A DNA stretch of 64,000 nt, taken from the NCBI GenBank assembly GCA_937902925.1, contig CALFNN010000103.1, forward strand, positions 310,001 through 374,000, in the 5' to 3' direction. Below the pieces are notes generated by a model that saw only the letters and a program-made list of their open reading frames with translations, was not told where the DNA came from and searched no databases. This stretch comes from an uncultured Opitutaceae bacterium (GTDB lineage: Bacteria > Verrucomicrobiota > Verrucomicrobiia > Opitutales > Opitutaceae). A program made the position numbers and the translations under genes. Shown here one piece after another: positions 1-64,000 of the stretch. Within the stretch, counting starts at the first letter, position 1. Every line of letters begins with the position of its first letter.

Positions 1-583
1 GTTTCGGAGGCACGACCGCAAAATCGGAGCGCAGGGCGCCGGGCGTCAGGAAGATCTTGTCCGCGGCATCGGGGAAGCGCTCGATGAGGAGATGGCGCGT
101 ATAGTTGGTCAGGGTGCTGAGCCGCGTGGCCCGCCGGATCAGGCGGCCGGCGAGCCAGCGGCGCAACGGACTGCCGGCGAATTTCAGGATCTCGGAACCG
201 TGAAAGGTGAGCACCAGGCGGCGGGGGCGGAACGTGTGGAAAAACTGCAGGAGCATCATCGTCATCATCGGCCCGGGCTCGGGCAGATAGACCGTGGCGT
301 GCCGGAGATCGCGCCGGTGGCGGATGAGTTCGCGCGCGAGGCGGAGCTGGCACCACAGATCATGCGTGCCCTTGAGCGGCAGCCGCCTCAGGCGAAACGG
401 CCAGTCCGTCTTCTCCGCCGCCGGCGAGGCGGACTGGGCCCATACCTCGACGTCGTAGCCGAGATCCGCGGTGGCCCGGGCGATTTCCTCGGTGAAGGTC
501 GCGATGCCGCCGCGCACCGGATAAAACTCGTGGGTGATCAGGAAAACCGGCCGGGCAAGGGTCGCAGCGGAAAGGTCGGACAT
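1..583 (-). CDS. Glycosyltransferase family 4, N-terminal part (runs off the left edge)
   Basis: The reading frame starts at an ATG at 583 and is open to the window edge, giving about 194 residues. It begins MSDLSAATLARPVFLITHEF and continues with YPVRGGIATFTEEIARA, which is the usual first beta-strand and glycine-rich loop of a GT-B (GT4) enzyme. Further on come VLTFHGSEILKFAGSPL and a stretch with TRLSTLTNYTRHLLIERF, both normal for the acceptor-binding half of GT4 proteins. The donor-binding C-terminal half lies outside the window. It should act in the cytoplasm, adding a sugar to a surface glycan or glycolipid. The specificity cannot be read. The gene diverges from the acyl carrier protein gene across a 223-base gap. 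Confidence 0.85.
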   Translation of the reverse strand, partial: MSDLSAATLARPVFLITHEFYPVRGGIATFTEEIARATADLGYDVEVWAQSASPAAEKTDWPFRLRRLPLKGTHDLWCQLRLARELIRHRRDLRHATVYLPEPGPMMTMMLLQFFHTFRPRRLVLTFHGSEILKFAGSPLRRWLAGRLIRRATRLSTLTNYTRHLLIERFPDAADKIFLTPGALRSDFAVVPPK

Positions 584-794
584 GCGGTTCGAGTGATGAA
601 GACGACGGGCGTGGCGCGTGTCCGGTGTAGTGACACGAGGCGAGCTAAGTTCGTAACGACGAAGTGGCAAGCGCGGATGGACCGGGGCGGATGGGGAAGG
701 TTGCGGAAACCGGGAACCAATCGGCGCGTCTCCTGACCATGAGGTCGATTCCCGGCCGAGAAATGGGTTTACTTTAAAGCCCCCTGCAACATAC

Positions 795-799
795 AAGGA
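795..799 (+). promoter_or_regulatory. Ribosome binding site of the ACP-dehydratase gene
   Basis: AAGGA lies seven bases before the ATG at 807. It is one of the few clear Shine-Dalgarno sites in this window, where most starts lack one, and it supports the chosen start. The preceding 223-base gap (584-806) must carry the divergent promoters; I see no convincing -35/-10 pair there. Confidence 0.55.
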
Positions 800-806
800 C
801 CGACCA

Positions 807-1799
807 ATGCCAGAAGCCGTTCAACCCAGTTCGGGCACCAACAAACCGTTCCCGCCGACGCCAAAACCGTTTGCTCCCGAGGACGAGGCGGCGTTGCGCG
901 AAGCCCTGAAACGCTGCTCGCCGTCGGCGTTCGAGTCGGCGGTGCAGTTCCGGAAAACCGGCAATGCCGAGCACGTTCCGGCGGTGGTGATCGGGGTGAT
1001 CGAGCGGTTCGTCGAGCCCGATTTGCGCACGAAGCTGAAGGATGCGGATGACGATCTTCGGCTGATCGAGGACCTTGGGATCGACTCGCTGACGATGATG
1101 GAAATCGTCATCCTGGTGGAAGACGTCCTCCAGATGACGATCAACAACGACGAGCTGCGGAATCTGCGCACCGTCGGCGACGTGAAGACTTTCATCGACT
1201 GCAAAATCCGCGGACTGCCCCTGCCCAAGCCGACGAAGTTCCTTCCGATCGAGCACATCGGGGCGGTGATGCCGATCCAGCCGCCGTTTCTCTTCCTGAA
1301 CGAAGCCTCGGTCAGCTCCACGGCGGCGAACGGAAAATACAAGATCACCGGCCAGGAGTTTTTCCTGCAGGGCCACTTCAAGGACAACCCGGTGATGCCC
1401 GCTTCGATCATGCTCGAGGCGCTGGGCCAACTCGCGGTGCTCTACCTGCTCGAGGGGCACATTCCCGAGCCCGGCAAGACCGTCAATCCAGCGCAGATTT
1501 TCTTCACGGGTTGCGAGGGCGTCCGCGCCCACCGCCAGTGCAAACCCGGCGACATCCTCACGCTGTCGATCAAGCCCAAGCGCAACAAAATGCCGCTGGC
1601 GACGTTCGAGGGTTCGATCCGGGTGGGCACCGAGAAGGCGGTCATCGCCGAGGAGATTTCCCTGATCTTCGGCTATGCCGACGCGGTCAACCAGCCGGTC
1701 CCGCTCAACGGCGCGACTGCGGAATCCGGCGTCAATGGCGCCGCGGCTTCCATTCCCGCGGCTGATTCCCCGCCGCTGCGCGTGGCGATCAACGCCTGA
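807..1799 (+). CDS. Acyl carrier protein fused to FabZ-like 3-hydroxyacyl-ACP dehydratase
   Basis: This 330-residue protein joins two fatty-acid-type domains. Residues about 55-135 are an acyl carrier protein with the phosphopantetheine serine (Ser94) in LIEDLGIDSLTMMEI. Residues about 145-290 form a hotdog-fold dehydratase of the FabZ type with QGHFKDNPVMPAS and LEALGQ, which place the catalytic pair at His190 and Glu204. Residues 1-50 are a proline-rich lead and residues after 295 an Ala/Pro tail, both probably flexible. It is expected to carry an acyl chain and dehydrate its 3-hydroxy form. ACP and FabZ are normally separate proteins, so the fusion points to a dedicated pathway. A beta-ketoacyl synthase follows, and an alpha-oxoamine synthase converges on this gene group. 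Confidence 0.88.
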   Translation: MPEAVQPSSGTNKPFPPTPKPFAPEDEAALREALKRCSPSAFESAVQFRKTGNAEHVPAVVIGVIERFVEPDLRTKLKDADDDLRLIEDLGIDSLTMMEIVILVEDVLQMTINNDELRNLRTVGDVKTFIDCKIRGLPLPKPTKFLPIEHIGAVMPIQPPFLFLNEASVSSTAANGKYKITGQEFFLQGHFKDNPVMPASIMLEALGQLAVLYLLEGHIPEPGKTVNPAQIFFTGCEGVRAHRQCKPGDILTLSIKPKRNKMPLATFEGSIRVGTEKAVIAEEISLIFGYADAVNQPVPLNGATAESGVNGAAASIPAADSPPLRVAINA

Positions 1800-1962
1800 C
1801 CGCCGCGCGGCGCCTGCTCCGGGGGCGGCATCATAGCCGTCGTTTTTGTTGGTGCGATGCGCCCTCCCGCGTTGACCGGTGCGGGCGAAGCGCCTTCACT
1901 GGCCGTTTCATATTTGGCGCACACCCGCCCCGCGGGCGTGTCCATTGTGCAGCACCAACCGC

Positions 1963-3225
1963 ATGCCCAGAGTCTTCATCACCGGCCTTGGATTCGTCAC
2001 CAGCATCGGCAATGACGCCGCCACCGTCACGCGGAACCTGCGGGAGCTGCGGCACGGCTTCGAACTCTACCCGCCGTTTCAAAAGCCGGATATTCCCTGC
2101 AAGGTCGTTGGCACGGTCAAGGACTTCAACACGGACTCGCCCGATCCCGAGGACTGGACCTTTCCGTTGCGCTATAAGATCAAACGCGAGCTCCTGCGCT
2201 CGATGGCGCCGAACGGCCTGTTCGCCCACTGTGCGATGCTGCAGGCGGTCGAGGACGCCCGGCTCGCCGACCCCGACATCTCCCACCCGCTCACCGGGCT
2301 CTACGCCGCGTCCGGCGGTTCGCCGTTTTTGACGCACTGGCATCACGAACGCCTGCTGAAAGTCGGCGTCATGCGCTGCTCGCCGCTCGGCATCGTGGCG
2401 GCGATCGTTGGCACACTGAACTTCAATCTCGTGGCTGCGTTCAAGATCCGCGGCGCCTCCTGCGGGTTTTCGTCGGCGTGCGCGTCGTCCGCGCACGCGC
2501 TCGGGTTCGCATTCGACGACATCGCGCTCGGCCGCCAGCAGCGGATGTTCGTGATCGGCGCCGAGGACGGCAACGTCGACGCGATCCTGCCCTTCGCCGG
2601 GATGCGGACCCTTTCGCTCCAAACGGACCCGAACATCGCGTCGCGACCGTTCGATGCGGCGCGCGACGGTTTTGTCGGCGCCGGCGGTGCGACGGTCGTC
2701 GTGCTCGAAAGCGAGGACGAGGTCGCGCGCCGCGGCGTGAAGCCCTATGCCGAATTGCTGGGCTGGGGCCAGGCCTCCGACGGCTACAACGTGGCGATCT
2801 CGCACCCCGAAGGGAGCGGCTCGACTGCCGCGATGCTCAACGCCCTCCGCGCCAGCCGGGTGGAACCGGAGCAGGTCGACTACGTCAACGCCCACGCGAC
2901 CTCCACGCTGATCGGCGACGTGTCCGAGGCGCGCTCGCTCCGCGCGGTGTTCAAAAACGCCGCGACCCGCCCCGCCGTCAGCAGCACGAAGGCGCTCACC
3001 GGTCACGGGCTCTCGCTGGCCGGGGCGCAGGAGACCGGGTTCTGCGCGCTCGCGCTCCGCGAGGGGTTCATGCCGGGCAACGCGCACCTCACCAAGGTCG
3101 ATCCCGAGTGCGAGGGCATCCACATTCTCCGCGCGACCGAAAACACGCCGCCCACCATCGTGATCAAGAACAGCAGCGGTTTCGGCGGGGCCAACGTTGC
3201 CCTGGTGTTGAAACGCGTGGCTTGA
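1963..3225 (+). CDS. Beta-ketoacyl-ACP synthase (FabF/KAS II type)
   Basis: A 420-residue condensing enzyme that would extend an ACP-bound chain with malonyl-ACP. It starts MPRVFITGLGFVTSIGND, the normal KAS II N-terminus, so I take the ATG at 1963 rather than the one at 1879. The Cys-His-His triad is present: Cys173 in SSACASSAHAL, His311 in YVNAHATSTLIGD and His348 in STKALTGHGLSLAGAQE. The C-terminus has the usual NSSGFGGANVALVLKR loop. The residues between the N-terminus and the nucleophile, with CKVVGTVKDFNTDSPDPEDW, diverge from housekeeping FabF, which suggests a specialised secondary-lipid enzyme. The 163 bases before it hold no gene. Confidence 0.9.
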   Translation: MPRVFITGLGFVTSIGNDAATVTRNLRELRHGFELYPPFQKPDIPCKVVGTVKDFNTDSPDPEDWTFPLRYKIKRELLRSMAPNGLFAHCAMLQAVEDARLADPDISHPLTGLYAASGGSPFLTHWHHERLLKVGVMRCSPLGIVAAIVGTLNFNLVAAFKIRGASCGFSSACASSAHALGFAFDDIALGRQQRMFVIGAEDGNVDAILPFAGMRTLSLQTDPNIASRPFDAARDGFVGAGGATVVVLESEDEVARRGVKPYAELLGWGQASDGYNVAISHPEGSGSTAAMLNALRASRVEPEQVDYVNAHATSTLIGDVSEARSLRAVFKNAATRPAVSSTKALTGHGLSLAGAQETGFCALALREGFMPGNAHLTKVDPECEGIHILRATENTPPTIVIKNSSGFGGANVALVLKRVA

Positions 3226-3263
3226 CACTGCGGTTCGCCCTGCACGTCTCCTGAGCGAACCTA

Positions 3264-4493
3264 ATGTCGAAACTCCGGATCCTCGTCCTCACATCCAGCA
3301 CCGGTGGTGGCCACGACGCGCGCGCGGAGGCGTTTGCCGAGTGGTGCTTTCAGCTCTACCGCCACGACGTCGATGTCCGCATCGAGCAGATGCTGGAGAA
3401 GTCCTCGGTCGTGAACCGCGCGGGGGTGAACCTCTACAACCGGATCCAGCGCACGGCCCCGTGGGTGCACAAGGTTTTCTACGCCGTCATCGAGCTGCTC
3501 AGCTACCTCAACACCGATCGCGTCACCTTCGGCGCCGGCTACTATCTCGCCGTGCTCGAGGAATACCGGCCGCACCTCGTCTTCAGCGTGCACGACTGCC
3601 TCAACCGCGGCTATTTCCAACTCGCCCGCCAGACGCTCGGCGCGGCGAACGTCCGCTGCGCGACCTACTGCGGCGAGTTTTCCGGCGGTTGGGGCTATTC
3701 GCGCAACTGGATCGAGCCGTCCGTCGATCTCTATATCTCCCGCACGCCGACCGCGAGCGACTACGCGGTCAAGAAGGGCATCCCGCCGGAGCACGCGCGG
3801 GTGCGCGGCTCGCTGATGTCGCCCCGGGCGAGCCTCGAGGTCTTCAGTCCGGTTGACCGGCGCGTGTTTCAAGCCAAACGGCTGGGGCTCGACCCGGATA
3901 AATTCACGGTGTTCCTCGCGACCGGCGGCAATGGAGCCAATAATCATTTCGAACTCCTGCCCGCGCTGGTGCGCCACGCGCGCCGGGTCCAGGCGATCGT
4001 CATTTGCGGGCGCAACAAGGAAACCTTCAACGACCTCGTCCACTGGCGTGCGAACCACCCCGAGTTCACCTGTCACATCGAGGGCTATTCGGACATCGTC
4101 CACCTGCACATGCAGGCGAGCGACGCGATCGTCACCCGCGGCGGCACCACCACCTGCGCGAAGGCGCTGAATTTCCGCTGCCCGATCGTCTTCAATGCCT
4201 TTGGCGGCATCATGCCGCAGGAGGAGCTGACGTGGAAATTCTTCCACAACGGCGCCGCGGCCGAGAAAGTCGAAAAGGCGGATCACTTCGCCGAAATCAT
4301 CGACCGATGGATGGCCCAGCCCGAGACCTACCGGCAGTTCCGCGAGAATTTCCTCCAGTTGCGCTACGAGGAGGACCCGACGGTCGTCATCGATGAACTG
4401 GTGACGCTCGCCAATCAGGTCGCGGGGGCCGACCTCCAGCGGTTCGCGTTTCCGCCGGTGAACGGCAACGGCTCCGCCCACCAGCCCGCGTGA
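3264..4493 (+). CDS. MGDG synthase-type glycosyltransferase (GT28)
   Basis: This 409-residue protein has the layout of monogalactosyldiacylglycerol synthases and processive diacylglycerol glycosyltransferases. An N-terminal MGDG-synthase domain (about 1-190) opens with ILVLTSSTGGGHDARAEAF, whose GGGH loop at residues 14-17 is diagnostic. A GT28 C-terminal domain (about 210-390) carries FLATGGNGANNH and DAIVTRGGTTTCAKALNF, the donor-binding loop. Such enzymes transfer a sugar from a nucleotide donor to a membrane lipid at the inner leaflet. Placed after the ACP-dehydratase and condensing enzyme, it may glycosylate the lipid made by this group. Donor and acceptor cannot be told from sequence. 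Confidence 0.88.
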   Translation: MSKLRILVLTSSTGGGHDARAEAFAEWCFQLYRHDVDVRIEQMLEKSSVVNRAGVNLYNRIQRTAPWVHKVFYAVIELLSYLNTDRVTFGAGYYLAVLEEYRPHLVFSVHDCLNRGYFQLARQTLGAANVRCATYCGEFSGGWGYSRNWIEPSVDLYISRTPTASDYAVKKGIPPEHARVRGSLMSPRASLEVFSPVDRRVFQAKRLGLDPDKFTVFLATGGNGANNHFELLPALVRHARRVQAIVICGRNKETFNDLVHWRANHPEFTCHIEGYSDIVHLHMQASDAIVTRGGTTTCAKALNFRCPIVFNAFGGIMPQEELTWKFFHNGAAAEKVEKADHFAEIIDRWMAQPETYRQFRENFLQLRYEEDPTVVIDELVTLANQVAGADLQRFAFPPVNGNGSAHQPA

Positions 4494-4515
4494 GCGCGAT
4501 GCAAGGGATGGACGC

Positions 4516-5778
4516 GTGACGCTTCCGCGTTGCCGGACACCGGCCGCGTCCCACACTGGCGCGACCTTGTCGAACGACACGCCGGTCATCGCCTATCTCT
4601 TCACGACGTTTCCCAAAAACACGGAAACGTTCCTGCAGCGCGAAATCATCGCGATGCGGGCGCGCGGGGTGAACCTCCGGCTCTACTCGCTCTGGGGCGG
4701 CGGCGGCACGTTCCGCGGACTGCCCGTCGCCCGGTTCAACAAGTGGCGGCTTTGCACACTGCTCTGGCTGATTCCCGCGGAATCGTGGCGCCGGCCCGAC
4801 GTGTTGAAACAACTGCTGCGGGGACTCGTGACGCGCGGCGCACCGTCGTGGCTGAATTTCTGGGAGAACATGCTGGGGGCCGGCTTCGCCTGCGTCTTCG
4901 CACGGGAATTCCGCCGTGACCGACCCGCGCTGATCCACGCCGCGTGGGGCGGGGCGCCCGCGACGGCCGCCTGGCTGCTCTGGCGGATCGACGGCCACCG
5001 GTTCAGCGCCGCGGCGCACGCCTACGATATCTACGAGCACGGGGGCGACTGGTGGCTGAAGGACAAGCTGGAGCACGCCGCGTTCATCCACACCTCGACC
5101 GCGATGGGCCGGCGCTCGTTGATCGAGCGCGGTCTGCCCGCCGACCGCATCGTCTGCATCCGCCGCGGCCTCGACCGGCTGCCGGTCGTGAAGCCGCTGC
5201 GGGCCTCGCGGTCGCCGCTGAACCTCGTCTGCGTGGCGCGCTTGGTGGAAAAAAAGGGGCTCGACCACCAGCTCCGGCTTTACGCCGCGCTGCGGGCCGC
5301 CGGCGTGCCTTTTGCCGCGCGGATCGTCGGCGAGGGTCCGTTGCGCGGCGAACTCGAGCGGCTCGCCGGGCGCCTCGGAATCGCGGCGGATGTCACGTTC
5401 ACCGGCCACCTCCCGGGGCACGAGGTGTGGAACCAGCTGGCGTGGGCGGACGTCCTCCTGCACACGGGCGTCGTCGCGGCGAGCGGCGATCGCGACGGTT
5501 TGCCCAACGTGATTCCCGAGGCGATGTCGGTCGGCGTGCTGGTGATCACGTCCCCCGCGGCGGCGACCACCGAGGCTATTACGCACGGCGTGACCGGGCT
5601 CGTCGCGCTCGTTGAATCGCCGGACGACTGGGTCGCGGCGCTGCGCCGGCTGTCGGCGGACGAGGCGTTTTGCGAGAAACTGCGCCTCGCCGCCCGGCGC
5701 TGGGTCGAGGAGAATTTCGATGCGCACCAAAACGCCGGGCGGGTGCTCGAGCAATTCCATCGCGCCATCGCACCATGA
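4516..5778 (+). CDS. Glycosyltransferase family 4
   Basis: A 420-residue GT-B enzyme of the type found in colanic-acid and exopolysaccharide loci. TPVIAYLFTTFPKNTETFLQ is the N-terminal strand. The C-terminal half has LVCVARLVEKKGLDHQLRLY, RIVGEGPLRGELERLA and DRDGLPNVIPEAMSVGV, the last holding the E-x7-E donor-site pattern. The first start is a GTG at 4516. A TTG at 4567, just before SNDTPVIAYLF, would give a more typical N-terminus, so the start is uncertain by 17 residues. Its stop overlaps the ATG of the next gene by four bases, implying translational coupling. Confidence 0.88.
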   Translation: MTLPRCRTPAASHTGATLSNDTPVIAYLFTTFPKNTETFLQREIIAMRARGVNLRLYSLWGGGGTFRGLPVARFNKWRLCTLLWLIPAESWRRPDVLKQLLRGLVTRGAPSWLNFWENMLGAGFACVFAREFRRDRPALIHAAWGGAPATAAWLLWRIDGHRFSAAAHAYDIYEHGGDWWLKDKLEHAAFIHTSTAMGRRSLIERGLPADRIVCIRRGLDRLPVVKPLRASRSPLNLVCVARLVEKKGLDHQLRLYAALRAAGVPFAARIVGEGPLRGELERLAGRLGIAADVTFTGHLPGHEVWNQLAWADVLLHTGVVAASGDRDGLPNVIPEAMSVGVLVITSPAAATTEAITHGVTGLVALVESPDDWVAALRRLSADEAFCEKLRLAARRWVEENFDAHQNAGRVLEQFHRAIAP

Positions 5779-6806
5779 TTTTCTTCGATGTCACCAAGGC
5801 CGGCACCGCCGGGCACCGGTCGGGCCTGATGCGCGTGAGCGCGCGGCTCGCCCACGGTCTCGGCTCTGCGGCGACCGAGGTGCGCTGGCCGGCGTGGAAA
5901 CGGTCCCTGCGTTCGGGTGACTGGTTTTTGACGGGTGAACTTTTTTCCGAGGAGGAACGGCCGGGTTTTTCGGATTTTCTTGCGGCGCATCCGTGCCGCC
6001 TCGCGGCGATCTTTCACGACGCGATCCCGCTCAAGCATCCGCACATCACGTGGCCGCAGAGCGTGGCCCGGCATCCCGGCTACATCAAGCTGCTCGCCCG
6101 CTTCGACCGCGTTTGGGCCGTCTCGGAGGCGAGCCGCCGCGATCTGCTGGAGTTCTGGCGCTGGCAGGGCGTCGCCGAGACGCCGCCCGTCGAACTCCTC
6201 ACGCTCGGGGCCGATTTCGATTCGACGACCCGGGTTACGCAACGACGCCTGGCATCGGCGCCCGGTGCGCGCGGCCAGAGTCTCCTTTCGGTGGGCATCC
6301 TCGAGCCGCGCAAGAATCAGGCGCTGCTCCTCGATGTGTGCGAAGACCTATGGCGCGAGGGGTTGGACTTCGAGCTCAACGTCGTCGGGCGGGTTAACCC
6401 GCATTTCGGCCAACCGCTGGTGGCGCGGATCAAGTCGCTGCGCCAAGAATTTCCCGGACTGATTTATCACGAGGCCGCCACCGATGGCGTGGTCGCCGGG
6501 CTATACGCTGCCGCGACGGCCAGCGTGCTGCCCACCATCGCCGAGGGCTGCGGGCTCCCGCTGCTCGAGTCGCTCTGGCTGGGCGTGCCTTGCGTCTGCA
6601 GCGATCTGCCTGTGTTGCGCGAGAATGCGGATGGCGGCGGCTGCCTGCCCGTCGCCGTCAACGACCGCGCGGCGTGGAAGGCCGCCTTGCGCCGCGTGCT
6701 CACCGACGCGGCGCTGCAAACGAAGCTGTCGTCCGAGGCGATGACGCGTCCGCTGCCGACGTGGCTCGAGGCGGCGCAGTCGATCCTGCGCGCGCTGCCG
6801 GGCTGA
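5775..6806 (+). CDS. Glycosyltransferase family 4, paralogue of the gene at 8161-9363
   Basis: A 343-residue GT4 enzyme starting MIFFDVTKAGTAGHRSGLMR, its ATG overlapping the preceding stop. Typical parts are AAIFHDAIPLKHPHITW, SVGILEPRKNQALLLDVCED (start of the donor domain) and ATASVLPTIAEGCGLPLLES (E-x7-E region). It is clearly homologous to the protein encoded convergently at 8161-9363: both share FHDAI, a VARxPxY segment, and SEASRRDLLEFWRWQGV versus SEESRTTLLDYWRWLGV. Its acceptor is unknown. It ends five bases before the stop of the alpha-oxoamine synthase gene on the other strand. Confidence 0.85.
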   Translation: MIFFDVTKAGTAGHRSGLMRVSARLAHGLGSAATEVRWPAWKRSLRSGDWFLTGELFSEEERPGFSDFLAAHPCRLAAIFHDAIPLKHPHITWPQSVARHPGYIKLLARFDRVWAVSEASRRDLLEFWRWQGVAETPPVELLTLGADFDSTTRVTQRRLASAPGARGQSLLSVGILEPRKNQALLLDVCEDLWREGLDFELNVVGRVNPHFGQPLVARIKSLRQEFPGLIYHEAATDGVVAGLYAAATASVLPTIAEGCGLPLLESLWLGVPCVCSDLPVLRENADGGGCLPVAVNDRAAWKAALRRVLTDAALQTKLSSEAMTRPLPTWLEAAQSILRALPG

Positions 6807-6811
6807 GCGGC

Positions 6812-8008
6812 CTACAGCTTTTTCACCGCATACGCCATGGCGTCGGCGATTTTATCGAGCTGTTCGTCGGAGTGCATCGCGGAAATGGCGGTGCGAATGA
6901 GGTCCTTGCCGGCGGGCACGGCGGGCGCGATCGACATCACGGTGAAGACGCCCTTTTCCATGAGCGCTTTCCAGAAGGGGTAGACGCGCTCCTTGGAGCC
7001 GAGGACGATCGGCACCGCGGGGGTTTCGCTTTCCCACGTATCGAGCCCGAGCGACTTGAGCATGGCGCGGTATTTCTTGGTGTTCGCCCAGAGTCGCCGG
7101 AGATGTTCGGGCTCGGTCTGCATGAGCTCGAGCGAGGCCTGGGCGCACGCCGCCTGGCTCGGGCTGACGGCGGCGGAGAAAATCGTCTGCTTCGAGTGGG
7201 TGCGGAGATACTCGATCACCTCGCGCGACGCCGCCACGAATCCGCCGGTGCTCGCGAGCGATTTCGACATGCTGCCGCAAACGATGTCCACGCTGTCGTT
7301 GAGCCCGAAGTGATCGGCGGTGCCGCGGCCCTGGCGGCCGAGCACGCCGAAACCGTGCGCGTCGTCGAGCACCGTGAAACAGCCGTGCTCCTCGGCGATT
7401 TCCGCGAGCTCGGGCAACCGCGCGATGTGGCCTTCCATCGAGTAGACGCCCTCGATGACCAGCATCTTGGTCGCATCGGGGGTGACCGCCGCCAGCACTT
7501 CGCGAAGGTCGTCGGGATTGTTGTGCGAAAAACGCTCCACGGTTGCCATCGACAGGCGGATGCCGTCCCACAGGCACGAATGGATATTCTTGTCGGCCAG
7601 GATCACGTCGCCCTTTTGGGCGAACGACGCGACACTCGACAGGCAGGCGAGATAGCCGGCCACGCTGATGTGGCAGGCCTCGCGGCCGAGGAATTCGGCA
7701 AGTTTCTCCTCCAGTTCGACGTGGTAGGCGCGGGAACCGTTCGAGGTCCGGGCGCCAGTCGTGCTCGTGCCCCATTTGAGCATGGCCGCGCGACCGGCCT
7801 CGATCACCTTGGGGTGGAACGACAACCCGAGATAGTCGTTGCTCGACAGCATGATCATCTCCTGCCCGTCGAGCCGCACCGTGGTGCCCGACTGGGCCTC
7901 CATGGCGTGATAATACGGCGCATATTTCAGGCGCATCTTCGTCGCGTAGTCGTCGCGACAGCGCGCCTGGAGAGCCTTTTTGTTCTTGGTGAAGAATGAT
8001 AACGCCAT
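6812..8008 (-). CDS. Alpha-oxoamine synthase, serine palmitoyltransferase-like (PLP enzyme)
   Basis: A 398-residue fold-type I PLP enzyme of the family that condenses an amino acid with an acyl thioester (SPT, BioF, KBL). The PLP lysine is Lys249 in GSMSKSLASTGGF, a form closer to serine palmitoyltransferases (SKS...GG) than to BioF. The cofactor-binding pair appears in VLDDAHGFGVLGRQGRGTAD (Asp215, His218). The substrate loop LSSNDYLGLSFHPKV and the segment TTGARTSNGSRAYHVELE are family-typical. I chose the ATG at 8008 (MALSFFTKNKKALQ), because upstream codons give low-complexity sequence. Convergence with an ACP, a dehydratase and a condensing enzyme suggests that it releases an ACP-bound chain as an amino-ketone (sphingoid-like base). 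KBL or BioF activity cannot be excluded. Confidence 0.85.
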   Translation of the reverse strand: MALSFFTKNKKALQARCRDDYATKMRLKYAPYYHAMEAQSGTTVRLDGQEMIMLSSNDYLGLSFHPKVIEAGRAAMLKWGTSTTGARTSNGSRAYHVELEEKLAEFLGREACHISVAGYLACLSSVASFAQKGDVILADKNIHSCLWDGIRLSMATVERFSHNNPDDLREVLAAVTPDATKMLVIEGVYSMEGHIARLPELAEIAEEHGCFTVLDDAHGFGVLGRQGRGTADHFGLNDSVDIVCGSMSKSLASTGGFVAASREVIEYLRTHSKQTIFSAAVSPSQAACAQASLELMQTEPEHLRRLWANTKKYRAMLKSLGLDTWESETPAVPIVLGSKERVYPFWKALMEKGVFTVMSIAPAVPAGKDLIRTAISAMHSDEQLDKIADAMAYAVKKL

Positions 8009-8055
8009 GTCGGGTGCCGTATTAAGCAGCGCCTGTGCCCATTGGCAAACGGAAA

Positions 8056-8079
8056 GGCCTCCCGCGCAGGCGGGCGGCC
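8056..8079 (-). terminator. Hairpin between the GT4 gene and the alpha-oxoamine synthase gene
   Basis: An inverted repeat pairs GGCC with GGCC and CCCGC with GCGGG, with one mismatch and a four-base loop. Read on the - strand it is followed by TTTCCGTTT. It lies in the 152-base gap before the alpha-oxoamine synthase. It could be a weak intrinsic terminator that separates the synthase from upstream glycosyltransferase transcription, or a repeat-type intergenic element. The short U tract makes this uncertain. Confidence 0.4.
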
Positions 8080-8160
8080 ACGGAGGCGCTGCCCACGGAC
8101 CGGAAGAAACCCCGGCGGTGCCGCCGATTCGGCCTCGGGCATTCGCAGGATTTTCCGTGG

Positions 8161-9363
8161 TCACGCGCGCCGCGGCAGCGCGTGCATCCACGTCGTCAGC
8201 TCCGTGGCATAATCGGACCACGGGCGGAATTTTCTCGCGTTCGCCACCGCGGCGAGCGTCGCGACCTCGCCCGGGGTTTGCAGCAACCGGCCGATCGCCG
8301 CGGCGAGTGACGTCGCGTCGACCGTGTCGAGCGCGATGCAGCCGCCGTCGCGCGCCGCCTCGCCGAGCGCGCCGCGGGCGGAGCAGATGCACGGTCGCCC
8401 ATGCGCGAGGCTTTCGAACACCGGCAGGCCGAATCCCTCCATGAGCGATGGATAAACCGTGAACGCGCATCCGGCGTAGGCGGTGTCGACCTCCGCGTCG
8501 CCCACCGGGCCGTCGTAGCGCAGCGGCCGGCCGGCCGCCTGCAACGCGCGCAGCCGCCCGAGCGCCGCGCGGCCGGTCTGCGGGTGGGCCAGTCCGATGA
8601 GCCGCAACTCGAAGCGGGCGCCGTCCGCCCAGAGCCGCTCACAGGCGTCGAGCAGGGCGAGATGATTCTTCCTCCCTTCGATCGACCCGACGGAAAGCAC
8701 CACGGGCGGCGCGCCGCCAGACGCATTTTCACGGATTGCGTGAAAATGCGAAACGGCAAGGCCGAGCGGGATCGTTTGGACGGGCGGCGCCGCGGTCACG
8801 CCGAGCCAGCGCCAGTAGTCGAGCAACGTGGTCCGCGATTCTTCGGAGATGGCGGCGATGCCGTCGAACAGGAGCAGTTCGCGCAGGTAGGCCGGAAATC
8901 GGGCGACGGTTTTTGTTGGCGTGAGCTCGGGATACTTCAGCGCGATGGCATCGTGAAACAACGCCACGCGCGGTCCGCGCACGGCAGCGAGAAGCGCGGG
9001 CAGCGCCGCCGCGACGCCGGGCGAGAAGACCTCGGGCACGACGAGGCTGGCGGAGGTGGCGGAGCTGAGTTCTGCGAGCTGGCGGCTGAGAGCGGAGCCG
9101 CCGCCGAGGAAGCGGCGGGCTCGGCCGCGGAGTCTGGCGCCGAGCGGCCAGCGCGCGCCGCGTTGGCCGGCGGCGGATTCGGCGGCGAGGTTCGCCAACT
9201 CCCAGGCTTCGAGCGGGCGCCAGGCGCCGAGATGAGGGTCATGCGTGATCGGTCGCGCGGAGTTGCCGAGCGCCGCGAGCAGGGAGCGCGTCACGCGCTG
9301 GATGCCGGTGCGCGCCCGCGTATGGCTGGTATGCGAGAGATCGAGGAGGACCGGAGCGGGCAT
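8161..9363 (-). CDS. Glycosyltransferase family 4
   Basis: A 400-residue GT4 enzyme starting MPAPVLLDLSHTSHTRARTG, followed by IQRVTRSLLAAL. The central part has RVALFHDAIALKYPELTP. The donor half has VVLSVGSIEGRKNHLALLD and FTVYPSLMEGFGLPVFESLA (E-x7-E pattern). I use the ATG at 9363, where homology to the family begins, not an upstream start that adds low-complexity residues. It is a paralogue of the + strand gene at 5775-6806, and the two flank the alpha-oxoamine synthase in opposite orientation. It follows the GT-C gene by 14 bases on the same strand and is probably co-transcribed with it. Confidence 0.86.
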   Translation of the reverse strand: MPAPVLLDLSHTSHTRARTGIQRVTRSLLAALGNSARPITHDPHLGAWRPLEAWELANLAAESAAGQRGARWPLGARLRGRARRFLGGGSALSRQLAELSSATSASLVVPEVFSPGVAAALPALLAAVRGPRVALFHDAIALKYPELTPTKTVARFPAYLRELLLFDGIAAISEESRTTLLDYWRWLGVTAAPPVQTIPLGLAVSHFHAIRENASGGAPPVVLSVGSIEGRKNHLALLDACERLWADGARFELRLIGLAHPQTGRAALGRLRALQAAGRPLRYDGPVGDAEVDTAYAGCAFTVYPSLMEGFGLPVFESLAHGRPCICSARGALGEAARDGGCIALDTVDATSLAAAIGRLLQTPGEVATLAAVANARKFRPWSDYATELTTWMHALPRRA

Positions 9364-9377
9364 GATCGGGTGGCGGG

Positions 9378-10901
9378 TTATCTGGCTTCCGCGCGTGGCG
9401 GCGTGAGCAGCCAGAACGTGGCGTCTCCCACGTGGCCGGCCGGCACCCAGTTGCCGATGCAATGTTCGCCGAGCGCGATCTCGTCCTCCCACCGGTAATT
9501 CAGTGCCGCGACCTGCCGGCCGGTTTTCCGGGCGAGTGCGGCGAGGCGCGTAAACTGGGTGGTGTCGACCAGGTCCCAGCGCAGGATCGGAAAATCGGTG
9601 TAACGGTAGATTGCGCCACTGAACGTCAGCGTGACAATGAGCGTGCCTGGCGGAAGCTGGGCGCGGGCCGTCTCGCAGGCTTTCGCAAAGGTTGTTTCAC
9701 TCTCCGCAATCTTGAGAATGGCAAACCGTTTCACCCAAAACGCCGAGAGACCTGCGGCCCAGACGATGATGGTGAGCGCGGCGAGAGCGGAGGCGCGATT
9801 CCGTCCACCCGGGCCGAGGCGCAGCGCCAGCGCCTGAACGCCGAGCAAACCGGCTAGAATCAGCGCGGGCGTTGCGGGCAGGATAAAACGCAGGCACCAC
9901 CACTGTTCGTGCGAGACGACATAGAACGTGTAGAGGCCCGTGATGGCCACGAACCAGAGCGCAAGCGCAACCAGGTCGCGACCGCGGATGCCGGGAGGCG
10001 CGAAGGCCGCAAAGGGCAGCACGAGCAACGGGGCGGGCAGGAGCAAGGCCAGCCATTTCAAGAAGTGCCACGCCGTCGCCGGGCCCCAGGCGAGCGCGAA
10101 CGTGCCGAACCAATCGCCGTAGCCGGAATGAAACATGCCGCCGTAAAGCGCGTGATTGTAGCTTGCGAGCCATGCCGCGCCCGGCAGTCCGCCGAGCGCG
10201 AACCGCAGGAGCCGCCGCCAGTCCCAGCCGAGCCACACGAGGAGCGCCGGCAGCAGCAGGAGATTCGTCGGCCGCACCAGAACGGCGATGGCGAACGCGG
10301 CGCCGCCGGCCACGGCCCAGCGGCCGGCGCGGCGGGCGCGCAACACGGTCCAGACGGCGGCGAGGCACCACGCGGTGGCCACGGTATCGCTCAACGGCTG
10401 GACCGACGTGAATAAAAGCACCGGGCACAACCCGAGTGCGGCCGCGCCCGCGGCGGCGAGCCAGGCATCGAGCCCGAGTTCGCGGCCGGTCGCATAGCAG
10501 AGCCAGATGGCGCCGAGCGCACCAAACAGGCTGACGGCGAGCGGACCGGCGTGCCAGCCGAGGAGCAGGGCGGCGAACGCGTAGTGCAGCGGCAGGCCGG
10601 TCGGGTAGGTCGGCGTGATCTGCGGATCGCCGGCAAAGGCCCAGAAACCAAGCGGCAGAAACTGGATTCGACTCAGCGCCGACTGCGGGCCGAACTCGGC
10701 GGGGGTGCGCAAATCCGTTTTCAGCCGGCCGGCGGCAAACAGATGGGCGCTGTTAAGGTAGCCAGACTGATCGGACCCGCTGGCAACCACGGAGGTGTGG
10801 GTGCCAAGGATCACGGCATAGGCGGCCAGTGCCAACAGCCCGAGCCAGATCAGGGATTGCGGGGCGCGAGCAGGAGGGCCGGAGGGGTTGGAATTTGCCA
10901 T
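9378..10901 (-). CDS. Multi-spanning membrane glycosyltransferase-like protein (GT-C/PMT type), paralogue A
   Basis: A 507-residue integral membrane protein with roughly ten hydrophobic helices and a short C-terminal soluble part. The first periplasmic loop, SGSDQSGYLNSAHLFAAGRL, has the acidic residue after helix 1 that is typical of GT-C enzymes. These use polyprenyl-phosphate sugars outside the membrane. The start at 10901 gives MANSNPSGPPARAPQSLIW, parallel to the N-terminus MSNPNPSVPPVRAPRWIVW of the neighbouring gene at 11073-12590. The two are tandem paralogues along their full length, including matching C-terminal ends (YTDFPILRWDLVDTTQF against YTDSPVLRWDFLDASNF). The sugar and acceptor are unknown. 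Confidence 0.75.
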   Translation of the reverse strand: MANSNPSGPPARAPQSLIWLGLLALAAYAVILGTHTSVVASGSDQSGYLNSAHLFAAGRLKTDLRTPAEFGPQSALSRIQFLPLGFWAFAGDPQITPTYPTGLPLHYAFAALLLGWHAGPLAVSLFGALGAIWLCYATGRELGLDAWLAAAGAAALGLCPVLLFTSVQPLSDTVATAWCLAAVWTVLRARRAGRWAVAGGAAFAIAVLVRPTNLLLLPALLVWLGWDWRRLLRFALGGLPGAAWLASYNHALYGGMFHSGYGDWFGTFALAWGPATAWHFLKWLALLLPAPLLVLPFAAFAPPGIRGRDLVALALWFVAITGLYTFYVVSHEQWWCLRFILPATPALILAGLLGVQALALRLGPGGRNRASALAALTIIVWAAGLSAFWVKRFAILKIAESETTFAKACETARAQLPPGTLIVTLTFSGAIYRYTDFPILRWDLVDTTQFTRLAALARKTGRQVAALNYRWEDEIALGEHCIGNWVPAGHVGDATFWLLTPPRAEAR

Positions 10902-10923
10902 TGCTCGGTCGTGTTTTGCGGTG

Positions 10924-10964
10924 GCGCAAACTGCCCGTGGGAATTTTGGAAGACAAGCGCTCGC
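10924..10964 (-). repeat. Duplicated leader segment, copy 1
   Basis: About 41 bases just before the gene at 9378-10901 recur before its paralogue at 12612-12652 with only about three mismatches. The common core includes GAATTTTGGAAGACAAGCGC. The segment is non-coding and better conserved than the coding paralogues, so it probably carries a shared promoter or leader function in addition to marking the duplication. Confidence 0.7.
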
Positions 10965-11072
10965 ATCGCCGCTGCGGCCGGGCAGTGCCGTGGGGTGACC
11001 GCAACTCAAGCTAGGCCGCGTTGACGGCCAGCCTTGCTCGTTTACGTCGGCGGCTTTCTCCCGCGGGCGGAT

Positions 11073-12590
11073 TCATTTCTCGGCGGCCGGTCCCAGCTGC
11101 CAGAGGGTGACATTACCGACTGCTGCGAGGCGCCTCCATGGGCCGGGACAGTGTTCGCGCAGCGCGTCCTGCTCCTCGACGTCAAAAAGCACGGCGCAAA
11201 TTGGCAGACCGGACTTGCGCGCGCGGTCGGCGTAGCGACCGAAATTCGAGGCGTCCAGAAAGTCCCATCGCAAGACGGGCGAGTCGGTGTAGTAGTAGAT
11301 GGAGCCGCTGAACAAGGAGCAAAGGACGAGGGCGTTTTTGGGGAATAGTGCGCGTGCAGTGAGGGACGCGGAGGTATAGGCGTTCTCGTAGCCTCTTGTA
11401 TAGAATACCGCGTGAGGCCGCGTCCAACACCACGAGGCGACCACGGCCCAAACGGCGACGATCAGCGCTGCGACACAACGGATGTGGCCCGCGGTGTTGG
11501 CGACATGGGTGCGTGCGAGTGCGTCGATGCCAAGCATTCCGGCGAGAACCAGCGCTGGTATTGCTGGCAGAATAAAACGCAAGCAACTCCACGCTTCGTG
11601 GGAAATGGAGTAACTCAGATAGACCGCGGTGATCGCGGCGAACCAGAGGCCAAGGGCGAGCAGTTCGCGCGTGCGCGTTTCCCGCCGGCCGAGCGCGGCC
11701 AGCGGCAGCACGAACAGGACCGCCGGCAGGAACACGGCGAGCCAGTGGAGGAAATGCAGCGCGGTGGGTGCGACATAGCTCGCCGCGAACGCGGTGCCCA
11801 GGGAGGGATAACCCGACCGCAACACGCCGCCGTAGAGGGCGTCGTTGTAGAACGCGAGCCACCCGGCGGCCGGCAGGCCGGCGAGCGCCGCGAGTGCAAG
11901 GCGACGCCAGCGCCACCCGAGCAGGACGACCAGCGCAGGCAGCAGGACGATATCGGTGGGCCGGACGAGCACCGCGATTCCGCAGGCCGCGCCGCAGGCG
12001 GCCGACCAGCCGGCGTGCCGGCGGGCCCGCAGCGCCGCCCACACCGCGCCGAGACACCACGCGGTGGCGAGCGTGTCGCTCAACGGCTGAATGGAAGTGT
12101 AAAGCAGCACCGGACATGCCGCCAGCACGACGGCGGCGGCGGCGGCGAGCGACACGGCAAGCCCGAGTTCGCGACCGACGGCATAGCACAGCCACACGGC
12201 GGCGACGGCGGCGGAAAGACCGCAAAGCAACGGCCCCCATGACCAACCCAGAATCTTTCCCGCGATTGCGAGATGCAGCGGCAGCCCGACGGGATAGGTC
12301 GGCACCATGCGCGGACTTTCGGCGGTCGCCCTGAAACCCAGGGGCTGAAAATCCGGGCGGAATAGCCCGGCCGGGCCGCCGAGTTCGGCCGGAACACGCA
12401 CCTCCGTGGCGAGTCGCCCCGCGGCGAGCAGCCGCGCACTGTTGAGATAACCGGAGGAATCGGAACCACCGGCCGCCACCGTGGAGTTTCGCGCCAGGAA
12501 CACCGCGTAGCCTGCCAGTGCAGCCAGTCCGAGCCAGACGATCCACCGCGGCGCGCGGACGGGCGGGACGGAGGGATTGGGATTTGACAT
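11073..12590 (-). CDS. Multi-spanning membrane glycosyltransferase-like protein (GT-C/PMT type), paralogue B
   Basis: A 505-residue integral membrane protein, full-length paralogue of the next gene on this strand (9378-10901). It starts MSNPNPSVPPVRAPRWIVW at 12590 and has the loop AAGGSDSSGYLNSARLLAAG, again with an acidic residue after the first helix. Conserved interior pieces include TYPVGLPLHLAIAGKILGW and YTSIQPLSDTLATAWCL, each with a counterpart in paralogue A. It is likely a GT-C-type transferase or a related envelope protein, and specificity is unknown. A 171-base gap separates it from paralogue A; each copy has its own leader carrying the same repeated segment. Confidence 0.75.
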   Translation of the reverse strand: MSNPNPSVPPVRAPRWIVWLGLAALAGYAVFLARNSTVAAGGSDSSGYLNSARLLAAGRLATEVRVPAELGGPAGLFRPDFQPLGFRATAESPRMVPTYPVGLPLHLAIAGKILGWSWGPLLCGLSAAVAAVWLCYAVGRELGLAVSLAAAAAVVLAACPVLLYTSIQPLSDTLATAWCLGAVWAALRARRHAGWSAACGAACGIAVLVRPTDIVLLPALVVLLGWRWRRLALAALAGLPAAGWLAFYNDALYGGVLRSGYPSLGTAFAASYVAPTALHFLHWLAVFLPAVLFVLPLAALGRRETRTRELLALGLWFAAITAVYLSYSISHEAWSCLRFILPAIPALVLAGMLGIDALARTHVANTAGHIRCVAALIVAVWAVVASWCWTRPHAVFYTRGYENAYTSASLTARALFPKNALVLCSLFSGSIYYYTDSPVLRWDFLDASNFGRYADRARKSGLPICAVLFDVEEQDALREHCPGPWRRLAAVGNVTLWQLGPAAEK

Positions 12591-12611
12591 GAAGCGGTCG
12601 CGTTCTGTGAT

Positions 12612-12652
12612 GCGCAAACTGCACGTGAGAATTTTGGAAGACAAGCGCCCGC
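12612..12652 (-). repeat. Duplicated leader segment, copy 2
   Basis: This is the second copy of the 41-base leader found at 10924-10964, placed 22 bases before the start of paralogue B. It lies in the 108-base gap shared with the divergent + strand gene at 12699, so it may belong to a promoter for the - strand unit. I cannot assign -35/-10 boxes with confidence. Confidence 0.7.
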
Positions 12653-12698
12653 GTCGGTCGCAAACAAACGTCCGGCGGCGCGGCCCGCGCCAGGCGGG

Positions 12699-14300
12699 AT
12701 GAGCGCGGCGGACGCAGGCACCGGCGGCCGCGGGAAGCGTTGGAGCGTGGGCGCGGCCCAGGCGGGCTGCGCGGCCATTTTCGTCTGGGCGGTCGCGCAA
12801 TTTTATCAACCTGGAACGGGCTTCACGAGCCTCATCTCCATCGGCGACGCGACCGCCGTCCGCGAAGTGGCGGCATTGCGCGGCGTGCCGCACTACGTTT
12901 ACCCGGACTCGGCGGGCTACGACGGGGCCTATTACGTGCAGCTCGCGCTGGACCCGACGCTGCGCAATCCGGAATTGGCCAAGGAGCCGCCGCCGATCGA
13001 CAACCTGCAGTATCGCGCGCGGCGGATTTTGTTTTGCTGGATCGCGTGGGCGCTCGGGCTCGGGCAGCCCGCGTGGATCGTGCAGGCGTTCGCGTTGCTC
13101 AACGTCGCGAGCTGGCTGGCGCTCGCGTGGGTGCTGCTGCGCTGGTTTCCCGCGACGAGCTGGGATGATTTTTTCCGCTGGTTCGCGGTGATGTTTTCGC
13201 ACGGCGTGGCCATGAGTGTGCGCGACTCACTGGTCGACGGGCCGGCGTTGTTGCTGGTGGCCGTCGCGATGGCGGCGAGGGAACGCGGTGCGGCCAACGG
13301 TGGCGCAGCCCTCCTGGGACTCGCCGGGCTGGGCAGGGAAACGAGCCTGCTGGCGCTCGCCGGCTTTGCGCCGGCGGAGGGCCGCCCGCGTGGCGCCTGG
13401 CGAAATTTCGCGCGCGCGGCGATGCTGGCCGCGGTGCCGTTGCTCGCGTGGATGGCGTATGTGCGGTGGCGGATCGGCCCGGCCGACGATCCCGGACTCG
13501 GGAATTTCACGCTGCCGTTCGCCGGGCTCGCGGGAAAATGGGGCGCGGCGCTGGCGGGCGTGACGCCACGCGACGACGGGGCGCTCCGGTGGGCGACGCT
13601 CGCGGCGACCGTGGCGCTCACGGTGCAGTTTCTTTTCTTCGCCCTGCGCTGGCGACCGGGCGAGGCGTGGTGGCGGGTTGGCGCGGTCTTCGCGGTCATG
13701 ATGGCGTTTCTGGCCACGCCGGTGTGGGAGGGCTTTCCCGGCGCCGCCACCCGCGTGCTGCTGCCGATGACGCTTGCGTTCAACGTGCTCGTGCCGCGCG
13801 GACGGGCGTGGCTGCCGGTGCTGCTCGCCGGCAACCTGACGGTGCTGGCAACCCTGCCGGAATTCAATCCGCCGCCGCGCGACTTTCTTCACGTCGCCGG
13901 CGATTCCAGGTTGGTGGCGGCAGTGCAACTCGAGCCGGTGGTCGGATGGGATGGTCCGGAGAGTCGCGGCAATCGCCGTTGGCGCTGGAGTCTTGGGCAG
14001 TCGGACCTGAGGATCCGGAATCACTCGGGCGGACCGGTCGTGGTGACGATGCGCGGTGCGGTGGCAGCGGTGGAAAAACGGAGCGTCCAGATCGCGGTGG
14101 CGGACGCCCCGGTCTGGTCCGGCGAGGTGGCGACGAAGCCGATCGAATTTCAGTTCGAATGCACGGCGCCGCCCGGCGACACCCTCGTGCGCTTCGCCTC
14201 CGACAAGCCGCCGAGCATTCTGCCGCAGGACCCGCGAAAGCTGGCGTTCAACGTGCTCAATTTGGAGGTGGTCGTGAAGCCGGCCGCCGGGCAACGATAG
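12699..14300 (+). CDS. Multi-spanning GT-C-like membrane protein with C-terminal beta-rich domain
   Basis: A 533-residue protein with about nine hydrophobic helices followed by a soluble domain (about 425-533). The first extracytoplasmic loop contains YPDSAGYDGAYYVQLALDP, the DG-type motif seen in many GT-C sugar transferases. The soluble tail ends SILPQDPRKLAFNVLNLEVV. The same kind of ending closes the otherwise different proteins at 19000-21216 and 22127-24346. The start is an ATG at 12699, 108 bases from a divergent gene. A methyltransferase gene follows after six bases, so the two are probably co-transcribed. The acceptor is unknown. Confidence 0.72.
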   Translation: MSAADAGTGGRGKRWSVGAAQAGCAAIFVWAVAQFYQPGTGFTSLISIGDATAVREVAALRGVPHYVYPDSAGYDGAYYVQLALDPTLRNPELAKEPPPIDNLQYRARRILFCWIAWALGLGQPAWIVQAFALLNVASWLALAWVLLRWFPATSWDDFFRWFAVMFSHGVAMSVRDSLVDGPALLLVAVAMAARERGAANGGAALLGLAGLGRETSLLALAGFAPAEGRPRGAWRNFARAAMLAAVPLLAWMAYVRWRIGPADDPGLGNFTLPFAGLAGKWGAALAGVTPRDDGALRWATLAATVALTVQFLFFALRWRPGEAWWRVGAVFAVMMAFLATPVWEGFPGAATRVLLPMTLAFNVLVPRGRAWLPVLLAGNLTVLATLPEFNPPPRDFLHVAGDSRLVAAVQLEPVVGWDGPESRGNRRWRWSLGQSDLRIRNHSGGPVVVTMRGAVAAVEKRSVQIAVADAPVWSGEVATKPIEFQFECTAPPGDTLVRFASDKPPSILPQDPRKLAFNVLNLEVVVKPAAGQR

Positions 14301-14306
14301 GACGGC

Positions 14307-15272
14307 ATGGCTTTCGATTTTCGAGACATTCTCCGGTGGATTCCCGCCTACAAGCGGCTGGAGAAGGAAAACGCGCGGCTGCGTGCGCAAGCGGCGGACT
14401 TGCAGGCCGGGCTCGAGCGCGAGCGCGCGCAGCAGGCGGAATGGTCGCGATTTTTTCCGCCCGGGCATTTCTATTCACCGCTGCCGTCGCGGGAGGAGAT
14501 CGCGGACGCGTATGCGCGGGGCGGCTTCGGGCCGCCGTTTCCGGCGATCGAGCTCAACGAGACGGAGCAGTTCGCCCGGCTCGAACGGTTCGCGGCGTAT
14601 TATCCCGAGCAGCCGTTTCCGGAGCAGCCGGTGGAAGGGCGGCGGTTCCATTTGGACAACCCGTCCTACGGGCACTACGACGCGATCATGCTCTACGGCA
14701 TGCTGCGCGAGGCGCGGCCGCGGCGGATCGTCGAGGTGGGGTCGGGCTTCAGCTCGGCGGCGATGCTCGACCTGAACGAGCGGATGCTCGGGCGGGCGGT
14801 TGATTTCACCTTCATCGATCCGGACATGACGCGATTGCGGTCACTGCTCCGCCCCGAGGACACGGCGCGCTGCCGGCTCATCGAGCGGCGCGTGCAGGAG
14901 GTGCCATTGGACACGTTTGCGGCGCTCGGCGAAAACGACGTGCTCTTCATCGACTCGTCGCACGTCAGCAAGATCGGCAGCGACGTGAACCGGCTGTTCT
15001 TCGACGTGCTGCCGGTGCTCGCACCGGGAGTGCTGATCCACATCCACGACGTCGCGGGGCATCTCGACTATCCGCGCGACTGGTTGGAGGAGGGGAGGGC
15101 GTGGAACGAGCAATACCTGTTGCGCGCCTTCCTGATGAACAATGCCGCCTATCGCATCGAGCTGTTCACGGCGTGGCTGTGGAACCGACGGCATGAGTTT
15201 ATCCGCGAGCGGATGCCGCTGTGCGCCCGCGGTGGCGGCGGGCAGATGTGGCTGCGCAAACTGGCGCGGTGA
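14307..15272 (+). CDS. SAM-dependent methyltransferase (class I, Methyltransf_24-like)
   Basis: A 321-residue protein. Residues about 15-50 (RLEKENARLRAQAADLQAGL) are a short coiled coil. The Rossmann core begins at ARPRRIVEVGSGFSSAAML, which is the SAM-binding motif I. It continues with DFTFIDPDMTRL and NDVLFIDSSHVSK, whose acidic ends fit motifs II and IV. HIHDVAGHLDYPRDW follows. It probably methylates a sugar or lipid intermediate in the cytoplasm. It lies directly after a GT-C-like gene and converges on another methyltransferase gene with 13 bases between the stops. The exact substrate cannot be inferred. Confidence 0.82.
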   Translation: MAFDFRDILRWIPAYKRLEKENARLRAQAADLQAGLERERAQQAEWSRFFPPGHFYSPLPSREEIADAYARGGFGPPFPAIELNETEQFARLERFAAYYPEQPFPEQPVEGRRFHLDNPSYGHYDAIMLYGMLREARPRRIVEVGSGFSSAAMLDLNERMLGRAVDFTFIDPDMTRLRSLLRPEDTARCRLIERRVQEVPLDTFAALGENDVLFIDSSHVSKIGSDVNRLFFDVLPVLAPGVLIHIHDVAGHLDYPRDWLEEGRAWNEQYLLRAFLMNNAAYRIELFTAWLWNRRHEFIRERMPLCARGGGGQMWLRKLAR

Positions 15273-15285
15273 GCGGGCGGGCCCG

Positions 15286-16026
15286 TCACGGCTTGCGGAC
15301 GAGATAGACGCAACTCTCGAAGTCCTGCCCGGACCCGTGGCCGTCGTCGACGAGGACGATTTCGCCGCCCGCGGAACGGACGACGGCCTCGACGTCGGCG
15401 CGCGGGAGCGAGTGCATTTCCATCGCGGGACGGAAGGCGAGATAGGCGTTGAGCCGGCGCCAGGCGTTTTTCAAGAGTGTCGGCGGATACCATGACCGGT
15501 GTGGCGGGCGCACGGGCCGCGAGGTGATTTGGAAATAAACGGCACCGCCGGAAGCACACACGCGGATGAAGTCCGCGATATAGCGTCGCGAATATTCCGG
15601 CGCGACGTGCTGCAGCGTGAGCACGCTGAAGACCAGGTCGAACGTGCCGGTCGCAAAGCAAGCGAGGTCGGCGGCGGAATTGTGGCGGTAGTCGACGCGA
15701 TCGCCGTGGCGGTTGTGCCGGCGCGCGTGATCGAGCATGGCGGCGGAGAGGTCGACGCCGGTCACGTGATCGAAGTGCCCGGCGAGCGCCTGGGTGACCC
15801 GACCAACGCCGCAGCCGAAGTCGAGCGCACGCCGCCGGCCGAGATCCGGAAGGCGCGCCAGAATGACGGCGAGGGCGGCGTCGGTTTCCTGTTGGCCGAC
15901 GGCGAAGAACTCGCCGACGGCCCAGCGGTTGCCCTCCTTGCCGGGCGTGGTCAGGACGGCCCAGAGCGGATCCGTGCGGGCGAATAAGTCCCAGTGCCGG
16001 CGGACCTGCCAGAGTCGCATGGGCAT
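15286..16026 (-). CDS. SAM-dependent methyltransferase (class I)
   Basis: A roughly 246-residue methyltransferase. Motif I is RRALDFGCGVGRVTQALAG, followed by HVTGVDLSAAMLDHARRHN and FDLVFSVLTLQHVAPEYS, a standard Methyltransf_11/25 series. I take MPMRLWQVRRHWDLFARTDP (ATG at 16026, or at 16020) as the start. A longer frame open to 16122 would overlap the preceding gene's stop and adds residues with no recognisable structure. It is the last gene of a three-gene - strand unit with a GT4 enzyme and a PIG-V-like protein. Its substrate is probably a sugar residue of the same glycan. Confidence 0.8.
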   Translation of the reverse strand: MPMRLWQVRRHWDLFARTDPLWAVLTTPGKEGNRWAVGEFFAVGQQETDAALAVILARLPDLGRRRALDFGCGVGRVTQALAGHFDHVTGVDLSAAMLDHARRHNRHGDRVDYRHNSAADLACFATGTFDLVFSVLTLQHVAPEYSRRYIADFIRVCASGGAVYFQITSRPVRPPHRSWYPPTLLKNAWRRLNAYLAFRPAMEMHSLPRADVEAVVRSAGGEIVLVDDGHGSGQDFESCVYLVRKP

Positions 16027-16109
16027 GGCGGTCAGAGTTGAGGCGAAACGGATTCGCCGGGAACCGCGATGACGGGCAGGGAATGGGAGCCGGGGCTTTT
16101 CATTCGAAG

Positions 16110-17261
16110 TTACGTGAACCAATAGCCGTTGACGAAGACGGCGATGGAAAACGCCTGCAATCCGACCGAGGCGGCGAGCAAGGCAAGGCGGGTGTGCGGC
16201 CAGCGGGTCACGACCAGTCCGAGCACGACGTAGAATGGAAACACGACGCTAAAATAACGGGGGAGCGACTCGACGAGTTTGGCGGATAGGTAAACGAAGG
16301 TGAGGCTCAGGCCAAGGAGCGTGTAGCTCACCGGCAGGCGCAGCAGGGCGCCGCCGAGGAGCAGGAGCCACGCGATGAAGACGGCGCCGGCGAACCACAC
16401 TTGATAGAACGGCGAAAGCAGCGTCCGGTAGTTGCCGGTGGTGAACAGATCACCGAAATAGCTGAAGGTCCGGCCCCACGCGGACTGGGCTTGGAAATAA
16501 TAGAGCGGATCGCCGAACCGGGTGGAGAGGAGGGCGGCGAACACGAGCGTGCCCGCGAATGGCAGGAGGCAACTCGCGAGCGGTCCCGGGCGCAGGGCGC
16601 GCAAGCCCCGGCCCTCGCGGTGCAGTGACTCCAGGTATTGCCAGAGGAGGGGAACCACGAGGGTGATGCCGACCAGCCGGGTGAGCGCGGCCAGCGCGCC
16701 AAGCAGGCCGGCGAACAGCCAGCGTTCTCGGCGGGCGCTGTCGAGCGAGCCGATGACGAGCAACAGAAACAATGGCTCCGAGTAGAGGGTCGAGAAGAAG
16801 AAACTCACGGGACCGGCGAGAAGGAAGACGACGCTGCGGGTCGCGACGCGCGGGTCGCCGGTTTCGCGGGCAGCGGCCCGCCACAGCCAAACGCAGGCGC
16901 CGAGGAGGCAGGCGTTCGACACGAGGTAGCCGGCGAGCTTCGCGTTGATCATCCCGAGCGACGCGATGCGGATCAGCCAACCGTAGAGCGGGAGAAAAAC
17001 GGCGTTCGAGGCGGCGGTGGCCGTCGGGCCGTGGTAGCCGTTTTGCACGACATCGAGATGCCAGTTGGCGTCCCAGCGGAAAAAACAATCGGGCGGGGAA
17101 ACCGGCGGCGTGTAGTAGGGGCCTTTCGCCACGACGAGCAGCGAGCCCATGCCGACCAGCCAGATCGCGAGGCGCGAGACGATAAAGAGTTTCAGGATCG
17201 TCGCGATCGGCACGCGAGCATGGGCGTCGCCTTGTCCGGATCCGCTCGGCAGGGCGCTCAT
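16110..17261 (-). CDS. PIG-V-like GT-C mannosyltransferase family membrane protein
   Basis: A 383-residue integral membrane protein with about nine to ten helices. The loop after helix 1 has DCFFRWDANWHLDVVQNGYH, followed by NAVFLPLYGWLIRIASL; the pattern of a WD loop followed by FxPLYP-like residues resembles PIG-V family mannosyltransferases. SFFFSTLYSEPLFLLL is another feature of that family. Such enzymes use lipid-linked sugar donors on the outer face of the membrane. The sugar here is unknown. The start is 15 bases from the stop of the upstream GT4 gene, suggesting coupling. Confidence 0.75.
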   Translation of the reverse strand: MSALPSGSGQGDAHARVPIATILKLFIVSRLAIWLVGMGSLLVVAKGPYYTPPVSPPDCFFRWDANWHLDVVQNGYHGPTATAASNAVFLPLYGWLIRIASLGMINAKLAGYLVSNACLLGACVWLWRAAARETGDPRVATRSVVFLLAGPVSFFFSTLYSEPLFLLLVIGSLDSARRERWLFAGLLGALAALTRLVGITLVVPLLWQYLESLHREGRGLRALRPGPLASCLLPFAGTLVFAALLSTRFGDPLYYFQAQSAWGRTFSYFGDLFTTGNYRTLLSPFYQVWFAGAVFIAWLLLLGGALLRLPVSYTLLGLSLTFVYLSAKLVESLPRYFSVVFPFYVVLGLVVTRWPHTRLALLAASVGLQAFSIAVFVNGYWFT

Positions 17262-17276
17262 GCTTTTGCCGGGCCG

Positions 17277-18923
17277 TCAAAACGTCGCGACCGACTCGAG
17301 GCGGCGGCGGTAGCGTGCGCCAATGAGAGCGGGGGAGAAGCGGGATTCGATCGTGGCGTGCGCGGCGGCACCGAGTTTCGCGCCAAGAGTGCGGTCGGAA
17401 AAAAGTTTTTGCATCCACTCCGCGGCGTGCACGGGATCGGGGTCGGCCCAAGTCGAGCCCTTGGCGTAGGGTCCGTGATTTTGCACGAGGGTGACGAGCG
17501 GAGCACGGACCGGGCACCCGTTTTCGGGCGAGACAAATTCCGCGGTGGCGGACCAGTCGGTGGAGATGACCGGCTTGCCGAGAAACATGCTCTCGGCCAC
17601 GGCGAGGCCGAAGCCCTCGGAGCGGTGGAGCGAAACGAAGCAATCGCAGGCCGCCTCGAGCGCGTAAATGTCCGCGCGCGAGAGCGTCTCGGTCAGGAAA
17701 ATCGTGCCGGGCAGGTCGTGGACGCCTTCCCGCAGCGCGGCGAAGTCGGATTCGTTGCCGGCGACGTTCTGGACTTTCAGCACGAGGGTGGCGCCGTTGC
17801 CGGCGAGACCGGACTGGCGAAAGGCGGCGACGACGGCGCGGGGATTCTTGCGCTCGGCGTAGGAATTGAGATCGAAGAGCGAAAGGAAGAGGAACCGGTC
17901 CGCGGGCAACCCAAACCGGGCGCGCAGCGCCGCCGTGGTTGCGGTGGGGCGGGCGAACGAAATCGCGTGCGGCATGGTGAGCACGGGCGCGGCCGATTTC
18001 ATCGCGATCGCGGCGGCGGTGAAATCGCTCGGGCACCAGATCTCGTCGTAGTAGCCGAGACTCGGCACCCACGCGTCGGGGAACTCGGGCAGTTCCCACG
18101 CAAAATACGCGATGTTGTATTTGCCGACGAGAAAGTCGGCGCCGTGATGGTGGTCGATGTCGCGCGACGCCGGCGGGTCGAGGTGGATGACGTTCACGCC
18201 GTGCGGATTCGTGTCCTGCAGGCGGGCGGCATAGGTCAGGTCGCCGAGGCGGTTTTTGCAGTTGAGCTTGAGCGGGACGAGCGCGGTCGGAAGCGCGGCG
18301 GCGTCGGCGGCGCGCACCATGCACCGGGCGGATTCGCCGACGCCGAGATCCGCGGTCAGGAAGCCGATGATGTTGAGGCCGAGCTTCACGTGCCGCCGGG
18401 CATAGGCGGCGGAGAACGGGGCGTCGCGATGGGAAAAATCGTAGATGACCTCGCCATCGGGCGTCGCGATCGAGGCGAGGCGAAGCTGGCGGTTTTTGTT
18501 CTGGGCCCGGAAGCGCTGCAGCGGGGCGAATCCGGTCACGCGGCCGAGCCACGCGAGCGCGTTGGTGAACCGGACGTTCAAGAGGCGGAACTCAAGCGCG
18601 ACGGCGGTGGAGCCGGCCGGGAGCGCGATGGACAGCTCCCAAGGGCCGGGCTGCGGTCGATCGAGCCGGGCGGCGGACTGTCCGTTAATAAAAATTTCGA
18701 GGGAGGGCACGGCGGTTTCGAGGCCGTGGGCGGCGGGATGAACACGAACCTCGCCGCGCAGCACGAGGCGCCCGGCCGGGTCGAGCGGTGGCAGTTGAAT
18801 GACGCCCCGCTCCCGAATCCATGCGGAATCCCCGGCAAATTCGTCGAAGAACAGGCCGGCATAGCGCGTGAAACGCCGCGTGAAGGCGCCGCCGGCGGGA
18901 GACGTGCGGGTGTCGGAACGCAT
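17277..18923 (-). CDS. Glycosyltransferase family 4 with N-terminal beta-rich domain
   Basis: A 548-residue protein. Residues about 30-150 look like an all-beta accessory domain (LPPLDPAGRLVLRGEVRVHP, SLEIFINGQSAARL, PAGSTAVALEFRLLNVRF). The GT-B part starts near residue 180 with LGLNIIGFLTADLGVGESAR, a form common in O-antigen GT4 enzymes. The donor half has RFLFLSLFDLNSYAERKNP and CFVSLHRSEGFGLAVAESMF, with the E-x7-E pattern. The ATG at 18923 is the only plausible start and faces the divergent gene at 19000 across 76 bases. It is first in a - strand unit with the PIG-V-like and methyltransferase genes. The sugar is unknown. Confidence 0.85.
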   Translation of the reverse strand: MRSDTRTSPAGGAFTRRFTRYAGLFFDEFAGDSAWIRERGVIQLPPLDPAGRLVLRGEVRVHPAAHGLETAVPSLEIFINGQSAARLDRPQPGPWELSIALPAGSTAVALEFRLLNVRFTNALAWLGRVTGFAPLQRFRAQNKNRQLRLASIATPDGEVIYDFSHRDAPFSAAYARRHVKLGLNIIGFLTADLGVGESARCMVRAADAAALPTALVPLKLNCKNRLGDLTYAARLQDTNPHGVNVIHLDPPASRDIDHHHGADFLVGKYNIAYFAWELPEFPDAWVPSLGYYDEIWCPSDFTAAAIAMKSAAPVLTMPHAISFARPTATTAALRARFGLPADRFLFLSLFDLNSYAERKNPRAVVAAFRQSGLAGNGATLVLKVQNVAGNESDFAALREGVHDLPGTIFLTETLSRADIYALEAACDCFVSLHRSEGFGLAVAESMFLGKPVISTDWSATAEFVSPENGCPVRAPLVTLVQNHGPYAKGSTWADPDPVHAAEWMQKLFSDRTLGAKLGAAAHATIESRFSPALIGARYRRRLESVATF

Positions 18924-18999
18924 GTAGTCGGAGCCGGAGCGAAAGGCGCGGTGCGGGCCTTGGCAAAACTTAACGGGGCGCGGGGTGGGGTGATCGCGA

Positions 19000-21216
19000 A
19001 TGCGGGCTTGCCTGCGTGCCGGCGCCGGTTTTCAAAAAAGGTGTCGGCTGCACCAAGCGAGTTCCTCCAGCTCGTTGCGACATCCCCTAAATACCCTTCG
19101 GGCGGCTTCGGCCGCGGTCCTCGCGCACTGGCGCGTGGCGTTGCTAGCGCTCGTTACGGCGCTGGTGTGGGCGTCGTATTACGATCGGTGGACGCTGGCG
19201 AGCTGGCGGATTCCGACCGACTACAGCGGCGACACGCTGGAAATCCTGGCGCGGATCGAAGCGGCGGCGGAGGGCGACGCCGCGCCGTTGCGGCCACAGA
19301 TCATTTCGCGGCTCGGCGCGCCGTTTGGCGCCAACTGGAGCGCCTACCCGTCGTCGGACCTGCTGCTGCTCGCGGCGCTGGGCCGGCTGGCGGACGTCGT
19401 CGGGGTCTACCCGACGGCGAACCTCGCGCTGCTGCTGGCGGCGGTGACGTCGGCGTTGTCGTTCTACGGCTGTGCGCGATGGCTGCGCACGCGCTGGGAG
19501 TGGGCGTTCGCGGGCGCGGTGTTGTTTGCGTTTACATTCCAGACCTTTCATCGCGGACTGGCGCACCTGTTCCTGCAGTTCACGTGGAAGGTGCCGGTGG
19601 CGCTGCTGGCGTGCGGACTGGTGGCGTCGAGCCGCCGGTTGCGGTTGCGGGAATGGAGCGGGTTTTTCTGCGTGGCGACGGCGGCGGCGATCGGGGTGGG
19701 CAACCCCTACACGCTGTTCCTGTTCATGCAGCTGCTCGGGTGGGCGCTGGTCGCGCAATGGCTCGGCCCGCGGCGCCGGGAGAATCTCGTGACCGGCCTC
19801 GTGGCCGCGGCGGTGGCGGTGGGGGCGTTTTTCGCGGTGGAGTCGCACGTGTGGCTGTTCGCGCACGACACCGCCGCGGCGTCGCCGCTGGTGCGGAATT
19901 ACGGCGGCACCGAGCAATATGCGTTGAAACCGCTCGAGCTTTTCATGCCGCCCTCGACGCACCGCTGGGAGGCGTTGGCGTTTTTCGGCAAGCGCTACCT
20001 GCGGTGGTCCGACTGGCGGGGCGGCGAGGCGTTTTCGCCGTATCTCGGTCTGGTGGGAATCGCCGGCATCGTCTGGCTCGCAGTCGTGGTGTTAAGGGCG
20101 ATTCTGCGCGGCCGGCAGCTTCCGGGGATCGCGCGGCCCGCGAGCTGGGTGCTGGTGTTTGCCTCGGTGGGCGGGGTGACCAACATCGTGGCGTTTTTCA
20201 CCGGGCTGATCCTGTTTCGCGCGACCAACCGTTATAGCGTCTTTCTCTCGGCGATCGCCCTGCTGTTCCTGATGGGGCGAATGACGCGATGGTGGCGCGG
20301 CCGGCCGGCCTGGCTCAGCGTCACGGCGGCGGCGGCGGTGGCGGCCGTGGGTCTGGCCGACGAGTTGCCGCGCGCGCCGGGCCCGGCGCAGCAACGCGAG
20401 ACGGCGCGGCGCGTCGCGGCCGACGAGGACCTGGGCAACCGCCTCGAGGACGCGCTGCCGACCGGGGCGATGGTGTTTCAATTGCCCGTCCTGATGTTTC
20501 CGGAGGCGGCGCCCGTGAACGAGCTCGGGGCCTACGAGCCGTTCCGGCCCTATCTCGCGACGGATTCGCTGCGGTTCAGCTATGGCCCGCTGCGGGGCCG
20601 AAGCCGCGGACGCTGGCAGCGCGATATCGAGAGCCTGCCGACCGCGGAGCTCGTGCAACGCCTCGAGCAGAGCGGTTTTTCGGCGCTGTATTTGAACCGG
20701 CTGGGCTTCCTGGATCACGGAGAGAAACTGCTGCGGGAACTCACGGCGCTCGGACGGACCCGGCGGATCGTGGGCCCCGCGGGCAACCAGGTCTGCGTCC
20801 TCCTCCAGCCGGCGAGCCGGCCGCGGCCGCCACTGGCGCGGACGCTGACGTTTGGGACCGGCTGGAACAACCCGAAGTCCGGCGAGCCGCGCTGGGCCTA
20901 CGGCGCGGCGGCGCTCTCGTATTTCAATCCCTACCGGCGGCCGCTGCCGGTGGAGGTGCGATTCGTGTTGAGCGGCGTCAACCGCCGGCGGGTGCGGTTG
21001 TCGATGAACGGCGTCGAAAAATTCGCCGGGGAATTCGACGCCAACCCGCGGGAGGTCCGGCTCCAACTGGTCCTGCGGCCCGGCATCAACCGCTTCGATC
21101 TCGAATCGGAAGAGCCGGCGATCCGGCTGAGCGACGATCCCGGACAGCTCCGGTCCTTTGCGGTGCACGATGTGGGGGTCGATACGGGCGTCGGCCCGAA
21201 CTTGTCCAGCATGTAG
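19000..21216 (+). CDS. Large multi-spanning GT-C-like membrane protein with C-terminal beta-rich domain
   Basis: A 738-residue protein. About ten hydrophobic helices lie between residues about 45 and 460, with a first extracytoplasmic loop containing RIPTDYSGDTLEILARIEA (acidic pair as in GT-C enzymes). A long soluble region follows. It includes a beta-rich tail from about 625 (SYFNPYRRPLPVEVRFVLSG, LVLRPGINRFDLESEEPA, SDDPGQLRSFAVHDVGV) that resembles the tails of the proteins at 12699-14300 and 22127-24346. The ATG at 19000 is the only start upstream of the first helix with enough room, but the first 40 residues are Arg/Ser-rich and a slightly later start is possible. Function is probably envelope glycan assembly. 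Confidence 0.68.
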   Translation: MRACLRAGAGFQKRCRLHQASSSSSLRHPLNTLRAASAAVLAHWRVALLALVTALVWASYYDRWTLASWRIPTDYSGDTLEILARIEAAAEGDAAPLRPQIISRLGAPFGANWSAYPSSDLLLLAALGRLADVVGVYPTANLALLLAAVTSALSFYGCARWLRTRWEWAFAGAVLFAFTFQTFHRGLAHLFLQFTWKVPVALLACGLVASSRRLRLREWSGFFCVATAAAIGVGNPYTLFLFMQLLGWALVAQWLGPRRRENLVTGLVAAAVAVGAFFAVESHVWLFAHDTAAASPLVRNYGGTEQYALKPLELFMPPSTHRWEALAFFGKRYLRWSDWRGGEAFSPYLGLVGIAGIVWLAVVVLRAILRGRQLPGIARPASWVLVFASVGGVTNIVAFFTGLILFRATNRYSVFLSAIALLFLMGRMTRWWRGRPAWLSVTAAAAVAAVGLADELPRAPGPAQQRETARRVAADEDLGNRLEDALPTGAMVFQLPVLMFPEAAPVNELGAYEPFRPYLATDSLRFSYGPLRGRSRGRWQRDIESLPTAELVQRLEQSGFSALYLNRLGFLDHGEKLLRELTALGRTRRIVGPAGNQVCVLLQPASRPRPPLARTLTFGTGWNNPKSGEPRWAYGAAALSYFNPYRRPLPVEVRFVLSGVNRRRVRLSMNGVEKFAGEFDANPREVRLQLVLRPGINRFDLESEEPAIRLSDDPGQLRSFAVHDVGVDTGVGPNLSSM

Positions 21217-21217
21217 G

Positions 21218-21250
21218 CAGGCAGTGCCGGCACGAGGCCGGCTGGGCCTG
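21218..21250 (+). repeat. Large imperfect hairpin after the GT-C-like gene
   Basis: CAGGC pairs with GCCTG and GCCGGC with GCCGGC around a five-base loop, with a 3-by-3 internal loop. It begins two bases after the stop of the upstream gene. There is no U tract, so it is a poor intrinsic terminator. It may be a REP-like intergenic element or an RNA-stabilising hairpin between the GT-C and methyltransferase genes. Confidence 0.4.
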
Positions 21251-21303
21251 CGCGGTCGCGTTTGCCTTGGCAAGATGCGGACCGGCGGTTTCCCTCGCGG
21301 GCG

Positions 21304-22038
21304 ATGGAAGCCGACGAATATCGCAAGCTCGCCGAGGTCGAGGACGCGATGTGGTATTTCCGGGCGCTGCACGCGCACCTCGAGCGGGAACTCGACCGAA
21401 CGCTCGCCGGCCGAAACGCGGTGGTGCTCGACGCCGGCTGCGGCACCGGCGGGTTGATCCGCCGGCTCGGGCCGCGGCGGCCGGCGTGGCGGTGGACCGG
21501 GGTCGACCTGTCGCCGCTGGCATGCGGGCTGGCGCGGGAGCGCGGGGGCGGCGCGGAGATTCGCGAGGCGTCGGTGACGGCGCTCCCGTGGGGCGAAGCG
21601 GCGTTCGACGCGGTGGTGTCGGCGGATGTGCTTTATCACGTCGACGACGATGCGGCCGCACTGCGGGAATTCTTTCGGGTGCTGCGGCCGGGCGGAATCG
21701 TGGTGATCAACGTGCCGGCTTACCGGTGGCTGTGGTCGTATCACGACACGGCGGTGCACTCGCGGCGGCGCTACGGGCGGGGCGAGGTCCTGGCGAAGCT
21801 GGCGGCGGCGGGGTTCAGCGGCGGGCGGGCGACGTATTGGAATACATTGCCGTTTCCGCTGGTGGTGGCGCGGCGGAAATTGTTTCCCGCGCCGAGCGAC
21901 GGGAGCGACGTGCGGCTGTTTCCGGCGCCGCTCGAGGCGGCATTCAACGCGGCGATGGCGGTCGAGCGGGCGTGGCTGCGCGGCGTGGGGCGGTTGCCGT
22001 TCGGCAGCTCGATCCTGGCGGTGGCGCAAAAACCGTGA
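21304..22038 (+). CDS. SAM-dependent methyltransferase (class I, Methyltransf_11 type)
   Basis: A 244-residue methyltransferase starting MEADEYRKLAEVEDAMWYFR at 21304. That opening is common among methyltransferases of polysaccharide and polyprenyl loci, which is why I prefer it to the ATG at 21262. Motif I is VVLDAGCGTGGLIRRLG, followed by WTGVDLSPLACGLARERG, FDAVVSADVLYHVDDD and VLRPGGIVVINVPAYRWLWS. The tail YGRGEVLAKLAAAGFSGGRA is also family-typical. It probably methylates a lipid-linked saccharide or polyprenyl intermediate. It is flanked by GT-C-like genes on the same strand and presumably co-transcribed with them. Confidence 0.83.
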   Translation: MEADEYRKLAEVEDAMWYFRALHAHLERELDRTLAGRNAVVLDAGCGTGGLIRRLGPRRPAWRWTGVDLSPLACGLARERGGGAEIREASVTALPWGEAAFDAVVSADVLYHVDDDAAALREFFRVLRPGGIVVINVPAYRWLWSYHDTAVHSRRRYGRGEVLAKLAAAGFSGGRATYWNTLPFPLVVARRKLFPAPSDGSDVRLFPAPLEAAFNAAMAVERAWLRGVGRLPFGSSILAVAQKP

Positions 22039-22126
22039 GTGACGCACGAGTTGCGGCCGGCGCGCCGCGAAATGAATTTGCGCCGGGCGTCCGGGTGCGA
22101 AGCATCGTCGGGCCGCGGTTAACCTC

Positions 22127-24346
22127 ATGATTTATTTCGTCGTAGCGTTCGGCCTGCTGCTGCACGTCCTGTTTTGGGGCGTGGGGCTGGCGGTGCTCGC
22201 GATGCCGCGGCCGTGGCGGCGGTTCTGGCCGGTGCTCGTGGTGCCGGCAGGACTGGCGTTGCAGTCGCTCGTGGTGTGGCTGGGCGCCTACGCGGACCTG
22301 CCGGGGACGAACAGCTATGCCGGCTGGAGCGAGATCCTCCCGGCGGTGCTGCTCGCGATCGCCGCGTGGCGGCGCGGCGTGCGAGGGCCGGTGTCGGATG
22401 TGGGCCGGTTTGGCGTCGTAGCGGCCGTGACGGCGGGTTGCCTCGTCGTGCTCGTGCTGCCGCTGGCGCTCGCGGCGAAAGGCCTGACGACGGTGTCGCT
22501 GGGCAGCTGCGACGCGGGCGACTATGCGGCGGGGGCGCGGGTGTTCATGGAATTCGCGCGCTCGGACCGGACGGGGTTTCTCGGGCTGGCCGAGGTGGTG
22601 CGGGTGATGTCGGTCGAGAACTTCTTCGATTTTTGGCTGCGGTTGAATCACTTCACGCCGTCGGCGCTGATTGCGCTCAATGGCACGATCCTCCACTGCG
22701 CACCGCACGAGTTGACGGGGGTCCTGGCAGCCGTGATGCACGTGGCGACCGTGCCGCTCGCGTTCTGGACCGCGCGGGCAGTGATGCGCTACAGCAGCAC
22801 GGTGAGCGTGGCGATCGGGCTGATTTACGGGCTGAGCCCGGTGGGCTGGTATGCGGTGGGGCACGTGGCAATCGGACAACTGCTCGCGGCCCAGGCGATC
22901 GCGCTGATCACATGGGCGGGGATTGCCGGGTGGCGGCGGTTCGACGGGTTCAAACCGGGCGGGACCGTCGGCTGGAAACGCGGCGGGGCGTTCGCCGGGG
23001 TGCTCGCGGTGGGCTACGCGCTGGTGCTGGGCAGCTATAACTTCATCCTCGTGGTGTGCCTCGTGCCGGCGGTGGCGTTTGCGGGGGGGATGGCGATCTG
23101 GACCGGGCAATGGCGGCGGTTGGCGCGATGGGCGGTGGTCATGCTGCTGCCGCTCGTCGCGTGCGGCGTGGTGTTTGCCGACCGGGTGGCGGGACTGGCG
23201 GAGCGGTTCACCCTTTTTCAAACCTACGATTTTGGCTGGCGGATTCCGGCGCTCACGCCCGAAGGCTGGCTCGGCATGGTGAGCGGCCCGGATCTGCAAC
23301 CGTGGAACTGGCTGGGCGTGCGCTGGCTGCTGGCGGCGGCGGTCGTCGCGATGCTGGTTTGGACCCTGGCGCGGGCGGTCCGGCTCGGGCGAAGCGGCGC
23401 GTGGACGGCGGCCTGCCTCGCGGTGCCGATCCTCATCGGCTACGGATTTCTGGAGGCGCGCGGGGTGCGGCTCGGCACGAACGCGAGTTACGACGCCTAC
23501 AAGCTGTTCGCCGTGTTTTATCCGGGCTTGCTGGCGGCGGCGTGCTGGTGGGTGACGCTGCGACGGGGCAGCCTGCGATTGGGCGAGTGGCTGATCGTCG
23601 CCGTGTTCGCGTCGACGGTGCTCGCGTTCAACCTGATCGCGGATGGGATGTTTTTCTATCACCTGATGCGCCCGGCGCTCGTGGTCGACGGCGAGTTGAA
23701 ACAACTGCGCAAGGTGGAGGCGATGCCGGACGTGGCGTCGCTGAACATGCGGGTGCCGGACATGTGGTCGCGGCTGTGGGCAAACGCGTTTTTGCTGAAG
23801 AAGCCGCAGTATTTTCTCACCCACACCTACGAAGGCCGGTTGAACACGCCGCTGCGCGGAGACTGGGATCTCGAGAGCGGGATCATCATGGTCAAGCCGG
23901 CGGGGGAGGGATTCCGTCCGATCTCGGCGCACTATGCCTTGGCGGACACGCGCAGCCCGAACTACCTGCGTGCCGCAACGGGCGAAGGCTGGCACCCGGA
24001 GGAACGCGACCCGCGGACGGGCGAGCGCTGGCAGTGGACGAAGGGCGATGCGACGATTCGCGTGGATAACCCGCAGAACCATGCGCTGAAACTCGAGTGC
24101 ACGCTGGATGGCTGGGCCGCGGGAGGGCGCGACTTTACGCTCGCGGTGGCCGGCGGCGCCGCGCCGCCGCCGGTGCACATCGGCACCGGGCGGACACCGA
24201 CAAGGTTTCCGGCGATCACGTTGCCGCCGGGCGGCTCGACGCTGGTGCTGCATTCGCTGCAGCCGGCGGCGAAGGCCGGGCCGGACGACCCGCGCGAGTT
24301 GGCGGCCTGCGTGTTCGGTTTGACGATCGAGGCTGCGACGCCGTAG
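22127..24346 (+). CDS. Large multi-spanning GT-C-like membrane protein with C-terminal beta-rich domain
   Basis: A 739-residue protein with about a dozen hydrophobic helices from residue 1 to about 500, then a soluble domain. An early extracytoplasmic loop has SLGSCDAGDYAAGARVFME, with acidic residues as in GT-C sugar transferases. The tail (about 640-739) includes GDATIRVDNPQNHALKLECT, FPAITLPPGGSTLVLHSLQP and DDPRELAACVFGLTIEAA, echoing the ends of the proteins at 12699-14300 and 19000-21216. The ATG at 22127 directly precedes the first helix MIYFVVAFGLLLHVLFWG. The 88 bases before it hold nothing I recognise. Role and sugar are unknown. Confidence 0.7.
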   Translation: MIYFVVAFGLLLHVLFWGVGLAVLAMPRPWRRFWPVLVVPAGLALQSLVVWLGAYADLPGTNSYAGWSEILPAVLLAIAAWRRGVRGPVSDVGRFGVVAAVTAGCLVVLVLPLALAAKGLTTVSLGSCDAGDYAAGARVFMEFARSDRTGFLGLAEVVRVMSVENFFDFWLRLNHFTPSALIALNGTILHCAPHELTGVLAAVMHVATVPLAFWTARAVMRYSSTVSVAIGLIYGLSPVGWYAVGHVAIGQLLAAQAIALITWAGIAGWRRFDGFKPGGTVGWKRGGAFAGVLAVGYALVLGSYNFILVVCLVPAVAFAGGMAIWTGQWRRLARWAVVMLLPLVACGVVFADRVAGLAERFTLFQTYDFGWRIPALTPEGWLGMVSGPDLQPWNWLGVRWLLAAAVVAMLVWTLARAVRLGRSGAWTAACLAVPILIGYGFLEARGVRLGTNASYDAYKLFAVFYPGLLAAACWWVTLRRGSLRLGEWLIVAVFASTVLAFNLIADGMFFYHLMRPALVVDGELKQLRKVEAMPDVASLNMRVPDMWSRLWANAFLLKKPQYFLTHTYEGRLNTPLRGDWDLESGIIMVKPAGEGFRPISAHYALADTRSPNYLRAATGEGWHPEERDPRTGERWQWTKGDATIRVDNPQNHALKLECTLDGWAAGGRDFTLAVAGGAAPPPVHIGTGRTPTRFPAITLPPGGSTLVLHSLQPAAKAGPDDPRELAACVFGLTIEAATP

Positions 24347-24417
24347 ACCGCCGGGCCGGGTGGCGCGCTACTTTCAGGTTGGCGCGGGGCGGGCGGGGCG
24401 TGTTTGCTTTCGCCCAC

Positions 24418-25419
24418 ATGTCCGCCCCGACAAATTTCCGCCGTGTCTTCTCCGGCAAGCGTGTCCTGGTGACCGGCGGGCTCGGATTCATCGGCTCGAA
24501 TCTCGTGCGCCGCCTCGTGGCGCTCGGAGCCCGCGTGACGGTGGTGGACGCGATGATTCCGGAATACGGCGGCAACCGGCGGAATCTGGCGGGGCTCGCC
24601 GGCCGCGTGCGGGTGCACCGGGCCGACGTGCGCGACTGGCCGCGGCTGCCCGCGCTGGTCCGCGGGCAGCACTATCTTTTCAACCTCGCCGGGCAGACGA
24701 GTCACATGGACTCGATGCGTGATCCGCTGACGGATCTCGATATCAACTGCCGGGCGCAGCTCGCGATCCTGGAGGCCTGCCGGGCGCACAACCCGGATGT
24801 CCGGATCGTGTTCGCGAGCACGCGCCAGATCTACGGGAAGCCCGACTACCTGCCGGTGGACGAGAAGCATCCGTTGCGGCCGGTGGATGTGAACGGCATC
24901 AACAAGATCGCGGGCGAGGCGTTTCACCTGCTTTATTCGCGGGTGCACGGCATCCGGGCGACGGCGCTGCGGCTGACGAATACGATCGGACCGCGAATGC
25001 GCGTGAAGGATGCACGGCAGACGTTCGTCGGCGTCTGGATCCGGCGGCTGGTCGAGGGCGAGCCGTTCGAGGTGTGGGGCGGCGAACAGCTGCGCGACTT
25101 CACGTATGTCGACGACGCGGTCGACGCGTTCCTGCTGGCGGCGGCACGGCGCGAGGCGGAGGGCGGGGTGTTCAATCTCGGCGGGCCACCGCCGGTGACG
25201 CTGCACCGCCTCGCGGAATTGCTGGTCGAGATCAACGGTGGCGGGGTGTTCGCGGTGCGGGAATTTCCCGGCGACCGGAAGAAGATCGACATTGGCGACT
25301 ATCATGCGGACGACCGGCTGATCGCGCGAAAACTCGGCTGGAAACCGCGGACGGATTTGCGCGCGGCCTTGACCAGGACGCTTGCTTACTATCGCAAGGA
25401 GCTGCGCCATTACCTATGA
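24418..25419 (+). CDS. Extended SDR: NAD-dependent sugar epimerase/dehydratase with altered active site
   Basis: A 333-residue extended short-chain dehydrogenase, the family that epimerises or dehydrates nucleotide sugars. The NAD-binding loop is VLVTGGLGFIGSNLVRRLV. The serine/threonine site looks normal (FASTRQIYG). The expected Tyr-x3-Lys is replaced: PVDVNGINKIAGE puts asparagine where the catalytic tyrosine normally stands, with the lysine kept. The C-terminal part (WGGEQLRDFTYVDDAVDAFL, GVFNLGGPPPVTLHRLAEL) is normal. I place the start at MSAPTNFRRVFSGKRV (24418). The four-base overlap of its stop with the following GT2 start indicates coupling. Substrate is unknown. Confidence 0.82.
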   Translation: MSAPTNFRRVFSGKRVLVTGGLGFIGSNLVRRLVALGARVTVVDAMIPEYGGNRRNLAGLAGRVRVHRADVRDWPRLPALVRGQHYLFNLAGQTSHMDSMRDPLTDLDINCRAQLAILEACRAHNPDVRIVFASTRQIYGKPDYLPVDEKHPLRPVDVNGINKIAGEAFHLLYSRVHGIRATALRLTNTIGPRMRVKDARQTFVGVWIRRLVEGEPFEVWGGEQLRDFTYVDDAVDAFLLAAARREAEGGVFNLGGPPPVTLHRLAELLVEINGGGVFAVREFPGDRKKIDIGDYHADDRLIARKLGWKPRTDLRAALTRTLAYYRKELRHYL

Positions 25420-26369
25420 CCCCCGCGCTCAGCTTCGTCATTCCGCTCTACCGGAGCGCCGAGACCATCGGCGGGGTGGTGCATGAAATCGAGGCCATGA
25501 AGATCGCAGGCGGGCACGAGATCGTGCTCGTGAACGACGGCAGCGGCGATGCGACGGGCGAGGTGGCCCGCGCGCTGGTGCGTGAGGCGAAATCCCGCCA
25601 GGGCGGCGGGGCGGCCGTGCCCATCACGCTGGTCGAACACGCCCGCAATTTCGGCGAGCACAATGCGGTGCTCACGGGCTGGCGGCACGCGCGCGGCGCG
25701 CACATCGTCAATCTCGACGACGACGGGCAGAATCCGCCGGCGGAAGCGGTGCGGTTGTGGCGGCGGGCGAAGGAGACCGGGCTCGACGTGGTCTTCGGTC
25801 ACTATGCGGAGAAGCAGCACTCGGCGTGGCGGAATTTCGGGAGCTGGTTCACGAACCGGATGACCGACTGGGCGCTCGACAAGCCGCCGGGGTTTTACCT
25901 TTCGAGCTTCCGGTGCGTGACGGTGTTTGTCGCGCGGGAGGTCGCCGGGCACACGGGGCCGTATCCCTACATCGATGGATTGATCCTGCAGGTGACGCAG
26001 CGGATCGGATCGATCGAGGTGGGCCACGAGCCCCGGAAGGCGGGAACGAGCACGTATACGCTGCGCCGGCTGATGCGGCTGTGGCTGAGTGCGTGGGTGA
26101 ATTTTTCCGTGCTGCCGCTGCGGGTGGCGACGGTGCTGGGGCTGGGCATGGCGCTGGCCGGACTCGGAGGCCTGGGCTGGGTCGTCTATTGGTGGCTGAC
26201 CAATCAGGGGCCGTCGAAGGGTTTCGGCCTGGTGTTGTCGGCGCTGCTCGTGTTTTCCGGCACCCAACTCGTGCTGCTCGGGCTGATCGGCGAATACATC
26301 GGGCGGATGTTCCTGGCGGTGAACCAGCGCCCGCAGGCGGTGGTGCGCGAGGTGATGCGGACCGAATAG
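25416..26369 (+). CDS. Membrane-anchored glycosyltransferase family 2 (polyprenyl-phosphate sugar synthase type)
   Basis: A 317-residue GT2 enzyme followed by two transmembrane helices, the layout of DPM1/GtrB/ArnC-like proteins that load a sugar onto polyprenyl phosphate. The GT-A domain shows LSFVIPLYRSAETIGGVVHE, EIVLVNDGSGDATGEVA and VNLDDDGQNPP (metal-binding acidic motif). The helices are near residues 225-305 (VATVLGLGMALAGLGGLGW, ALLVFSGTQLVLLGLIGEYI). The ending IGRMFLAVNQRPQAVVRE is typical of this subfamily. The ATG overlaps the stop of the SDR gene. It could supply the lipid-linked donor used by the several GT-C proteins nearby. Confidence 0.88.
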   Translation: MTPALSFVIPLYRSAETIGGVVHEIEAMKIAGGHEIVLVNDGSGDATGEVARALVREAKSRQGGGAAVPITLVEHARNFGEHNAVLTGWRHARGAHIVNLDDDGQNPPAEAVRLWRRAKETGLDVVFGHYAEKQHSAWRNFGSWFTNRMTDWALDKPPGFYLSSFRCVTVFVAREVAGHTGPYPYIDGLILQVTQRIGSIEVGHEPRKAGTSTYTLRRLMRLWLSAWVNFSVLPLRVATVLGLGMALAGLGGLGWVVYWWLTNQGPSKGFGLVLSALLVFSGTQLVLLGLIGEYIGRMFLAVNQRPQAVVREVMRTE

Positions 26370-26397
26370 GTGCGGCCCGCGACGCCGGCAAACACCG

Positions 26398-27324
26398 CTA
26401 CGCGAGGATTTTTTCCCAGCGGGCGAACTCCCGGTCGAGGCTGGCGTCGAGCGCCGCGAGCGCTTCCGCGGGAGGCGTGCGGGTCAGCCCGAGGGCGTGG
26501 AACCAGACGCGACGGGCGACCGAGGGATCGTGGTCGCGCGGCTCGACCAGGATGGTCTCGAAGTAGTCGCGGCACCAGCCGCGCGCCGCAAGCGAGGCGA
26601 ATTCGCGCCGCCAGCGTTGCGCGAGGCGGCGGGAGTTTTCCTCGTCGCGGAGCTTGCGGCCGGCGGAAGAGCTGACGTGGTGGCGGACGACACTGCGGAG
26701 CGCGACGGCGTTGACCCGGCCGGCCGCGCGGGCGCGGAAGCAGAGGTCGACGTCCTCGCCGCCGTTGACGAAGCCTTCGTCGAACCCGCCGAGATCGTGC
26801 CAGAGCGAACGTTCGAGGAGCACGCAGGCGGCGGTCACGGCGGGGACGCGGCGGACCGGGGCGAAAAGGCGGGTGAGGCGGGAAGGCGCCGTGCGGTCGT
26901 GCTCCGGCTTGCCCTTGAGGTCCATGACGATTCCGGTGTGGTCGACGGCGCCGTTCGCGGCATCGAGCTGGACATTGCCGACGAGCCCGGCGCGGCGGCG
27001 GAGCGAGCGGTGTGCGGCGAGCAGAGGTTCGAACCAGCGGGGAACGAGCACGAGGTCGTTGTTCAACAACACGAGCAGTTCCCCGTGGGCGATGGCGACG
27101 CCGCGGTTGTTGGCGGCGGCGTAGCCGAGGTTGCGCTCGTTGAGGACGGCGCGAAAAGGCGTGGCCAGGGTGCGAAGCCAGTCGCGGGTGCCATCCGTGC
27201 TGCCGTCGTCGACCAGGACGATTTCGTGCGCGAGACCGGGGGGCAGGGTGGCTTGAAGGCTCGCCACGCAGGCGCGCGTGAGGGCGAGATTGTCGAGGAG
27301 CGGGATGATGAAGCTGACCTGCAC
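26398..27324 (-). CDS. Glycosyltransferase family 2
   Basis: A 308-residue GT2 enzyme, starting from GTG at 27324 (VSFIIPLLDNLALTRACVAS). The GT-A core shows EIVLVDDGSTDGTRDWLRTL, RNLGYAAANNRGVAIAHGEL and LLVLLNNDLVLVPRWFEPL (DxD-like motif, here NND). ACVLLERSLWHDLGGFDEGF and the following GGEDVDLCFRARAAG are the rhamnosyltransferase-type acceptor motif. It is the last gene of the long - strand run, 48 bases after rfbA, and converges on the + strand GT2. Placement next to the dTDP-sugar genes makes a rhamnosyl donor plausible but unproven. Confidence 0.85.
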   Translation of the reverse strand: MQVSFIIPLLDNLALTRACVASLQATLPPGLAHEIVLVDDGSTDGTRDWLRTLATPFRAVLNERNLGYAAANNRGVAIAHGELLVLLNNDLVLVPRWFEPLLAAHRSLRRRAGLVGNVQLDAANGAVDHTGIVMDLKGKPEHDRTAPSRLTRLFAPVRRVPAVTAACVLLERSLWHDLGGFDEGFVNGGEDVDLCFRARAAGRVNAVALRSVVRHHVSSSAGRKLRDEENSRRLAQRWRREFASLAARGWCRDYFETILVEPRDHDPSVARRVWFHALGLTRTPPAEALAALDASLDREFARWEKILA

Positions 27325-27372
27325 GCGAGGCGAAGCGTGGGGCGAGGCCGCGGCGGCGGCAAGACCGGCGCC

Positions 27373-28257
27373 CTAAGGTTTTTCGTCGGCGATGCGGCGC
27401 AGATAGGCGCCATAGGAGGACTTGCCGAGCTTTGCGATGTTGGCGTCGAGCTGGGCGCGGTCGATCCAGCCCTTGCGCCAGGCGATTTCCTCGAGGCAGG
27501 CGATCTTCAGGCCCTGGCGATTCTCGATGACCCCGACAAACTGCGCGGCCTCGAGCAGCGAGTCATGGGTGCCGGTGTCGAGCCACGCGGTGCCGCGCCC
27601 GAGAGCTTCGACGTGAAGCTTGCCGGCGGCGAGGTAGAGGCGGTTGAGGTCGGTGATCTCCAGTTCGCCGCGTTGGGATGGCTTGAGGGAGCGGGCGAGG
27701 GCGACGACATCGCGATCGTAGAAATAGATGCCGGGAATGGCGTAGTTGGACTTCGGCCTGGCGGGCTTTTCCTCGAGGGAGAGAACGCGCCCGTCGGGGG
27801 CGAATTCGACGACGCCGTAGCTCGTGGGATCGGCGACGCGGTAGCCGAAGATCGTGGCGCCGGCGGGCTGGGCGTTGGCGCGCTCAAGCGACTTCACGAG
27901 TTCCTGGCCGTAAAAGAGATTGTCGCCGAGAACGAGGGCGGCGGGTTGGTCTTTCAGGAAACCGACGTCACCGGCGATGTGAAACGCCTGCGCCAGCCCG
28001 TCCGGGCTCGGCTGCTCGGCATAGGAGAGGCGCAGGCCGAAATTGGTGCCGTCGCCGAGGAGTTTCCTGAAGAGCGGAAGATCCGTGGGCGTGGAGATGA
28101 CGAGCACTTCGCGGATGCCGGCGAGCATGAGGACCGACAGCGGATAATAGATCATCGGCTTGTCGTAAACCGGCATGAGCTGCTTGCTCACCGCGATCGT
28201 GAGCGGAAACAGCCGGGTGCCGGAGCCGCCGGCGAGGATGATCCCCTTGCGATTCAT
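27373..28257 (-). CDS. rfbA: Glucose-1-phosphate thymidylyltransferase
   Basis: A 294-residue enzyme that joins glucose-1-phosphate and dTTP into dTDP-glucose, the first step to dTDP-rhamnose. The N-terminus [20 protein letters not shown] holds the nucleotide-binding GGxGTRLxPLT loop. [52 protein letters not shown] and [20 protein letters not shown] are all RmlA signatures, and the length is normal. It is seven bases after rfbB on the same strand, so the two and the reductase-epimerase upstream form a cassette. Confidence 0.96.
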
Positions 28258-28264
28258 GGGGGCA

Positions 28265-29332
28265 TTACTTCGCGACGCCGAGGCGTTCGCGAGCGTATTT
28301 CTTCGCCGTGATATCGGCGGCCCAGGCGCGGTGGGTGAGATACCAGTCGACGGTTTTCTCGATGCCAGTGGCGAACGATTCCCGGGGTGACCAGCCGAGT
28401 TCGCGCTGGAGTTTCGCGCAATCGATGGCGTAGCGGCGGTCATGACCCGGACGATCGGCCACGTGACTGATCTGGCTGGCGTAGGATTTTCCGTCGGGCC
28501 GCGGCGATTTCTCATCGAGCAGCGCGCAGATGGCTTTGACGATCGCGAGATTGGGCTGCTCGTTCAGGCCGCCGATGTTGTAGGTTTCGCCCACCCTTCC
28601 GCGCTGCAGGACCAGCCAGATGGCCGCGGCGTGATCCCCGACATAGAGCCAGTCGCGGATCTGCATGCCATCGCCGTAAACCGGGAGCGGCTTGCCCTCG
28701 AGGGCGTTCAGGATCATCAGCGGGATGAGTTTTTCCGGAAAATGATACGGGCCGTAGTTGTTCGAACAGTTGGTCGTGAGCGTCGGGAAACCGTAGGTGT
28801 GCTGAAATGAGCGGACGAGGTGATCGCTGGCGGCCTTGGAGGCGGCGTAGGGCGAGTTGGGGGCGAACGGAGTCTCCTCGGTGAAGGCCGGATCGGTCGG
28901 CGCCAGCGTGCCGTAGACTTCATCGGTCGAGACGTGGAGAAAACGGAACGCACTTTTGCGCGGCTCGGAGAGCTTGCTCCAGTGGAGGCGCGCGCAGTTG
29001 AGCAGCCGGAGCGTGCCGACGACGTTGGTCTGGACGAACGGTTCCGGCGAATCGATGGAGCGGTCGACGTGCGATTCGGCGGCGAAGTTGACGACGGCAT
29101 CGATCGCATGGTCGGCGAGAAGCCGCGTGACGATCGTGATATCGCCGATGTCGCCGTGGACAAAAACGTAGCGCGGATCGCCGGCGAGATCGGCGAGGTT
29201 GGCGGGATTGCCGGCGTAGGTGAGCGCGTCGAGGTTGACGAGTTTCATCAAGCCCGAGCCGTTTTCCAGGAGGCGCTGGCGGATGAAATTCGAACCGATA
29301 AAGCCGCAACCGCCGGTGACGAGAAGGTTCAT
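28265..29332 (-). CDS. rfbB: dTDP-glucose 4,6-dehydratase
   Basis: A 355-residue extended SDR converting dTDP-glucose to dTDP-4-keto-6-deoxyglucose. It begins [19 protein letters not shown] (NAD loop). [32 protein letters not shown] with the Thr-Asp-Glu catalytic triad, and [18 protein letters not shown] with Tyr-x3-Lys are diagnostic of Rml[20 protein letters not shown] and [19 protein letters not shown] complete the match. It starts seven bases after the reductase-epimerase gene and ends seven bases before rfbA. Confidence 0.96.
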
Positions 29333-29339
29333 GGGTTGC

Positions 29340-30215
29340 TCAGGCGGCGGCTTTTTGCCAACGGGCGAGATCGCGGGCGACGGCTTCGTGGACCTCGGTG
29401 AGCGCGATGCCGACGGAGGCAAGTTTCGACGAGTCCATGACGCAGTTGGAGCGGGGCGTCTTGGCGGCAACGTGCATGAATTCATCCTCGCTCTTAAAGA
29501 AGGAGAATTCCTTCGGGCAGACGCCGCTTTGCCGGATGAGATCGACCACCTCGTGAGTCGTCACGCGGCCGGGGTTGGTGACGTTGTAGGTGCCGAAGGG
29601 CACGCGTTTTTCCCAGCACGCGAAGGTCGCGGCGACGAATTCGTCGAGCTGGGAAATCGAGTTGGTCGCCTCGAGCAGGCGGGCGTAACGCATGAGCTTG
29701 CTGAGATAATTGCGCGAATTGTCCTCGTGGTTGAACGGGATGCGCAGCCGCCAGAGAAAGAGATTCGGCGTGCCGGCGAGGACCTCCTCGCCGAGCGCCT
29801 TCGTGCCGCTGTAGAACGAGCAATTGTTGGTGCGAAACGTGAAGTTGGGCGGGTCATCCTCGCGGAACCCGGAGCCGTCGGGGCGTTCGCCGGTGTAGAT
29901 GCAGCCGGAGGAGATGTGGCCCCAGGGCACGTGCGCGTCGGTGCACGCCTGGGCGACGATGCCGGGGAACACGGCGTTGCCGAAGAGGCAGTCGGCCTTG
30001 TGCAGCTCGCAGGCGTCGACGTTCGGCTTGCCGGTGTAGCCGGCGGCATTGATGAGGAACGTCGGCTGGTCGCGGAGGAGGGCCGCGGTGAGGACGGCAC
30101 CGTCGGTATAGTCAAATTCGCTGCGCCGCAGATTGCGAAACGGAATGCCCCTGCGCGTCAGCAGCGCCTGGTAGGCTCGACCCACGTAACCGGAACCTCC
30201 GAGCAGATAAATCAT
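29340..30215 (-). CDS. Plant NRS/ER-like 4-keto-rhamnose 3,5-epimerase/4-reductase
   Basis: A 291-residue SDR in the place normally held by rfbC and rfbD. It starts [19 protein letters not shown]. Several blocks resemble plant NRS/ER (the bifunctional epimerase-reductase of UDP-rhamnose synthesis) more than Rml[37 protein letters not shown], then DDPPNF and [39 protein letters not shown] and [15 protein letters not shown] also fit. The reductase Tyr-x3-Lys is FYSGTK. The Cys of SGCIY and the Lys of NYLSK fit the epimerase residues reported for the plant enzyme, as I recall them. It probably completes dTDP-L-rhamnose, with no RfbC gene in the window. The comparison is from memory and not aligned. 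Confidence 0.78.
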
Positions 30216-30294
30216 GGAGGGTTGAAGGAAACGGGGGCCCGGGGGCGGAACAAGGCTTTTTGCGCCGGGCAGCCCGCCGGGCGAGCGCGGGGGC

Positions 30295-31047
30295 TTATTT
30301 CCGCCGGTAGTCGCCGCGGCTGAAATATTTCTCGAACCACACATACATGCAGATGAAGAAATAGCGGCTGCCCATTTCCTTGATCTTGAGCTTGGCGACG
30401 CCGTGTTTGCGGTTCTGCCACGAGATGGGCGTGACGGTCCAAGTGAAGCCGCGGACGATGGCCTTGAGCGGCAACTCGACCGTGAGATTGAAATGCGGGG
30501 CGAGGAACGGCCGGCAGCCCTCGACAACGTGCCGCCGGTAGGCCTTGAATGCGTTGGTGGTGTCGTTGAGCGGAACCGCGAAAAGGACGCGAATGAAGAG
30601 GTTGGCCAGGCGGTTCACGAACAGTTTCAGGCGGGGGTAATCGACGACCCGGCCGCCACGGACGAAGCGGCTGCCGAAGACGCACTCGGAGCCCTCGTTG
30701 AGAAGCCGCCAGTAACGCACGGCGTCGGCGGGAGCGTCGGAGGCGTCGGCCATCATGATGACGACCGCGTCGCCCCGGATGCGGCCGAAGCCGTGCACGA
30801 TCGCGCGGCCGAAACCGTTGGGGCCGGGATTCTGCACGGGGACGAGAGTCGGAATTTCCGTCTTGAGGGATTGGAGGACCGCCCAAGTCCGATCCTTGCT
30901 GCCGTCGTCGACGACGACGAATTCATGAGGAACTTCCTCGCGCAGGAACTCGGCATAGAGTGCGCGCAGCGTGGGCGGGAGCGACGCCTCCTCGTCCCGG
31001 GCGGGCATGACGACGGAAAAAAGGGCAAGCGGGGCGGCAGCAGACAT
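30295..31047 (-). CDS. Glycosyltransferase family 2 (dolichol-phosphate mannosyltransferase-like, no membrane tail)
   Basis: A 250-residue GT2 enzyme: LALFSVVMPARDEEASLPPT, EFVVVDDGSKDRTWAVLQSL, GRAIVHGFGRIRGDAVVIMM and MADASDAPADAVRYWRLLN (acidic metal site). VPLNDTTNAFKAYRRHVVEG and SWQNRKHGVAKLKIKEMGSR fit the DPM1-like acceptor region. The enzyme ends in YVWFEKYFSRGDYRRK without the two C-terminal helices seen in the gene at 25416. It would make a polyprenyl-phosphate sugar or add a monosaccharide. It lies between a sugar epimerase gene (14-base gap) and the rhamnose cassette. Confidence 0.85.
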   Translation of the reverse strand: MSAAAPLALFSVVMPARDEEASLPPTLRALYAEFLREEVPHEFVVVDDGSKDRTWAVLQSLKTEIPTLVPVQNPGPNGFGRAIVHGFGRIRGDAVVIMMADASDAPADAVRYWRLLNEGSECVFGSRFVRGGRVVDYPRLKLFVNRLANLFIRVLFAVPLNDTTNAFKAYRRHVVEGCRPFLAPHFNLTVELPLKAIVRGFTWTVTPISWQNRKHGVAKLKIKEMGSRYFFICMYVWFEKYFSRGDYRRK

Positions 31048-31061
31048 GCGCGACGGGAGAA

Positions 31062-32135
31062 TCAGAACGGCGCGGAAAGATCCAGCCAGTCGGCGTGGGC
31101 TTCGGCGTGCACGGCAATCTCCTCGAGGATGGCCGCCGGCGGGGTCTGCGGCTGCCAGCCCCAGACCCGCGAGGCCTTGGCGGAATCGAGCACCATCCAC
31201 GGCAGATCGAACGGTCGGGGGGCGGGGTCGACGCCGACGGCGTGCGGACCGAATTTTGCCGCGCACCAGTCACTGAGCTGCCGCAGCGAACGGGCCGAGC
31301 CGGCGCCGCCGGAAAAATTGGCGATCCGGTCCCCGGCCTCGATCTTGGGCGCGGTGAACTGCCGGTCGAGCAGCGACACGAGGTCGCGCGGGTGCAGGCA
31401 GTCACGCACCTGATGACCGCGTCCGCCAAACCCGATATAGCGCAGCGGACGCCGCCGGCGCCACGAGTTGATCCAATACGAGAAAATCCCCTGGTCGGCG
31501 CGTCCGAACTGGCCGGCGCCGGCGAGCACGCCGCAACGATTGATGAAGACCGGAAGGTCGAACGCCGCGCCGTATTCGAGGGCGAGGGTCTCGCTCGCGA
31601 GTTTGGTCGCCCCGTAAAGCGACACCGGCGCCTGCGTGGAAAACGTCTCCCGGATGCCCGCGGCACCCATGCCGTGGGGCAACTCGGCCGATTCGTCGGG
31701 ATGAAACGCGCCGTCTTTCGCCATGACGGGGAGCGCGGCCAGCGGCGGGATCGAGTAGACACGACTCGTGCTGAGCAGGATGAAGCCGGCGCGATGGTGC
31801 TTGCAGAATTCGAGAAGGTTGACCGTGCCGGAAAGGTTGTGCTCGACGAGCTGGCGCGAGCTCGTGCGGCCGTCGACGCCGGCGAGGACGCTCGGATTCG
31901 CGGCGGCATCGATCACCCAGTCGACGGGCGGCAGCGGGTCCAGATCGCTCGCGACACGAAGGTCGCCGTGGAAGATTTTGACGCCGAGTTTTGTCAGCGC
32001 GGCGCGGTTGGTCTCGCTGCCGGGGCGGATGAAATTGTCGAGTCCGACGACGACGCGGCCCGAGCCGGCGTCGGCCAGGGCGCGGGCGAGGGCGCTGCCG
32101 ACAAACCCGCAGACGCCGGAGATCAGGATTCGCAT
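31062..32135 (-). CDS. Extended SDR: NAD-dependent nucleotide-sugar epimerase (CDP-paratose 2-epimerase-like)
   Basis: A 357-residue extended SDR starting MRILISGVCGFVGSALARAL. GLDNFIRPGSETNRAALTKL and VIDAAANPSVLAGVDG resemble CDP-paratose/CDP-tyvelose epimerases. The catalytic residues look intact: FILLSTSRVYSIPP and PVSLYGATKLASETLALEYG with Tyr-x3-Lys. NRCGVLAGAGQFGRADQGIF and GFGGRGHQVRDCLHPRDLVS are also typical. The start at 32135 is the first with the NAD loop intact; a longer open frame adds no conserved sequence. The nucleotide and the sugar are unknown. Confidence 0.83.
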   Translation of the reverse strand: MRILISGVCGFVGSALARALADAGSGRVVVGLDNFIRPGSETNRAALTKLGVKIFHGDLRVASDLDPLPPVDWVIDAAANPSVLAGVDGRTSSRQLVEHNLSGTVNLLEFCKHHRAGFILLSTSRVYSIPPLAALPVMAKDGAFHPDESAELPHGMGAAGIRETFSTQAPVSLYGATKLASETLALEYGAAFDLPVFINRCGVLAGAGQFGRADQGIFSYWINSWRRRRPLRYIGFGGRGHQVRDCLHPRDLVSLLDRQFTAPKIEAGDRIANFSGGAGSARSLRQLSDWCAAKFGPHAVGVDPAPRPFDLPWMVLDSAKASRVWGWQPQTPPAAILEEIAVHAEAHADWLDLSAPF

Positions 32136-32226
32136 CGGGGCACGGTTGCGAATAATCCCGCGCGCGGGAAGCGCGTTTTTCGCGGGGCGTTCGCGGCGGG
32201 ACGCATCGGCGCGGGAGACGATCTGC

Positions 32227-32916
32227 TCACCGTGTGCCGGTGGCGCCGGAGGGCGGTTGGGTCGGTCGCGCGCGGTCGGCCGCCTGCTTTTGCGCCGCTT
32301 CATAAGCCTGCCGTTGCGCAAGGCCGATCTCCAGGAGATCGCTCGTCAGCAGCCGGGCATCCTCCTGCTTTTTGGCGACGTCGGCGGGAATCGGCGCGGG
32401 CAGCGGTTTGGCGCCGGGCGGCGGCGGCGACACGGTCGCGGGAGCCGGCGGAGCGGCGGGGGCAATGGAAGTTGTCGAAGCCGGCGCCGGAGCGGCCGCG
32501 AGGGACGCGGGTGCCGACGTGCCGATCGGCGGCGGGGCCGGCGCTGAAGCATTTTGGATCGCATGCTCTTTCCGCAAAACCAGCGTCTTTTCGATGCCGC
32601 CCGTCCGGATCACGATCCGGTCGCGACGGGCCTCGTAGCGGAGCACGGCGACGCCGTCGGCCTCTCCGCCGACCGGGATGAGGCGGGTTTTCCGGGTCGC
32701 CGGATCGTAGAGGCCGACGGTGGTTTTCGCGCCCGTGCCGACGACGGCGACGAACTCGAGATCCCTCGCGGAAGGACCGGCCACTGCGATCGCACCTCCG
32801 TTTGCCGGCACGAAGGGGGAACTCTGGGTCACGCCCGTTTCCGCCGTGGCACCGTTCACCGTGCGGAGCCCGACGAGGGCCAGGAGAGCGAGAACGAGTT
32901 GCCGGCCGAATCGCAT
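32227..32916 (-). CDS. Predicted exported protein, Pro/Ala-rich, unknown function
   Basis: A 229-residue protein that I do not recognise. Residues 1-22 (MRFGRQLVLALLALVGLRTV) look like a signal peptide. Residues about 35-115 form a compact, probably beta-strand-rich region (GAIAVAGPSARDLEFVAVVG, TTVGLYDPATRKTRLIPVGG, DRIVIRTGGIEKTLVLRKEH). A Pro/Ala linker follows (about 120-180), then a short charged helix (KKQEDARLLTSDLLEIGLAQ). The layout resembles a periplasmic protein that spans a wall or links components. It sits between two sugar-epimerase genes of the same strand, 65 bases after one and 91 before the other. Confidence 0.65.
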   Translation of the reverse strand: MRFGRQLVLALLALVGLRTVNGATAETGVTQSSPFVPANGGAIAVAGPSARDLEFVAVVGTGAKTTVGLYDPATRKTRLIPVGGEADGVAVLRYEARRDRIVIRTGGIEKTLVLRKEHAIQNASAPAPPPIGTSAPASLAAAPAPASTTSIAPAAPPAPATVSPPPPGAKPLPAPIPADVAKKQEDARLLTSDLLEIGLAQRQAYEAAQKQAADRARPTQPPSGATGTR

Positions 32917-32981
32917 TTCGTCCGGAGAATGAAGCCGGCGACGCGACAGGTCAAACCTGCCTTGGGCGCGGGCTGCTCGAC

Positions 32982-34043
32982 TCAGTGCTCCGCCCGATTC
33001 TGCCACGCCGCGACGATCTGGCGGATCGTTTCCTCGAGCGACTGCGTGATATTCCACCCGGGATAATGGGCGCGCATCTTCCGCAGGTCGGAATAGTAGC
33101 AGATATGGTCGCCGGCGCGGTTTTGGTCGACGTAGGCGTGAACCTGCGGTCGGCCGGAATATTTCTCGGCCAGCTTGAACGCCTCGAGGATCGAGCACGA
33201 GTTGGCCTTGCCACCGCCGAGGTTGTAAACCTCGCCCGCGCGCGGCGCGGCGACGAATGCGGCCATGAAGCGGGCCACGTCGAGGGAGTGGATGTTGTCG
33301 CGGACCTGTTTGCCCTTGTAGCCGAACACGCGGTATTCGCGGCCCTCGAGATTGCACTTCACCAGATAGCTGAGGAATCCGTGCAGCTCGACGCCGCTAT
33401 GATTCGGGCCGGTGAGACAGCCGCCGCGGAGCGCACAGGTGGGCAGGTTGAAGTAGCGGCCGTATTCCTGAACCATCACGTCGGCGGCGACCTTGGAGGC
33501 GCCGAAGAGCGAATGCTTCGACTGGTCGATGGTGAAGGTTTCCGCGATGCCGTGCTCGTAGGCGGGATCGGCGTAGTCCCAGCGGGTCTCGAGTTCGCGG
33601 AGCACGATGCGGTTGGGGGCGTCGCCGTAGACCTTGTTCGTGCTCATGTGGACGAACGGCGACTCCGGCGCAGCCTGGCGCGCGGCCTCGAGGAGATTGA
33701 GGGTGCCGACGGCGTTGGTGTCGAAATCGTCGAATGGGATCGCCCCCGCCCGATCATGCGAAGGCTGCGCCGCGGTGTGGACGATGACGGCGGGCTTCAC
33801 CTCCCGGACGAGGGCGAGCACGCCGGCGCGATCGCGGATGTCGAGTTCGTGATGGACGAAACCCGGCAGATCGCGCGCGAGCCGCTGCTGATTCCAGCGC
33901 GTATCGCCCTGCGGACCGAAAAACACGGCGCGCTGGTTGTTGTCCACGCCATGCACCGTGTAGCCGAGTTCGCGCGCGAAATAGCCGCAGACTTCGGAAC
34001 CGATGAGACCGGAGGAACCGGTGACGAGGAGAGTCTTGGACAT
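32982..34043 (-). CDS. Extended SDR: CDP-paratose 2-epimerase-like, tyrosine of active site replaced
   Basis: A 353-residue extended SDR starting [20 protein letters not shown] at 34043. [32 protein letters not shown] and [20 protein letters not shown] agree with the CDP-tyvelose/paratose 2-epimerase group. In the catalytic segment, [20 protein letters not shown] has phenylalanine where Tyr of Tyr-x3-Lys is expected. [20 protein letters not shown] and [18 protein letters not shown] complete the domain. The substitution may be normal for a subgroup of these epimerases or may signal altered chemistry. Nearby are three GT-C-like genes and a GT2 gene. Confidence 0.83.
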
Positions 34044-34087
34044 AAAAGGAACGCCGAAAAGAACGCCTTCGGAGGGCGGAGTCCACC

Positions 34088-36247
34088 CTAAGCTGGCGCG
34101 GCTCCGTCTCGTTCGGTTGCGACCCCGCACCAGACCAGGGCGACGAGCGCAGCCCCGGAGACGATAGTAAGTCCGAGGGCGAACGCCTGCGCGCCGACGC
34201 CCGTTGGACTCCAGATCAGCAGGAACCAGACGGCCTGCAACACGAAGAGGGCGAAGAAAAGCCAGCGGTTAAATCGCAGGGCGGACCACGCGAGCAACGC
34301 GAACCCGAGCAGTTGCGTCACCATCGTGCCCTGGTGAATCGATGCGGATTCGGGCCGGAACATCAACGCGAGCCAGGCGGCCAGCCCGAGCATGAGCCAG
34401 GCGCAGGCGCGACGCGCTTCCGGCGACGGAGTCGACCGGCGCGCCATTTGAATCAACGGAATAGGGGCGGCAAAGATCCAGAAACTGAGACTGAAAATGG
34501 TGCAGTAGAACTCATCAAACCGGATATTCGCCCGATTGGCCGGCGAAAACGGGTGCGCCAGCCGGGACCAGTTTCCGCCGAATTGCATGCGGAGGTTGCT
34601 CCATTTGTTGTGCAGGCTGCCAGCGAGGCCGGCCTGGCGGTAGCCGTCGCGGAGCGCTTCGAGGGCTCCCCGCGAGTCGATATCGATCACGCCGGCGAGG
34701 TGCCATTTGATCAATCGGTTGCCCGGGGGATCGTAGAACCGCTGGTAGGCCGTCCACGGTAGCGCCAGCACGACGAATGCGATGGCCGCCGGCCACCACG
34801 AGCGCCATGGAATGCGGTGGCGCGTGACCAGGATCAACGGAACGAGTCCGAGCAAGGAAAAGGCAACGCCACCGTGCGCCAGCCAGCCAAGAGCCGCGCA
34901 GACTCCCCCCGCGCAGAATCGCGGGACGGACGGCGTCGCTGCGGTATCGGGCCAAAACCAGAGCAGAAAGGCAGCCATGACCAGCGCCGCAGCGGCGAAC
35001 TTCGGCCAGACGAAAACGGAAAACAACAGGAAGACACCGTTGAACGTGATGGCGCAGACGAGCGCCGCGGCCTGGCGGGCGTTGGCCCCGAGATACTGCG
35101 CAAATGCCCAGACGGCGGGGACCCACAGGAGTTGAAACCAGACGCCGGCGGTTCCGGCTGCAGTGTCGGGATCGAAGCCCAGTCCGTCCGTCACGGGCCA
35201 CGTCAGCAACGTCCAACCCGCCTGCAGCGGCGGCCGGTCGCTGCTCTTCCAGTCGCCCCAGAGGTCCTTGGGCGATACTCCCTGCCACAGTCGATCGGCA
35301 AATGTGCGGGGAATCTCGTTATCGGGAGGCATGCCAGGGACGAAACGATTCGCGGCGGCGAGGGAAAATTTTGGCGGTTCGGCCAGGAGCAGCAGTCCGA
35401 GATAAAACAGGCCGATCAACGCCGCCAGATACAAGGGCAGGCAGATTTTTTTCCCCACACCAGGTGCGCGCCACAAGAGCGTGATGGCGCTGGCAATGGA
35501 CAAGGTCCAAGAAAAAATACGGCCGGCCAGCGGGTGCGCGAAATAGAGCCAGAACGCGACATAACCGAGCAGGGCGACCCCTGCCGCCGCGAGCAGGGGG
35601 ACCAGTGGCGGATTGACCCAGGGGCATTCCGACAGCCCCAGCCAGCGTGCCACGGACCAACCGAGGGCGATGAACATCACACCCTGAAGGCTGAATGCCA
35701 GGAGGATTCGCGCTGAAGGGGTCATCATCGAGACCCGCAGTGGCGCGACGAACGGAGCGCTGACGGCCAGCCAGCCTTCCTCGCCGCTCGATCCATCCAC
35801 GGCGTGCACGCGAAATGCCGCCGTGCCGGCCGGTAACGTCACGGTCCACGGCCACCAGCTGTCCGCCGGATCGGGATGGCGGAATGCAGCTGCCGTGACT
35901 TCACCGCGCGCGTCGCGAATCTCGAGCGTGAGACGGTCGCCGCCCACGCCCGGGTAACCGGCGACGAGCACGGTGACGCGGGGGCGGGGGGCGAACCAGC
36001 CGGAAACAAACTCGCCCTGATAGGCGTCGCCTCCGATATGTGAGCCGCGCGTTGCGATGCCGACCGGAACTTGCGTCGTCGACGCGTAGAAGGCGCCTTC
36101 GCGAAACGTGTCCTCATGCCAGGGGGTCGTCGCCGGATCCAGCGGCGGAATCGGCTTAACCCGCGATCGGTTGCCCAACGCGGAAACGACAGTCAGCAAT
36201 GCGACCGCGAGTCCAAGCACGAATCCGGCACTGCGGAACCTTTTCAT
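34088..36247 (-). CDS. Multi-spanning membrane protein with N-terminal beta-rich ectodomain (GT-C-like)
   Basis: A protein of about 719 residues. One helix ([17 protein letters not shown]) is followed by a beta-rich extracytoplasmic domain (about 25-175: [60 protein letters not shown]). About ten more helices follow. I start at the ATG at 36247 because it overlaps the stop of the upstream gene in an ATGA arrangement. The domain resembles that of the gene at 36244-38478, so these are diverged paralogues. [16 protein letters not shown] is a long loop between helices that could hold the active site of a GT-C enzyme. No sugar can be assigned. Confidence 0.68.
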
Positions 36248-38478
36248 GCCACTGGGCGGCGCGCGCGCGCCAGAATCCATGCCGTTGCGACGAGAGCCAG
36301 GATGGCGACGGCGAAATAAAGGGGATCAAGCAGGCCGAAGGCCACCGGCGGCGGTCGAGGGTTGAGCAGCGTGGTCAGCCAGAGCATCAGGAGCGTTTCC
36401 GGCAGTTGCAGCCAGGGAAACGCCGGGTGCGACACCAGTGCCGTGAATCGTCCGCGCGTCTGCGCCAGACCGATGCACGTGAGCCCGATGATTGCGGCAA
36501 GGAGGGGATGCCCGCATTCGCGCATCAGACCCGTGGCGTGCGCTCCCCAATAGGCGCACATCAGGAGCGCGGGCCCGATGAGGAGGAGGAGAACTGTCGC
36601 CGGCGACCGTCGGGCGACGCGCGCCACGGCGACAAAGGCAACAACCCACACCAGCAACCCGATGCCGAGGGGCAGGGTGTTCCACCACGAGAACGCGAAT
36701 TTCACGAGCGGAGGGGAAGGCCCGTCCACGGCGTTGAGCGCGGGATGATCCTCATGAAAGAAATGAAGCCAGAACGGCACGAACGTGTTGGAAAAATTCA
36801 TTCCGCGCGAATGCCACCACGACGACCAGTCCGCCGCGCCGCCGTCGGCCATGTGGAAGTAGTCAAAAAACCCAAGTTGGCCGGCGGCGGTCGATCCCTT
36901 CGCGCGCGGCGCCAGATGTCCCGCCAGCATCCACGGGAGGACGATGAGAAACAGTCCGGCCGAAAACCGGAGTCCGCCCGCGAGGAAGGGAACCGCTTTA
37001 CGTTCGCCACGGGCCGCCGCCCAGATTGCCAGCCATGGCGCCCAGAGCAGGGCGAGCGGGTGAAACAGGAAACCCACGGCCAGCGCGAGGCCGGCACCGA
37101 CCGGCCGCCGGCGGTGGGCGAACAGGAAGCTCACGAGCACCCACGCCGTCGCCTCCCATTTCGGCCAGGTGAAGAGGATGTCGTGGATGCCGAAGGGGCA
37201 GAGCGCGAGCAACCCCGCGCCCACGACCGCCCATGTTTCGCCAACCAGAGGAACCAGGACGGCGAACAGCGCGAAGATGACCATGCTCGCGAGCGTCATG
37301 AGAACGACGCGGTAGGCGGCGAAGCCGGTTGAATCGAACGGCTGCCAGGGTTGGTCGGGCATCGCGACTGGCGGCGGGCCGGCGGTGGCAAGCGCAATGG
37401 GCAGTGCCGCCAGGCCAGCGAGCGGCCCGCGACTGAAGAATGTCCACGGGGAGAAATAGCTTTCGGAATCCAGGCTCGCGGGGGAGAAATGGTGTGCCGC
37501 CGTTTGGACGACGTGGAACGAGATTCGGGCATCCGAGCGGTCGCCGACAGCGAGCGTGCGGGAGATCGTGCCGGCATAAAGTTCTCCCTCGGGGCCGCCG
37601 GAATACGTCGCCTTGGCCGTCGTGGCGACGACGACGAGCGCCGCGACGGCGATGGCACGCATGACGCCGGCCTCCATGGACGGAGGGCGGCGCCAAAGGC
37701 GGATGCCGACCGCCGCCCAAAGAGCGGCGACAAAGACAAAACCGAGGTAATGCGGCCGCGCCATGCCATCGAACGACCAAATCGCGACTCCGGCAGCGGT
37801 AAGCAACGCCGGGCCCAACCCGAGAACAAGCACGGCGCGCAACTCCCCACCGGCCTCCCGCGGTGTCCAGACGAGTCCCGGGCCCCAGAGCAGCGTCAAC
37901 GCGAGAGCGAGGGTCGCGAAGACCTGGCCGAACATGAACCACTCGGCCAAGGGTGAAAAAGGTGTGGCAAACGGCTCCGAAAACGCGAGCCAGCCATAAG
38001 TGTCGGAGGCGCGGTCCCAAGCGACCAGTCGCACCGCGACGGTTCCGCGCGAAGAACGAAAGCTCCAGGGTTTCCATTCCTCGTGTGGGTCGGGGATCGG
38101 GCAGTCGACCGGCGTGATGCTGCCGTCGGCATGGCGAAATTCCGCGGTGAGCTTGCAGCCCGAGTGCTGGGGATAGCCGGCGACGTAGACGCGCACCAGT
38201 CCCGGGGAAACGGGCAACCAGTTCGTGGCGGCTTCGCCCTGCCATTCATCGCCGTTGTTCCACGAACCCACAGTGCGAGCGTTGGGCGGCAGGGTCGTGG
38301 CGTTGGTGCCGGTGAAGTGACCCTCGGGGCGAAATCCGCCGACACACCAAGCAGAGGGATTGCCGGCAAGCGGCGCGGCGGTGGATTGCAGGTGCACGAA
38401 GGTGCCACGGACAAGGGAAAGGACCAACGCCATGCCGGCGAAAGTCCAGATGCCGCGCATCGCCTTGACGCCCGTCAT
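36244..38478 (-). CDS. Multi-spanning membrane protein with N-terminal beta-rich ectodomain (GT-C-like)
   Basis: A protein of about 744 residues with one N-terminal helix, a beta-rich ectodomain and about eleven further helices. The ectodomain reads WNNGDEWQGEAATNWLPVSP, VRVYVAGYPQHSGCKLTAEF and HEEWKPWSFRSSRGTVAVRL, and matches that of the adjacent protein at 34088-36247 (VxVLVAGYP with [27 protein letters not shown]). I use the ATG at 38478 (MTGVKAMRGIWTFAG). A later ATG at 38460 is nearly as good. The stop overlaps the next gene by four bases. The family role is unknown; probably a glycan-assembly membrane enzyme. Confidence 0.66.
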   Translation of the reverse strand: MTGVKAMRGIWTFAGMALVLSLVRGTFVHLQSTAAPLAGNPSAWCVGGFRPEGHFTGTNATTLPPNARTVGSWNNGDEWQGEAATNWLPVSPGLVRVYVAGYPQHSGCKLTAEFRHADGSITPVDCPIPDPHEEWKPWSFRSSRGTVAVRLVAWDRASDTYGWLAFSEPFATPFSPLAEWFMFGQVFATLALALTLLWGPGLVWTPREAGGELRAVLVLGLGPALLTAAGVAIWSFDGMARPHYLGFVFVAALWAAVGIRLWRRPPSMEAGVMRAIAVAALVVVATTAKATYSGGPEGELYAGTISRTLAVGDRSDARISFHVVQTAAHHFSPASLDSESYFSPWTFFSRGPLAGLAALPIALATAGPPPVAMPDQPWQPFDSTGFAAYRVVLMTLASMVIFALFAVLVPLVGETWAVVGAGLLALCPFGIHDILFTWPKWEATAWVLVSFLFAHRRRPVGAGLALAVGFLFHPLALLWAPWLAIWAAARGERKAVPFLAGGLRFSAGLFLIVLPWMLAGHLAPRAKGSTAAGQLGFFDYFHMADGGAADWSSWWHSRGMNFSNTFVPFWLHFFHEDHPALNAVDGPSPPLVKFAFSWWNTLPLGIGLLVWVVAFVAVARVARRSPATVLLLLIGPALLMCAYWGAHATGLMRECGHPLLAAIIGLTCIGLAQTRGRFTALVSHPAFPWLQLPETLLMLWLTTLLNPRPPPVAFGLLDPLYFAVAILALVATAWILARARRPVA

Positions 38479-38613
38479 CGGAATGCCTTTCGCATCGTGC
38501 CGCCGAACGAGTGGGGGTGCGGCCACGGCCCGCGGGCGACGCGGACCGGACGCCGAAGTGACCCGCGGTTCTGGCGGCGGCTGACAGGAGAGGACGGAAA
38601 CCGGGTCATGAGC

Positions 38614-39369
38614 CTACAAGGGGCCGAAGCGGGCTTTTGCCCAAGCCACGAGCCACGTGATCGGGTCGCGGAACATGCGGATTTTTTTTCCTTCCTTGAA
38701 CGAGCGCGACTTGTAGCTGACGGGAATCTCGATCGGCCGGTGGCCTTTCCGGACGAGCTTGATCAGCAGTTCCCAGTCGAAATCGAACCGGTCACACTCG
38801 AAGGTGAGGCCGGCGAGGCACTCGCGACGGAAAACCTTATACATCGTGAACGGGTCGCGCAGCCACATGCCGAGCGCCGCGTTGATAAGCAGCGTGAAAC
38901 CCCAGTGCGCGACGTTGAGGATCAGCGCCTGGACCGGTTGCGAAGCAAACTGGCGGATCGCCCAGCCGCCGGCGCCGTGCCGCGACCCGAGCACGAATTC
39001 CTGGCGACCGGCGGCGATCGGCGCCAGCAGGATGTCGTAGTCGCCGAGATCGTATTCAAGGTCGGCGTCCTGGATCAGGATGACATCGCCGTTGGCATGC
39101 GGGAAGGCGGCGCGGACCGCGTGCCCCTTGCCGCGGGGTCGGTCCTCAAGGATGAGTTTCACCCGCGGGCGATCGCGGTAGCCGAGCACGATGTCGCGAG
39201 TGCCGTCGGTCGAGTTGCTCTCGACGATGACGATCTCGAGCGTCCAGCCCGGAATGGCCTTGGCAAGGATCGCGTCGAGGGCCGGTCGGACCGTCGCGGC
39301 CTCGTTGTAGACGGGCACGATGACGGAAAGGACTCCGTCGTGGATGGGCTGGTGTGCGGGAGTGGACAT
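38614..39369 (-). CDS. Glycosyltransferase family 2 (polyprenyl-phosphate mannosyltransferase-like)
   Basis: A 251-residue GT2 enzyme: GVLSVIVPVYNEAATVRPAL, TLEIVIVESNSTDGTRDIVL, GDVILIQDADLEYDLGDYDI (DAD metal motif), AALGMWLRDPFTMYKVFRRE and FDFDWELLIKLVRKGHRPIE. These are standard for the polyprenol-phosphate-sugar synthase branch. SRSFKEGKKIRMFRDPITWL closes the domain. The ATG at 39369 is preferred; a TTG one codon upstream would add one residue. The 131 bases before it, between the GT-C-like gene and this gene, hold nothing I recognise. Confidence 0.86.
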   Translation of the reverse strand: MSTPAHQPIHDGVLSVIVPVYNEAATVRPALDAILAKAIPGWTLEIVIVESNSTDGTRDIVLGYRDRPRVKLILEDRPRGKGHAVRAAFPHANGDVILIQDADLEYDLGDYDILLAPIAAGRQEFVLGSRHGAGGWAIRQFASQPVQALILNVAHWGFTLLINAALGMWLRDPFTMYKVFRRECLAGLTFECDRFDFDWELLIKLVRKGHRPIEIPVSYKSRSFKEGKKIRMFRDPITWLVAWAKARFGPL

Positions 39370-39500
39370 CAACGCGGGGAGCGGCCGGGTCAGGGCAGTC
39401 TGGCCGGCGTGGTGCGGACCGAGGAATCATCAGCGGCAAACAGGCGCGCGGTCATGGTGGGAGTGCAGTGTCGCGAAAATGCGCGCCCCGCGACAAGGTT

Positions 39501-41459
39501 TTAGCGGGTGGACCCCGGCGGGGGCTCCCTTTTCCATCCGATCGCGGCGAGCGCGAGCAACGCGGCCGCCCCGAGGGCAAGTTCGGCAATCAGCAGCCCG
39601 TTCCTGGCCGCCTGCCAGGCGAAGTGGGACAGCGAACTCATCTCGACCGGGGCGCTGAACGCGAGCCAGTGGTGGGAGTCCTCATCCCGGGCGACGACGA
39701 CAAACGGCACGAGCGGCGCACGCACATAGGCTGTCCGCCACGTGTCGAGTGGGATTTTCGTGGGCAGAACCTCGGCGAGGCGGGCGCCGGTCTGCGCATC
39801 GCACAATTCGAGCGTGTTGCCGGACTCGCCAATATCTCCCGACGTCTCGAAGGCCAGCCAACCGCCGAGCGGCGCGGTGAGGGGTGCGCTGGTCCATTCG
39901 CCCCGGGCCGCGGCACCCCCGGGGCCGAACGAGCCCCACGTGGTTCGCGAGGCGAACGCGGGGGCGGCGGGTGGGAGTCCATTGCGCGGCGCGGCATCGA
40001 GCGTGAGCCGGTCGGCATGATTTTCTCCAAAAATCCCGTTGCCGCCCGGACCCGCGCGCAGTGGCAGGGTTGGGCGCACACCGACCGGCATCAGCGCGCG
40101 CAGCGAAGCATGTTCGAGGCGCTGGGCGAGATAGTCGGGCACGGGGTAGGGAATATCGTCGGGGACGAGATCACGGCGATCGTTGGTGGCCAGATAGGCC
40201 CGCATGGCCACCTCGGCGCGATCGAAGAGCCGCCGGCGCTCGGGCATGCCCTCCATCAGCGCGAAGCGCGAATTGTCGTAGAGGCCCCACGCGAGAACTC
40301 CGAACCACGCCACCACCAGCGCGGCGCGAGCGACCGACCGGACGCGGGACGCCGGCGCATGCGCACCATGCCAGCCGAGCGCGAGCCCGTTCACGGCCAT
40401 GCCGAAAGCGAGGGTGTCCATGTAGCGCGAGGCCGGGTAGTCGGCGCCAGCGCCGCGGGCATAGGCGGCGGCGACCACCTGCATCAACACCCAGCCACCG
40501 AGTGCCACGATCGTTTGAGGCACACGACCGTCAGTGCCGCGTGGCAGGCGGAGAACCTGCCAGGCGACGAGAACGAACGGCAACCACAGGACGAGCGCCG
40601 CCCAGCCGTTGTCTCCGAGCGGAGCCGGCCATTGCAGGCTGTGAACGATCGAAAACGAAAAATCGTGCGCGGTCTTGGCTTTGAGTTCGTCGTGGTAGGG
40701 AACCTCGACATGGGTGAACCAACCGATGCCTGTCAGTGCCACTCCGACGAGGAGGGTTGGCCAGGCGGATCGCACGGTCGTGTCGCCACGGAGCAGACGA
40801 AGAGCAACCACGGGCAAGACCGCGGCCGCGGCAAAAAAACCGGAGCCCATCGTCAGCAACGCCAGGGCGGCGGCGAAGACGGCGGCGAACCAGCCGGCGC
40901 GCCACGGTCGCGCGAACGGCAGCGCCAGCAGAGCGGCGAGCGAAAGACCCAGCAGCCAGAATTGCTGCGAGTGAAAACCGCTGATGACATTTTCCCAGGC
41001 AAAGGGCAGGCCGAAGAGCGCGGCGAGGAGGACAAAGAGCGGAGCGTGCCAGCAGCCATCAAGCCAGCGGCGGGCCGCGAGCCACAGCGCGACAGCGACG
41101 GCGCCGTGGAGGAGGGCGTTGACGACGCATTCGAGACGGGAGTCCCACTGGCCGCTGGCGAGGACCAGCGCGAGGCTCTGGAGTTTCGTGAGCACCACCC
41201 GATGTTCGTTGTGCGGCAGAAACAGCTCGGGGAGGAAATTGCCATGCTCGAACCAGGGCACGAGGAGATGCAGGCCCTCGGCGTCCCACTGGTCCCAGAA
41301 CGGCAGGTCGGAACCGAACCGATCGACGACGGCCCATTTCCCGCCGACCACGATGAAGAAAAGGGCGACGGCAAAAGCCGCGGTAAAAAACCGCGAACGC
41401 CGGGGGCGGGCCGGGGTCGGAAAATAACGGGAGGCGACGGCTGGAGGTGGCCGGGACAT
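39501..41459 (-). CDS. Multi-spanning GT-C-like membrane protein with C-terminal beta-rich domain
   Basis: A 652-residue protein with about eleven helices. The first extracytoplasmic loop contains RFGSDLPFWDQWDAEGLHLL and a following loop LPHNEHRVVLTKLQSLALV, as in family members with an acidic WDxxD-like motif. A beta-rich extracytoplasmic region near residues 500-615 precedes the last helix (LLIAELALGAAALLALAAIG). It includes GEWTSAPLTAPLGGWLAFET, GNTLELCDAQTGARLAEV and HHWLAFSAPVEM. Similar domains sit at the N-terminus of the two upstream-coded homologues at 34088-38478. It starts one base after a methyltransferase stop, which implies co-transcription. Substrate unknown. Confidence 0.68.
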   Translation of the reverse strand: MSRPPPAVASRYFPTPARPRRSRFFTAAFAVALFFIVVGGKWAVVDRFGSDLPFWDQWDAEGLHLLVPWFEHGNFLPELFLPHNEHRVVLTKLQSLALVLASGQWDSRLECVVNALLHGAVAVALWLAARRWLDGCWHAPLFVLLAALFGLPFAWENVISGFHSQQFWLLGLSLAALLALPFARPWRAGWFAAVFAAALALLTMGSGFFAAAAVLPVVALRLLRGDTTVRSAWPTLLVGVALTGIGWFTHVEVPYHDELKAKTAHDFSFSIVHSLQWPAPLGDNGWAALVLWLPFVLVAWQVLRLPRGTDGRVPQTIVALGGWVLMQVVAAAYARGAGADYPASRYMDTLAFGMAVNGLALGWHGAHAPASRVRSVARAALVVAWFGVLAWGLYDNSRFALMEGMPERRRLFDRAEVAMRAYLATNDRRDLVPDDIPYPVPDYLAQRLEHASLRALMPVGVRPTLPLRAGPGGNGIFGENHADRLTLDAAPRNGLPPAAPAFASRTTWGSFGPGGAAARGEWTSAPLTAPLGGWLAFETSGDIGESGNTLELCDAQTGARLAEVLPTKIPLDTWRTAYVRAPLVPFVVVARDEDSHHWLAFSAPVEMSSLSHFAWQAARNGLLIAELALGAAALLALAAIGWKREPPPGSTR

Positions 41460-41460
41460 A

Positions 41461-42513
41461 TCAAACCTCCGCCACGGCGAGGAGATGGTAATAAAGTGGC
41501 AGCCCTTCCGGCGTGCTCAACGGATGACGCGCATAGCAGAGCACCTCGACGCGCGGGAAATGGGCCGCCAGGAGGTGGCGGAGGCTGGCCCGCGTGAAGA
41601 AATTCTTGTGGTCGCCCTCGAGGAGATGCCACGGCACCGCCACGTAGCGGTGGAGGTAGGGAATCAATTCGACATTGGGCACCGAGACGATGAGCCGGCG
41701 GCGGATCACGCGGCGGATTTCGGTGAGGAACGCGGCGGGATCGGCGATGTGCTCCAGCACCTCGATGCAAATCGCGCTGTCGAAGGCGCCGTCGGAGAAT
41801 GGCAGCGTTCGGCCGTCGACCTGCTGGTGGGGCAACCCGAGGCGCGCAAGTTCGACGCAATCGGAGGGCTTCACCTCGACCCCGAACCAATCGTAGCCCG
41901 CGGCCAGCAAAGCGCGGCCGTAGCCGCCGAAGCCGCAGCCGACGTCGAGCACGCGGCCGGCCGGCGGGCCGAGATAGCGCCGCACCAGTGCGAGGCACTC
42001 GGGGTTTGCCTCGGACACCGACGGACCGGTGCAGTAAATGTCAGCGCGGTGAAAGAGCCGGGTTTCGTCGGGTCGGGCGAGGACGCCGTAGTGATTGTCG
42101 CGATGGTCGTGGGCGATGAGCCTTATATCGCACGCGCCGCCTGGCTCGGTGTGGCCGTCGGCGAACCGCGCCCGGCATTCGAGGCGCGCGGACGCCGTGC
42201 CGAAGAGGAAGGGCGCGTTGACCACCAATGCGAACCCGGCCGGGGTGCCGGGGGCGAGGCGCAGGGTTTTTTCCAAATCGGGGCGCGGCACACGCAGGCT
42301 CGTCTCTCCGAGCAGGCGCCCGTTGGCGTGGATTTCGACGGCGACGACCGCGGCGTTGCGTTCACCGCCGTGGAGCCAGCCCTCGATGCGGAGACAAAGC
42401 GGATCGTTGAGGGAGTCCGGCCGGGGAAGGTCGATGACGGCGTTGATGGCCATGCAGGAGGTTGCGGCGGTCGGCGCGAAGGGTTCGCGGTGTGCGATTA
42501 GCGGTGCCGCCAT
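41461..42513 (-). CDS. SAM-dependent methyltransferase with N-terminal beta-rich domain
   Basis: A 350-residue protein. Residues about 20-140 form a beta-rich domain (LRIEGWLHGGERNAAVVAVE, IHANGRLLGETSLRVPRPDL, AGFALVVNAPFLFG, RLECRARFADGHTE). Residues about 175-350 are a class I methyltransferase: GRVLDVGCGFGGYGRALLAA, DWFGVEVKPSDCVELARLGL, DGAFDSAICIEVLEHIADPA, LIVSVPNVELIPYLHRYVA. The same kind of accessory domain occurs in the middle of the large protein at 43305-47162. I place the start at MAAPLIAHREPFAPTAATS (42513); MAINAVIDLP at 42453 is an alternative. It probably modifies a sugar on a lipid-linked oligosaccharide. Confidence 0.8.
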   Translation of the reverse strand: MAAPLIAHREPFAPTAATSCMAINAVIDLPRPDSLNDPLCLRIEGWLHGGERNAAVVAVEIHANGRLLGETSLRVPRPDLEKTLRLAPGTPAGFALVVNAPFLFGTASARLECRARFADGHTEPGGACDIRLIAHDHRDNHYGVLARPDETRLFHRADIYCTGPSVSEANPECLALVRRYLGPPAGRVLDVGCGFGGYGRALLAAGYDWFGVEVKPSDCVELARLGLPHQQVDGRTLPFSDGAFDSAICIEVLEHIADPAAFLTEIRRVIRRRLIVSVPNVELIPYLHRYVAVPWHLLEGDHKNFFTRASLRHLLAAHFPRVEVLCYARHPLSTPEGLPLYYHLLAVAEV

Positions 42514-42545
42514 CGGACGCGGCAAGGCTATTTGCCCATGCGACG

Positions 42546-43292
42546 TCACGGAACCGGGCGGGCGATGAGTGGTTTGCGCAGCACGCACACCGACTGACCG
42601 AGGTGACCGAGCCCCGACATCCGGAGACCGCTCTCCCAGACAACTTCCCCGGCGAAAGGAATGTGCGGCTTGTCGCCGTCGTGGAAGGCCTCAAGATCGA
42701 GGGCGGCGTTGAAGGCGAACGCCTCGAAAGCATCGCGACTCAGGAACTGACTCAGGACTTTCCGGGGGTCCTGATTGGCGAAGGTTTGCTCGAAAACGGT
42801 CCAATGACTGCGAATCTTGAATTCCAGGAACGAGCACACGATCTTTCCGCCGGGTCGCAGCACTCGTTTTGATTCGAGGAGATATCGCCACGTCTGCTCG
42901 TGGGACAGGTGGGTGAAAACGGAGAAGAAACAGACGAAGTCGGCGCTTTCGTCGGCCGCCGGGATGGATTCGCCATTGGTCTCGACGAACCGCCAGTCGG
43001 GCCGCCCGCACAATTGCCGGGCGTGCTCCAGGAGACTGGGAAGAATGTCGGTGCCCAAATAGCCGCCCCGGAGACCGGGGGCGAGCTGCGCCGCCAGCCG
43101 CCCGCTGCCGCAGCCGACATCGATCACCGAACTCTCTGGCGTGAGGCCGCAGGAGCGGAGCAGTGCGAATTCAAGCCTGCCGGCGATTTCAAAGTCGCCG
43201 CCCACCGCCCTGGCATGGGCCTGTCCGGAGGCGGCAAGGTGTTTCCACAGGTGATCGTATTGGCTCTTGTAGCCGGGTTGGTCGGGCGGCAT
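42546..43292 (-). CDS. SAM-dependent methyltransferase (class I)
   Basis: A 248-residue methyltransferase starting MPPDQPGYKSQYDHLWKHLA. Motif I is SSVIDVGCGSGRLAAQLAPG, with GGYLGTDILPSLLEHARQLC and ADFVCFFSVFTHLSHEQTWR for the next motifs, and VLRPGGKIVCSFLEFKIR for the post-core strand. It lies 12 bases after the 1285-residue glycosyltransferase gene and 32 before another methyltransferase gene on the same strand, so these form one unit. Substrate is probably a sugar residue transferred by that large enzyme, but this is inference. Confidence 0.82.
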   Translation of the reverse strand: MPPDQPGYKSQYDHLWKHLAASGQAHARAVGGDFEIAGRLEFALLRSCGLTPESSVIDVGCGSGRLAAQLAPGLRGGYLGTDILPSLLEHARQLCGRPDWRFVETNGESIPAADESADFVCFFSVFTHLSHEQTWRYLLESKRVLRPGGKIVCSFLEFKIRSHWTVFEQTFANQDPRKVLSQFLSRDAFEAFAFNAALDLEAFHDGDKPHIPFAGEVVWESGLRMSGLGHLGQSVCVLRKPLIARPVP

Positions 43293-43304
43293 GCGCGGAT
43301 GGTT

Positions 43305-46300
43305 TTATTTTGCGGGTGGTGCCACGCGCGGTGGAAAGCCCAGCGAGAAATCCTCGCCGATCAGGGTGAGGTTCGGGTTGTAGGCCGGGTCGGCGTCGAG
43401 CAACGGCGCCCAGGTCCGCCGCATGCAGGCGATCTCGCCCTGGAAGCGCGCGATCTTCTCGGGTGTGTCCTCGGCGCCGCGGCTCGCGGATTCGTGATGG
43501 TAGAATTCCGCGAACGGTGTCCAGAGGTTGCGGCGGCCGGTCTGGAGAAGGCGCAGGCACAGGTCGATGTCGTTGAACGCGACGGCGAGGTCGGTCTCGT
43601 TGAAACCGCCGACCGACTCGAAAAGTTCCTTGCGCACCACGAGGCACGCGGCGGTGACGGCGGAATAGTTCTGCACGAGGCGGAGGCGGTTGCGCTGGCC
43701 CTCGGCGCCGCGCGGGCTCTGCTTGAAGGCGTGGCCCGCCACGCCATCGCGCAACGCCGGGCCGGTGAGGCCGAGGATGGCGCCGGCGTGCTGCACGGTG
43801 TCGTTGGGATAGTAGAGCATCGCGCCGACGGCGCCGATTTCCGGCCGGACGGCGTGCGAGACCATTTCCTCGAGCCAGCCGGGCGAGATGACCTCGAGGT
43901 CGTTGTTGAGGAAGGCGAGCAGCGGGCCGCGCGCCTCGCGGACGGCGAAATTGTTGAGTGCCGAGAAATTGAACGGCGCGTCGTAGTCGACAATGCGCAC
44001 GCCGGCGGCGCGCAGCTCGTCGAGGCAGGCGAGCGTGGCGGAGTCGTCGGAGCGGTTGTTGACGACGATGATTTCGAAGTCGGGATAGACGGTTTTCGCC
44101 AGCAGCGAGTCCACGCAGCGCCGGAGCAGCGGCTCGGCGTTGCGCGTGGGGATGATGATCGAAACCCGGGGCGGCGGCGAGGGGAGCGCGCGCTTCACCC
44201 GCCAGTGCCGGCCCTCGACGGCGATGAGTTCGGCGGCGACGCCGGTGCGGGCGAGGTGATCGGCAAGCGCCTTCTCGGCGGCGCGGAACGGATAGTCGCT
44301 TTTTCCCTCGACGAGCAGGGCGGTCGAACCGGGGATGGCGCGCCAGTGGTAGAGCACGCGAGGGATGTGGCGAATCCGCGACGGATCGAGACCCTCGGTC
44401 GCGCGCAGGGTTAGATCCCAGTCCTGGCTGCCTTCGTAGCCGAGGCGGAAGCCGCCGATGTCGCGGAGCCGCTGCGTGCGAAAAACGGAAAGGTGGCAGG
44501 TGTAGTTCTGGCCGAGGAGGAGGTCGGGATTCCAGTCGGGCTTGAAATAGGGATCGAACCGCTGGCCGGCTTCGTCGAGCTTGTCCTCGTCGGAGTAGAT
44601 GAACTCCAGCTCGGGCTTTTCGTTGAGCGCGAAGACGATCTCGGCGAGCGCATGCGGCCGGATTTCGTCGTCGTGATCGAGCAGCGCGGTGAATTCGCCC
44701 TTGGCCAGCGCGAGCGCGGAGTTGGAGGCGGAGGAAATGTGGCCGTTGGTCTCGCGATAGGCGACCTTGATGCGCGGATCCTTCTTTTCGTAGCGGACCA
44801 GAATCTTCCGGACGTGGGGCGCGGTCGAGGCGTCGTCGGCGATGCAGAGTTCCCAGTTTTCGTGGAGCTGCCGGCGAACGGACTCGATCGCACGGACCAG
44901 CCATTTTTCCGGGGTGTTGTAGGTGGGCATCAACACCGAGAGGAGCGGCCGCTGCGCGAGACTGGCGAGCCGGGCGCGAATGCGATCGGCATCGTCGGGC
45001 GTGAGCGAATCGTGGGCGGCGACCCAGGCGGCATAGGAATTGTCTGACGGCGCTCCCGGACGGTCGGGGACGGTTTGCCTGATGGGACGGGATTCGACGA
45101 CGTGCCAGGCGCCGGATTCGTCCTGCAGTTCCACGATCAGCGAGTGCATGCCAGAGGCCGGCACATCGACGGTCACTGACCAGCCGCAACGCGCCGCGCC
45201 GGGTTGATCGCGGTGGTGTTCGAGAACGTCGGCACGGTCCAGACCGAATTCGCCGGGGAAGGTGCGGGCGCCAAGGCGGGCGCGCATCGCGGTGAGAGCG
45301 ACGCCGTCCCGGTGCAGTGACCAGCCGCGGAGATTGAGCGTGGCTGGAATCGCGCTCCAGTCGGCCGGGGCGTCGACGTTGCCGATGAGTTTATCGGACG
45401 GACGCGGCGGGGAGGGCCGGTCGAGCAACGCCCGCCGCGCCGCGCGCAGCGGGGCCGTGGCTTGCCACGAGAACGAGGCCTGCATGCGGGCGATTTTTTC
45501 CTCGCGGGTCCGGCAGAGGGCCTCGGCTTCGGCGAGCCGGCCCCGAGTCGCTTCGAGCTCGGTGGAGGTGGAGGCGAGTTCGTTCTTCAGGCCGGAAATT
45601 TCGGATTCGGCGGCGTGGAGCTGACCGGTGGTTGCGTTGAGCTGGAGGTTCGCGGCGTGCAGGCGCGTCGCCACCTCGTCGTGGCGGCGGGTCTGCTCGG
45701 CGAGCTTTGCCGCAAGGTTGCCCGCATGGGCACGCGACGTGGCGAGAAACTCCTCGACGTTCCGGACGTGCTGCCGGGTCAGCGCGTGCTGGGCGAGGGC
45801 GTCGTCGCGCTCGGCGCGGGCGCGGGCGATGTGGAGCGCGCCGGTGAGCTCCAAGCCTTCCTCGAGCTGCCGCACGATCTGACCGAGCAGCTCGGTGCCG
45901 GCGGGATCGCCGGCGGCGGTCGCCGGCAGCCGGGCGGCGAGGATCGTGGCCTCGCTGGCGGTCAGCGACCGGGCGAGCGACCAGTCGGTCGCGGTCGGTC
46001 GGGCGGCGACGGTCGCGTAGAAATCGGCAAGGGCGGCGGAGTTGCCGCCGAGGTCGAAGTGCCGGCGGGCGAAAGCGACGGCGTTTTCTCCGAGCATCGC
46101 GCCGAGCGTCGGGTCCGCAAAAAGCCGCTCGCACGTGTCGGCGATCTCCTCCGGTGCGCCCGTGGAAAGAAAGACCGCATCGCGGCCGTCCGACATGAGC
46201 GCCGCGAGGTTCGTGGCCGGAAGGACGACGGGTTTGCCCATCGCCAGGAATTCGGGGAGTTTCGAAGGCAGGCGGTAGTCGTTGAACGGACCGGCGCGGC

Positions 46301-47162
46301 CGGGTTGCACGAGAACGTCGGCGAGCGCGAGGAGTCGGGGGAGTTTCGTTTTCTCGACGAAGCCCAGATCGACGACGTGCGCCTTCGCGTCGGGCGGGAG
46401 CTCGTCGAGGAACTTCGTGGAACTGAAACCGGTGCGAACCAGGCGCACAGGCGTGCCGCGCGCGTTCAGGAGCGCGACGGCGAGGTAGAGCTCGCGCATT
46501 TCCGACTCGTTGGCGAAGGTGTTGCTGCCGGTGAACACCAGGACTTTCTCCCCCGGAGTCAGGCCGATTTCGGCGCGAAGCGTCTCGTCCGCTGCCTGGG
46601 GCGCGTAGAGCGAGAAGTCGACTCCGGGCGGGAGAAGCTGCGAGGGAATTCCGGCCGGCGCGAATTCGCGCAACCGGTCGACGATGTGGGTGACGCCGTC
46701 GGCGACGCGCAGGAAACTTTCGTGGCGGAGCGGATGGGGCAGCCCGTCGACGAGCCATGCGTCGATGTCGGCGGCCGGAGCGGAGCGAAGTTCCGCGAAG
46801 GGCCGGCCCGTGTAAGCCTCGAGGAGAAAATGCTCGTTGTCCTCGAGGTGGATGATCAGGCGCGCGGGCGGGTCCGCGGCGCGTTGGTAAGCGAGGACGA
46901 ACTTGCGGACGCTTTCGCGGGGCGTCCAGGCGTGGATGACATCGGCGCTCCGGCCGTCGGGAAAGAGCCGCGGGGTTGCGAGGGCCTCGTCGTAGGTCGT
47001 GGCAATGAAACGCGCGGCAGGAACGTGGGCGAGGGTTTCGCGCGTGCGGGTGACGGCGACGGCGCAGGCGTGGCCCGCGGCGCACAGCGTGTTGGCGAAG
47101 CCGCCGATGTGATTCAGGCTGTTGGTGGTGAAATCGCCGTAATTGACGAAGAGAATATTCAC
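43305..47162 (-). CDS. 1285-residue multidomain glycosyltransferase (GT4 - coiled coil - beta domain - GT2 - GT2)
   Basis: Starts from a GTG at 47162 (NILFVNYGDFTTNSLNHIGG). Residues about 1-400 are a GT4-type GT-B domain (EKVLVFTGSNTFANESEMRE, LADVLVQPGRAGPFNDYRLP). Residues about 440-560 form a coiled coil rich in Ala/Glu/Arg/Leu (HDEVATRLHAANLQLNATTG). Residues about 590-700 are a beta-rich domain (LNLRGWSLHRDGVALTAMRA). Residues about 740-960 are a GT2 domain (LLSVLMPTYNTPEKWLVRAI, EFTALLDHDDEIRPHALAEI). Residues about 1000-1285 are a second GT2 domain (RVSIIIPTRNAEPLLRRCVD, LLAFLNNDLEVISPGWLEEM). The two GT2 halves resemble rhamnosyltransferase-type enzymes. It could add several residues in one complex, perhaps measuring chain length through the coiled coil. 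Confidence 0.88.
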   Translation of the reverse strand: MNILFVNYGDFTTNSLNHIGGFANTLCAAGHACAVAVTRTRETLAHVPAARFIATTYDEALATPRLFPDGRSADVIHAWTPRESVRKFVLAYQRAADPPARLIIHLEDNEHFLLEAYTGRPFAELRSAPAADIDAWLVDGLPHPLRHESFLRVADGVTHIVDRLREFAPAGIPSQLLPPGVDFSLYAPQAADETLRAEIGLTPGEKVLVFTGSNTFANESEMRELYLAVALLNARGTPVRLVRTGFSSTKFLDELPPDAKAHVVDLGFVEKTKLPRLLALADVLVQPGRAGPFNDYRLPSKLPEFLAMGKPVVLPATNLAALMSDGRDAVFLSTGAPEEIADTCERLFADPTLGAMLGENAVAFARRHFDLGGNSAALADFYATVAARPTATDWSLARSLTASEATILAARLPATAAGDPAGTELLGQIVRQLEEGLELTGALHIARARAERDDALAQHALTRQHVRNVEEFLATSRAHAGNLAAKLAEQTRRHDEVATRLHAANLQLNATTGQLHAAESEISGLKNELASTSTELEATRGRLAEAEALCRTREEKIARMQASFSWQATAPLRAARRALLDRPSPPRPSDKLIGNVDAPADWSAIPATLNLRGWSLHRDGVALTAMRARLGARTFPGEFGLDRADVLEHHRDQPGAARCGWSVTVDVPASGMHSLIVELQDESGAWHVVESRPIRQTVPDRPGAPSDNSYAAWVAAHDSLTPDDADRIRARLASLAQRPLLSVLMPTYNTPEKWLVRAIESVRRQLHENWELCIADDASTAPHVRKILVRYEKKDPRIKVAYRETNGHISSASNSALALAKGEFTALLDHDDEIRPHALAEIVFALNEKPELEFIYSDEDKLDEAGQRFDPYFKPDWNPDLLLGQNYTCHLSVFRTQRLRDIGGFRLGYEGSQDWDLTLRATEGLDPSRIRHIPRVLYHWRAIPGSTALLVEGKSDYPFRAAEKALADHLARTGVAAELIAVEGRHWRVKRALPSPPPRVSIIIPTRNAEPLLRRCVDSLLAKTVYPDFEIIVVNNRSDDSATLACLDELRAAGVRIVDYDAPFNFSALNNFAVREARGPLLAFLNNDLEVISPGWLEEMVSHAVRPEIGAVGAMLYYPNDTVQHAGAILGLTGPALRDGVAGHAFKQSPRGAEGQRNRLRLVQNYSAVTAACLVVRKELFESVGGFNETDLAVAFNDIDLCLRLLQTGRRNLWTPFAEFYHHESASRGAEDTPEKIARFQGEIACMRRTWAPLLDADPAYNPNLTLIGEDFSLGFPPRVAPPAK

Positions 47163-47192
47163 GCGGCGGGCGGAAGGACGGAGCGACAGGCT

Positions 47193-47230
47193 AAAAAAAG
47201 GCAGACTGCCGCAGCGTGCGGAAGTCTGCC
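47193..47230 (-). terminator. Rho-independent terminator downstream of the transaldolase gene
   Basis: On the - strand, GGCAGACT pairs with AGTCTGCC, an inner CCGCA pairs with TGCGG around a CGC loop, and the structure is followed directly by seven U residues. This is a strong intrinsic terminator. It sits 19 bases after the transaldolase stop and 30 before the start of the large glycosyltransferase gene, so those genes belong to different transcripts even though all share one strand. Confidence 0.92.
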
Positions 47231-47249
47231 GGGGAAGGCGATGGCGGAG

Positions 47250-47969
47250 TTACAGCTTGAAGCCGGCGGCGGTGGAGTCCTTCAGGAAACCCTTCACGGT
47301 ATCGAGCGAGACCTCGGCGGCGGTCGTGCCGACGAGTTTCTCGAACTTTGCGAGGATGTCGTTGGGGACGGTGATGATCTTGCAGCCGCATTCCTGGGCC
47401 TGGCGGATGTTGTAGACCTCGCGCGTGCTGGCCCAGAGCAACTCCGCCTTGGGCAAGTCCTCGAGCAAGCCGGCGCTCGCGAGCATCGTGGGAATCGGGT
47501 CGGCGCCGGTGTCGGCGAGGCGGCCCGCGAAGACCGAGACGACGGCGGGCACGTTCGGGTTGAGCGCGGCGGCGGTGCCGGCCACCTGTTTGACGGTAAG
47601 CAGCGCGGTGATGTTGAGCTTCACGCCCTCGGCGGCGAGTTCCTTCACCAGCGGAAGCGCGGACTCGCCACGGGAGTTGGTGATCGGGATCTTGACGTAG
47701 ACGTTGCCGCCCCACGACCGGATTTTCGCGGCCTGGCGGCGCATCTCGTCGAATTCGTCCGAGAAAACCTCGAGCGAGATCGGCTTGGCGGTGACCGTCT
47801 GGAGAATCTCCCGGGCGAAGGCTTCGTAGTCCTTCACTCCGGCCTTCTTCATCAGGCTCGGATTGGTCGTCAGGCCCTTGATATAGGACTTGGCGTAGAG
47901 TTCGAGGATGCCGGCTTTGTCGGCGCCGTCGGCGAAGAGTTGGATCTTGAGGTCGTTGAGCGATTTCAT
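47250..47969 (-). CDS. Transaldolase family protein (TalC/fructose-6-phosphate aldolase-like)
   Basis: A 239-residue TIM-barrel enzyme of the small transaldolase/FSA group. KSLNDLKIQLFADGADKAGI begins at MKS (ATG 47969). KGLTTNPSLMKKAGVKDYEA is the family's TTNPSLM block, GGNVYVKIPITNSRGESALP carries the Schiff-base Lys93, and VVSVFAGRLADTGADPIP and LLWASTREVYNIRQA are also typical. It transfers a three-carbon unit between sugar phosphates and can make or use sedoheptulose-7-phosphate. That ketose is the substrate of the GmhA isomerase encoded just upstream, so a role in feeding heptose synthesis is plausible. It is 33 bases after gmhB, and a terminator follows. Confidence 0.88.
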   Translation of the reverse strand: MKSLNDLKIQLFADGADKAGILELYAKSYIKGLTTNPSLMKKAGVKDYEAFAREILQTVTAKPISLEVFSDEFDEMRRQAAKIRSWGGNVYVKIPITNSRGESALPLVKELAAEGVKLNITALLTVKQVAGTAAALNPNVPAVVSVFAGRLADTGADPIPTMLASAGLLEDLPKAELLWASTREVYNIRQAQECGCKIITVPNDILAKFEKLVGTTAAEVSLDTVKGFLKDSTAAGFKL

Positions 47970-48002
47970 GGGAACGGCGGGATGCAATTTGAGCTTCTGG
48001 CG

Positions 48003-48566
48003 TCAGCGCCCGGCAAGAATAATGCGGGCGGCTTCGGCGAACGAACGCACCGTATGGTCGGGTGGCGCACGCAGCAACTCCACATAACCAAAATCGATGA
48101 AGATCGTGCGGACACCGGCGCGCCGCCCGCAGTCAATGTCCCGCCAGCGATCGCCGATCATCCACGAGCGCGCCAGATCGAGGCCGAGCAGCAGCGAGGC
48201 GTCGAGGAGCATGCCGGGCTCGGGCTTGCGGCGCGGGTCCGGCGGGTCGCCGGGCCGGCCGGCGGCGTAGCTGACCTCGATGTGGGCGAGAGCGGGTATG
48301 AGCTGGCGAAGTTTGCAGTGGATGGCCTCCACCATTTCCTGCGACTGCGTGCCGCGACCGACGTCGGGTTGGTTCGTCGCGACGACCAAAACGTAGCCGG
48401 CGGCCGCGAGTTGCGCACAGGCTTCGGCGACGCCGGGGAAAAGTTCGAACTCGTCGACCGACGCCGGCGGGCACGGTTTTCCGTCGCGAACAAAGGGCCG
48501 ATTCATTGTCCCGTCGCGATCGAGAAAGACGGCGGGCCGGAAATCGGAGGCGGGCGATTCACACAC
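48003..48566 (-). CDS. gmhB: D-glycero-D-manno-heptose 1,7-bisphosphate phosphatase-like HAD protein
   Basis: A 187-residue HAD phosphatase starting from a GTG (MCESPASDFRPAVFLDRDGT); it overlaps the gmhA stop by eight bases. The nucleophile and acid are Asp16 and Asp18 in FLDRDGTMNRPF. The motif-II threonine is in VVATNQPDVGRGT, and RRKPEPGMLLDASLLLGLDL and WMIGDRWRDIDCGRRAGVRT provide motifs III and IV. In E. coli GmhB a Cys/His zinc site sits before the RKPxPGM segment; here that stretch (SYAAGRPGDPPDPRRKP) has no Cys or His, so the zinc site is absent. It should remove the 7-phosphate of the heptose bisphosphate, but HisB-type activity is not excluded. Confidence 0.8.
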   Translation of the reverse strand: MCESPASDFRPAVFLDRDGTMNRPFVRDGKPCPPASVDEFELFPGVAEACAQLAAAGYVLVVATNQPDVGRGTQSQEMVEAIHCKLRQLIPALAHIEVSYAAGRPGDPPDPRRKPEPGMLLDASLLLGLDLARSWMIGDRWRDIDCGRRAGVRTIFIDFGYVELLRAPPDHTVRSFAEAARIILAGR

Positions 48567-49194
48567 GGCGGTCGGGAAGATCGGGCGCCTGGCGATTCGC
48601 CGGCGCCGACACGCTCTCCCACTTGGTCGGGTTCAGCTTCAAGTCGGGATGCGAGACGAAGAGATGCCAGATGACGGCCTGAAAAGCCTCCGTGTGCGGC
48701 GTGACCGCGGCCGGATTGACGGTCGGAACGATCACGCAGGCGTTCGCGACCTTCGCCGTGTAGCCGCCGTCGCGGCCGACGATGCCGAGCACGCGGGCGC
48801 CGATTTCTTTCGCGAGGGCGAGCGCCGCCACAAGATTGGGCGAGACGTTCTTGTCGCCGCCGCCCACGGAGAAGACGAGCAGCGCGTCCTTCGCGTTGAG
48901 CCGCGAGCCGCGGAGCCAGTCGGCGAAGACGCCGGCCCAGCCGTCGTCGTTGATCCGCGCCGTGAGTTCGGCGACGTTGTCGGTGGGCGCGTAGCATTCG
49001 AGCCCGGCGATCTTGCGGAAATCGTTCACGGCGTGCGACGCGTTGGCGGCGCTGCCGCCGGCCCCGAGGATGAAGAGCCGGCCGCCGCGCGAGCGGAGGG
49101 CGACGAGTTCCCGGACGCATTTTTCGCAATCGTCGGCGTTGAGCCGGGCGGCGATGTCGGACGTTTCTTGGAGATGCTGGCGGACGAAGGACAC
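48559..49194 (-). CDS. gmhA: Sedoheptulose-7-phosphate isomerase (SIS domain)
   Basis: A 211-residue SIS-domain protein, starting from a GTG at 49194 six bases after the hddC stop. GGRLFILGAGGSAANASHAV is the phosphosugar-binding GxGGSxxxA loop, and ALLVFSVGGGDKNVSPNLVA and ARVLGIVGRDGGYTAKVANA follow as in GmhA. TVNPAAVTPHTEAFQAVIWH is the usual C-terminal helix with the active-site His region. It would convert sedoheptulose-7-phosphate to D-glycero-D-manno-heptose-7-phosphate. The enzymes for all later steps to GDP-heptose are encoded in the same unit. Confidence 0.88.
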   Translation of the reverse strand: MSFVRQHLQETSDIAARLNADDCEKCVRELVALRSRGGRLFILGAGGSAANASHAVNDFRKIAGLECYAPTDNVAELTARINDDGWAGVFADWLRGSRLNAKDALLVFSVGGGDKNVSPNLVAALALAKEIGARVLGIVGRDGGYTAKVANACVIVPTVNPAAVTPHTEAFQAVIWHLFVSHPDLKLNPTKWESVSAPANRQAPDLPDRRV

Positions 49195-49200
49195 GGGTTT

Positions 49201-49923
49201 TTAGCTGGGCGAAATCTGACCGGCGCGCAGGAGTGCGTCGAGTTCGATCAAGCCTGCGGGCGAGCCGATTTCGTAGAAGCGCTGGGTGACCTCGAAGCCG
49301 GCGAGTTGATGGCGGTTGGCCAAATCATGCTGCACGTCGGAGAGATCGAGCGGCTTCCTGCGTGGGTAGGTGGCGAACGCCTCGGCCCGAAACACCCCCA
49401 GGCCATAGTCGATATGGCTCATTTCCGCGACGGGGTTCCGTTTGTCGTAGCAGCGGATTTTTCCGTTCTCAAACCAGACGTTGCTGGCATCGAAGCGTCC
49501 GCGATTCTCGTAGACGGTCATCAGGCCAAGTTTGCGGGATTGGAGGAAAGAGCTGCCGACCGCGCGATAGTCGATCGGAAGATAGCTGTCACCGTAGAGC
49601 ACGTAGAAGGCCTCGCCCAGCTTGGGCAGCGCGGCGATCAAGGCGCCGCCGGTGCCGAGCAACGTCGGCCGGTCGAACGAATACTTGATGGTGACGTCCC
49701 ACCGGGAACCGTCGCCATAGTGGTCGCGGATTTTTTCCCCTAGATGGCCGACGCAAAGGACGATCCGAGTTAGTCCCGATTTTTTTAGGAGGTGGATCTG
49801 GTGAGTGAGAAACGGCTCGCTGGCGACCTCGACAAGCAACTTCGGGATTTTTTCCGTGAGCGGGCGCAGCCGTTTGGCCAGACCGCCCGCCAGAATGGCC
49901 ACCGGCAAGTCGGACGCGGGCAT
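49201..49923 (-). CDS. hddC: Heptose-1-phosphate guanylyltransferase-type nucleotidyltransferase
   Basis: A 240-residue sugar-1-phosphate nucleotidyltransferase: PVAILAGGLAKRLRPLTEKI is the nucleotide loop, KLLVEVASEPFLTHQIHLLK and LLGTGGALIAALPKLGEAFY follow, then FYVLYGDSYLPIDYRAVGSS with the acidic metal site. RFYEIGSPAGLIELDALL is near the C-terminus. It probably couples GTP and D-glycero-alpha-D-manno-heptose-1-phosphate, judged from the linked hddA, gmhA and gmhB genes; the nucleotide preference cannot be read from sequence. It is separated from hddA by two bases and from gmhA by six, indicating one transcript. Confidence 0.86.
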   Translation of the reverse strand: MPASDLPVAILAGGLAKRLRPLTEKIPKLLVEVASEPFLTHQIHLLKKSGLTRIVLCVGHLGEKIRDHYGDGSRWDVTIKYSFDRPTLLGTGGALIAALPKLGEAFYVLYGDSYLPIDYRAVGSSFLQSRKLGLMTVYENRGRFDASNVWFENGKIRCYDKRNPVAEMSHIDYGLGVFRAEAFATYPRRKPLDLSDVQHDLANRHQLAGFEVTQRFYEIGSPAGLIELDALLRAGQISPS

Positions 49924-49925
49924 GG

Positions 49926-50909
49926 CTAGTTTTGCGCGACGACCTTGGTGCCCTCGAAGTCGAACCGGAAACGAACCTCCTGCAGGCCTTGTTCCCGCAT
50001 GGCGCGTCGAAGCTTGGTCTTGTCGGCAGCGTAGAACATCAGGAAGCCGCCGCCGCCCGCGCCGATCAGTTTGCCGCCGAGGGCACCGTGGGCCCTCGCG
50101 TAGTCATACCATGCGTCGATCTGCGGATTGGACATGCCCGCGCTGCGGGCCTTCTTGCGCTGCCAGTGCACATCCATCAAGCGGGCAAATTCCTCGAGGT
50201 TGCCGCGCTCGAGCGCGACGAGCGACTGGCGGCCGAGGTCCTTGATGAAATGAAGATTGTCGAGCATGGCCGGGTCGCTCGACTTCGACCGGTCGTCCTG
50301 GTCCTTGAGAATGGCGGACGCGCTGCGGCTGTAGCCGGTGAAGAACAGGAGCAGATCGTCCTCGAGATTGAAGAGCGTCTCCTCGGCGATGGCGCACGGC
50401 CGGTATTCGACGCGGCCATCCGGGTGAAACGTGAAGGCGGTGATGCCGCCGACGGCGGAGATGTATTGGTCCTGTTTGCCGATGGGTTCGCCGAGTTTGT
50501 TAAGCTCGATGTCGCACGCCTGCTCGGCGAGTTCGGCGGGCGAGATCAGATTTTTTTTGTAGGCGTGCAGCGCCTTCAGCAGCGCGGTCGTAAAGCTGCC
50601 GGAGGAGCCGAGACCGGTGCCGCCCGGGATGTCGGCCATGGAGGTCAACTCGAGATGCGGGTCGGTGACGCGCACGAGCTTGAGCGCCTCGCGCACGATC
50701 GGATGCTTGATCTCGTCGATCGACGCGACGCGCTCGAGTCGCGAATACTTGACGATGATCTCCTGCTGGAACGTCCGGTGCTGCGTGAAGTAGACGTATT
50801 TGTCGATGGCCGCGGCCACGACAAAGCCGCCGAACTCGCGGGAGTAGGACGGCAGGTCGGTGCCGCCGCCGCCGAGGGAAATGCGCAGGGGAGAACGGGT
50901 GATGATCAT
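49926..50909 (-). CDS. hddA: D-glycero-D-manno-heptose-7-phosphate kinase (GHMP family)
   Basis: A 327-residue GHMP kinase. MIITRSPLRISLGGGGTDLP is the N-terminal substrate-binding segment, LTSMADIPGGTGLGSSGSFT is the ATP-binding PxGxGLGSS loop, and LGGKLIGAGGGGFLMFYAAD is the C-terminal motif 3. ELNKLGEPIGKQDQYISAVG is the conserved E...GKQDQ block of HddA-type kinases. It phosphorylates the heptose-7-phosphate at C1, making the 1,7-bisphosphate that GmhB then dephosphorylates. Its ATG overlaps the stop of the oxidoreductase gene upstream by four bases, so translation is coupled. Confidence 0.92.
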   Translation of the reverse strand: MIITRSPLRISLGGGGTDLPSYSREFGGFVVAAAIDKYVYFTQHRTFQQEIIVKYSRLERVASIDEIKHPIVREALKLVRVTDPHLELTSMADIPGGTGLGSSGSFTTALLKALHAYKKNLISPAELAEQACDIELNKLGEPIGKQDQYISAVGGITAFTFHPDGRVEYRPCAIAEETLFNLEDDLLLFFTGYSRSASAILKDQDDRSKSSDPAMLDNLHFIKDLGRQSLVALERGNLEEFARLMDVHWQRKKARSAGMSNPQIDAWYDYARAHGALGGKLIGAGGGGFLMFYAADKTKLRRAMREQGLQEVRFRFDFEGTKVVAQN

Positions 50910-51949
50910 GGCGGCGGGGAATCGGCCAGACTGGCAGTCGATACGGGAAAGCCGCTCTGGCGATAGATTTTTTCGACGATCTCGAGCGTGCGAATGCCGT
51001 CGTCCAAGCCGGGTGACGGCGGCCGGTTGAGGCGGATGTCGGCGACGAAGGCCCGCAACTCGAGCGCCCAGGACTCGTCGCTACCCGGAAAATCCCACGT
51101 CGTGGTCTCGGGCGGTCCCATTTGGGGAAGCATTTTGTAGAACGTGAGCCGCTCGGCCCCATAGCTGCCGCCGAGGCCGTCGATCGCGAGCTTGGCGTCG
51201 CGGCCGTAGAGTTCGAACGAGAACAGGTTCTTCCACTCGGTGCAGCTGGCGTGGAGCCACGCCGTCTGGCCGCGGGCCGTGCGCAACGAGAGAAACGCGT
51301 TGTCGTCGACCGGCATATCCCAGAACGAGGTGGCGGCGTGGCCCTCGACCGTCGGGAACTCGCCCAGGAACCAGGCGGCGAGATCGATGAGATGCACTCC
51401 CTGGTCGATCAATTCGCCGCCGCCGGAGAGCGCGGGATCGGCGCGCCATTCGCGATCGTAGCCCTGCCGCCCGCCGTGGCCGTAGCGCGCGCGGAGAAAC
51501 ATCAGCGGACCGAGCGCGCCCTCGTCGACCAGCGCGCGAGCCTTGCGCAACCCGGGGTGAAAGCGGTGATTGTAGCCGAGCCGGACAAGCGATCCGGATC
51601 GAGTCGCGGCATCGCGCAGCTCGCGGAGCTGGGCGGCGTTGAGCGCGCCGGGTTTTTCGAGGAGGACGTGCTTGCCCGCGCGGATCGCGGCGAGGGCGAG
51701 CTGGGCGAGGGAATTGTTGCGCGTGGAAACGATCACCGCATCGACGCGCGGATCCGTAAAAATCGGGGCTTCGTCGGTGACGGCCGAGCAGCCGGTGGCG
51801 AGTTTCGCAACCTCGGCCGCGCGGGCGGCATCGACATCGCAGGCGTAGAGCAGCGGGGGATTCGGGCCGAGCGCCAGCACGCGTTTCCGCCCGACGACCC
51901 CGCAGCCGAGCTGGGCAAATTGCAGTTGCGCGGATGGAATGCGACTCAT
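50906..51949 (-). CDS. Gfo/Idh/MocA-family NAD(P)-dependent sugar oxidoreductase
   Basis: A 347-residue oxidoreductase starting MSRIPSAQLQFAQLGCGVVG (NAD loop GCGVVGRKR). VDAVIVSTRNNSLAQLALAA and AGKHVLLEKPGALNAAQLRE carry the EKP motif with the catalytic lysine. GGGELIDQGVHLIDLAAWFL holds the G-G-x3-D-x3-H catalytic signature. Many such enzymes oxidise or reduce nucleotide-sugar carbons; the substrate here could be a GDP-heptose derivative since hddA follows in coupled fashion. I use the ATG at 51949, because the sequence upstream lacks the NAD fold. An inositol dehydrogenase-like role is also possible. Confidence 0.87.
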   Translation of the reverse strand: MSRIPSAQLQFAQLGCGVVGRKRVLALGPNPPLLYACDVDAARAAEVAKLATGCSAVTDEAPIFTDPRVDAVIVSTRNNSLAQLALAAIRAGKHVLLEKPGALNAAQLRELRDAATRSGSLVRLGYNHRFHPGLRKARALVDEGALGPLMFLRARYGHGGRQGYDREWRADPALSGGGELIDQGVHLIDLAAWFLGEFPTVEGHAATSFWDMPVDDNAFLSLRTARGQTAWLHASCTEWKNLFSFELYGRDAKLAIDGLGGSYGAERLTFYKMLPQMGPPETTTWDFPGSDESWALELRAFVADIRLNRPPSPGLDDGIRTLEIVEKIYRQSGFPVSTASLADSPPP

Positions 51950-51981
51950 GCGGGTTGGGAATGAAAGCGCGTCCGGATGGA

Positions 51982-52809
51982 CTATTGCCAGCGTCGGCCG
52001 CGATCGGCGGGCACCACCCGACGGAGCGTGTAGATATCGGACGTTTCGAGTTCCGTCTTGTGCGTCGACAGGGTGGGCCAGGTATCCCACGGCGCGCTTA
52101 GCAACCGACCGGAGATGCCGTCGGACGCCGGCGAAAGCAGCCATACCACCAGAGCCAGAGCTTTTTCGAGCGGAGCATCGCCGGCGGACTTGAGTTTTTG
52201 CGCGGCCGTGAACTCGGAGTCGCCGACCACGGCCGGCCCAAGGGCGATCAATTCGTCGGTGAGGCGCGTCGCGACGGCGCCGGGGGCGACCGCGTTGATA
52301 TCGAGCGGGCGCCCCCGCTCTTCCTCGGCGAGGGTTTCGACGAGACGCACGATCGCGGTCTTGGCGGCGCCATAAGCCGAGAAGTTGGGTCGGGGTTTGG
52401 CGGCGCCGCCGCCCGAGAAGCAGGCGATCTTGGCGCGACGTGGCGCGCGACCGAGCAGCGCGTGAAAGGCCCGAAGCGTAAAGAAAGTGCCGTCGAGATT
52501 GGCGCGGACGGTGGCACTCCAGCGGACCGGATCGACGGAAACCGCCCGGCCGACCTCGCCTTGCAGGCCAGCGCAGGTGACCAAGGCATCGAGGTGGGGA
52601 CAGGCGGCGGCAACCTCGTCCGCGGCACGCGCGACCTGGGTCCAGTCGGAAACGTCGCAACGCAGGGCGCGAAAGGTCTCGCGGTGTCCGGTCGCCAGAC
52701 TGGATTGATCGGAGCGGGCAAGGCCCCAGACGCGGTCGCCGCGGGCGAGGAGCCGTTCGGCCAGGGCGCGGCCGATGCCCGAACTGGTGCCGGTGATGAC
52801 GACGTTCAT
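51982..52809 (-). CDS. Classical SDR-family oxidoreductase
   Basis: A 275-residue classical short-chain dehydrogenase: MNVVITGTSSGIGRALAERL (TGxxxGIG), LDALVTCAGLQGEVGRAV (the NAG site reads CAG), KIACFSGGGAAKPRPNFSAY with the catalytic Ser, and SAYGAAKTAIVRLVETLAEE with Tyr-x3-Lys. INAVAPGAVATRLTDELI is typical of the cofactor loop. The last 60 residues (WLLSPASDGISGRLLSAPWD and a charged tail) extend beyond the usual family end. Gene order with an epimerase and the Gfo/Idh/MocA enzyme suggests redox editing of a sugar nucleotide. The substrate is unknown. Confidence 0.87.
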   Translation of the reverse strand: MNVVITGTSSGIGRALAERLLARGDRVWGLARSDQSSLATGHRETFRALRCDVSDWTQVARAADEVAAACPHLDALVTCAGLQGEVGRAVSVDPVRWSATVRANLDGTFFTLRAFHALLGRAPRRAKIACFSGGGAAKPRPNFSAYGAAKTAIVRLVETLAEEERGRPLDINAVAPGAVATRLTDELIALGPAVVGDSEFTAAQKLKSAGDAPLEKALALVVWLLSPASDGISGRLLSAPWDTWPTLSTHKTELETSDIYTLRRVVPADRGRRWQ

Positions 52810-52880
52810 GCGCGGCGCCAGAGAACGGAATTTCGCGGTGCGGGTAAAGCACCATGCGACGCCGGAGCGCCGCGTAGGCT

Positions 52881-53852
52881 TCAGCGGCGCGAATCGAAGA
52901 CCCAGCGATTCGCCTCCAGCCAGCGCAGGGTGCGGACGATTCCCTCGGCGATGGTGAGTCTGGGTTTCCAGCCGGCGGCCTGGATTTTTTTGGTATCGAG
53001 AAAGATGAAGGGATTGTCGCCGGTCCACCCGCGGTCGCCGCCGGTGTAGTCGAGGCGCGGCTTCAGGCCGAGCGTTGCGCAAATCTGGCGGATGCTGTCG
53101 CTGACCTGCACGTATTCGGGCGTGCCCAGATTATAAACCTGAGTCCGATGCTTTGCGTCACGAGCGGTGCCGAGATTCATCACGTGGAGGATCGCGTCGA
53201 TGCAGTCTTGCACGTAAAGATAGCTCTTCCGCTGCGTGCCGTCGCCCAGGACACGAAGCGAGTCGGGGTGTTCGAGCAGTTGACGATAGAAATCGAAAAC
53301 GTGGCCGTGCGTGTAGCGCTCGCCGAGGATCGAGACGAAGCGGAAGACGTAGCATTCGAATTCGAAGCCCTCGCCATAGGCGGCGAGCAGCGCCTCGCCG
53401 GCCACCTTGGAGGCGCCGTAGAGCGAGGTTTGCACGGGGAACGGAGCATCCTCCGGAGTGGGAATTGCGGTCGATTCGCCATAGACGGATCCGGTCGAAG
53501 AGAACGCGATGCGCTTGACGCCGATGGTCCGCATGGCTTCGAGGACGTTGAAAGTGGCGACGGTGTTTTGCTCGAGATCCTTCCGCGGATGATCGGTGCC
53601 GAAACGAACGTCGGCGTTGGCCGCGAGGTGGAAGACGGTGTCGCAGCCCGCCATCGCGCGCGCGAGGGCGTCGCCGTCGAGATTGTCGCCGCGAACAAGG
53701 CGGAATTGCGGCTGCGTCAACGCCCGGGCAAGAAAGCGCTCCTGTCCGGTGGAGAAGTTATCCCAGCCGACGACTGCGCTGCCACCGGCCAGAAGGCGAT
53801 CAACGAGGTTGGAACCGATGAATCCGGCTGCGCCGGTGACGAAGGCTTTCAC
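52881..53852 (-). CDS. Extended SDR: NAD-dependent UDP-glucose 4-epimerase-like sugar epimerase
   Basis: A 323-residue extended SDR, starting from a GTG at 53852 (KAFVTGAAGFIGSNLVDRLL). VFHLAANADVRFGTDHPRKD, IAFSSTGSVYGESTAIPTPE and TSLYGASKVAGEALLAAYGE give the NAD fold, the Ser/Thr site and an intact Tyr-x3-Lys. FVSILGERYTHGHVFDFYRQ and VYNLGTPEYVQVSDSIRQIC complete it. The group includes UDP-glucose 4-epimerase relatives and WbpP-type enzymes. It is the first gene of the long - strand run, 71 bases before the SDR gene and 136 bases after the secreted-protein gene. Confidence 0.86.
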   Translation of the reverse strand: MKAFVTGAAGFIGSNLVDRLLAGGSAVVGWDNFSTGQERFLARALTQPQFRLVRGDNLDGDALARAMAGCDTVFHLAANADVRFGTDHPRKDLEQNTVATFNVLEAMRTIGVKRIAFSSTGSVYGESTAIPTPEDAPFPVQTSLYGASKVAGEALLAAYGEGFEFECYVFRFVSILGERYTHGHVFDFYRQLLEHPDSLRVLGDGTQRKSYLYVQDCIDAILHVMNLGTARDAKHRTQVYNLGTPEYVQVSDSIRQICATLGLKPRLDYTGGDRGWTGDNPFIFLDTKKIQAAGWKPRLTIAEGIVRTLRWLEANRWVFDSRR

Positions 53853-53935
53853 GGGGGGGGAGAATATGCGAAAAGCACGACAGAGTGACCGCCCGAGGGA
53901 AAGCGCATAAGCCGCGGACGTCGCTTCGCTGTGCC

Positions 53936-53968
53936 CGCTCGATGTCGCGGAATTCAACCGTTCGAGCG
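53936..53968. repeat. Inverted repeat in the gap before the first sugar-epimerase gene
   Basis: CGCTCGA and TCGAGCG form a perfect seven-base inverted repeat with a 19-base spacer inside the 136-base gap between the secreted-protein gene and the epimerase gene. It has no U tract, so it is not an obvious terminator. It could be an operator or a weak stem between the two units. Confidence 0.3.
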
Positions 53969-53988
53969 ATCCGATGGGGCTCCCAAGC

Positions 53989-55479
53989 CTAGGCGGCTGC
54001 CGTGGCTTTGCTCGCGGTCGGGAACTCCAAGCCGCCCAGCACGCCCTCAGCGGACGCCTTCCGCTCGTTCCCGTCTCTGCGCGTCGGCTGCGGATCGACC
54101 AAGAGGACGAAAGACTGCTGGCCGGGGGAGAATTCGGCAGCCATCCGCTCGGCGATATAGTTGCCCAATGCGCGCACGCTCTCGCCCAAGGTTGGGGCGG
54201 AATAGAGGATTTCACTCGCCGAGACTGTCGCGGCGTCTAGTAGCCCAAGTTCGCTGGAGGCGAGGAGCGCGGTCGACAAAGCTGGGCCGTTCTCGACCGA
54301 ACTTTGAACGACTGGCGAAGAGAAAATTTCGGAGGCGACGTTGACGACTGGTTCGGGGAGAAGGCGGGTCAGCGGTGCGTCGAACCGGGGCCCCACGGCC
54401 GTAAATCCAATCACATCGGCAGACGCGGCGACATTGGCGGAACTGTCGGTCAAATGAAGCGACGAGGGCTGTCCGTCACCCAGCAGGGCAATCGGCACGT
54501 TGAATTCTCCGGGCAGGAGGGGGTTCACCGCGGGTCCGGCACTGAGGGAGTTGGCGTGATTAAGCAGGTCGAGCACCTTTTGCTGGGAGTCCGCGTCGGT
54601 CGAATGCATGAGGCCGCGCAGTTGCTCAAGCAGGGCGCGAGAACGGTCGTCCAACGAGAGATTCACGATGACCACCTGGCTCGGATCGAAGGGTGTGGTC
54701 GGCGTAACGGGATCAACGGTCCCCGTATCGGTGCCCGTGTGGCCGGCATCGGACGTCGTGGAACCCGGGTCGCCGGAATCGACAGGCCCGGTCGGGGTAG
54801 TCGGGATTGCCGGCACACTGGACGTCGGCGTCACCATGAAGTGGATGGCGTCCTCTGAAATTCCGTATTTCGCCACCACTTGGGGGGCGTAGGTAAAATT
54901 AAGCGTCTGATCCTTGACCGCCCCATCTCGCGCCTCGAAATCAAACATGACGTTTTTGCTTTCGGATGTCACGGTAAGCGAATGCAAGTTCGTGAACACT
55001 TGGGTTCCGTCCAAAGAGGTTGCCGTGAGCATCATGTCGGAGCCCCACAAGCTAGCCCCGTTGATTCCTAGGTAGGCAATCGAGAGTGAACTGACGTCAG
55101 TCACTGTCGTGGCTTGGCTCACCGTGAGGCCGGGCGCGACCACCGATCCGATGCTGGTGAGAATCAGGTTGTCGATGTGACCGGTGCCTACGATCTGAAC
55201 GTCCTTGAACGAAGAGAGGTCGAGATTGGTGATGAAGCTGGGCAACTGATTCAAGTCGATCGTAACGGAAATATCGGAGTTGCCGGAAAGATTTAATTTA
55301 TGGTCCCCGAAATTCGTGCTGAATGAAGCATGGATGTCCGCCGAGCCGCTCACCGCATGCATGGTGAGATTGAAGTCCGCGACCAACCCGAAGGGATCGC
55401 CCGCATCCGCGGCGAGCAGGGTGCGCGTTTCGAGCCCTTCCAAGCGGAGACGACGGGTCGCTTTGGAGGATGACTTCAT
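53989..55479 (-). CDS. Predicted surface or secreted protein with N-terminal LEPR-XLL-like motif
   Basis: A 496-residue protein of unknown function. Residues 9-25 (RRLRLEGLETRTLLAADAG) match the short N-terminal motif type of many large Planctomycetes and some other surface proteins (LExRxLLA). No ordinary signal peptide precedes it. Residues about 30-215 are repeat-poor, beta-rich sequence (DISVTIDLNQLPSFITNLDL, HSLTVTSESKNVMFDFEARD). Residues about 217-266 are a Thr/Pro/Asp/Gly linker. Residues about 270-496 are helical and end in TASKATAAA. No anchor or sortase site is visible. It is the last gene of a three-gene - strand unit after two membrane fusion proteins, hence a candidate cargo of that system. 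Its composition is visibly less G+C-rich than the glycan genes. Confidence 0.75.
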   Translation of the reverse strand: MKSSSKATRRLRLEGLETRTLLAADAGDPFGLVADFNLTMHAVSGSADIHASFSTNFGDHKLNLSGNSDISVTIDLNQLPSFITNLDLSSFKDVQIVGTGHIDNLILTSIGSVVAPGLTVSQATTVTDVSSLSIAYLGINGASLWGSDMMLTATSLDGTQVFTNLHSLTVTSESKNVMFDFEARDGAVKDQTLNFTYAPQVVAKYGISEDAIHFMVTPTSSVPAIPTTPTGPVDSGDPGSTTSDAGHTGTDTGTVDPVTPTTPFDPSQVVIVNLSLDDRSRALLEQLRGLMHSTDADSQQKVLDLLNHANSLSAGPAVNPLLPGEFNVPIALLGDGQPSSLHLTDSSANVAASADVIGFTAVGPRFDAPLTRLLPEPVVNVASEIFSSPVVQSSVENGPALSTALLASSELGLLDAATVSASEILYSAPTLGESVRALGNYIAERMAAEFSPGQQSFVLLVDPQPTRRDGNERKASAEGVLGGLEFPTASKATAAA

Positions 55480-55503
55480 GTTGACGAGACGGAAAAAAGC
55501 CCT

Positions 55504-56355
55504 TCAGCGGTCGGGAGCAATCAATATCGCCTGAAATCCGGCGACCGCTTGGGCGGACGGTTCAATCTTAACCTTGACGCGAAAGGTGCTGGTTGAGTCG
55601 ACAATGGGATCCACGTAGAAGACCGTTCCGGGAACGATGGGTTGGTTATCTGCTGCGATTAAGACCCTAACATCGACCTTTTGACCGACTTTGAAGAGAG
55701 AAAAATACCTGGCATCGCAGTAAACGACCATTTCCAAGCTCGAGACATCGACAACCCGGACGACCGTCTCGTTGCGTTCAACCGCCTCGCCGACGTGCTT
55801 GTTGGTCTTCAGGAAGATACCATTGATCGGCGACACAATGTCGCGGTAGGCTAGGCGGACTTTCGCCGCATCCAAGGCCGCGACTGCCTGCTCATAGCGG
55901 CTTTGCGCGATCTCGGCATTGGCCTTGGCGTCCTGAAGCTGCTTTTCGCTGTTGATGGCGTCCTCGCGGAGCTTCTGGGTGCGGTCGTATTCGGCGGCCG
56001 CGCGATCCATCTCGGCCTTGGCACCATGCACGGACGCCTGAGCTTGAGAAACGTCTGCCCGTTCCTGGTTCGAATCGAGCGTCATGATGGCTTGGCCCGC
56101 GGTGACCAAGCTGCCCTCGGGAGCATGGATGACCTCGACGATGCCGGCCGCGCGGGCCGCAAGGGAGCGTTCATCCGCCGGTTGAAGGGGGGCTTGGAGC
56201 GAGCCCCGGCCCATCCCGCTGACCATGGAATAGAGGTCGCCGGACAGCGCGTTATTGGGCGGAAACGCTGGAGCAACCGGCGGGGATTCCGCAGCGAAGG
56301 ACGGCACGGAGCCAAGCGAAGCCAGGACAATCAGAAATCGGAGACGAAAACCCAT
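55504..56355 (-). CDS. Efflux-type periplasmic adaptor (membrane fusion protein)
   Basis: A 283-residue adaptor with a signal peptide (MGFRLRFLIVLASLGSVPSF, cleavage probably after FAA). The lipoyl-like domain has ARAAGIVEVIHAPEGSLVTA. A coiled-coil hairpin (DVSQAQASVHGAKAEMDRAA, RTQKLREDAINSEKQLQDAK) leads to the second lipoyl half VRLAYRDIVSPINGIFLKTN. The beta-barrel part is VVDVSSLEMVVYCDARYFSL. There is no N-terminal membrane helix beyond the signal. It should link an inner-membrane component to the TolC-like channel. No inner-membrane pump gene is adjacent; the neighbours are a GAF-HlyD adaptor upstream and the LEPR-XLL-like protein downstream. Confidence 0.88.
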   Translation of the reverse strand: MGFRLRFLIVLASLGSVPSFAAESPPVAPAFPPNNALSGDLYSMVSGMGRGSLQAPLQPADERSLAARAAGIVEVIHAPEGSLVTAGQAIMTLDSNQERADVSQAQASVHGAKAEMDRAAAEYDRTQKLREDAINSEKQLQDAKANAEIAQSRYEQAVAALDAAKVRLAYRDIVSPINGIFLKTNKHVGEAVERNETVVRVVDVSSLEMVVYCDARYFSLFKVGQKVDVRVLIAADNQPIVPGTVFYVDPIVDSTSTFRVKVKIEPSAQAVAGFQAILIAPDR

Positions 56356-56376
56356 GAGTTTGAAAATAACCGCAGT

Positions 56377-58557
56377 CTAGAAGAACCGGACCGTAAGATA
56401 GTCGGCAAAGTCCTTGAATAGCGAATAGGCGAGCGAGTGGATGCCGGCACCGAAACTGACCTGACCGGTGAAACCCGCCTTGAGAAACGTCGGGTTGTCG
56501 ATCCGGCTGTTGAGCGGGAGCATGGCGGTGAACAGATATTGGTTCGTCGACGTGTCCAAGCCGTAGGCGAGTTGGTCCTTGTTGGTGAGTTCGACCGGAT
56601 ACTTGTGGGCGGGATTGGCCGCGAGGCGCAGGATGCCCGGCACGGGGCCCTCCTGCCGCAGTTCCCGGTCGAGCAGGATCAGGTCGCGCTCCTTCAGGTT
56701 GGTCTTCACCTGCCACGCAGTCGGATCGACGACTTGCAGTGCGGTTTCGCCGACGCGCAACACTTCGCCGACCCGCATGGACAGCGTCTGGGCGCCGAGG
56801 ACCAAACCGTCGAACGGGGCGCGCACAACCGCTCGCTGCAAATCCATCTGCAGTTTCTGCGCGGTTGCCAGGGCCCTTTCGCCGGTCAGGCGGGAGATCT
56901 GCATCTGGGTTTCGTTGCCCGCCGCGAGAGCGGCCCCACTGGCGACCTGCGCGCTGTCGTATTCGTGCTGCGCCTGCGCGAGCTGCAGGCGAATGTCCGT
57001 CGTATCGAAGCGGGCCAGGACTTGATCCTTTTTGACGGCTTCGCCCTCCCGCACGTTGACCTCCAGCAATCGCGAACCGACCAACGCGGGCAGGGTGCTT
57101 TGCTTCACGGGCAGCACGTTGGCGTTGCCCTTGACCTTGTAGGGAAACGGAAAGGCGAGGACCGCGGCGACCAACAACACGGGGAATCCGAACCGCAACC
57201 ACAATCGTTTGGCTGGAGTATTGACGTATTCCTGCCGAAGCGCGACGAGGCGTTTCGCGAGCCGCATCGAACGATTCTGGCTGCAATAGAGCGTCGTGCC
57301 GAGCGCCTTGCCGGCTGACGCCGCCAGCTCGATCATCGGCTTGAGGGAATTGCTGAGCTTTTCCTCCAATTTGACGCCCTCGAACAAAATGATGCCGCAG
57401 ACGCGTTGCTCGCGATCGAACAAGGGAATGACGGTCGCCCAGTTCATGGGCATCACGTCGAAATACTCGTTAACCTCGGGGGGGCGGGTGGCCTCCTTCG
57501 AGGGATCGCGCATCAACAGGGTCAGCTGCGTTTTTGGCCGCCCGGCATCGCCGAAGATGCTGTGGGGATTTGCCGCGACTTGTCGCTCGCCGGTTCCCGT
57601 TGGGGAAGCCAATGCTTCGTTCGCCGCACCCGGGTTGTTGACCGCGGGAGCGGGAGAATCGTTTGTGGTTTTCTCCAGCGACATCTCCGTCAGCTTTCGT
57701 GCCGCGTGCTGGAGGATGACCGCCTGCTCGCTTTTCGGGTGAGGGCGCTTGAGGCCGCTGCAGGCCTGCAACTGGAACTCGTATTCCAACTCGCCGGCCA
57801 CGGCATGCGCGGCCATCGCCCGGCCGTAGTCGCGCGCGATGAACAGGCAAACGCGCTCGCACGCCACCGCCTCACGGGCGTAGTTGACGAGTTTCCAACT
57901 GACGGAATCGAGGTCGATATCACCGGTCAGTTCGTCGAGCAGGCGCGTGTAGGTGGTGAGCCGGGCGACTTCGTCGGAGGCATCGCGCGCCCGGCGGGCC
58001 TTCAAATAATGTTCGAACTCAACGCACAGCTGTCGGAGGACCGTGAGCCGGGCATGCGAGGCCGCATTGTTCGACGGAGGAAACCAGACATGGAGAATTC
58101 CGGCGGTGCCCTCGCCAAACAGGATCGGAACAAACAACTGCTCGTAAGGTGTGTGGTTGAAGGTGGCCAGTTCGTCCGGCGCGGGTGATTCGACGGGAGA
58201 CGGTCCCTGCAGGCCGGTCGTCGGCCGCGTTTGAGGCGGGATCAGCAGGGTCTTCCTCTGGTCGGCGGCCATGTTGCGGGCGCGCACAAAGGAATCTTCC
58301 TGCTCGGGCGAGTCCCGAAAGCCCAACGACTCGAGGTTGCTGTGTAAAACCCGCTGAAACACCGTCCCCACCTTTATCTCATAGGCGAATCCGACCGGCC
58401 TGAACGCACCCGTCACGCACTCGGCATGGGCGCGCAGATAGACGCCGAGATCGGGGGGATTGGCCGCAAGTTGTGAGAGCCGGGTTGCGATTCCGTTCAA
58501 AAACTGCTGCTGCTGCGAGAGCTGTGTGGGCGCAAGCGATGGCTGCACGGGCGTCAT
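56377..58557 (-). CDS. GAF domain-HlyD membrane fusion protein
   Basis: A 726-residue protein with an unusual layout. Residues about 20-430 are cytoplasmic; RLTTYTRLLDELTGDIDLDS and YAREAVACERVCLFIARDYG fit a GAF-like sensor or scaffold. A membrane helix follows (FGFPVLLVAAVLAFPFPYKV, about 455-475). Then comes a periplasmic HlyD adaptor: PALVGSRLLEVNVREGEAVK, coiled-coil AQAQHEYDSAQVASGAALAA, AVVRAPFDGLVLGAQTLSMR and a C-terminal barrel with WQVKTNLKERDLILLDREL. I start at MTPVQPSLAPTQLSQQQQ (58557). The fusion suggests that a cytoplasmic signal or protein contact controls adaptor function. It is first in its operon, facing the TolC gene. Confidence 0.85.
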   Translation of the reverse strand: MTPVQPSLAPTQLSQQQQFLNGIATRLSQLAANPPDLGVYLRAHAECVTGAFRPVGFAYEIKVGTVFQRVLHSNLESLGFRDSPEQEDSFVRARNMAADQRKTLLIPPQTRPTTGLQGPSPVESPAPDELATFNHTPYEQLFVPILFGEGTAGILHVWFPPSNNAASHARLTVLRQLCVEFEHYLKARRARDASDEVARLTTYTRLLDELTGDIDLDSVSWKLVNYAREAVACERVCLFIARDYGRAMAAHAVAGELEYEFQLQACSGLKRPHPKSEQAVILQHAARKLTEMSLEKTTNDSPAPAVNNPGAANEALASPTGTGERQVAANPHSIFGDAGRPKTQLTLLMRDPSKEATRPPEVNEYFDVMPMNWATVIPLFDREQRVCGIILFEGVKLEEKLSNSLKPMIELAASAGKALGTTLYCSQNRSMRLAKRLVALRQEYVNTPAKRLWLRFGFPVLLVAAVLAFPFPYKVKGNANVLPVKQSTLPALVGSRLLEVNVREGEAVKKDQVLARFDTTDIRLQLAQAQHEYDSAQVASGAALAAGNETQMQISRLTGERALATAQKLQMDLQRAVVRAPFDGLVLGAQTLSMRVGEVLRVGETALQVVDPTAWQVKTNLKERDLILLDRELRQEGPVPGILRLAANPAHKYPVELTNKDQLAYGLDTSTNQYLFTAMLPLNSRIDNPTFLKAGFTGQVSFGAGIHSLAYSLFKDFADYLTVRFF

Positions 58558-58920
58558 TAAGAAGGTTACGACAATTTCATCCCGTGTGTTGGGATGGCAA
58601 CCCAAATTAAAACCCGCGACTTGGGCCGTGCGCGAAGTCGGTCCACGCGAAGGGACTGCCAGCATTGTTTTTGGCGCCGAATGGGCGAGGGTGCATGATT
58701 TTGGATATCGACCGGGGCCCTCCGATGGCCCCTGAGATTGCGGAAACGACAGCGGCGGTGGGTGCAAACAAAGACGGAACCGTTGTGGGAAATTGCCTGC
58801 CCATCGTCGGAAAAACGCATTGCCATGTCGACCGGTTGGACTGACGTTGCGTGTTTTGGCGAAATGCATCACATCACTTGGCTGGCATCAGGTAACCGCA
58901 AATCCGTCCGTCGAATCGGC
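58558..58920. promoter_or_regulatory. 363-base divergent control region of the export system
   Basis: This gap separates the GAF-HlyD gene from the TolC gene and must hold both promoters. I cannot read a confident -35/-10 pair. TTGGG and CCCAA at 58589-58605 form a five-base inverted repeat with a seven-base spacer, 31 bases before the GAF-HlyD start, a possible operator or LuxR-type site. In-frame start codons further upstream of the TolC gene, at 58825 (ATG) and 58738 (TTG), would shrink the gap. The residues they add look neither like a signal peptide nor like conserved sequence. Confidence 0.5.
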
Positions 58921-60426
58921 ATGAGGGACGTTGGTCTCACGCCAGCCGCATCGCCATGGCAGGTGCGCCCGACTTGGCTGGCTTCGATTTCAAGCCGGGG
59001 ACGGATCGCGGCGAGGTGCCTGATTGGCACGGTCCTGGCACTGGCCTTGAGTAGCCCGCTGTGCGCTGCCGGGGCGCCCGCGGTATCGCCGGGCGTGGGG
59101 GCAACGCCTTCCGGTGCACCAGGAGCGACGATGAATGGCGGAAACGAATGGACTCTTGAGCGGGCACTCGCCCGCGCGGTGGAGTCGAATCCGGACGTGC
59201 TGGCTGCCAAGTATGAGGTCGAACGTCAGGAGGGCGCGCGCTTGCAGGTGAGGGCGAGGTTGTTGCCGACCGTCGACTTCAGCGCCAGCCTGAACCAGCG
59301 GGAGCAGGGCTTGGTCGATCTCTCACCGAGTCAGAGGTTGAATCCCTCCCCGCCGACGCCGGACACGGCCGTGGCGCTGTTCGGTTACGACGTAAGTGTC
59401 GAGGTGCGGCAGACTTTGTTTGATGGTTTTTCCTCGTGGAACGCGGCGAAACGCCAAAGCTTGGTGAAGAAAGAAAGTTACCTCTCTCTTATAAACACGG
59501 TTGCCCAGACCGTCAGCCAGGTGCGCGAAGGATTCGATGCGATTCTATTGCGGACGGCCGGTGTCACGGCACAAAAAAACCGGGTCGATGAATATTCGCA
59601 ATTGGTCGACATGACCTCCCGCAAAAACTCGGTCGGCGACATCCCGGAATTCGAGCTGTTGCGGGCAGAGGCGGAACTGGAGGGTGCGAAGGCGGATCTG
59701 GCGGAAGCCACGCGCTCGCTGGTGCAGGCCCAGCAGTCTTTTCGCCGGCTCCTGCAAATATCCAGTTCGGCGGGTCCGTTGAAGATTGTCGGGAAGTTTG
59801 AGCCCCGGCAGTTCGACTTGCCGCTGGAACGGGCGATCGGGCTGGCGCGCGCCAACCGGCCGGACCTGCAGGCAGCCACGGTGGCGGTCGAGGCGGCGCG
59901 ACGAGAGTTGCTTTCGGACTCTGGTGGCAATTTCCCGAAATTTCAGGCCTTTGCCTCCTACGGTGGCCGCAGCTCTTACTATGACTCCGCCGTTCAGCTC
60001 AAGGGCTGGACCTACGGAGTGATCGGACAGTGGAACCTGTTCGAGGGTGGCGCCGCCCGCGGCCGCCGGATGAGTCTGCGGGCCGATCAGCGGAGTGCGG
60101 AATCCAAGCTCGCCCAGACGGAGCAGGGAATTGTTTCGAAGCTCAACGAGCTTTACGAAAGCCTTGCGCAGTCACGCGTCGCCATGGAGGCGCAGGGCAA
60201 GGGATTGAGCCTGTCGGCCCGGGCTTCGCACGACGCCCGCCGGCAATACGAGTTGGGCTCCGCGAGCCTGGACCAGGTGCTGCAGGCGAGCATTACCTAC
60301 CGGCAGTCCGAAACGCGGATGAACGAGGCAGTTTACGACTACAATGCGATTGTAGCCGAGATCGAACTCGCGGTCGGTGGCCGGATCGACGATTCGCTCA
60401 GGGTCCCCGAAACATGGAAGCCGTAG
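58921..60426 (+). CDS. TolC-family outer membrane efflux protein
   Basis: A protein of about 501 residues. The start at 58921 gives a long N-region with a hydrophobic signal core (IGTVLALALSSPLCAAGAPA), expected for an outer membrane protein. TLERALARAVESNPDVLAAK is the first OEP repeat. FGYDVSVEVRQTLFDGFSSW is the first strand-and-turn of the channel, and TYGVIGQWNLFEGGAARGRR the equivalent in the second half. Long helices such as VAQTVSQVREGFDAILLRTA and GKGLSLSARASHDARRQYEL make up the tunnel. It forms the exit duct for adaptors encoded on both strands. Its stop overlaps the next start by 13 bases. Confidence 0.9.
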   Translation: MRDVGLTPAASPWQVRPTWLASISSRGRIAARCLIGTVLALALSSPLCAAGAPAVSPGVGATPSGAPGATMNGGNEWTLERALARAVESNPDVLAAKYEVERQEGARLQVRARLLPTVDFSASLNQREQGLVDLSPSQRLNPSPPTPDTAVALFGYDVSVEVRQTLFDGFSSWNAAKRQSLVKKESYLSLINTVAQTVSQVREGFDAILLRTAGVTAQKNRVDEYSQLVDMTSRKNSVGDIPEFELLRAEAELEGAKADLAEATRSLVQAQQSFRRLLQISSSAGPLKIVGKFEPRQFDLPLERAIGLARANRPDLQAATVAVEAARRELLSDSGGNFPKFQAFASYGGRSSYYDSAVQLKGWTYGVIGQWNLFEGGAARGRRMSLRADQRSAESKLAQTEQGIVSKLNELYESLAQSRVAMEAQGKGLSLSARASHDARRQYELGSASLDQVLQASITYRQSETRMNEAVYDYNAIVAEIELAVGGRIDDSLRVPETWKP

Positions 60427-62636
60427 CCAACGTCCCGGCAGGCGCGCAGCGGGAATCGAACGCCGAGCGCCAGACGGGTGCCATGGTGCCGCCGCCATTG
60501 CGCGCCGACATCATCATCCGCCGGCAGTTTTTCAAGCATCAGGAATACTACGTCCTGAAGGATCCGTTGGCGCTGACCTATTTCCGGTTGCTGCCGGAGG
60601 AGGCCTACATTCTCACCCTGCTCGACGGCAAACGCACGTTTCGTCAGATGGCGGAGCGATTTAATGTGAAGTATCCCAATCATCATCGTTCGGTGATGGA
60701 CCTAAACCAGTTTGTCGCGCAGCTTGGGGGTGGGGGGCTCCTGAACATCAGCGCGAGCCGGTTCGTCGAAAACGCCAAGCGCAGCGCGCCGCAGCAGCTG
60801 TTGCTGATCTGGGCGAAATTAATCTCGACGTCGCTGTTTGTGAAAGTGCCGCTGCTCGATCCCAGCCCGTGGCTGGGTTCGTTGGCCCATGCGATCCGTT
60901 TTGTCTGGTCGAAGTGGTTCGTGGGGGCCGCGCTGCTCCTGTATGTCTGGACCGCGGGCTTGTTGCTGGCGAACGCGGACCAATTCTCCGTGCACCGGAT
61001 CGATTTCTTTTCCGCGAGCAACCTGATCGTGCTCTGGTTCACGATCATCGTGATCAAGAGCCTGCATGAGTTCGGGCATGCCACGACATGCTGCCACTTC
61101 GGCGGAGAAGTGCACGAAATGGGGTTCGCCCTGCTGTGTTTCACGCCATGCGGCTATGTCGATGCGTCGGACGCATGGATGATGCGTCGGCAGCGCCACA
61201 AGATCTACACGACGATCGCCGGGATCTTCACGGAACTCATCCTCGCGTGCATCGCCGCGCATTTATGGCTCATCCTGCCCGACGGCCTTGGCCGCAGCGT
61301 GGCGTTCAACGCCATGCTGGTCGCCAGCATCAACACGCTCGTGTTCAACATCAATCCGCTGATGCGTTTCGACGGTTACTACGTGCTCTGCGACGTGCTG
61401 GAGATTCCCAATCTCCGCACGAAGGCGATCAGCTTTTGCTCCTATCATCTGCAACGACTCCTGCTCGGCTACCGAAACCTCGCGCAGGAAGTGCAGTTCG
61501 CGGACGAGGCGAACGGCCGCGTCTTTGTCGGTTACGCGGTGCTGGCCTACCTCTACATGATTTCAATCATTTACGGTTTCACCCAGATTTTCGGCCGCGT
61601 GCTGCAGCCAATCGGATTGCACGACTTCGGCCTTTACGTTGGTTTTTTTGTCGAAGGTTCGTTCGTCGTCCTGCCCTTTATCAAAGTCATCATGGATGCC
61701 TCTTCTCCTGGCGTGCACATCGTTAAGTCCGGATCGGCTTCCCGACGGGCGACGATAATTTGCGCCGGCTTGGCCGCGCTCGTGGCTGCCAGCTTCGTCA
61801 TTCCGTCGCGGCATCATGTCACGCAGCAGGCGATTGTGGTGCCGCGCACCCTTGAGGGCGTCTCGTCCGAGGTTGGGGGAATCGTCAAGGCGGTTTACGT
61901 TCGCACCGGTCAGTGGGTCGAGCGCGGCGATTTGCTCGTTACGCTCGAGAATACCGAGATTACGGCGGATTTGCGCATCGCCGATGCTGGCCGCCAGCAG
62001 GCGCGGGTGCAGTTCGGTTCGCTCCGGCGGTCTGGCCTCTGGGCCGGCTCCGAGTCGCAAGCCTACGCGGCGCAGGAAATGGAAGTCGCGGAAGCGGCCT
62101 ACCGGATCGCCGAGGCGAGGGCGGCGAGGCTGGAGTTGCGCGCCCAGAGTGCGGGCTACATCCTGACTCCGGATATCGAGAAGCTCGTGGGGGTCTACGT
62201 CGCGCCTTTTTCCGTGGTGTTGCGGTTCGGCGATACCCGGCAGTTGAAACTCGTCGTGCCGCTGACCGAGGACGAGGCGCAGATGGTGACTCTCGGCGCC
62301 CCGGTTTCGGGCCGCTGGCTCGCCACGGCGGAATCCTTTCACACCACGCTCGACGCGCTTTCGTCCCAGCCGGCCAAGCCGAACGAATTTCAAACGGGGA
62401 TGCTCGCCTTTTTTGGCGGACCGGTTCCGACCCAGATGCTGCAGCGGGACGCGCGTGACCGCCCGGACTATCCCATTTTTCTGGCGTCGGCGCCCATGCC
62501 GAAACCTGACTTCAATGTGCCGGATGGGATGCGGGTGCAGATTACGATCGAGGGCAACCGCACGACATTCGGGGCCAAGACCTGGCGGTGGATTCTTTCC
62601 TGGCTCGATCTGAAGTCGAAGGCGGTCAGGCGCTGA
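60414..62636 (+). CDS. PqqD-like domain-M50 metalloprotease-HlyD fusion membrane protein
   Basis: A 740-residue inner-membrane protein. Residues about 20-110 resemble a PqqD-like winged-helix domain (FFKHQEYYVLKDPLALTYFR, MAERFNVKYPNHHRSVMDLN). Residues about 130-445 have several membrane helices with site-2-protease motifs: the zinc site HEFGH at 218-222 (KSLHEFGHATTCCHFGGEVH) and the third ligand Asp320 in NPLMRFDGYYVLCDV. Residues about 450-740 are an HlyD-type adaptor with a membrane helix (IICAGLAALVAASFVIPSRH), VGGIVKAVYVRTGQWVERGD and a coiled coil. Known relatives accompany peptide maturation and export. It overlaps the TolC gene, so it is co-expressed with it. It may process and hand on a cargo. 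Confidence 0.88.
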   Translation: MEAVANVPAGAQRESNAERQTGAMVPPPLRADIIIRRQFFKHQEYYVLKDPLALTYFRLLPEEAYILTLLDGKRTFRQMAERFNVKYPNHHRSVMDLNQFVAQLGGGGLLNISASRFVENAKRSAPQQLLLIWAKLISTSLFVKVPLLDPSPWLGSLAHAIRFVWSKWFVGAALLLYVWTAGLLLANADQFSVHRIDFFSASNLIVLWFTIIVIKSLHEFGHATTCCHFGGEVHEMGFALLCFTPCGYVDASDAWMMRRQRHKIYTTIAGIFTELILACIAAHLWLILPDGLGRSVAFNAMLVASINTLVFNINPLMRFDGYYVLCDVLEIPNLRTKAISFCSYHLQRLLLGYRNLAQEVQFADEANGRVFVGYAVLAYLYMISIIYGFTQIFGRVLQPIGLHDFGLYVGFFVEGSFVVLPFIKVIMDASSPGVHIVKSGSASRRATIICAGLAALVAASFVIPSRHHVTQQAIVVPRTLEGVSSEVGGIVKAVYVRTGQWVERGDLLVTLENTEITADLRIADAGRQQARVQFGSLRRSGLWAGSESQAYAAQEMEVAEAAYRIAEARAARLELRAQSAGYILTPDIEKLVGVYVAPFSVVLRFGDTRQLKLVVPLTEDEAQMVTLGAPVSGRWLATAESFHTTLDALSSQPAKPNEFQTGMLAFFGGPVPTQMLQRDARDRPDYPIFLASAPMPKPDFNVPDGMRVQITIEGNRTTFGAKTWRWILSWLDLKSKAVRR

Positions 62637-62663
62637 CCGCGTTGGGGGGGTGGTGCCGGCCGC

Positions 62664-62685
62664 GCCCGAGGATTGTAATCCGGGC
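62664..62685 (+). terminator. Bulged hairpin after the M50-HlyD gene
   Basis: GCCC and GGATT pair with AATCC and GGGC around a GT loop, with a two-base GA bulge, 27 bases past the stop. No U tract follows, so it may be only a pause or processing signal before the regulator gene. Confidence 0.35.
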
Positions 62686-62774
62686 GATTGCCCGCCCGCC
62701 GCCGTGGCGTGCCGTTGGACCCGCCGGGTTGGATTGGGCTTCTCCTTGGATTCTGAAGAGCTATCGTTCCGCGG

Positions 62775-63884
62775 ATGCTCGCAGCTTCCGCACTGACCGA
62801 ATGCCTGCTCGACCTCGCCTTGCAGCGAAATCTCGCGGGTTTTCAACAGTCGTTGAAGCGCACCTTCGAGCAGGCGGATTTGTCGGCGTGGGCGGTCATT
62901 TTTCCCGCGAATTCGGTGGTCGGAAGCCGTCCGATGTTCATGGGAAACGGAATTCGGTCGGACAACAGCCCGTTGCTGGCGCTCGCGTCGAAGAACGGAC
63001 TGGAGTCGGTCATTCCCGCCCAGGGACTGGCTTCGCCGCAACTTGACCGGCTGGCGCGGGAGATCAGCCCGGACACGGGCAGTCGCTGCCAGATTCTCCG
63101 CACGAGGCGGGAAAAGGGCGGGGAGTTGGTCCTCTTCTGTTATCGGGCGGCGACCGTGGGCGATTTCGCGGTGGAAGAGCTCGCCATGCTCACTCGCATC
63201 GGGCGCTTGCTGGATCGTTGCTTCACGGCGTTGGCGCAGTCGCAAGAGGACGAGTTTGAAGCCGGCTTGTTCCGACTCGTGGGAAATCTCCACCCCGAAG
63301 GACTGTGCGTGCTCGACAATCGTCTCCGGGTGATTTTCGAGAACCGGCGATTCCGCGAGCAGATGCACGTATGGAATCGCGGCATCGGTGCGCTGCAAAG
63401 TCTCTCGCTGCCGAAGCAGTCGGAGCTTCCCGGCGATTGGAAGGAGGCCTGCGATCGATCTTTTCAGGCGTTTCGAGAGGTGAAATTCCCGCCGGTGTCC
63501 GGCCGGATGGTCGTGTCGCAGGGTCCGCTCTCGACCCTGAAGAAGGCGGTCGACGCGGAAAGTTGGATCGAGGGAGCGGTGCGTTATCTGGCGTTTCAAA
63601 GCGCGCTGGGGGTCCGGCCGTATCTGATCCTGACCTGCTCGGTCCACCGCCAGCAGGCCGCCACAGGCGGTGTGAACCTCGCCCATATCGCCAAGAAACT
63701 CGGTTTTTCGCGCCGGGAGACGGAACTGGCGGACCTGATCCTGCGCGGGAATTCGGCCCGCGAAATTGCCAAGCAGCTCAAGATCGCCCTGCCCACCGTA
63801 AAAACCCACATCCGGCACATCCTGCACAAGTCCGGCGTGAAAACCCGTCTTCAGTTCGTGGGATTGTGCAATCCTCGTGGCTGA
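62775..63884 (+). CDS. LuxR-type transcriptional regulator with N-terminal sensory region
   Basis: A 369-residue protein. Residues about 308-369 are a LuxR-type helix-turn-helix: KLGFSRRETELADLILRGNS, then REIAKQLKIALPTVKTHIRH and ILHKSGVKTRLQFVGLC. Residues about 1-160 have a GAF-like look (FEQADLSAWAVIFPANSVVG), and about 165-270 a PAS-like one (FRLVGNLHPEGLCVLDNRLR). There is no response-regulator receiver domain, so it should sense a ligand or redox state directly. It lies 138 bases after the M50-HlyD gene and probably regulates the divergent unit between 58557 and 58921. The ATG at 62775 has no clear ribosome binding site. Confidence 0.87.
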   Translation: MLAASALTECLLDLALQRNLAGFQQSLKRTFEQADLSAWAVIFPANSVVGSRPMFMGNGIRSDNSPLLALASKNGLESVIPAQGLASPQLDRLAREISPDTGSRCQILRTRREKGGELVLFCYRAATVGDFAVEELAMLTRIGRLLDRCFTALAQSQEDEFEAGLFRLVGNLHPEGLCVLDNRLRVIFENRRFREQMHVWNRGIGALQSLSLPKQSELPGDWKEACDRSFQAFREVKFPPVSGRMVVSQGPLSTLKKAVDAESWIEGAVRYLAFQSALGVRPYLILTCSVHRQQAATGGVNLAHIAKKLGFSRRETELADLILRGNSAREIAKQLKIALPTVKTHIRHILHKSGVKTRLQFVGLCNPRG

Positions 63885-64000
63885 TTCGGCGCAGAAATCG
63901 GACCACGTCGGCCAGCGATGGATTTTGCCGGTCGGCTGCCGGCGGCGCGGAGCGGGCTTGCCGATGTCGAACGGGACACTCTTGCTTCGACGCGTATGAG
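63885..64000. other. Right end of the window, no gene recognised
   Basis: These 116 bases follow the LuxR regulator stop. Both strands have short open stretches, but none with a start and a recognisable product. It may be the end of a gene that lies beyond the window. Confidence 0.4.

Follow-up and report, generated by a model that had tools for sequence, protein, structure and literature searches.

A conserved gene cluster joining an M50 protease-HlyD fusion to a TolC channel is a candidate exporter of LEPR-XLL-type proteins

RESULTS

Two divergent arms encode an M50-HlyD protein, two adaptors, a TolC channel, a regulator, and a LEPR-XLL-type protein

The window analyzed in this work is a 64,000-nucleotide stretch of DNA from an uncultured Opitutaceae bacterium. 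At positions 53989-63884, a check of the open reading frames placed six genes in two divergent arms as the initial annotation had described them, and their order and orientation were found to be kept in homologues from relatives. The features are as follows.

53989..55479, minus strand: small LEPR-XLL-type protein P0003, 496 aa (PF07595 six-frame match), predicted exported substrate or surface accessory
55405..55449, minus strand: LEPR-XLL-type N-terminal motif LRLEGLETRTLLAAD, aa 11-25 of P0003 (alignment A3)
55504..56355, minus strand: short periplasmic adaptor P0004, 283 aa, RND_mfp-like, with signal peptide (TIGR01730, E 1e-41, over cut-off)
56377..58557, minus strand: P0002, 726 aa, GAF-like N-terminal part, one membrane helix, and C-terminal HlyD adaptor (PF13437 over cut-off)
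58558..58920, no strand: divergent control region between the conserved GAF-HlyD start and the likely TolC start
58921..60426, plus strand: TolC-family outer-membrane channel with signal peptide (PF02321, E 9e-53)
60414..62636, plus strand: P0001, 740 aa, single chain with PqqD-like domain, M50 (site-2 type) membrane protease, and HlyD adaptor (both PF02163 and PF16576 over cut-off)
62775..63884, plus strand: LuxR-type regulator, 369 aa (PF00196, E 2e-10)

The control region between the arms is 363 bases long, again as first described, being bounded by the GAF-HlyD start at 58557 and the TolC start at 58921; the start of P0002, MTPVQ, is conserved in the homologous locus L049. In loci that share the gene order of the window (type A, see below) and extend far enough, an orthologue of the LuxR regulator lies directly 3′ of the M50 gene. 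A search of viral contigs for relatives of the M50-HlyD protein found none, and PADLOC, run on four of the proteins, returned no anti-phage defence match.

In P0001, the HEFGH and NPLMRFDG motifs match the HExxH and distal NPxxxxDG motifs of M50 proteases, and H218, E219, H222, N314, P315, and D320 are invariant in 23 homologues. The M50 part scored at or just over the cut-off of PF02163; it also matched the NCBIfam daptide intramembrane protease NF041824 (E 1e-47), at 162.9 bits, below the 300-bit cut-off. An HlyD domain (PF13437/PF16576) lies at the C terminus. The PqqD-like domain named in the initial annotation fell below the profile cut-off in this copy (13.9 bits versus 23.4, E 0.07) but exceeded it in the homologue L046 (32.4 bits), and in the predicted P0001 model (pLDDT 80.7) residues 34-106 form three strands and three helices. 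The best fold matches of this model were MacA/MexA-type adaptors, with adaptors only among the matches listed, and a viral fold library gave no match. Around M50-HlyD genes at 80 independent loci, a GAF-HlyD gene was found at 61 and a short-HlyD gene at 66, which bears out the earlier proposal of the M50-HlyD protein as a candidate inner-membrane hub; it is the best candidate for that role.

HlyD domains (PF13437/PF16576) were also found in both adaptors. For P0002, annotated at the outset as a GAF-HlyD adaptor, the HlyD part stood, but the GAF match (GAF_3) was weak and below cut-off in this copy (E 0.0065), although it was clear in the homologue L044 (PF01590, E 1e-14). The protein has one hydrophobic segment near residues 453-476. 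By hydropathy, the N termini of P0004 and of the TolC-family protein are hydrophobic.

The small LEPR-XLL-type protein is probably an accessory

When P0003 was compared as a single protein with PF07595, it scored 21.9 bits (cut-off, 25.5); in a six-frame search it scored 29.6 bits, over the cut-off, and was the sole such match in the genome. NCBIfam NF012209 did not match the protein. Within the motif, E, LE, R, and LL are invariant among the 11 proteins of alignment A3. Hydropathy revealed no Sec-type signal peptide in the protein, its N-terminal motif included. In seven other loci (L049, L050, L051, L053, L054, L106, and L107), the third gene of this arm encodes a protein of similar size that carries the LEPR motif, and five of these proteins were aligned. 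The predicted model of P0003 has a beta-rich, solenoid-like region at about residues 40-215, the rest being of low confidence, and a fold search with it gave no match at E < 0.001. The best weak match, a two-partner secretion domain, fits only the solenoid idea and was rejected.

A second, larger LEPR-XLL protein is encoded on another contig of the same genome. P0003, at first taken for a LEPR-XLL-like cargo, is one of at least two LEPR-XLL proteins and probably a conserved small accessory, the usual partner of the cluster being a much larger repeat protein. In this genome P0003 probably assists or anchors the larger LEPR-XLL protein.

The cluster accompanies LEPR-XLL-type proteins across phyla, with a SecA-like ATPase in one branch

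Co-occurrence of LEPR-XLL proteins with M50-HlyD genes had been set as a check on the initial annotation, and it was found. Among 115 related genomes, the A3 motif occurs in 15, and 14 of these also encode an M50-HlyD protein (Fisher p = 1.7e-10), which is present in 25 of the 115 overall. The M50 gene is 3-13 kb away from most motif matches, a tight linkage that is partly by construction, since the A3 profile was built in part from these same loci. With PF07595 alone, the motif was detected in 6 of the 115 genomes, five of them with the M50 gene. In a broad sample of Planctomycetota that has little power, the M50 protein is present in three of four PF07595 genomes (p 0.04), and NF012209, found in 2 of 240 Alphaproteobacteria, was too rare there for a co-occurrence test.

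The kit of M50-HlyD, GAF-HlyD, short HlyD, and TolC adjoins giant LEPR-XLL-type proteins in Verrucomicrobiota and Pseudomonadota, with related clusters in further phyla, Planctomycetota among them. The loci fall into three gene orders (types A, B, and C), the window being of type A; wherever a type A locus is flanked by enough sequence, a LEPR-XLL gene lies in its vicinity. Giant open reading frames next to type B loci start with LEPRVLL, LETRMLL, LETRLLL, LEPRIML, LEARILL, LEPRVLL, and LEPRILL, and the giants at plasmid loci with the same kit start with LEPRFLL, IEPRILL, LEPRVLL, LEPRLLL, LEPRMLF, LEPRMMF, LEARYMF, and LESRQLF. The partner proteins range from 430 to over 10,000 aa and share a common N-terminal motif.

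In type B, a truncated SecA-like ATPase of about 650 aa is encoded next to the M50 genes, one per M50 locus. It matches PF07517 at an E value of about 1e-90 or better and keeps the Walker A motif TGEGKT, and the C-terminal part is absent. Two genomes, G020 and G099, each have two M50 loci and two extra SecA copies. This putative motor stands in the place of the missing one throughout the type B branch. No dedicated motor was seen in type A and type C loci, and no extra SecA was found in the eight type A genomes (the window genome and seven others), all of which carry the housekeeping copy only. The window cluster represents a single branch within a widespread family, and the SecA-like ATPase is found in others of its branches.

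A predicted route across two membranes

We propose that the kit is probably a dedicated two-membrane export system for proteins with an N-terminal LEPR-XLL-type motif; export, motif recognition, and cleavage are inferred steps. The PqqD-like domain of the M50-HlyD protein would bind the LEPR-XLL motif in the way that RiPP leader-recognition domains engage their leaders, and a SecA-type ATPase would push the substrate across the inner membrane. This ATPase would be a dedicated one in type B, and in type A the push might come from the housekeeping SecA or some other source. The M50 site would cut close to where the motif ends in LL-A, or serve as a gate, and the three HlyD-type proteins would together build a tube through the periplasm to TolC. 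The second adaptor may sense a cytoplasmic signal with its GAF part, the LuxR protein may switch the operons, and the small 496-aa protein would be one substrate of the exporter. Several observations count against this explanation: the type A branch has no dedicated motor for the energy step, a Wzt-type ABC ATPase is conserved at five type A loci, and this copy supports the PqqD and GAF assignments weakly. In addition, the usual targets of M50 proteases are transmembrane helices, and the LEPR-XLL motif is not one.

The general Sec route might instead suffice to carry the substrates over the inner membrane, with the cluster providing the outer-membrane step, TolC and the adaptors a passive conduit, and the M50 protein quality control. 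The absence of a dedicated motor from type A and type C loci fits this scheme, as does the SecA relative of type B, which points to SecYEG. However, the N-terminal motif is not Sec-like by hydropathy, and a passive conduit leaves the PqqD-like domain unexplained, so that we regard a Sec-only route as unlikely.

A Wzt-type ABC ATPase gene adjoins the cluster

The statement of the initial annotation that an ABC ATPase is lacking is true within the window, but only because the window happens to end 2 bases before a Wzt-like ATPase gene, which begins at window coordinate 64002 (L009:2103-3434). This ATPase, of the glycan-exporter type, is what a check of the flanking DNA for an ABC or RND pump brought to light. 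No RND or MFS pump is present among the six genes, and none was recognized by inspection in the open reading frames of the following 11 kb. Orthologues of the ATPase (E 1e-95 or better) adjoin five type A clusters, namely, that of the window and those of L049, L052, L053, and L054.

If this ATPase and a Wzm permease energized the adaptors and TolC, the cluster would mediate an unusual ABC-driven export of a glycan or a glycosylated protein. Besides the conserved neighborhood of the Wzt gene, such a role is favored by the position of Wzm, which is a direct neighbor in L053 and L054, lies about 20 kb away from the cluster in G003, and is carried in the window genome (G000) by the LEPR-bearing contig C11, and by upstream open reading frames in the window that resemble sugar-nucleotide genes by inspection. 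Yet Wzm and Wzt are apart in most type A genomes tested, and the ATPase carries a Wzt_C carbohydrate-binding domain, typical of O-antigen export, which uses neither HlyD nor TolC. Furthermore, L051 and the type B and type C operons examined have no Wzt-type gene. Since the ATPase is of the glycan-exporter type and missing from the other two gene orders, it is unlikely to work with these adaptors, and ABC-driven export by this cluster appears rather improbable.

DISCUSSION

The kit could also be a membrane-stress or proteolysis module, in which a regulatory membrane protein is the target of the M50 protease and small molecules leave through the adaptors and TolC, with an RND or ABC pump supplied from elsewhere. 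Regulated proteolysis is a known role of M50 proteases, the match of the short adaptor is to an RND periplasmic adaptor family (TIGR01730), and the GAF domain suggests sensing. Against this, the protease is part of an HlyD fusion whose link with LEPR-XLL genes extends across phyla, and no pump gene was seen conserved with the kit; such a module is unlikely. Still less probable is a RiPP-like system in which the PqqD-M50 protease serves to mature and export a small peptide, with the LEPR-XLL proteins as mere neighbors, for although the daptide model is the best match of the M50 part and daptide genes appeared as distant matches on Streptomyces plasmids, the partners of 430 to over 10,000 aa share an N-terminal motif, and an HlyD fusion and TolC are present in place of a peptide ABC exporter.

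LEPR-XLL proteins were first noted in planctomycetes and include very large bacterial proteins. They are now tied to a specific conserved kit and a SecA-like motor, and their exit route is therefore directly testable by gene removal. Literature on LEPR-XLL, PF07595, M50 with HlyD and SecA, and DUF4347 yielded no account of such a system in the openly licensed papers searched, nor was a named exporter for LEPR-XLL/Planc_extracel proteins found in the open papers searched. The kit may represent a secretion system that has so far escaped description. More tentatively, we suggest that it could be a Gram-negative, multi-phylum system in which a PqqD-like domain reads LEPR-XLL and a site-2-protease/adaptor hub, working with a truncated SecA in one branch and general SecA in others, conveys proteins that rank among the largest in bacteria to the surface via TolC. 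If dedicated export of this kind is true, the exporter would cross two membranes with neither an ABC nor an RND pump, and the leader-reading PqqD-like domain would gain a role in giant-protein secretion.

Among known systems, the LEPR-XLL/Planc_extracel family (NF012209, PF07595) shares the N-terminal motif of the small protein and its larger partners but is known only as a sequence signature. The Ig-like protein RSP of the IncHI plasmid R27 is a large surface protein with Ig domains, and the IncHI1B plasmid pB18196_2 carries a type C M50-HlyD kit next to another Ig-like giant. RSP was ruled out as an already characterized case of the present system, for it reportedly requires TrhC, the type IV secretion ATPase of the plasmid, and HlyD and TolC are not named in that report (PMC6764697).

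The daptide and epipeptide M50 maturation proteases (MpaP, YydH/LiaK) are the best curated matches of P0001 in its N-terminal and HExxH membrane parts. Unlike them, P0001 falls below the family cut-offs, has an extra C-terminal HlyD domain, and is accompanied by large proteins and TolC.

Accessory Sec systems employ SecA2, plus SecY2 in streptococci and staphylococci. The type B relatives, and these only, resemble them in having a dedicated SecA paralogue, very large surface adhesins, and atypical N termini. The type B SecA-like protein, however, is truncated to about 650 aa, with no SecY2 seen; the hosts are Gram-negative and possess adaptors and TolC, and the window branch carries no SecA-like gene.

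Type I secretion (HlyB-HlyD-TolC, and LapBCE for giant adhesins) likewise combines HlyD adaptors with a TolC channel, and giant repeat adhesin genes, some with RTX-type calcium-binding repeats, lie near the kit. In contrast, an HlyB-type ABC exporter is present in none of the three gene orders, the sole ABC ATPase close by being that of the Wzt type, and the LEPR-XLL signature is N-terminal, whereas type I secretion signals are C-terminal. The hub here is a PqqD-M50-HlyD fusion, and the second adaptor has a cytoplasmic GAF part.

The six-gene cluster

The window (G000:C103:310001-374000) belongs to a genome of 6.0 Mb in 105 contigs, and inspection of its open reading frames (ORFs) recovered all six genes of the possible export system described in the initial annotation, along with the 363-base control region between the divergent arms. 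Domain scans of the window proteins identified TolC, M50, LuxR and, in three proteins, HlyD; the GAF and PqqD assignments are weak in the window copy and significant in homologues. For the LEPR-XLL-like N-terminus, the published model PF07595 passed its cut-off when all six frames were searched and fell short of it when run on the single protein. The predicted model of the PqqD-M50-HlyD protein (M50-HlyD; pLDDT 80.7) has an N-terminal domain of strands and helices (34-106), followed by a membrane part with multiple helices, and ends in an adaptor; its top solved-structure matches in a fold search were MacA, MexA and ZneB. Hydropathy analysis predicted several membrane helices in this protein and one in GAF-HlyD; the usual orientation, if it holds, would make GAF cytoplasmic and HlyD periplasmic. 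ORFs at window 49926-53900, read by eye, resemble a sugar kinase, an oxidoreductase and an epimerase, suggesting that the cluster is situated in a glycan biosynthesis locus.

Relatives and gene orders

A search found M50-HlyD in 25 of 115 related genomes; the closest named match to the window copy (64% identity) is from the MAG Opitutae bacterium (locus L106). Judged by this protein similarity, the genome of the window is very probably verrucomicrobial and Opitutae-like. Twenty neighbourhoods were fetched and scanned with home-made profiles, yielding gene orders A and B; plasmids carry a third.

Gene orders of the M50-HlyD kit
Type A (window, L049-L055, MAG loci L106 and L107): divergent arms, GAF-HlyD, short HlyD and small LEPR-XLL protein on one, TolC, M50-HlyD and LuxR on the other
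Type B (L056-L068): TolC, short HlyD, GAF-HlyD, M50-HlyD and SecA-like, usually with a giant ORF; orientation variable
Type C (plasmids): giant repeat protein (Ig, DUF4347, tandem-95 or other), TolC, adaptor, HlyD and M50-HlyD

Within type A, L052 is rearranged and L055 reaches a contig end. Plasmids carrying type C come from Niveispirillum, Variovorax, Kosakonia, Azospirillum and Citrobacter. The plasmid search also gave hits on 18 Escherichia plasmids. On the conjugative IncHI1B plasmid of Citrobacter (NZ_CP142906.1; L216, L222), the kit adjoins an Ig-like giant starting LESRQLFDGA. At two alphaproteobacterial loci, the giant gene and the adaptor gene are separated by a DUF3467 gene (L046:9705-10025; L048:9678-9974), which possibly encodes a chaperone or regulator. 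Among the 80 best named M50-HlyD loci from a contig search, mostly of Planctomycetota, 61 have a GAF-HlyD neighbour, 66 a short HlyD and 17 a SecA-like gene.

A SecA-like partner

The gene of about 650 aa at alphaproteobacterial loci, annotated as "preprotein translocase subunit SecA" or "prepilin peptidase", encodes a SecA relative (SecA_DEAD, E 1e-91 to 1e-103) that has the cross-linking and P-loop domains and lacks the C-terminal part of housekeeping SecA. A genome search found a single SecA in G000. In a further 14 genomes, each of the seven of type A encodes a single SecA, and each of the seven of type B encodes one housekeeping SecA plus one copy per M50 locus. Of the evidence gathered, this one-to-one pairing hints most strongly at a protein translocase function for the kit. 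In a midpoint-rooted tree of 108 M50-HlyD proteins with uneven support, a single large clade holds most loci with a SecA-like gene, the remainder being scattered among Planctomycetota; all type C loci group together in another, and the window clusters with verrucomicrobial loci devoid of SecA-like genes.

The LEPR-XLL tag and its carriers

The initial annotation had proposed a search for genomes in which LEPR-XLL-type proteins co-occur with M50-HlyD and GAF-HlyD genes, and for M50-HlyD co-occurrence was found: A3, a home-made profile of the motif built from 11 N-termini, matched in 15 of the 115 genomes, 14 of which carry the M50 gene (Fisher p 1.7e-10), with most hits 3-13 kb from it. The linkage is partly built in, since A3 contains sequences from these loci. 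PF07595, which is independent of them, found the motif in 6 of the 115, five with the M50 gene. A weak second test in a sample of Planctomycetota gave the M50 gene in 3/4 PF07595 genomes versus 32/139 overall (p 0.04). One planctomycete, Roseimaritima sediminicola (G116, L119), has four M50-HlyD and 13 PF07595 matches.

Direct reading showed that most of the checked giant ORFs adjoining type B loci start with an LE-x-R-x-LL-like peptide, as do most plasmid giants; the Azospirillum one, as annotated, has no such start. In the Alisedimentitalea giant gene, for a calcium-binding protein (L210; NZ_CP123586.1 near 183224), the annotated start appears too far downstream; the frame continues upstream of it and there reads LEPRLLLAAD. 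At G048:C1:4260035, a 13,828-aa open frame with an LEPR-type motif lies 150 kb from an M50-HlyD locus. By hydropathy, none of the tagged N-termini tested resembled a Sec signal peptide, in contrast to those of the control proteins, the short HlyD adaptor and TolC.

Type A loci encode counterparts (about 430-515 aa) of the 496-aa window protein, which has a predicted beta-rich stretch; in the six small proteins that were aligned, the motif is common to all, as is a block around E-x-TPGE near the C-terminus. Several of these loci also have a separate, larger LEPR-XLL protein nearby.

Larger LEPR-XLL proteins
L049: 1103 aa
L051: >1500 aa, with cadherin, Ig and RTX repeats
L052: >1500 aa
G012 and G056: about 1350 aa
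G000, end of contig C11 (L011:1-1578): open frame of 1262 aa, MAKKTKKRFKSNLKLEALEQRQLLAG

Conservation within the operon and the presence of this larger protein suggest that the 496-aa protein is an accessory substrate. In genome G003, the counterpart of the C11 protein adjoins the cluster, so the G000 gene was likely displaced by rearrangement or an assembly break.

An ABC ATPase beside the cluster

The initial annotation saw no ABC ATPase and would have counted a nearby one clearly serving the adaptors against its reading. An ABC ATPase does lie just past the window end.

Wzt-type ABC ATPase with Wzt_C domain: start at window coordinate 64002 (2 bases past the end), frame window 63918-64000 plus L009:2019-3434, directly after the LuxR gene

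It is improbable that this ATPase energizes the putative exporter. Its position is shared by orthologues flanking L049, L052, L053 and L054, but it belongs to an O-antigen exporter type, is absent from type B and C operons and sits in what looks like a glycan locus; on these features, it probably does not serve the adaptors, although it adjoins the cluster. The Wzm permease adjoins Wzt in L053 and L054 and is encoded elsewhere in the other genomes tested, on contig C11 in G000. The type C operons of the five plasmid genera contain neither a SecA-like nor an ABC gene. Just past the Wzt gene, a short ORF (L009:3482-3790) resembles by eye the start of a phage-type integrase, near the point where gene order diverges from G003.

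Proposed mechanism and comparison with known systems

Beyond the observed gene content, conservation, motif and SecA pairing of the kit, we propose an exporter that uses TolC and handles surface proteins with a tag at the N-terminus; M50-HlyD would be its hub and a SecA-type ATPase its motor. The PqqD-like domain would bind the tag and the M50 part may act in proteolysis; the energy source of the window branch and the roles of GAF and LuxR we infer likewise.

A literature search limited to openly licensed papers found no published description of the system. Its parts are all of known families, and their combination with the tag and SecA pairing matches, to our knowledge, no known system; its function is predicted from its genes. 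We assign it to neither type I nor accessory Sec systems, because the defining features of both were tested and are lacking. By analogy, the kit would function as a type I system in which something else takes the place of the ABC exporter, or as an accessory Sec system extended across the outer membrane.
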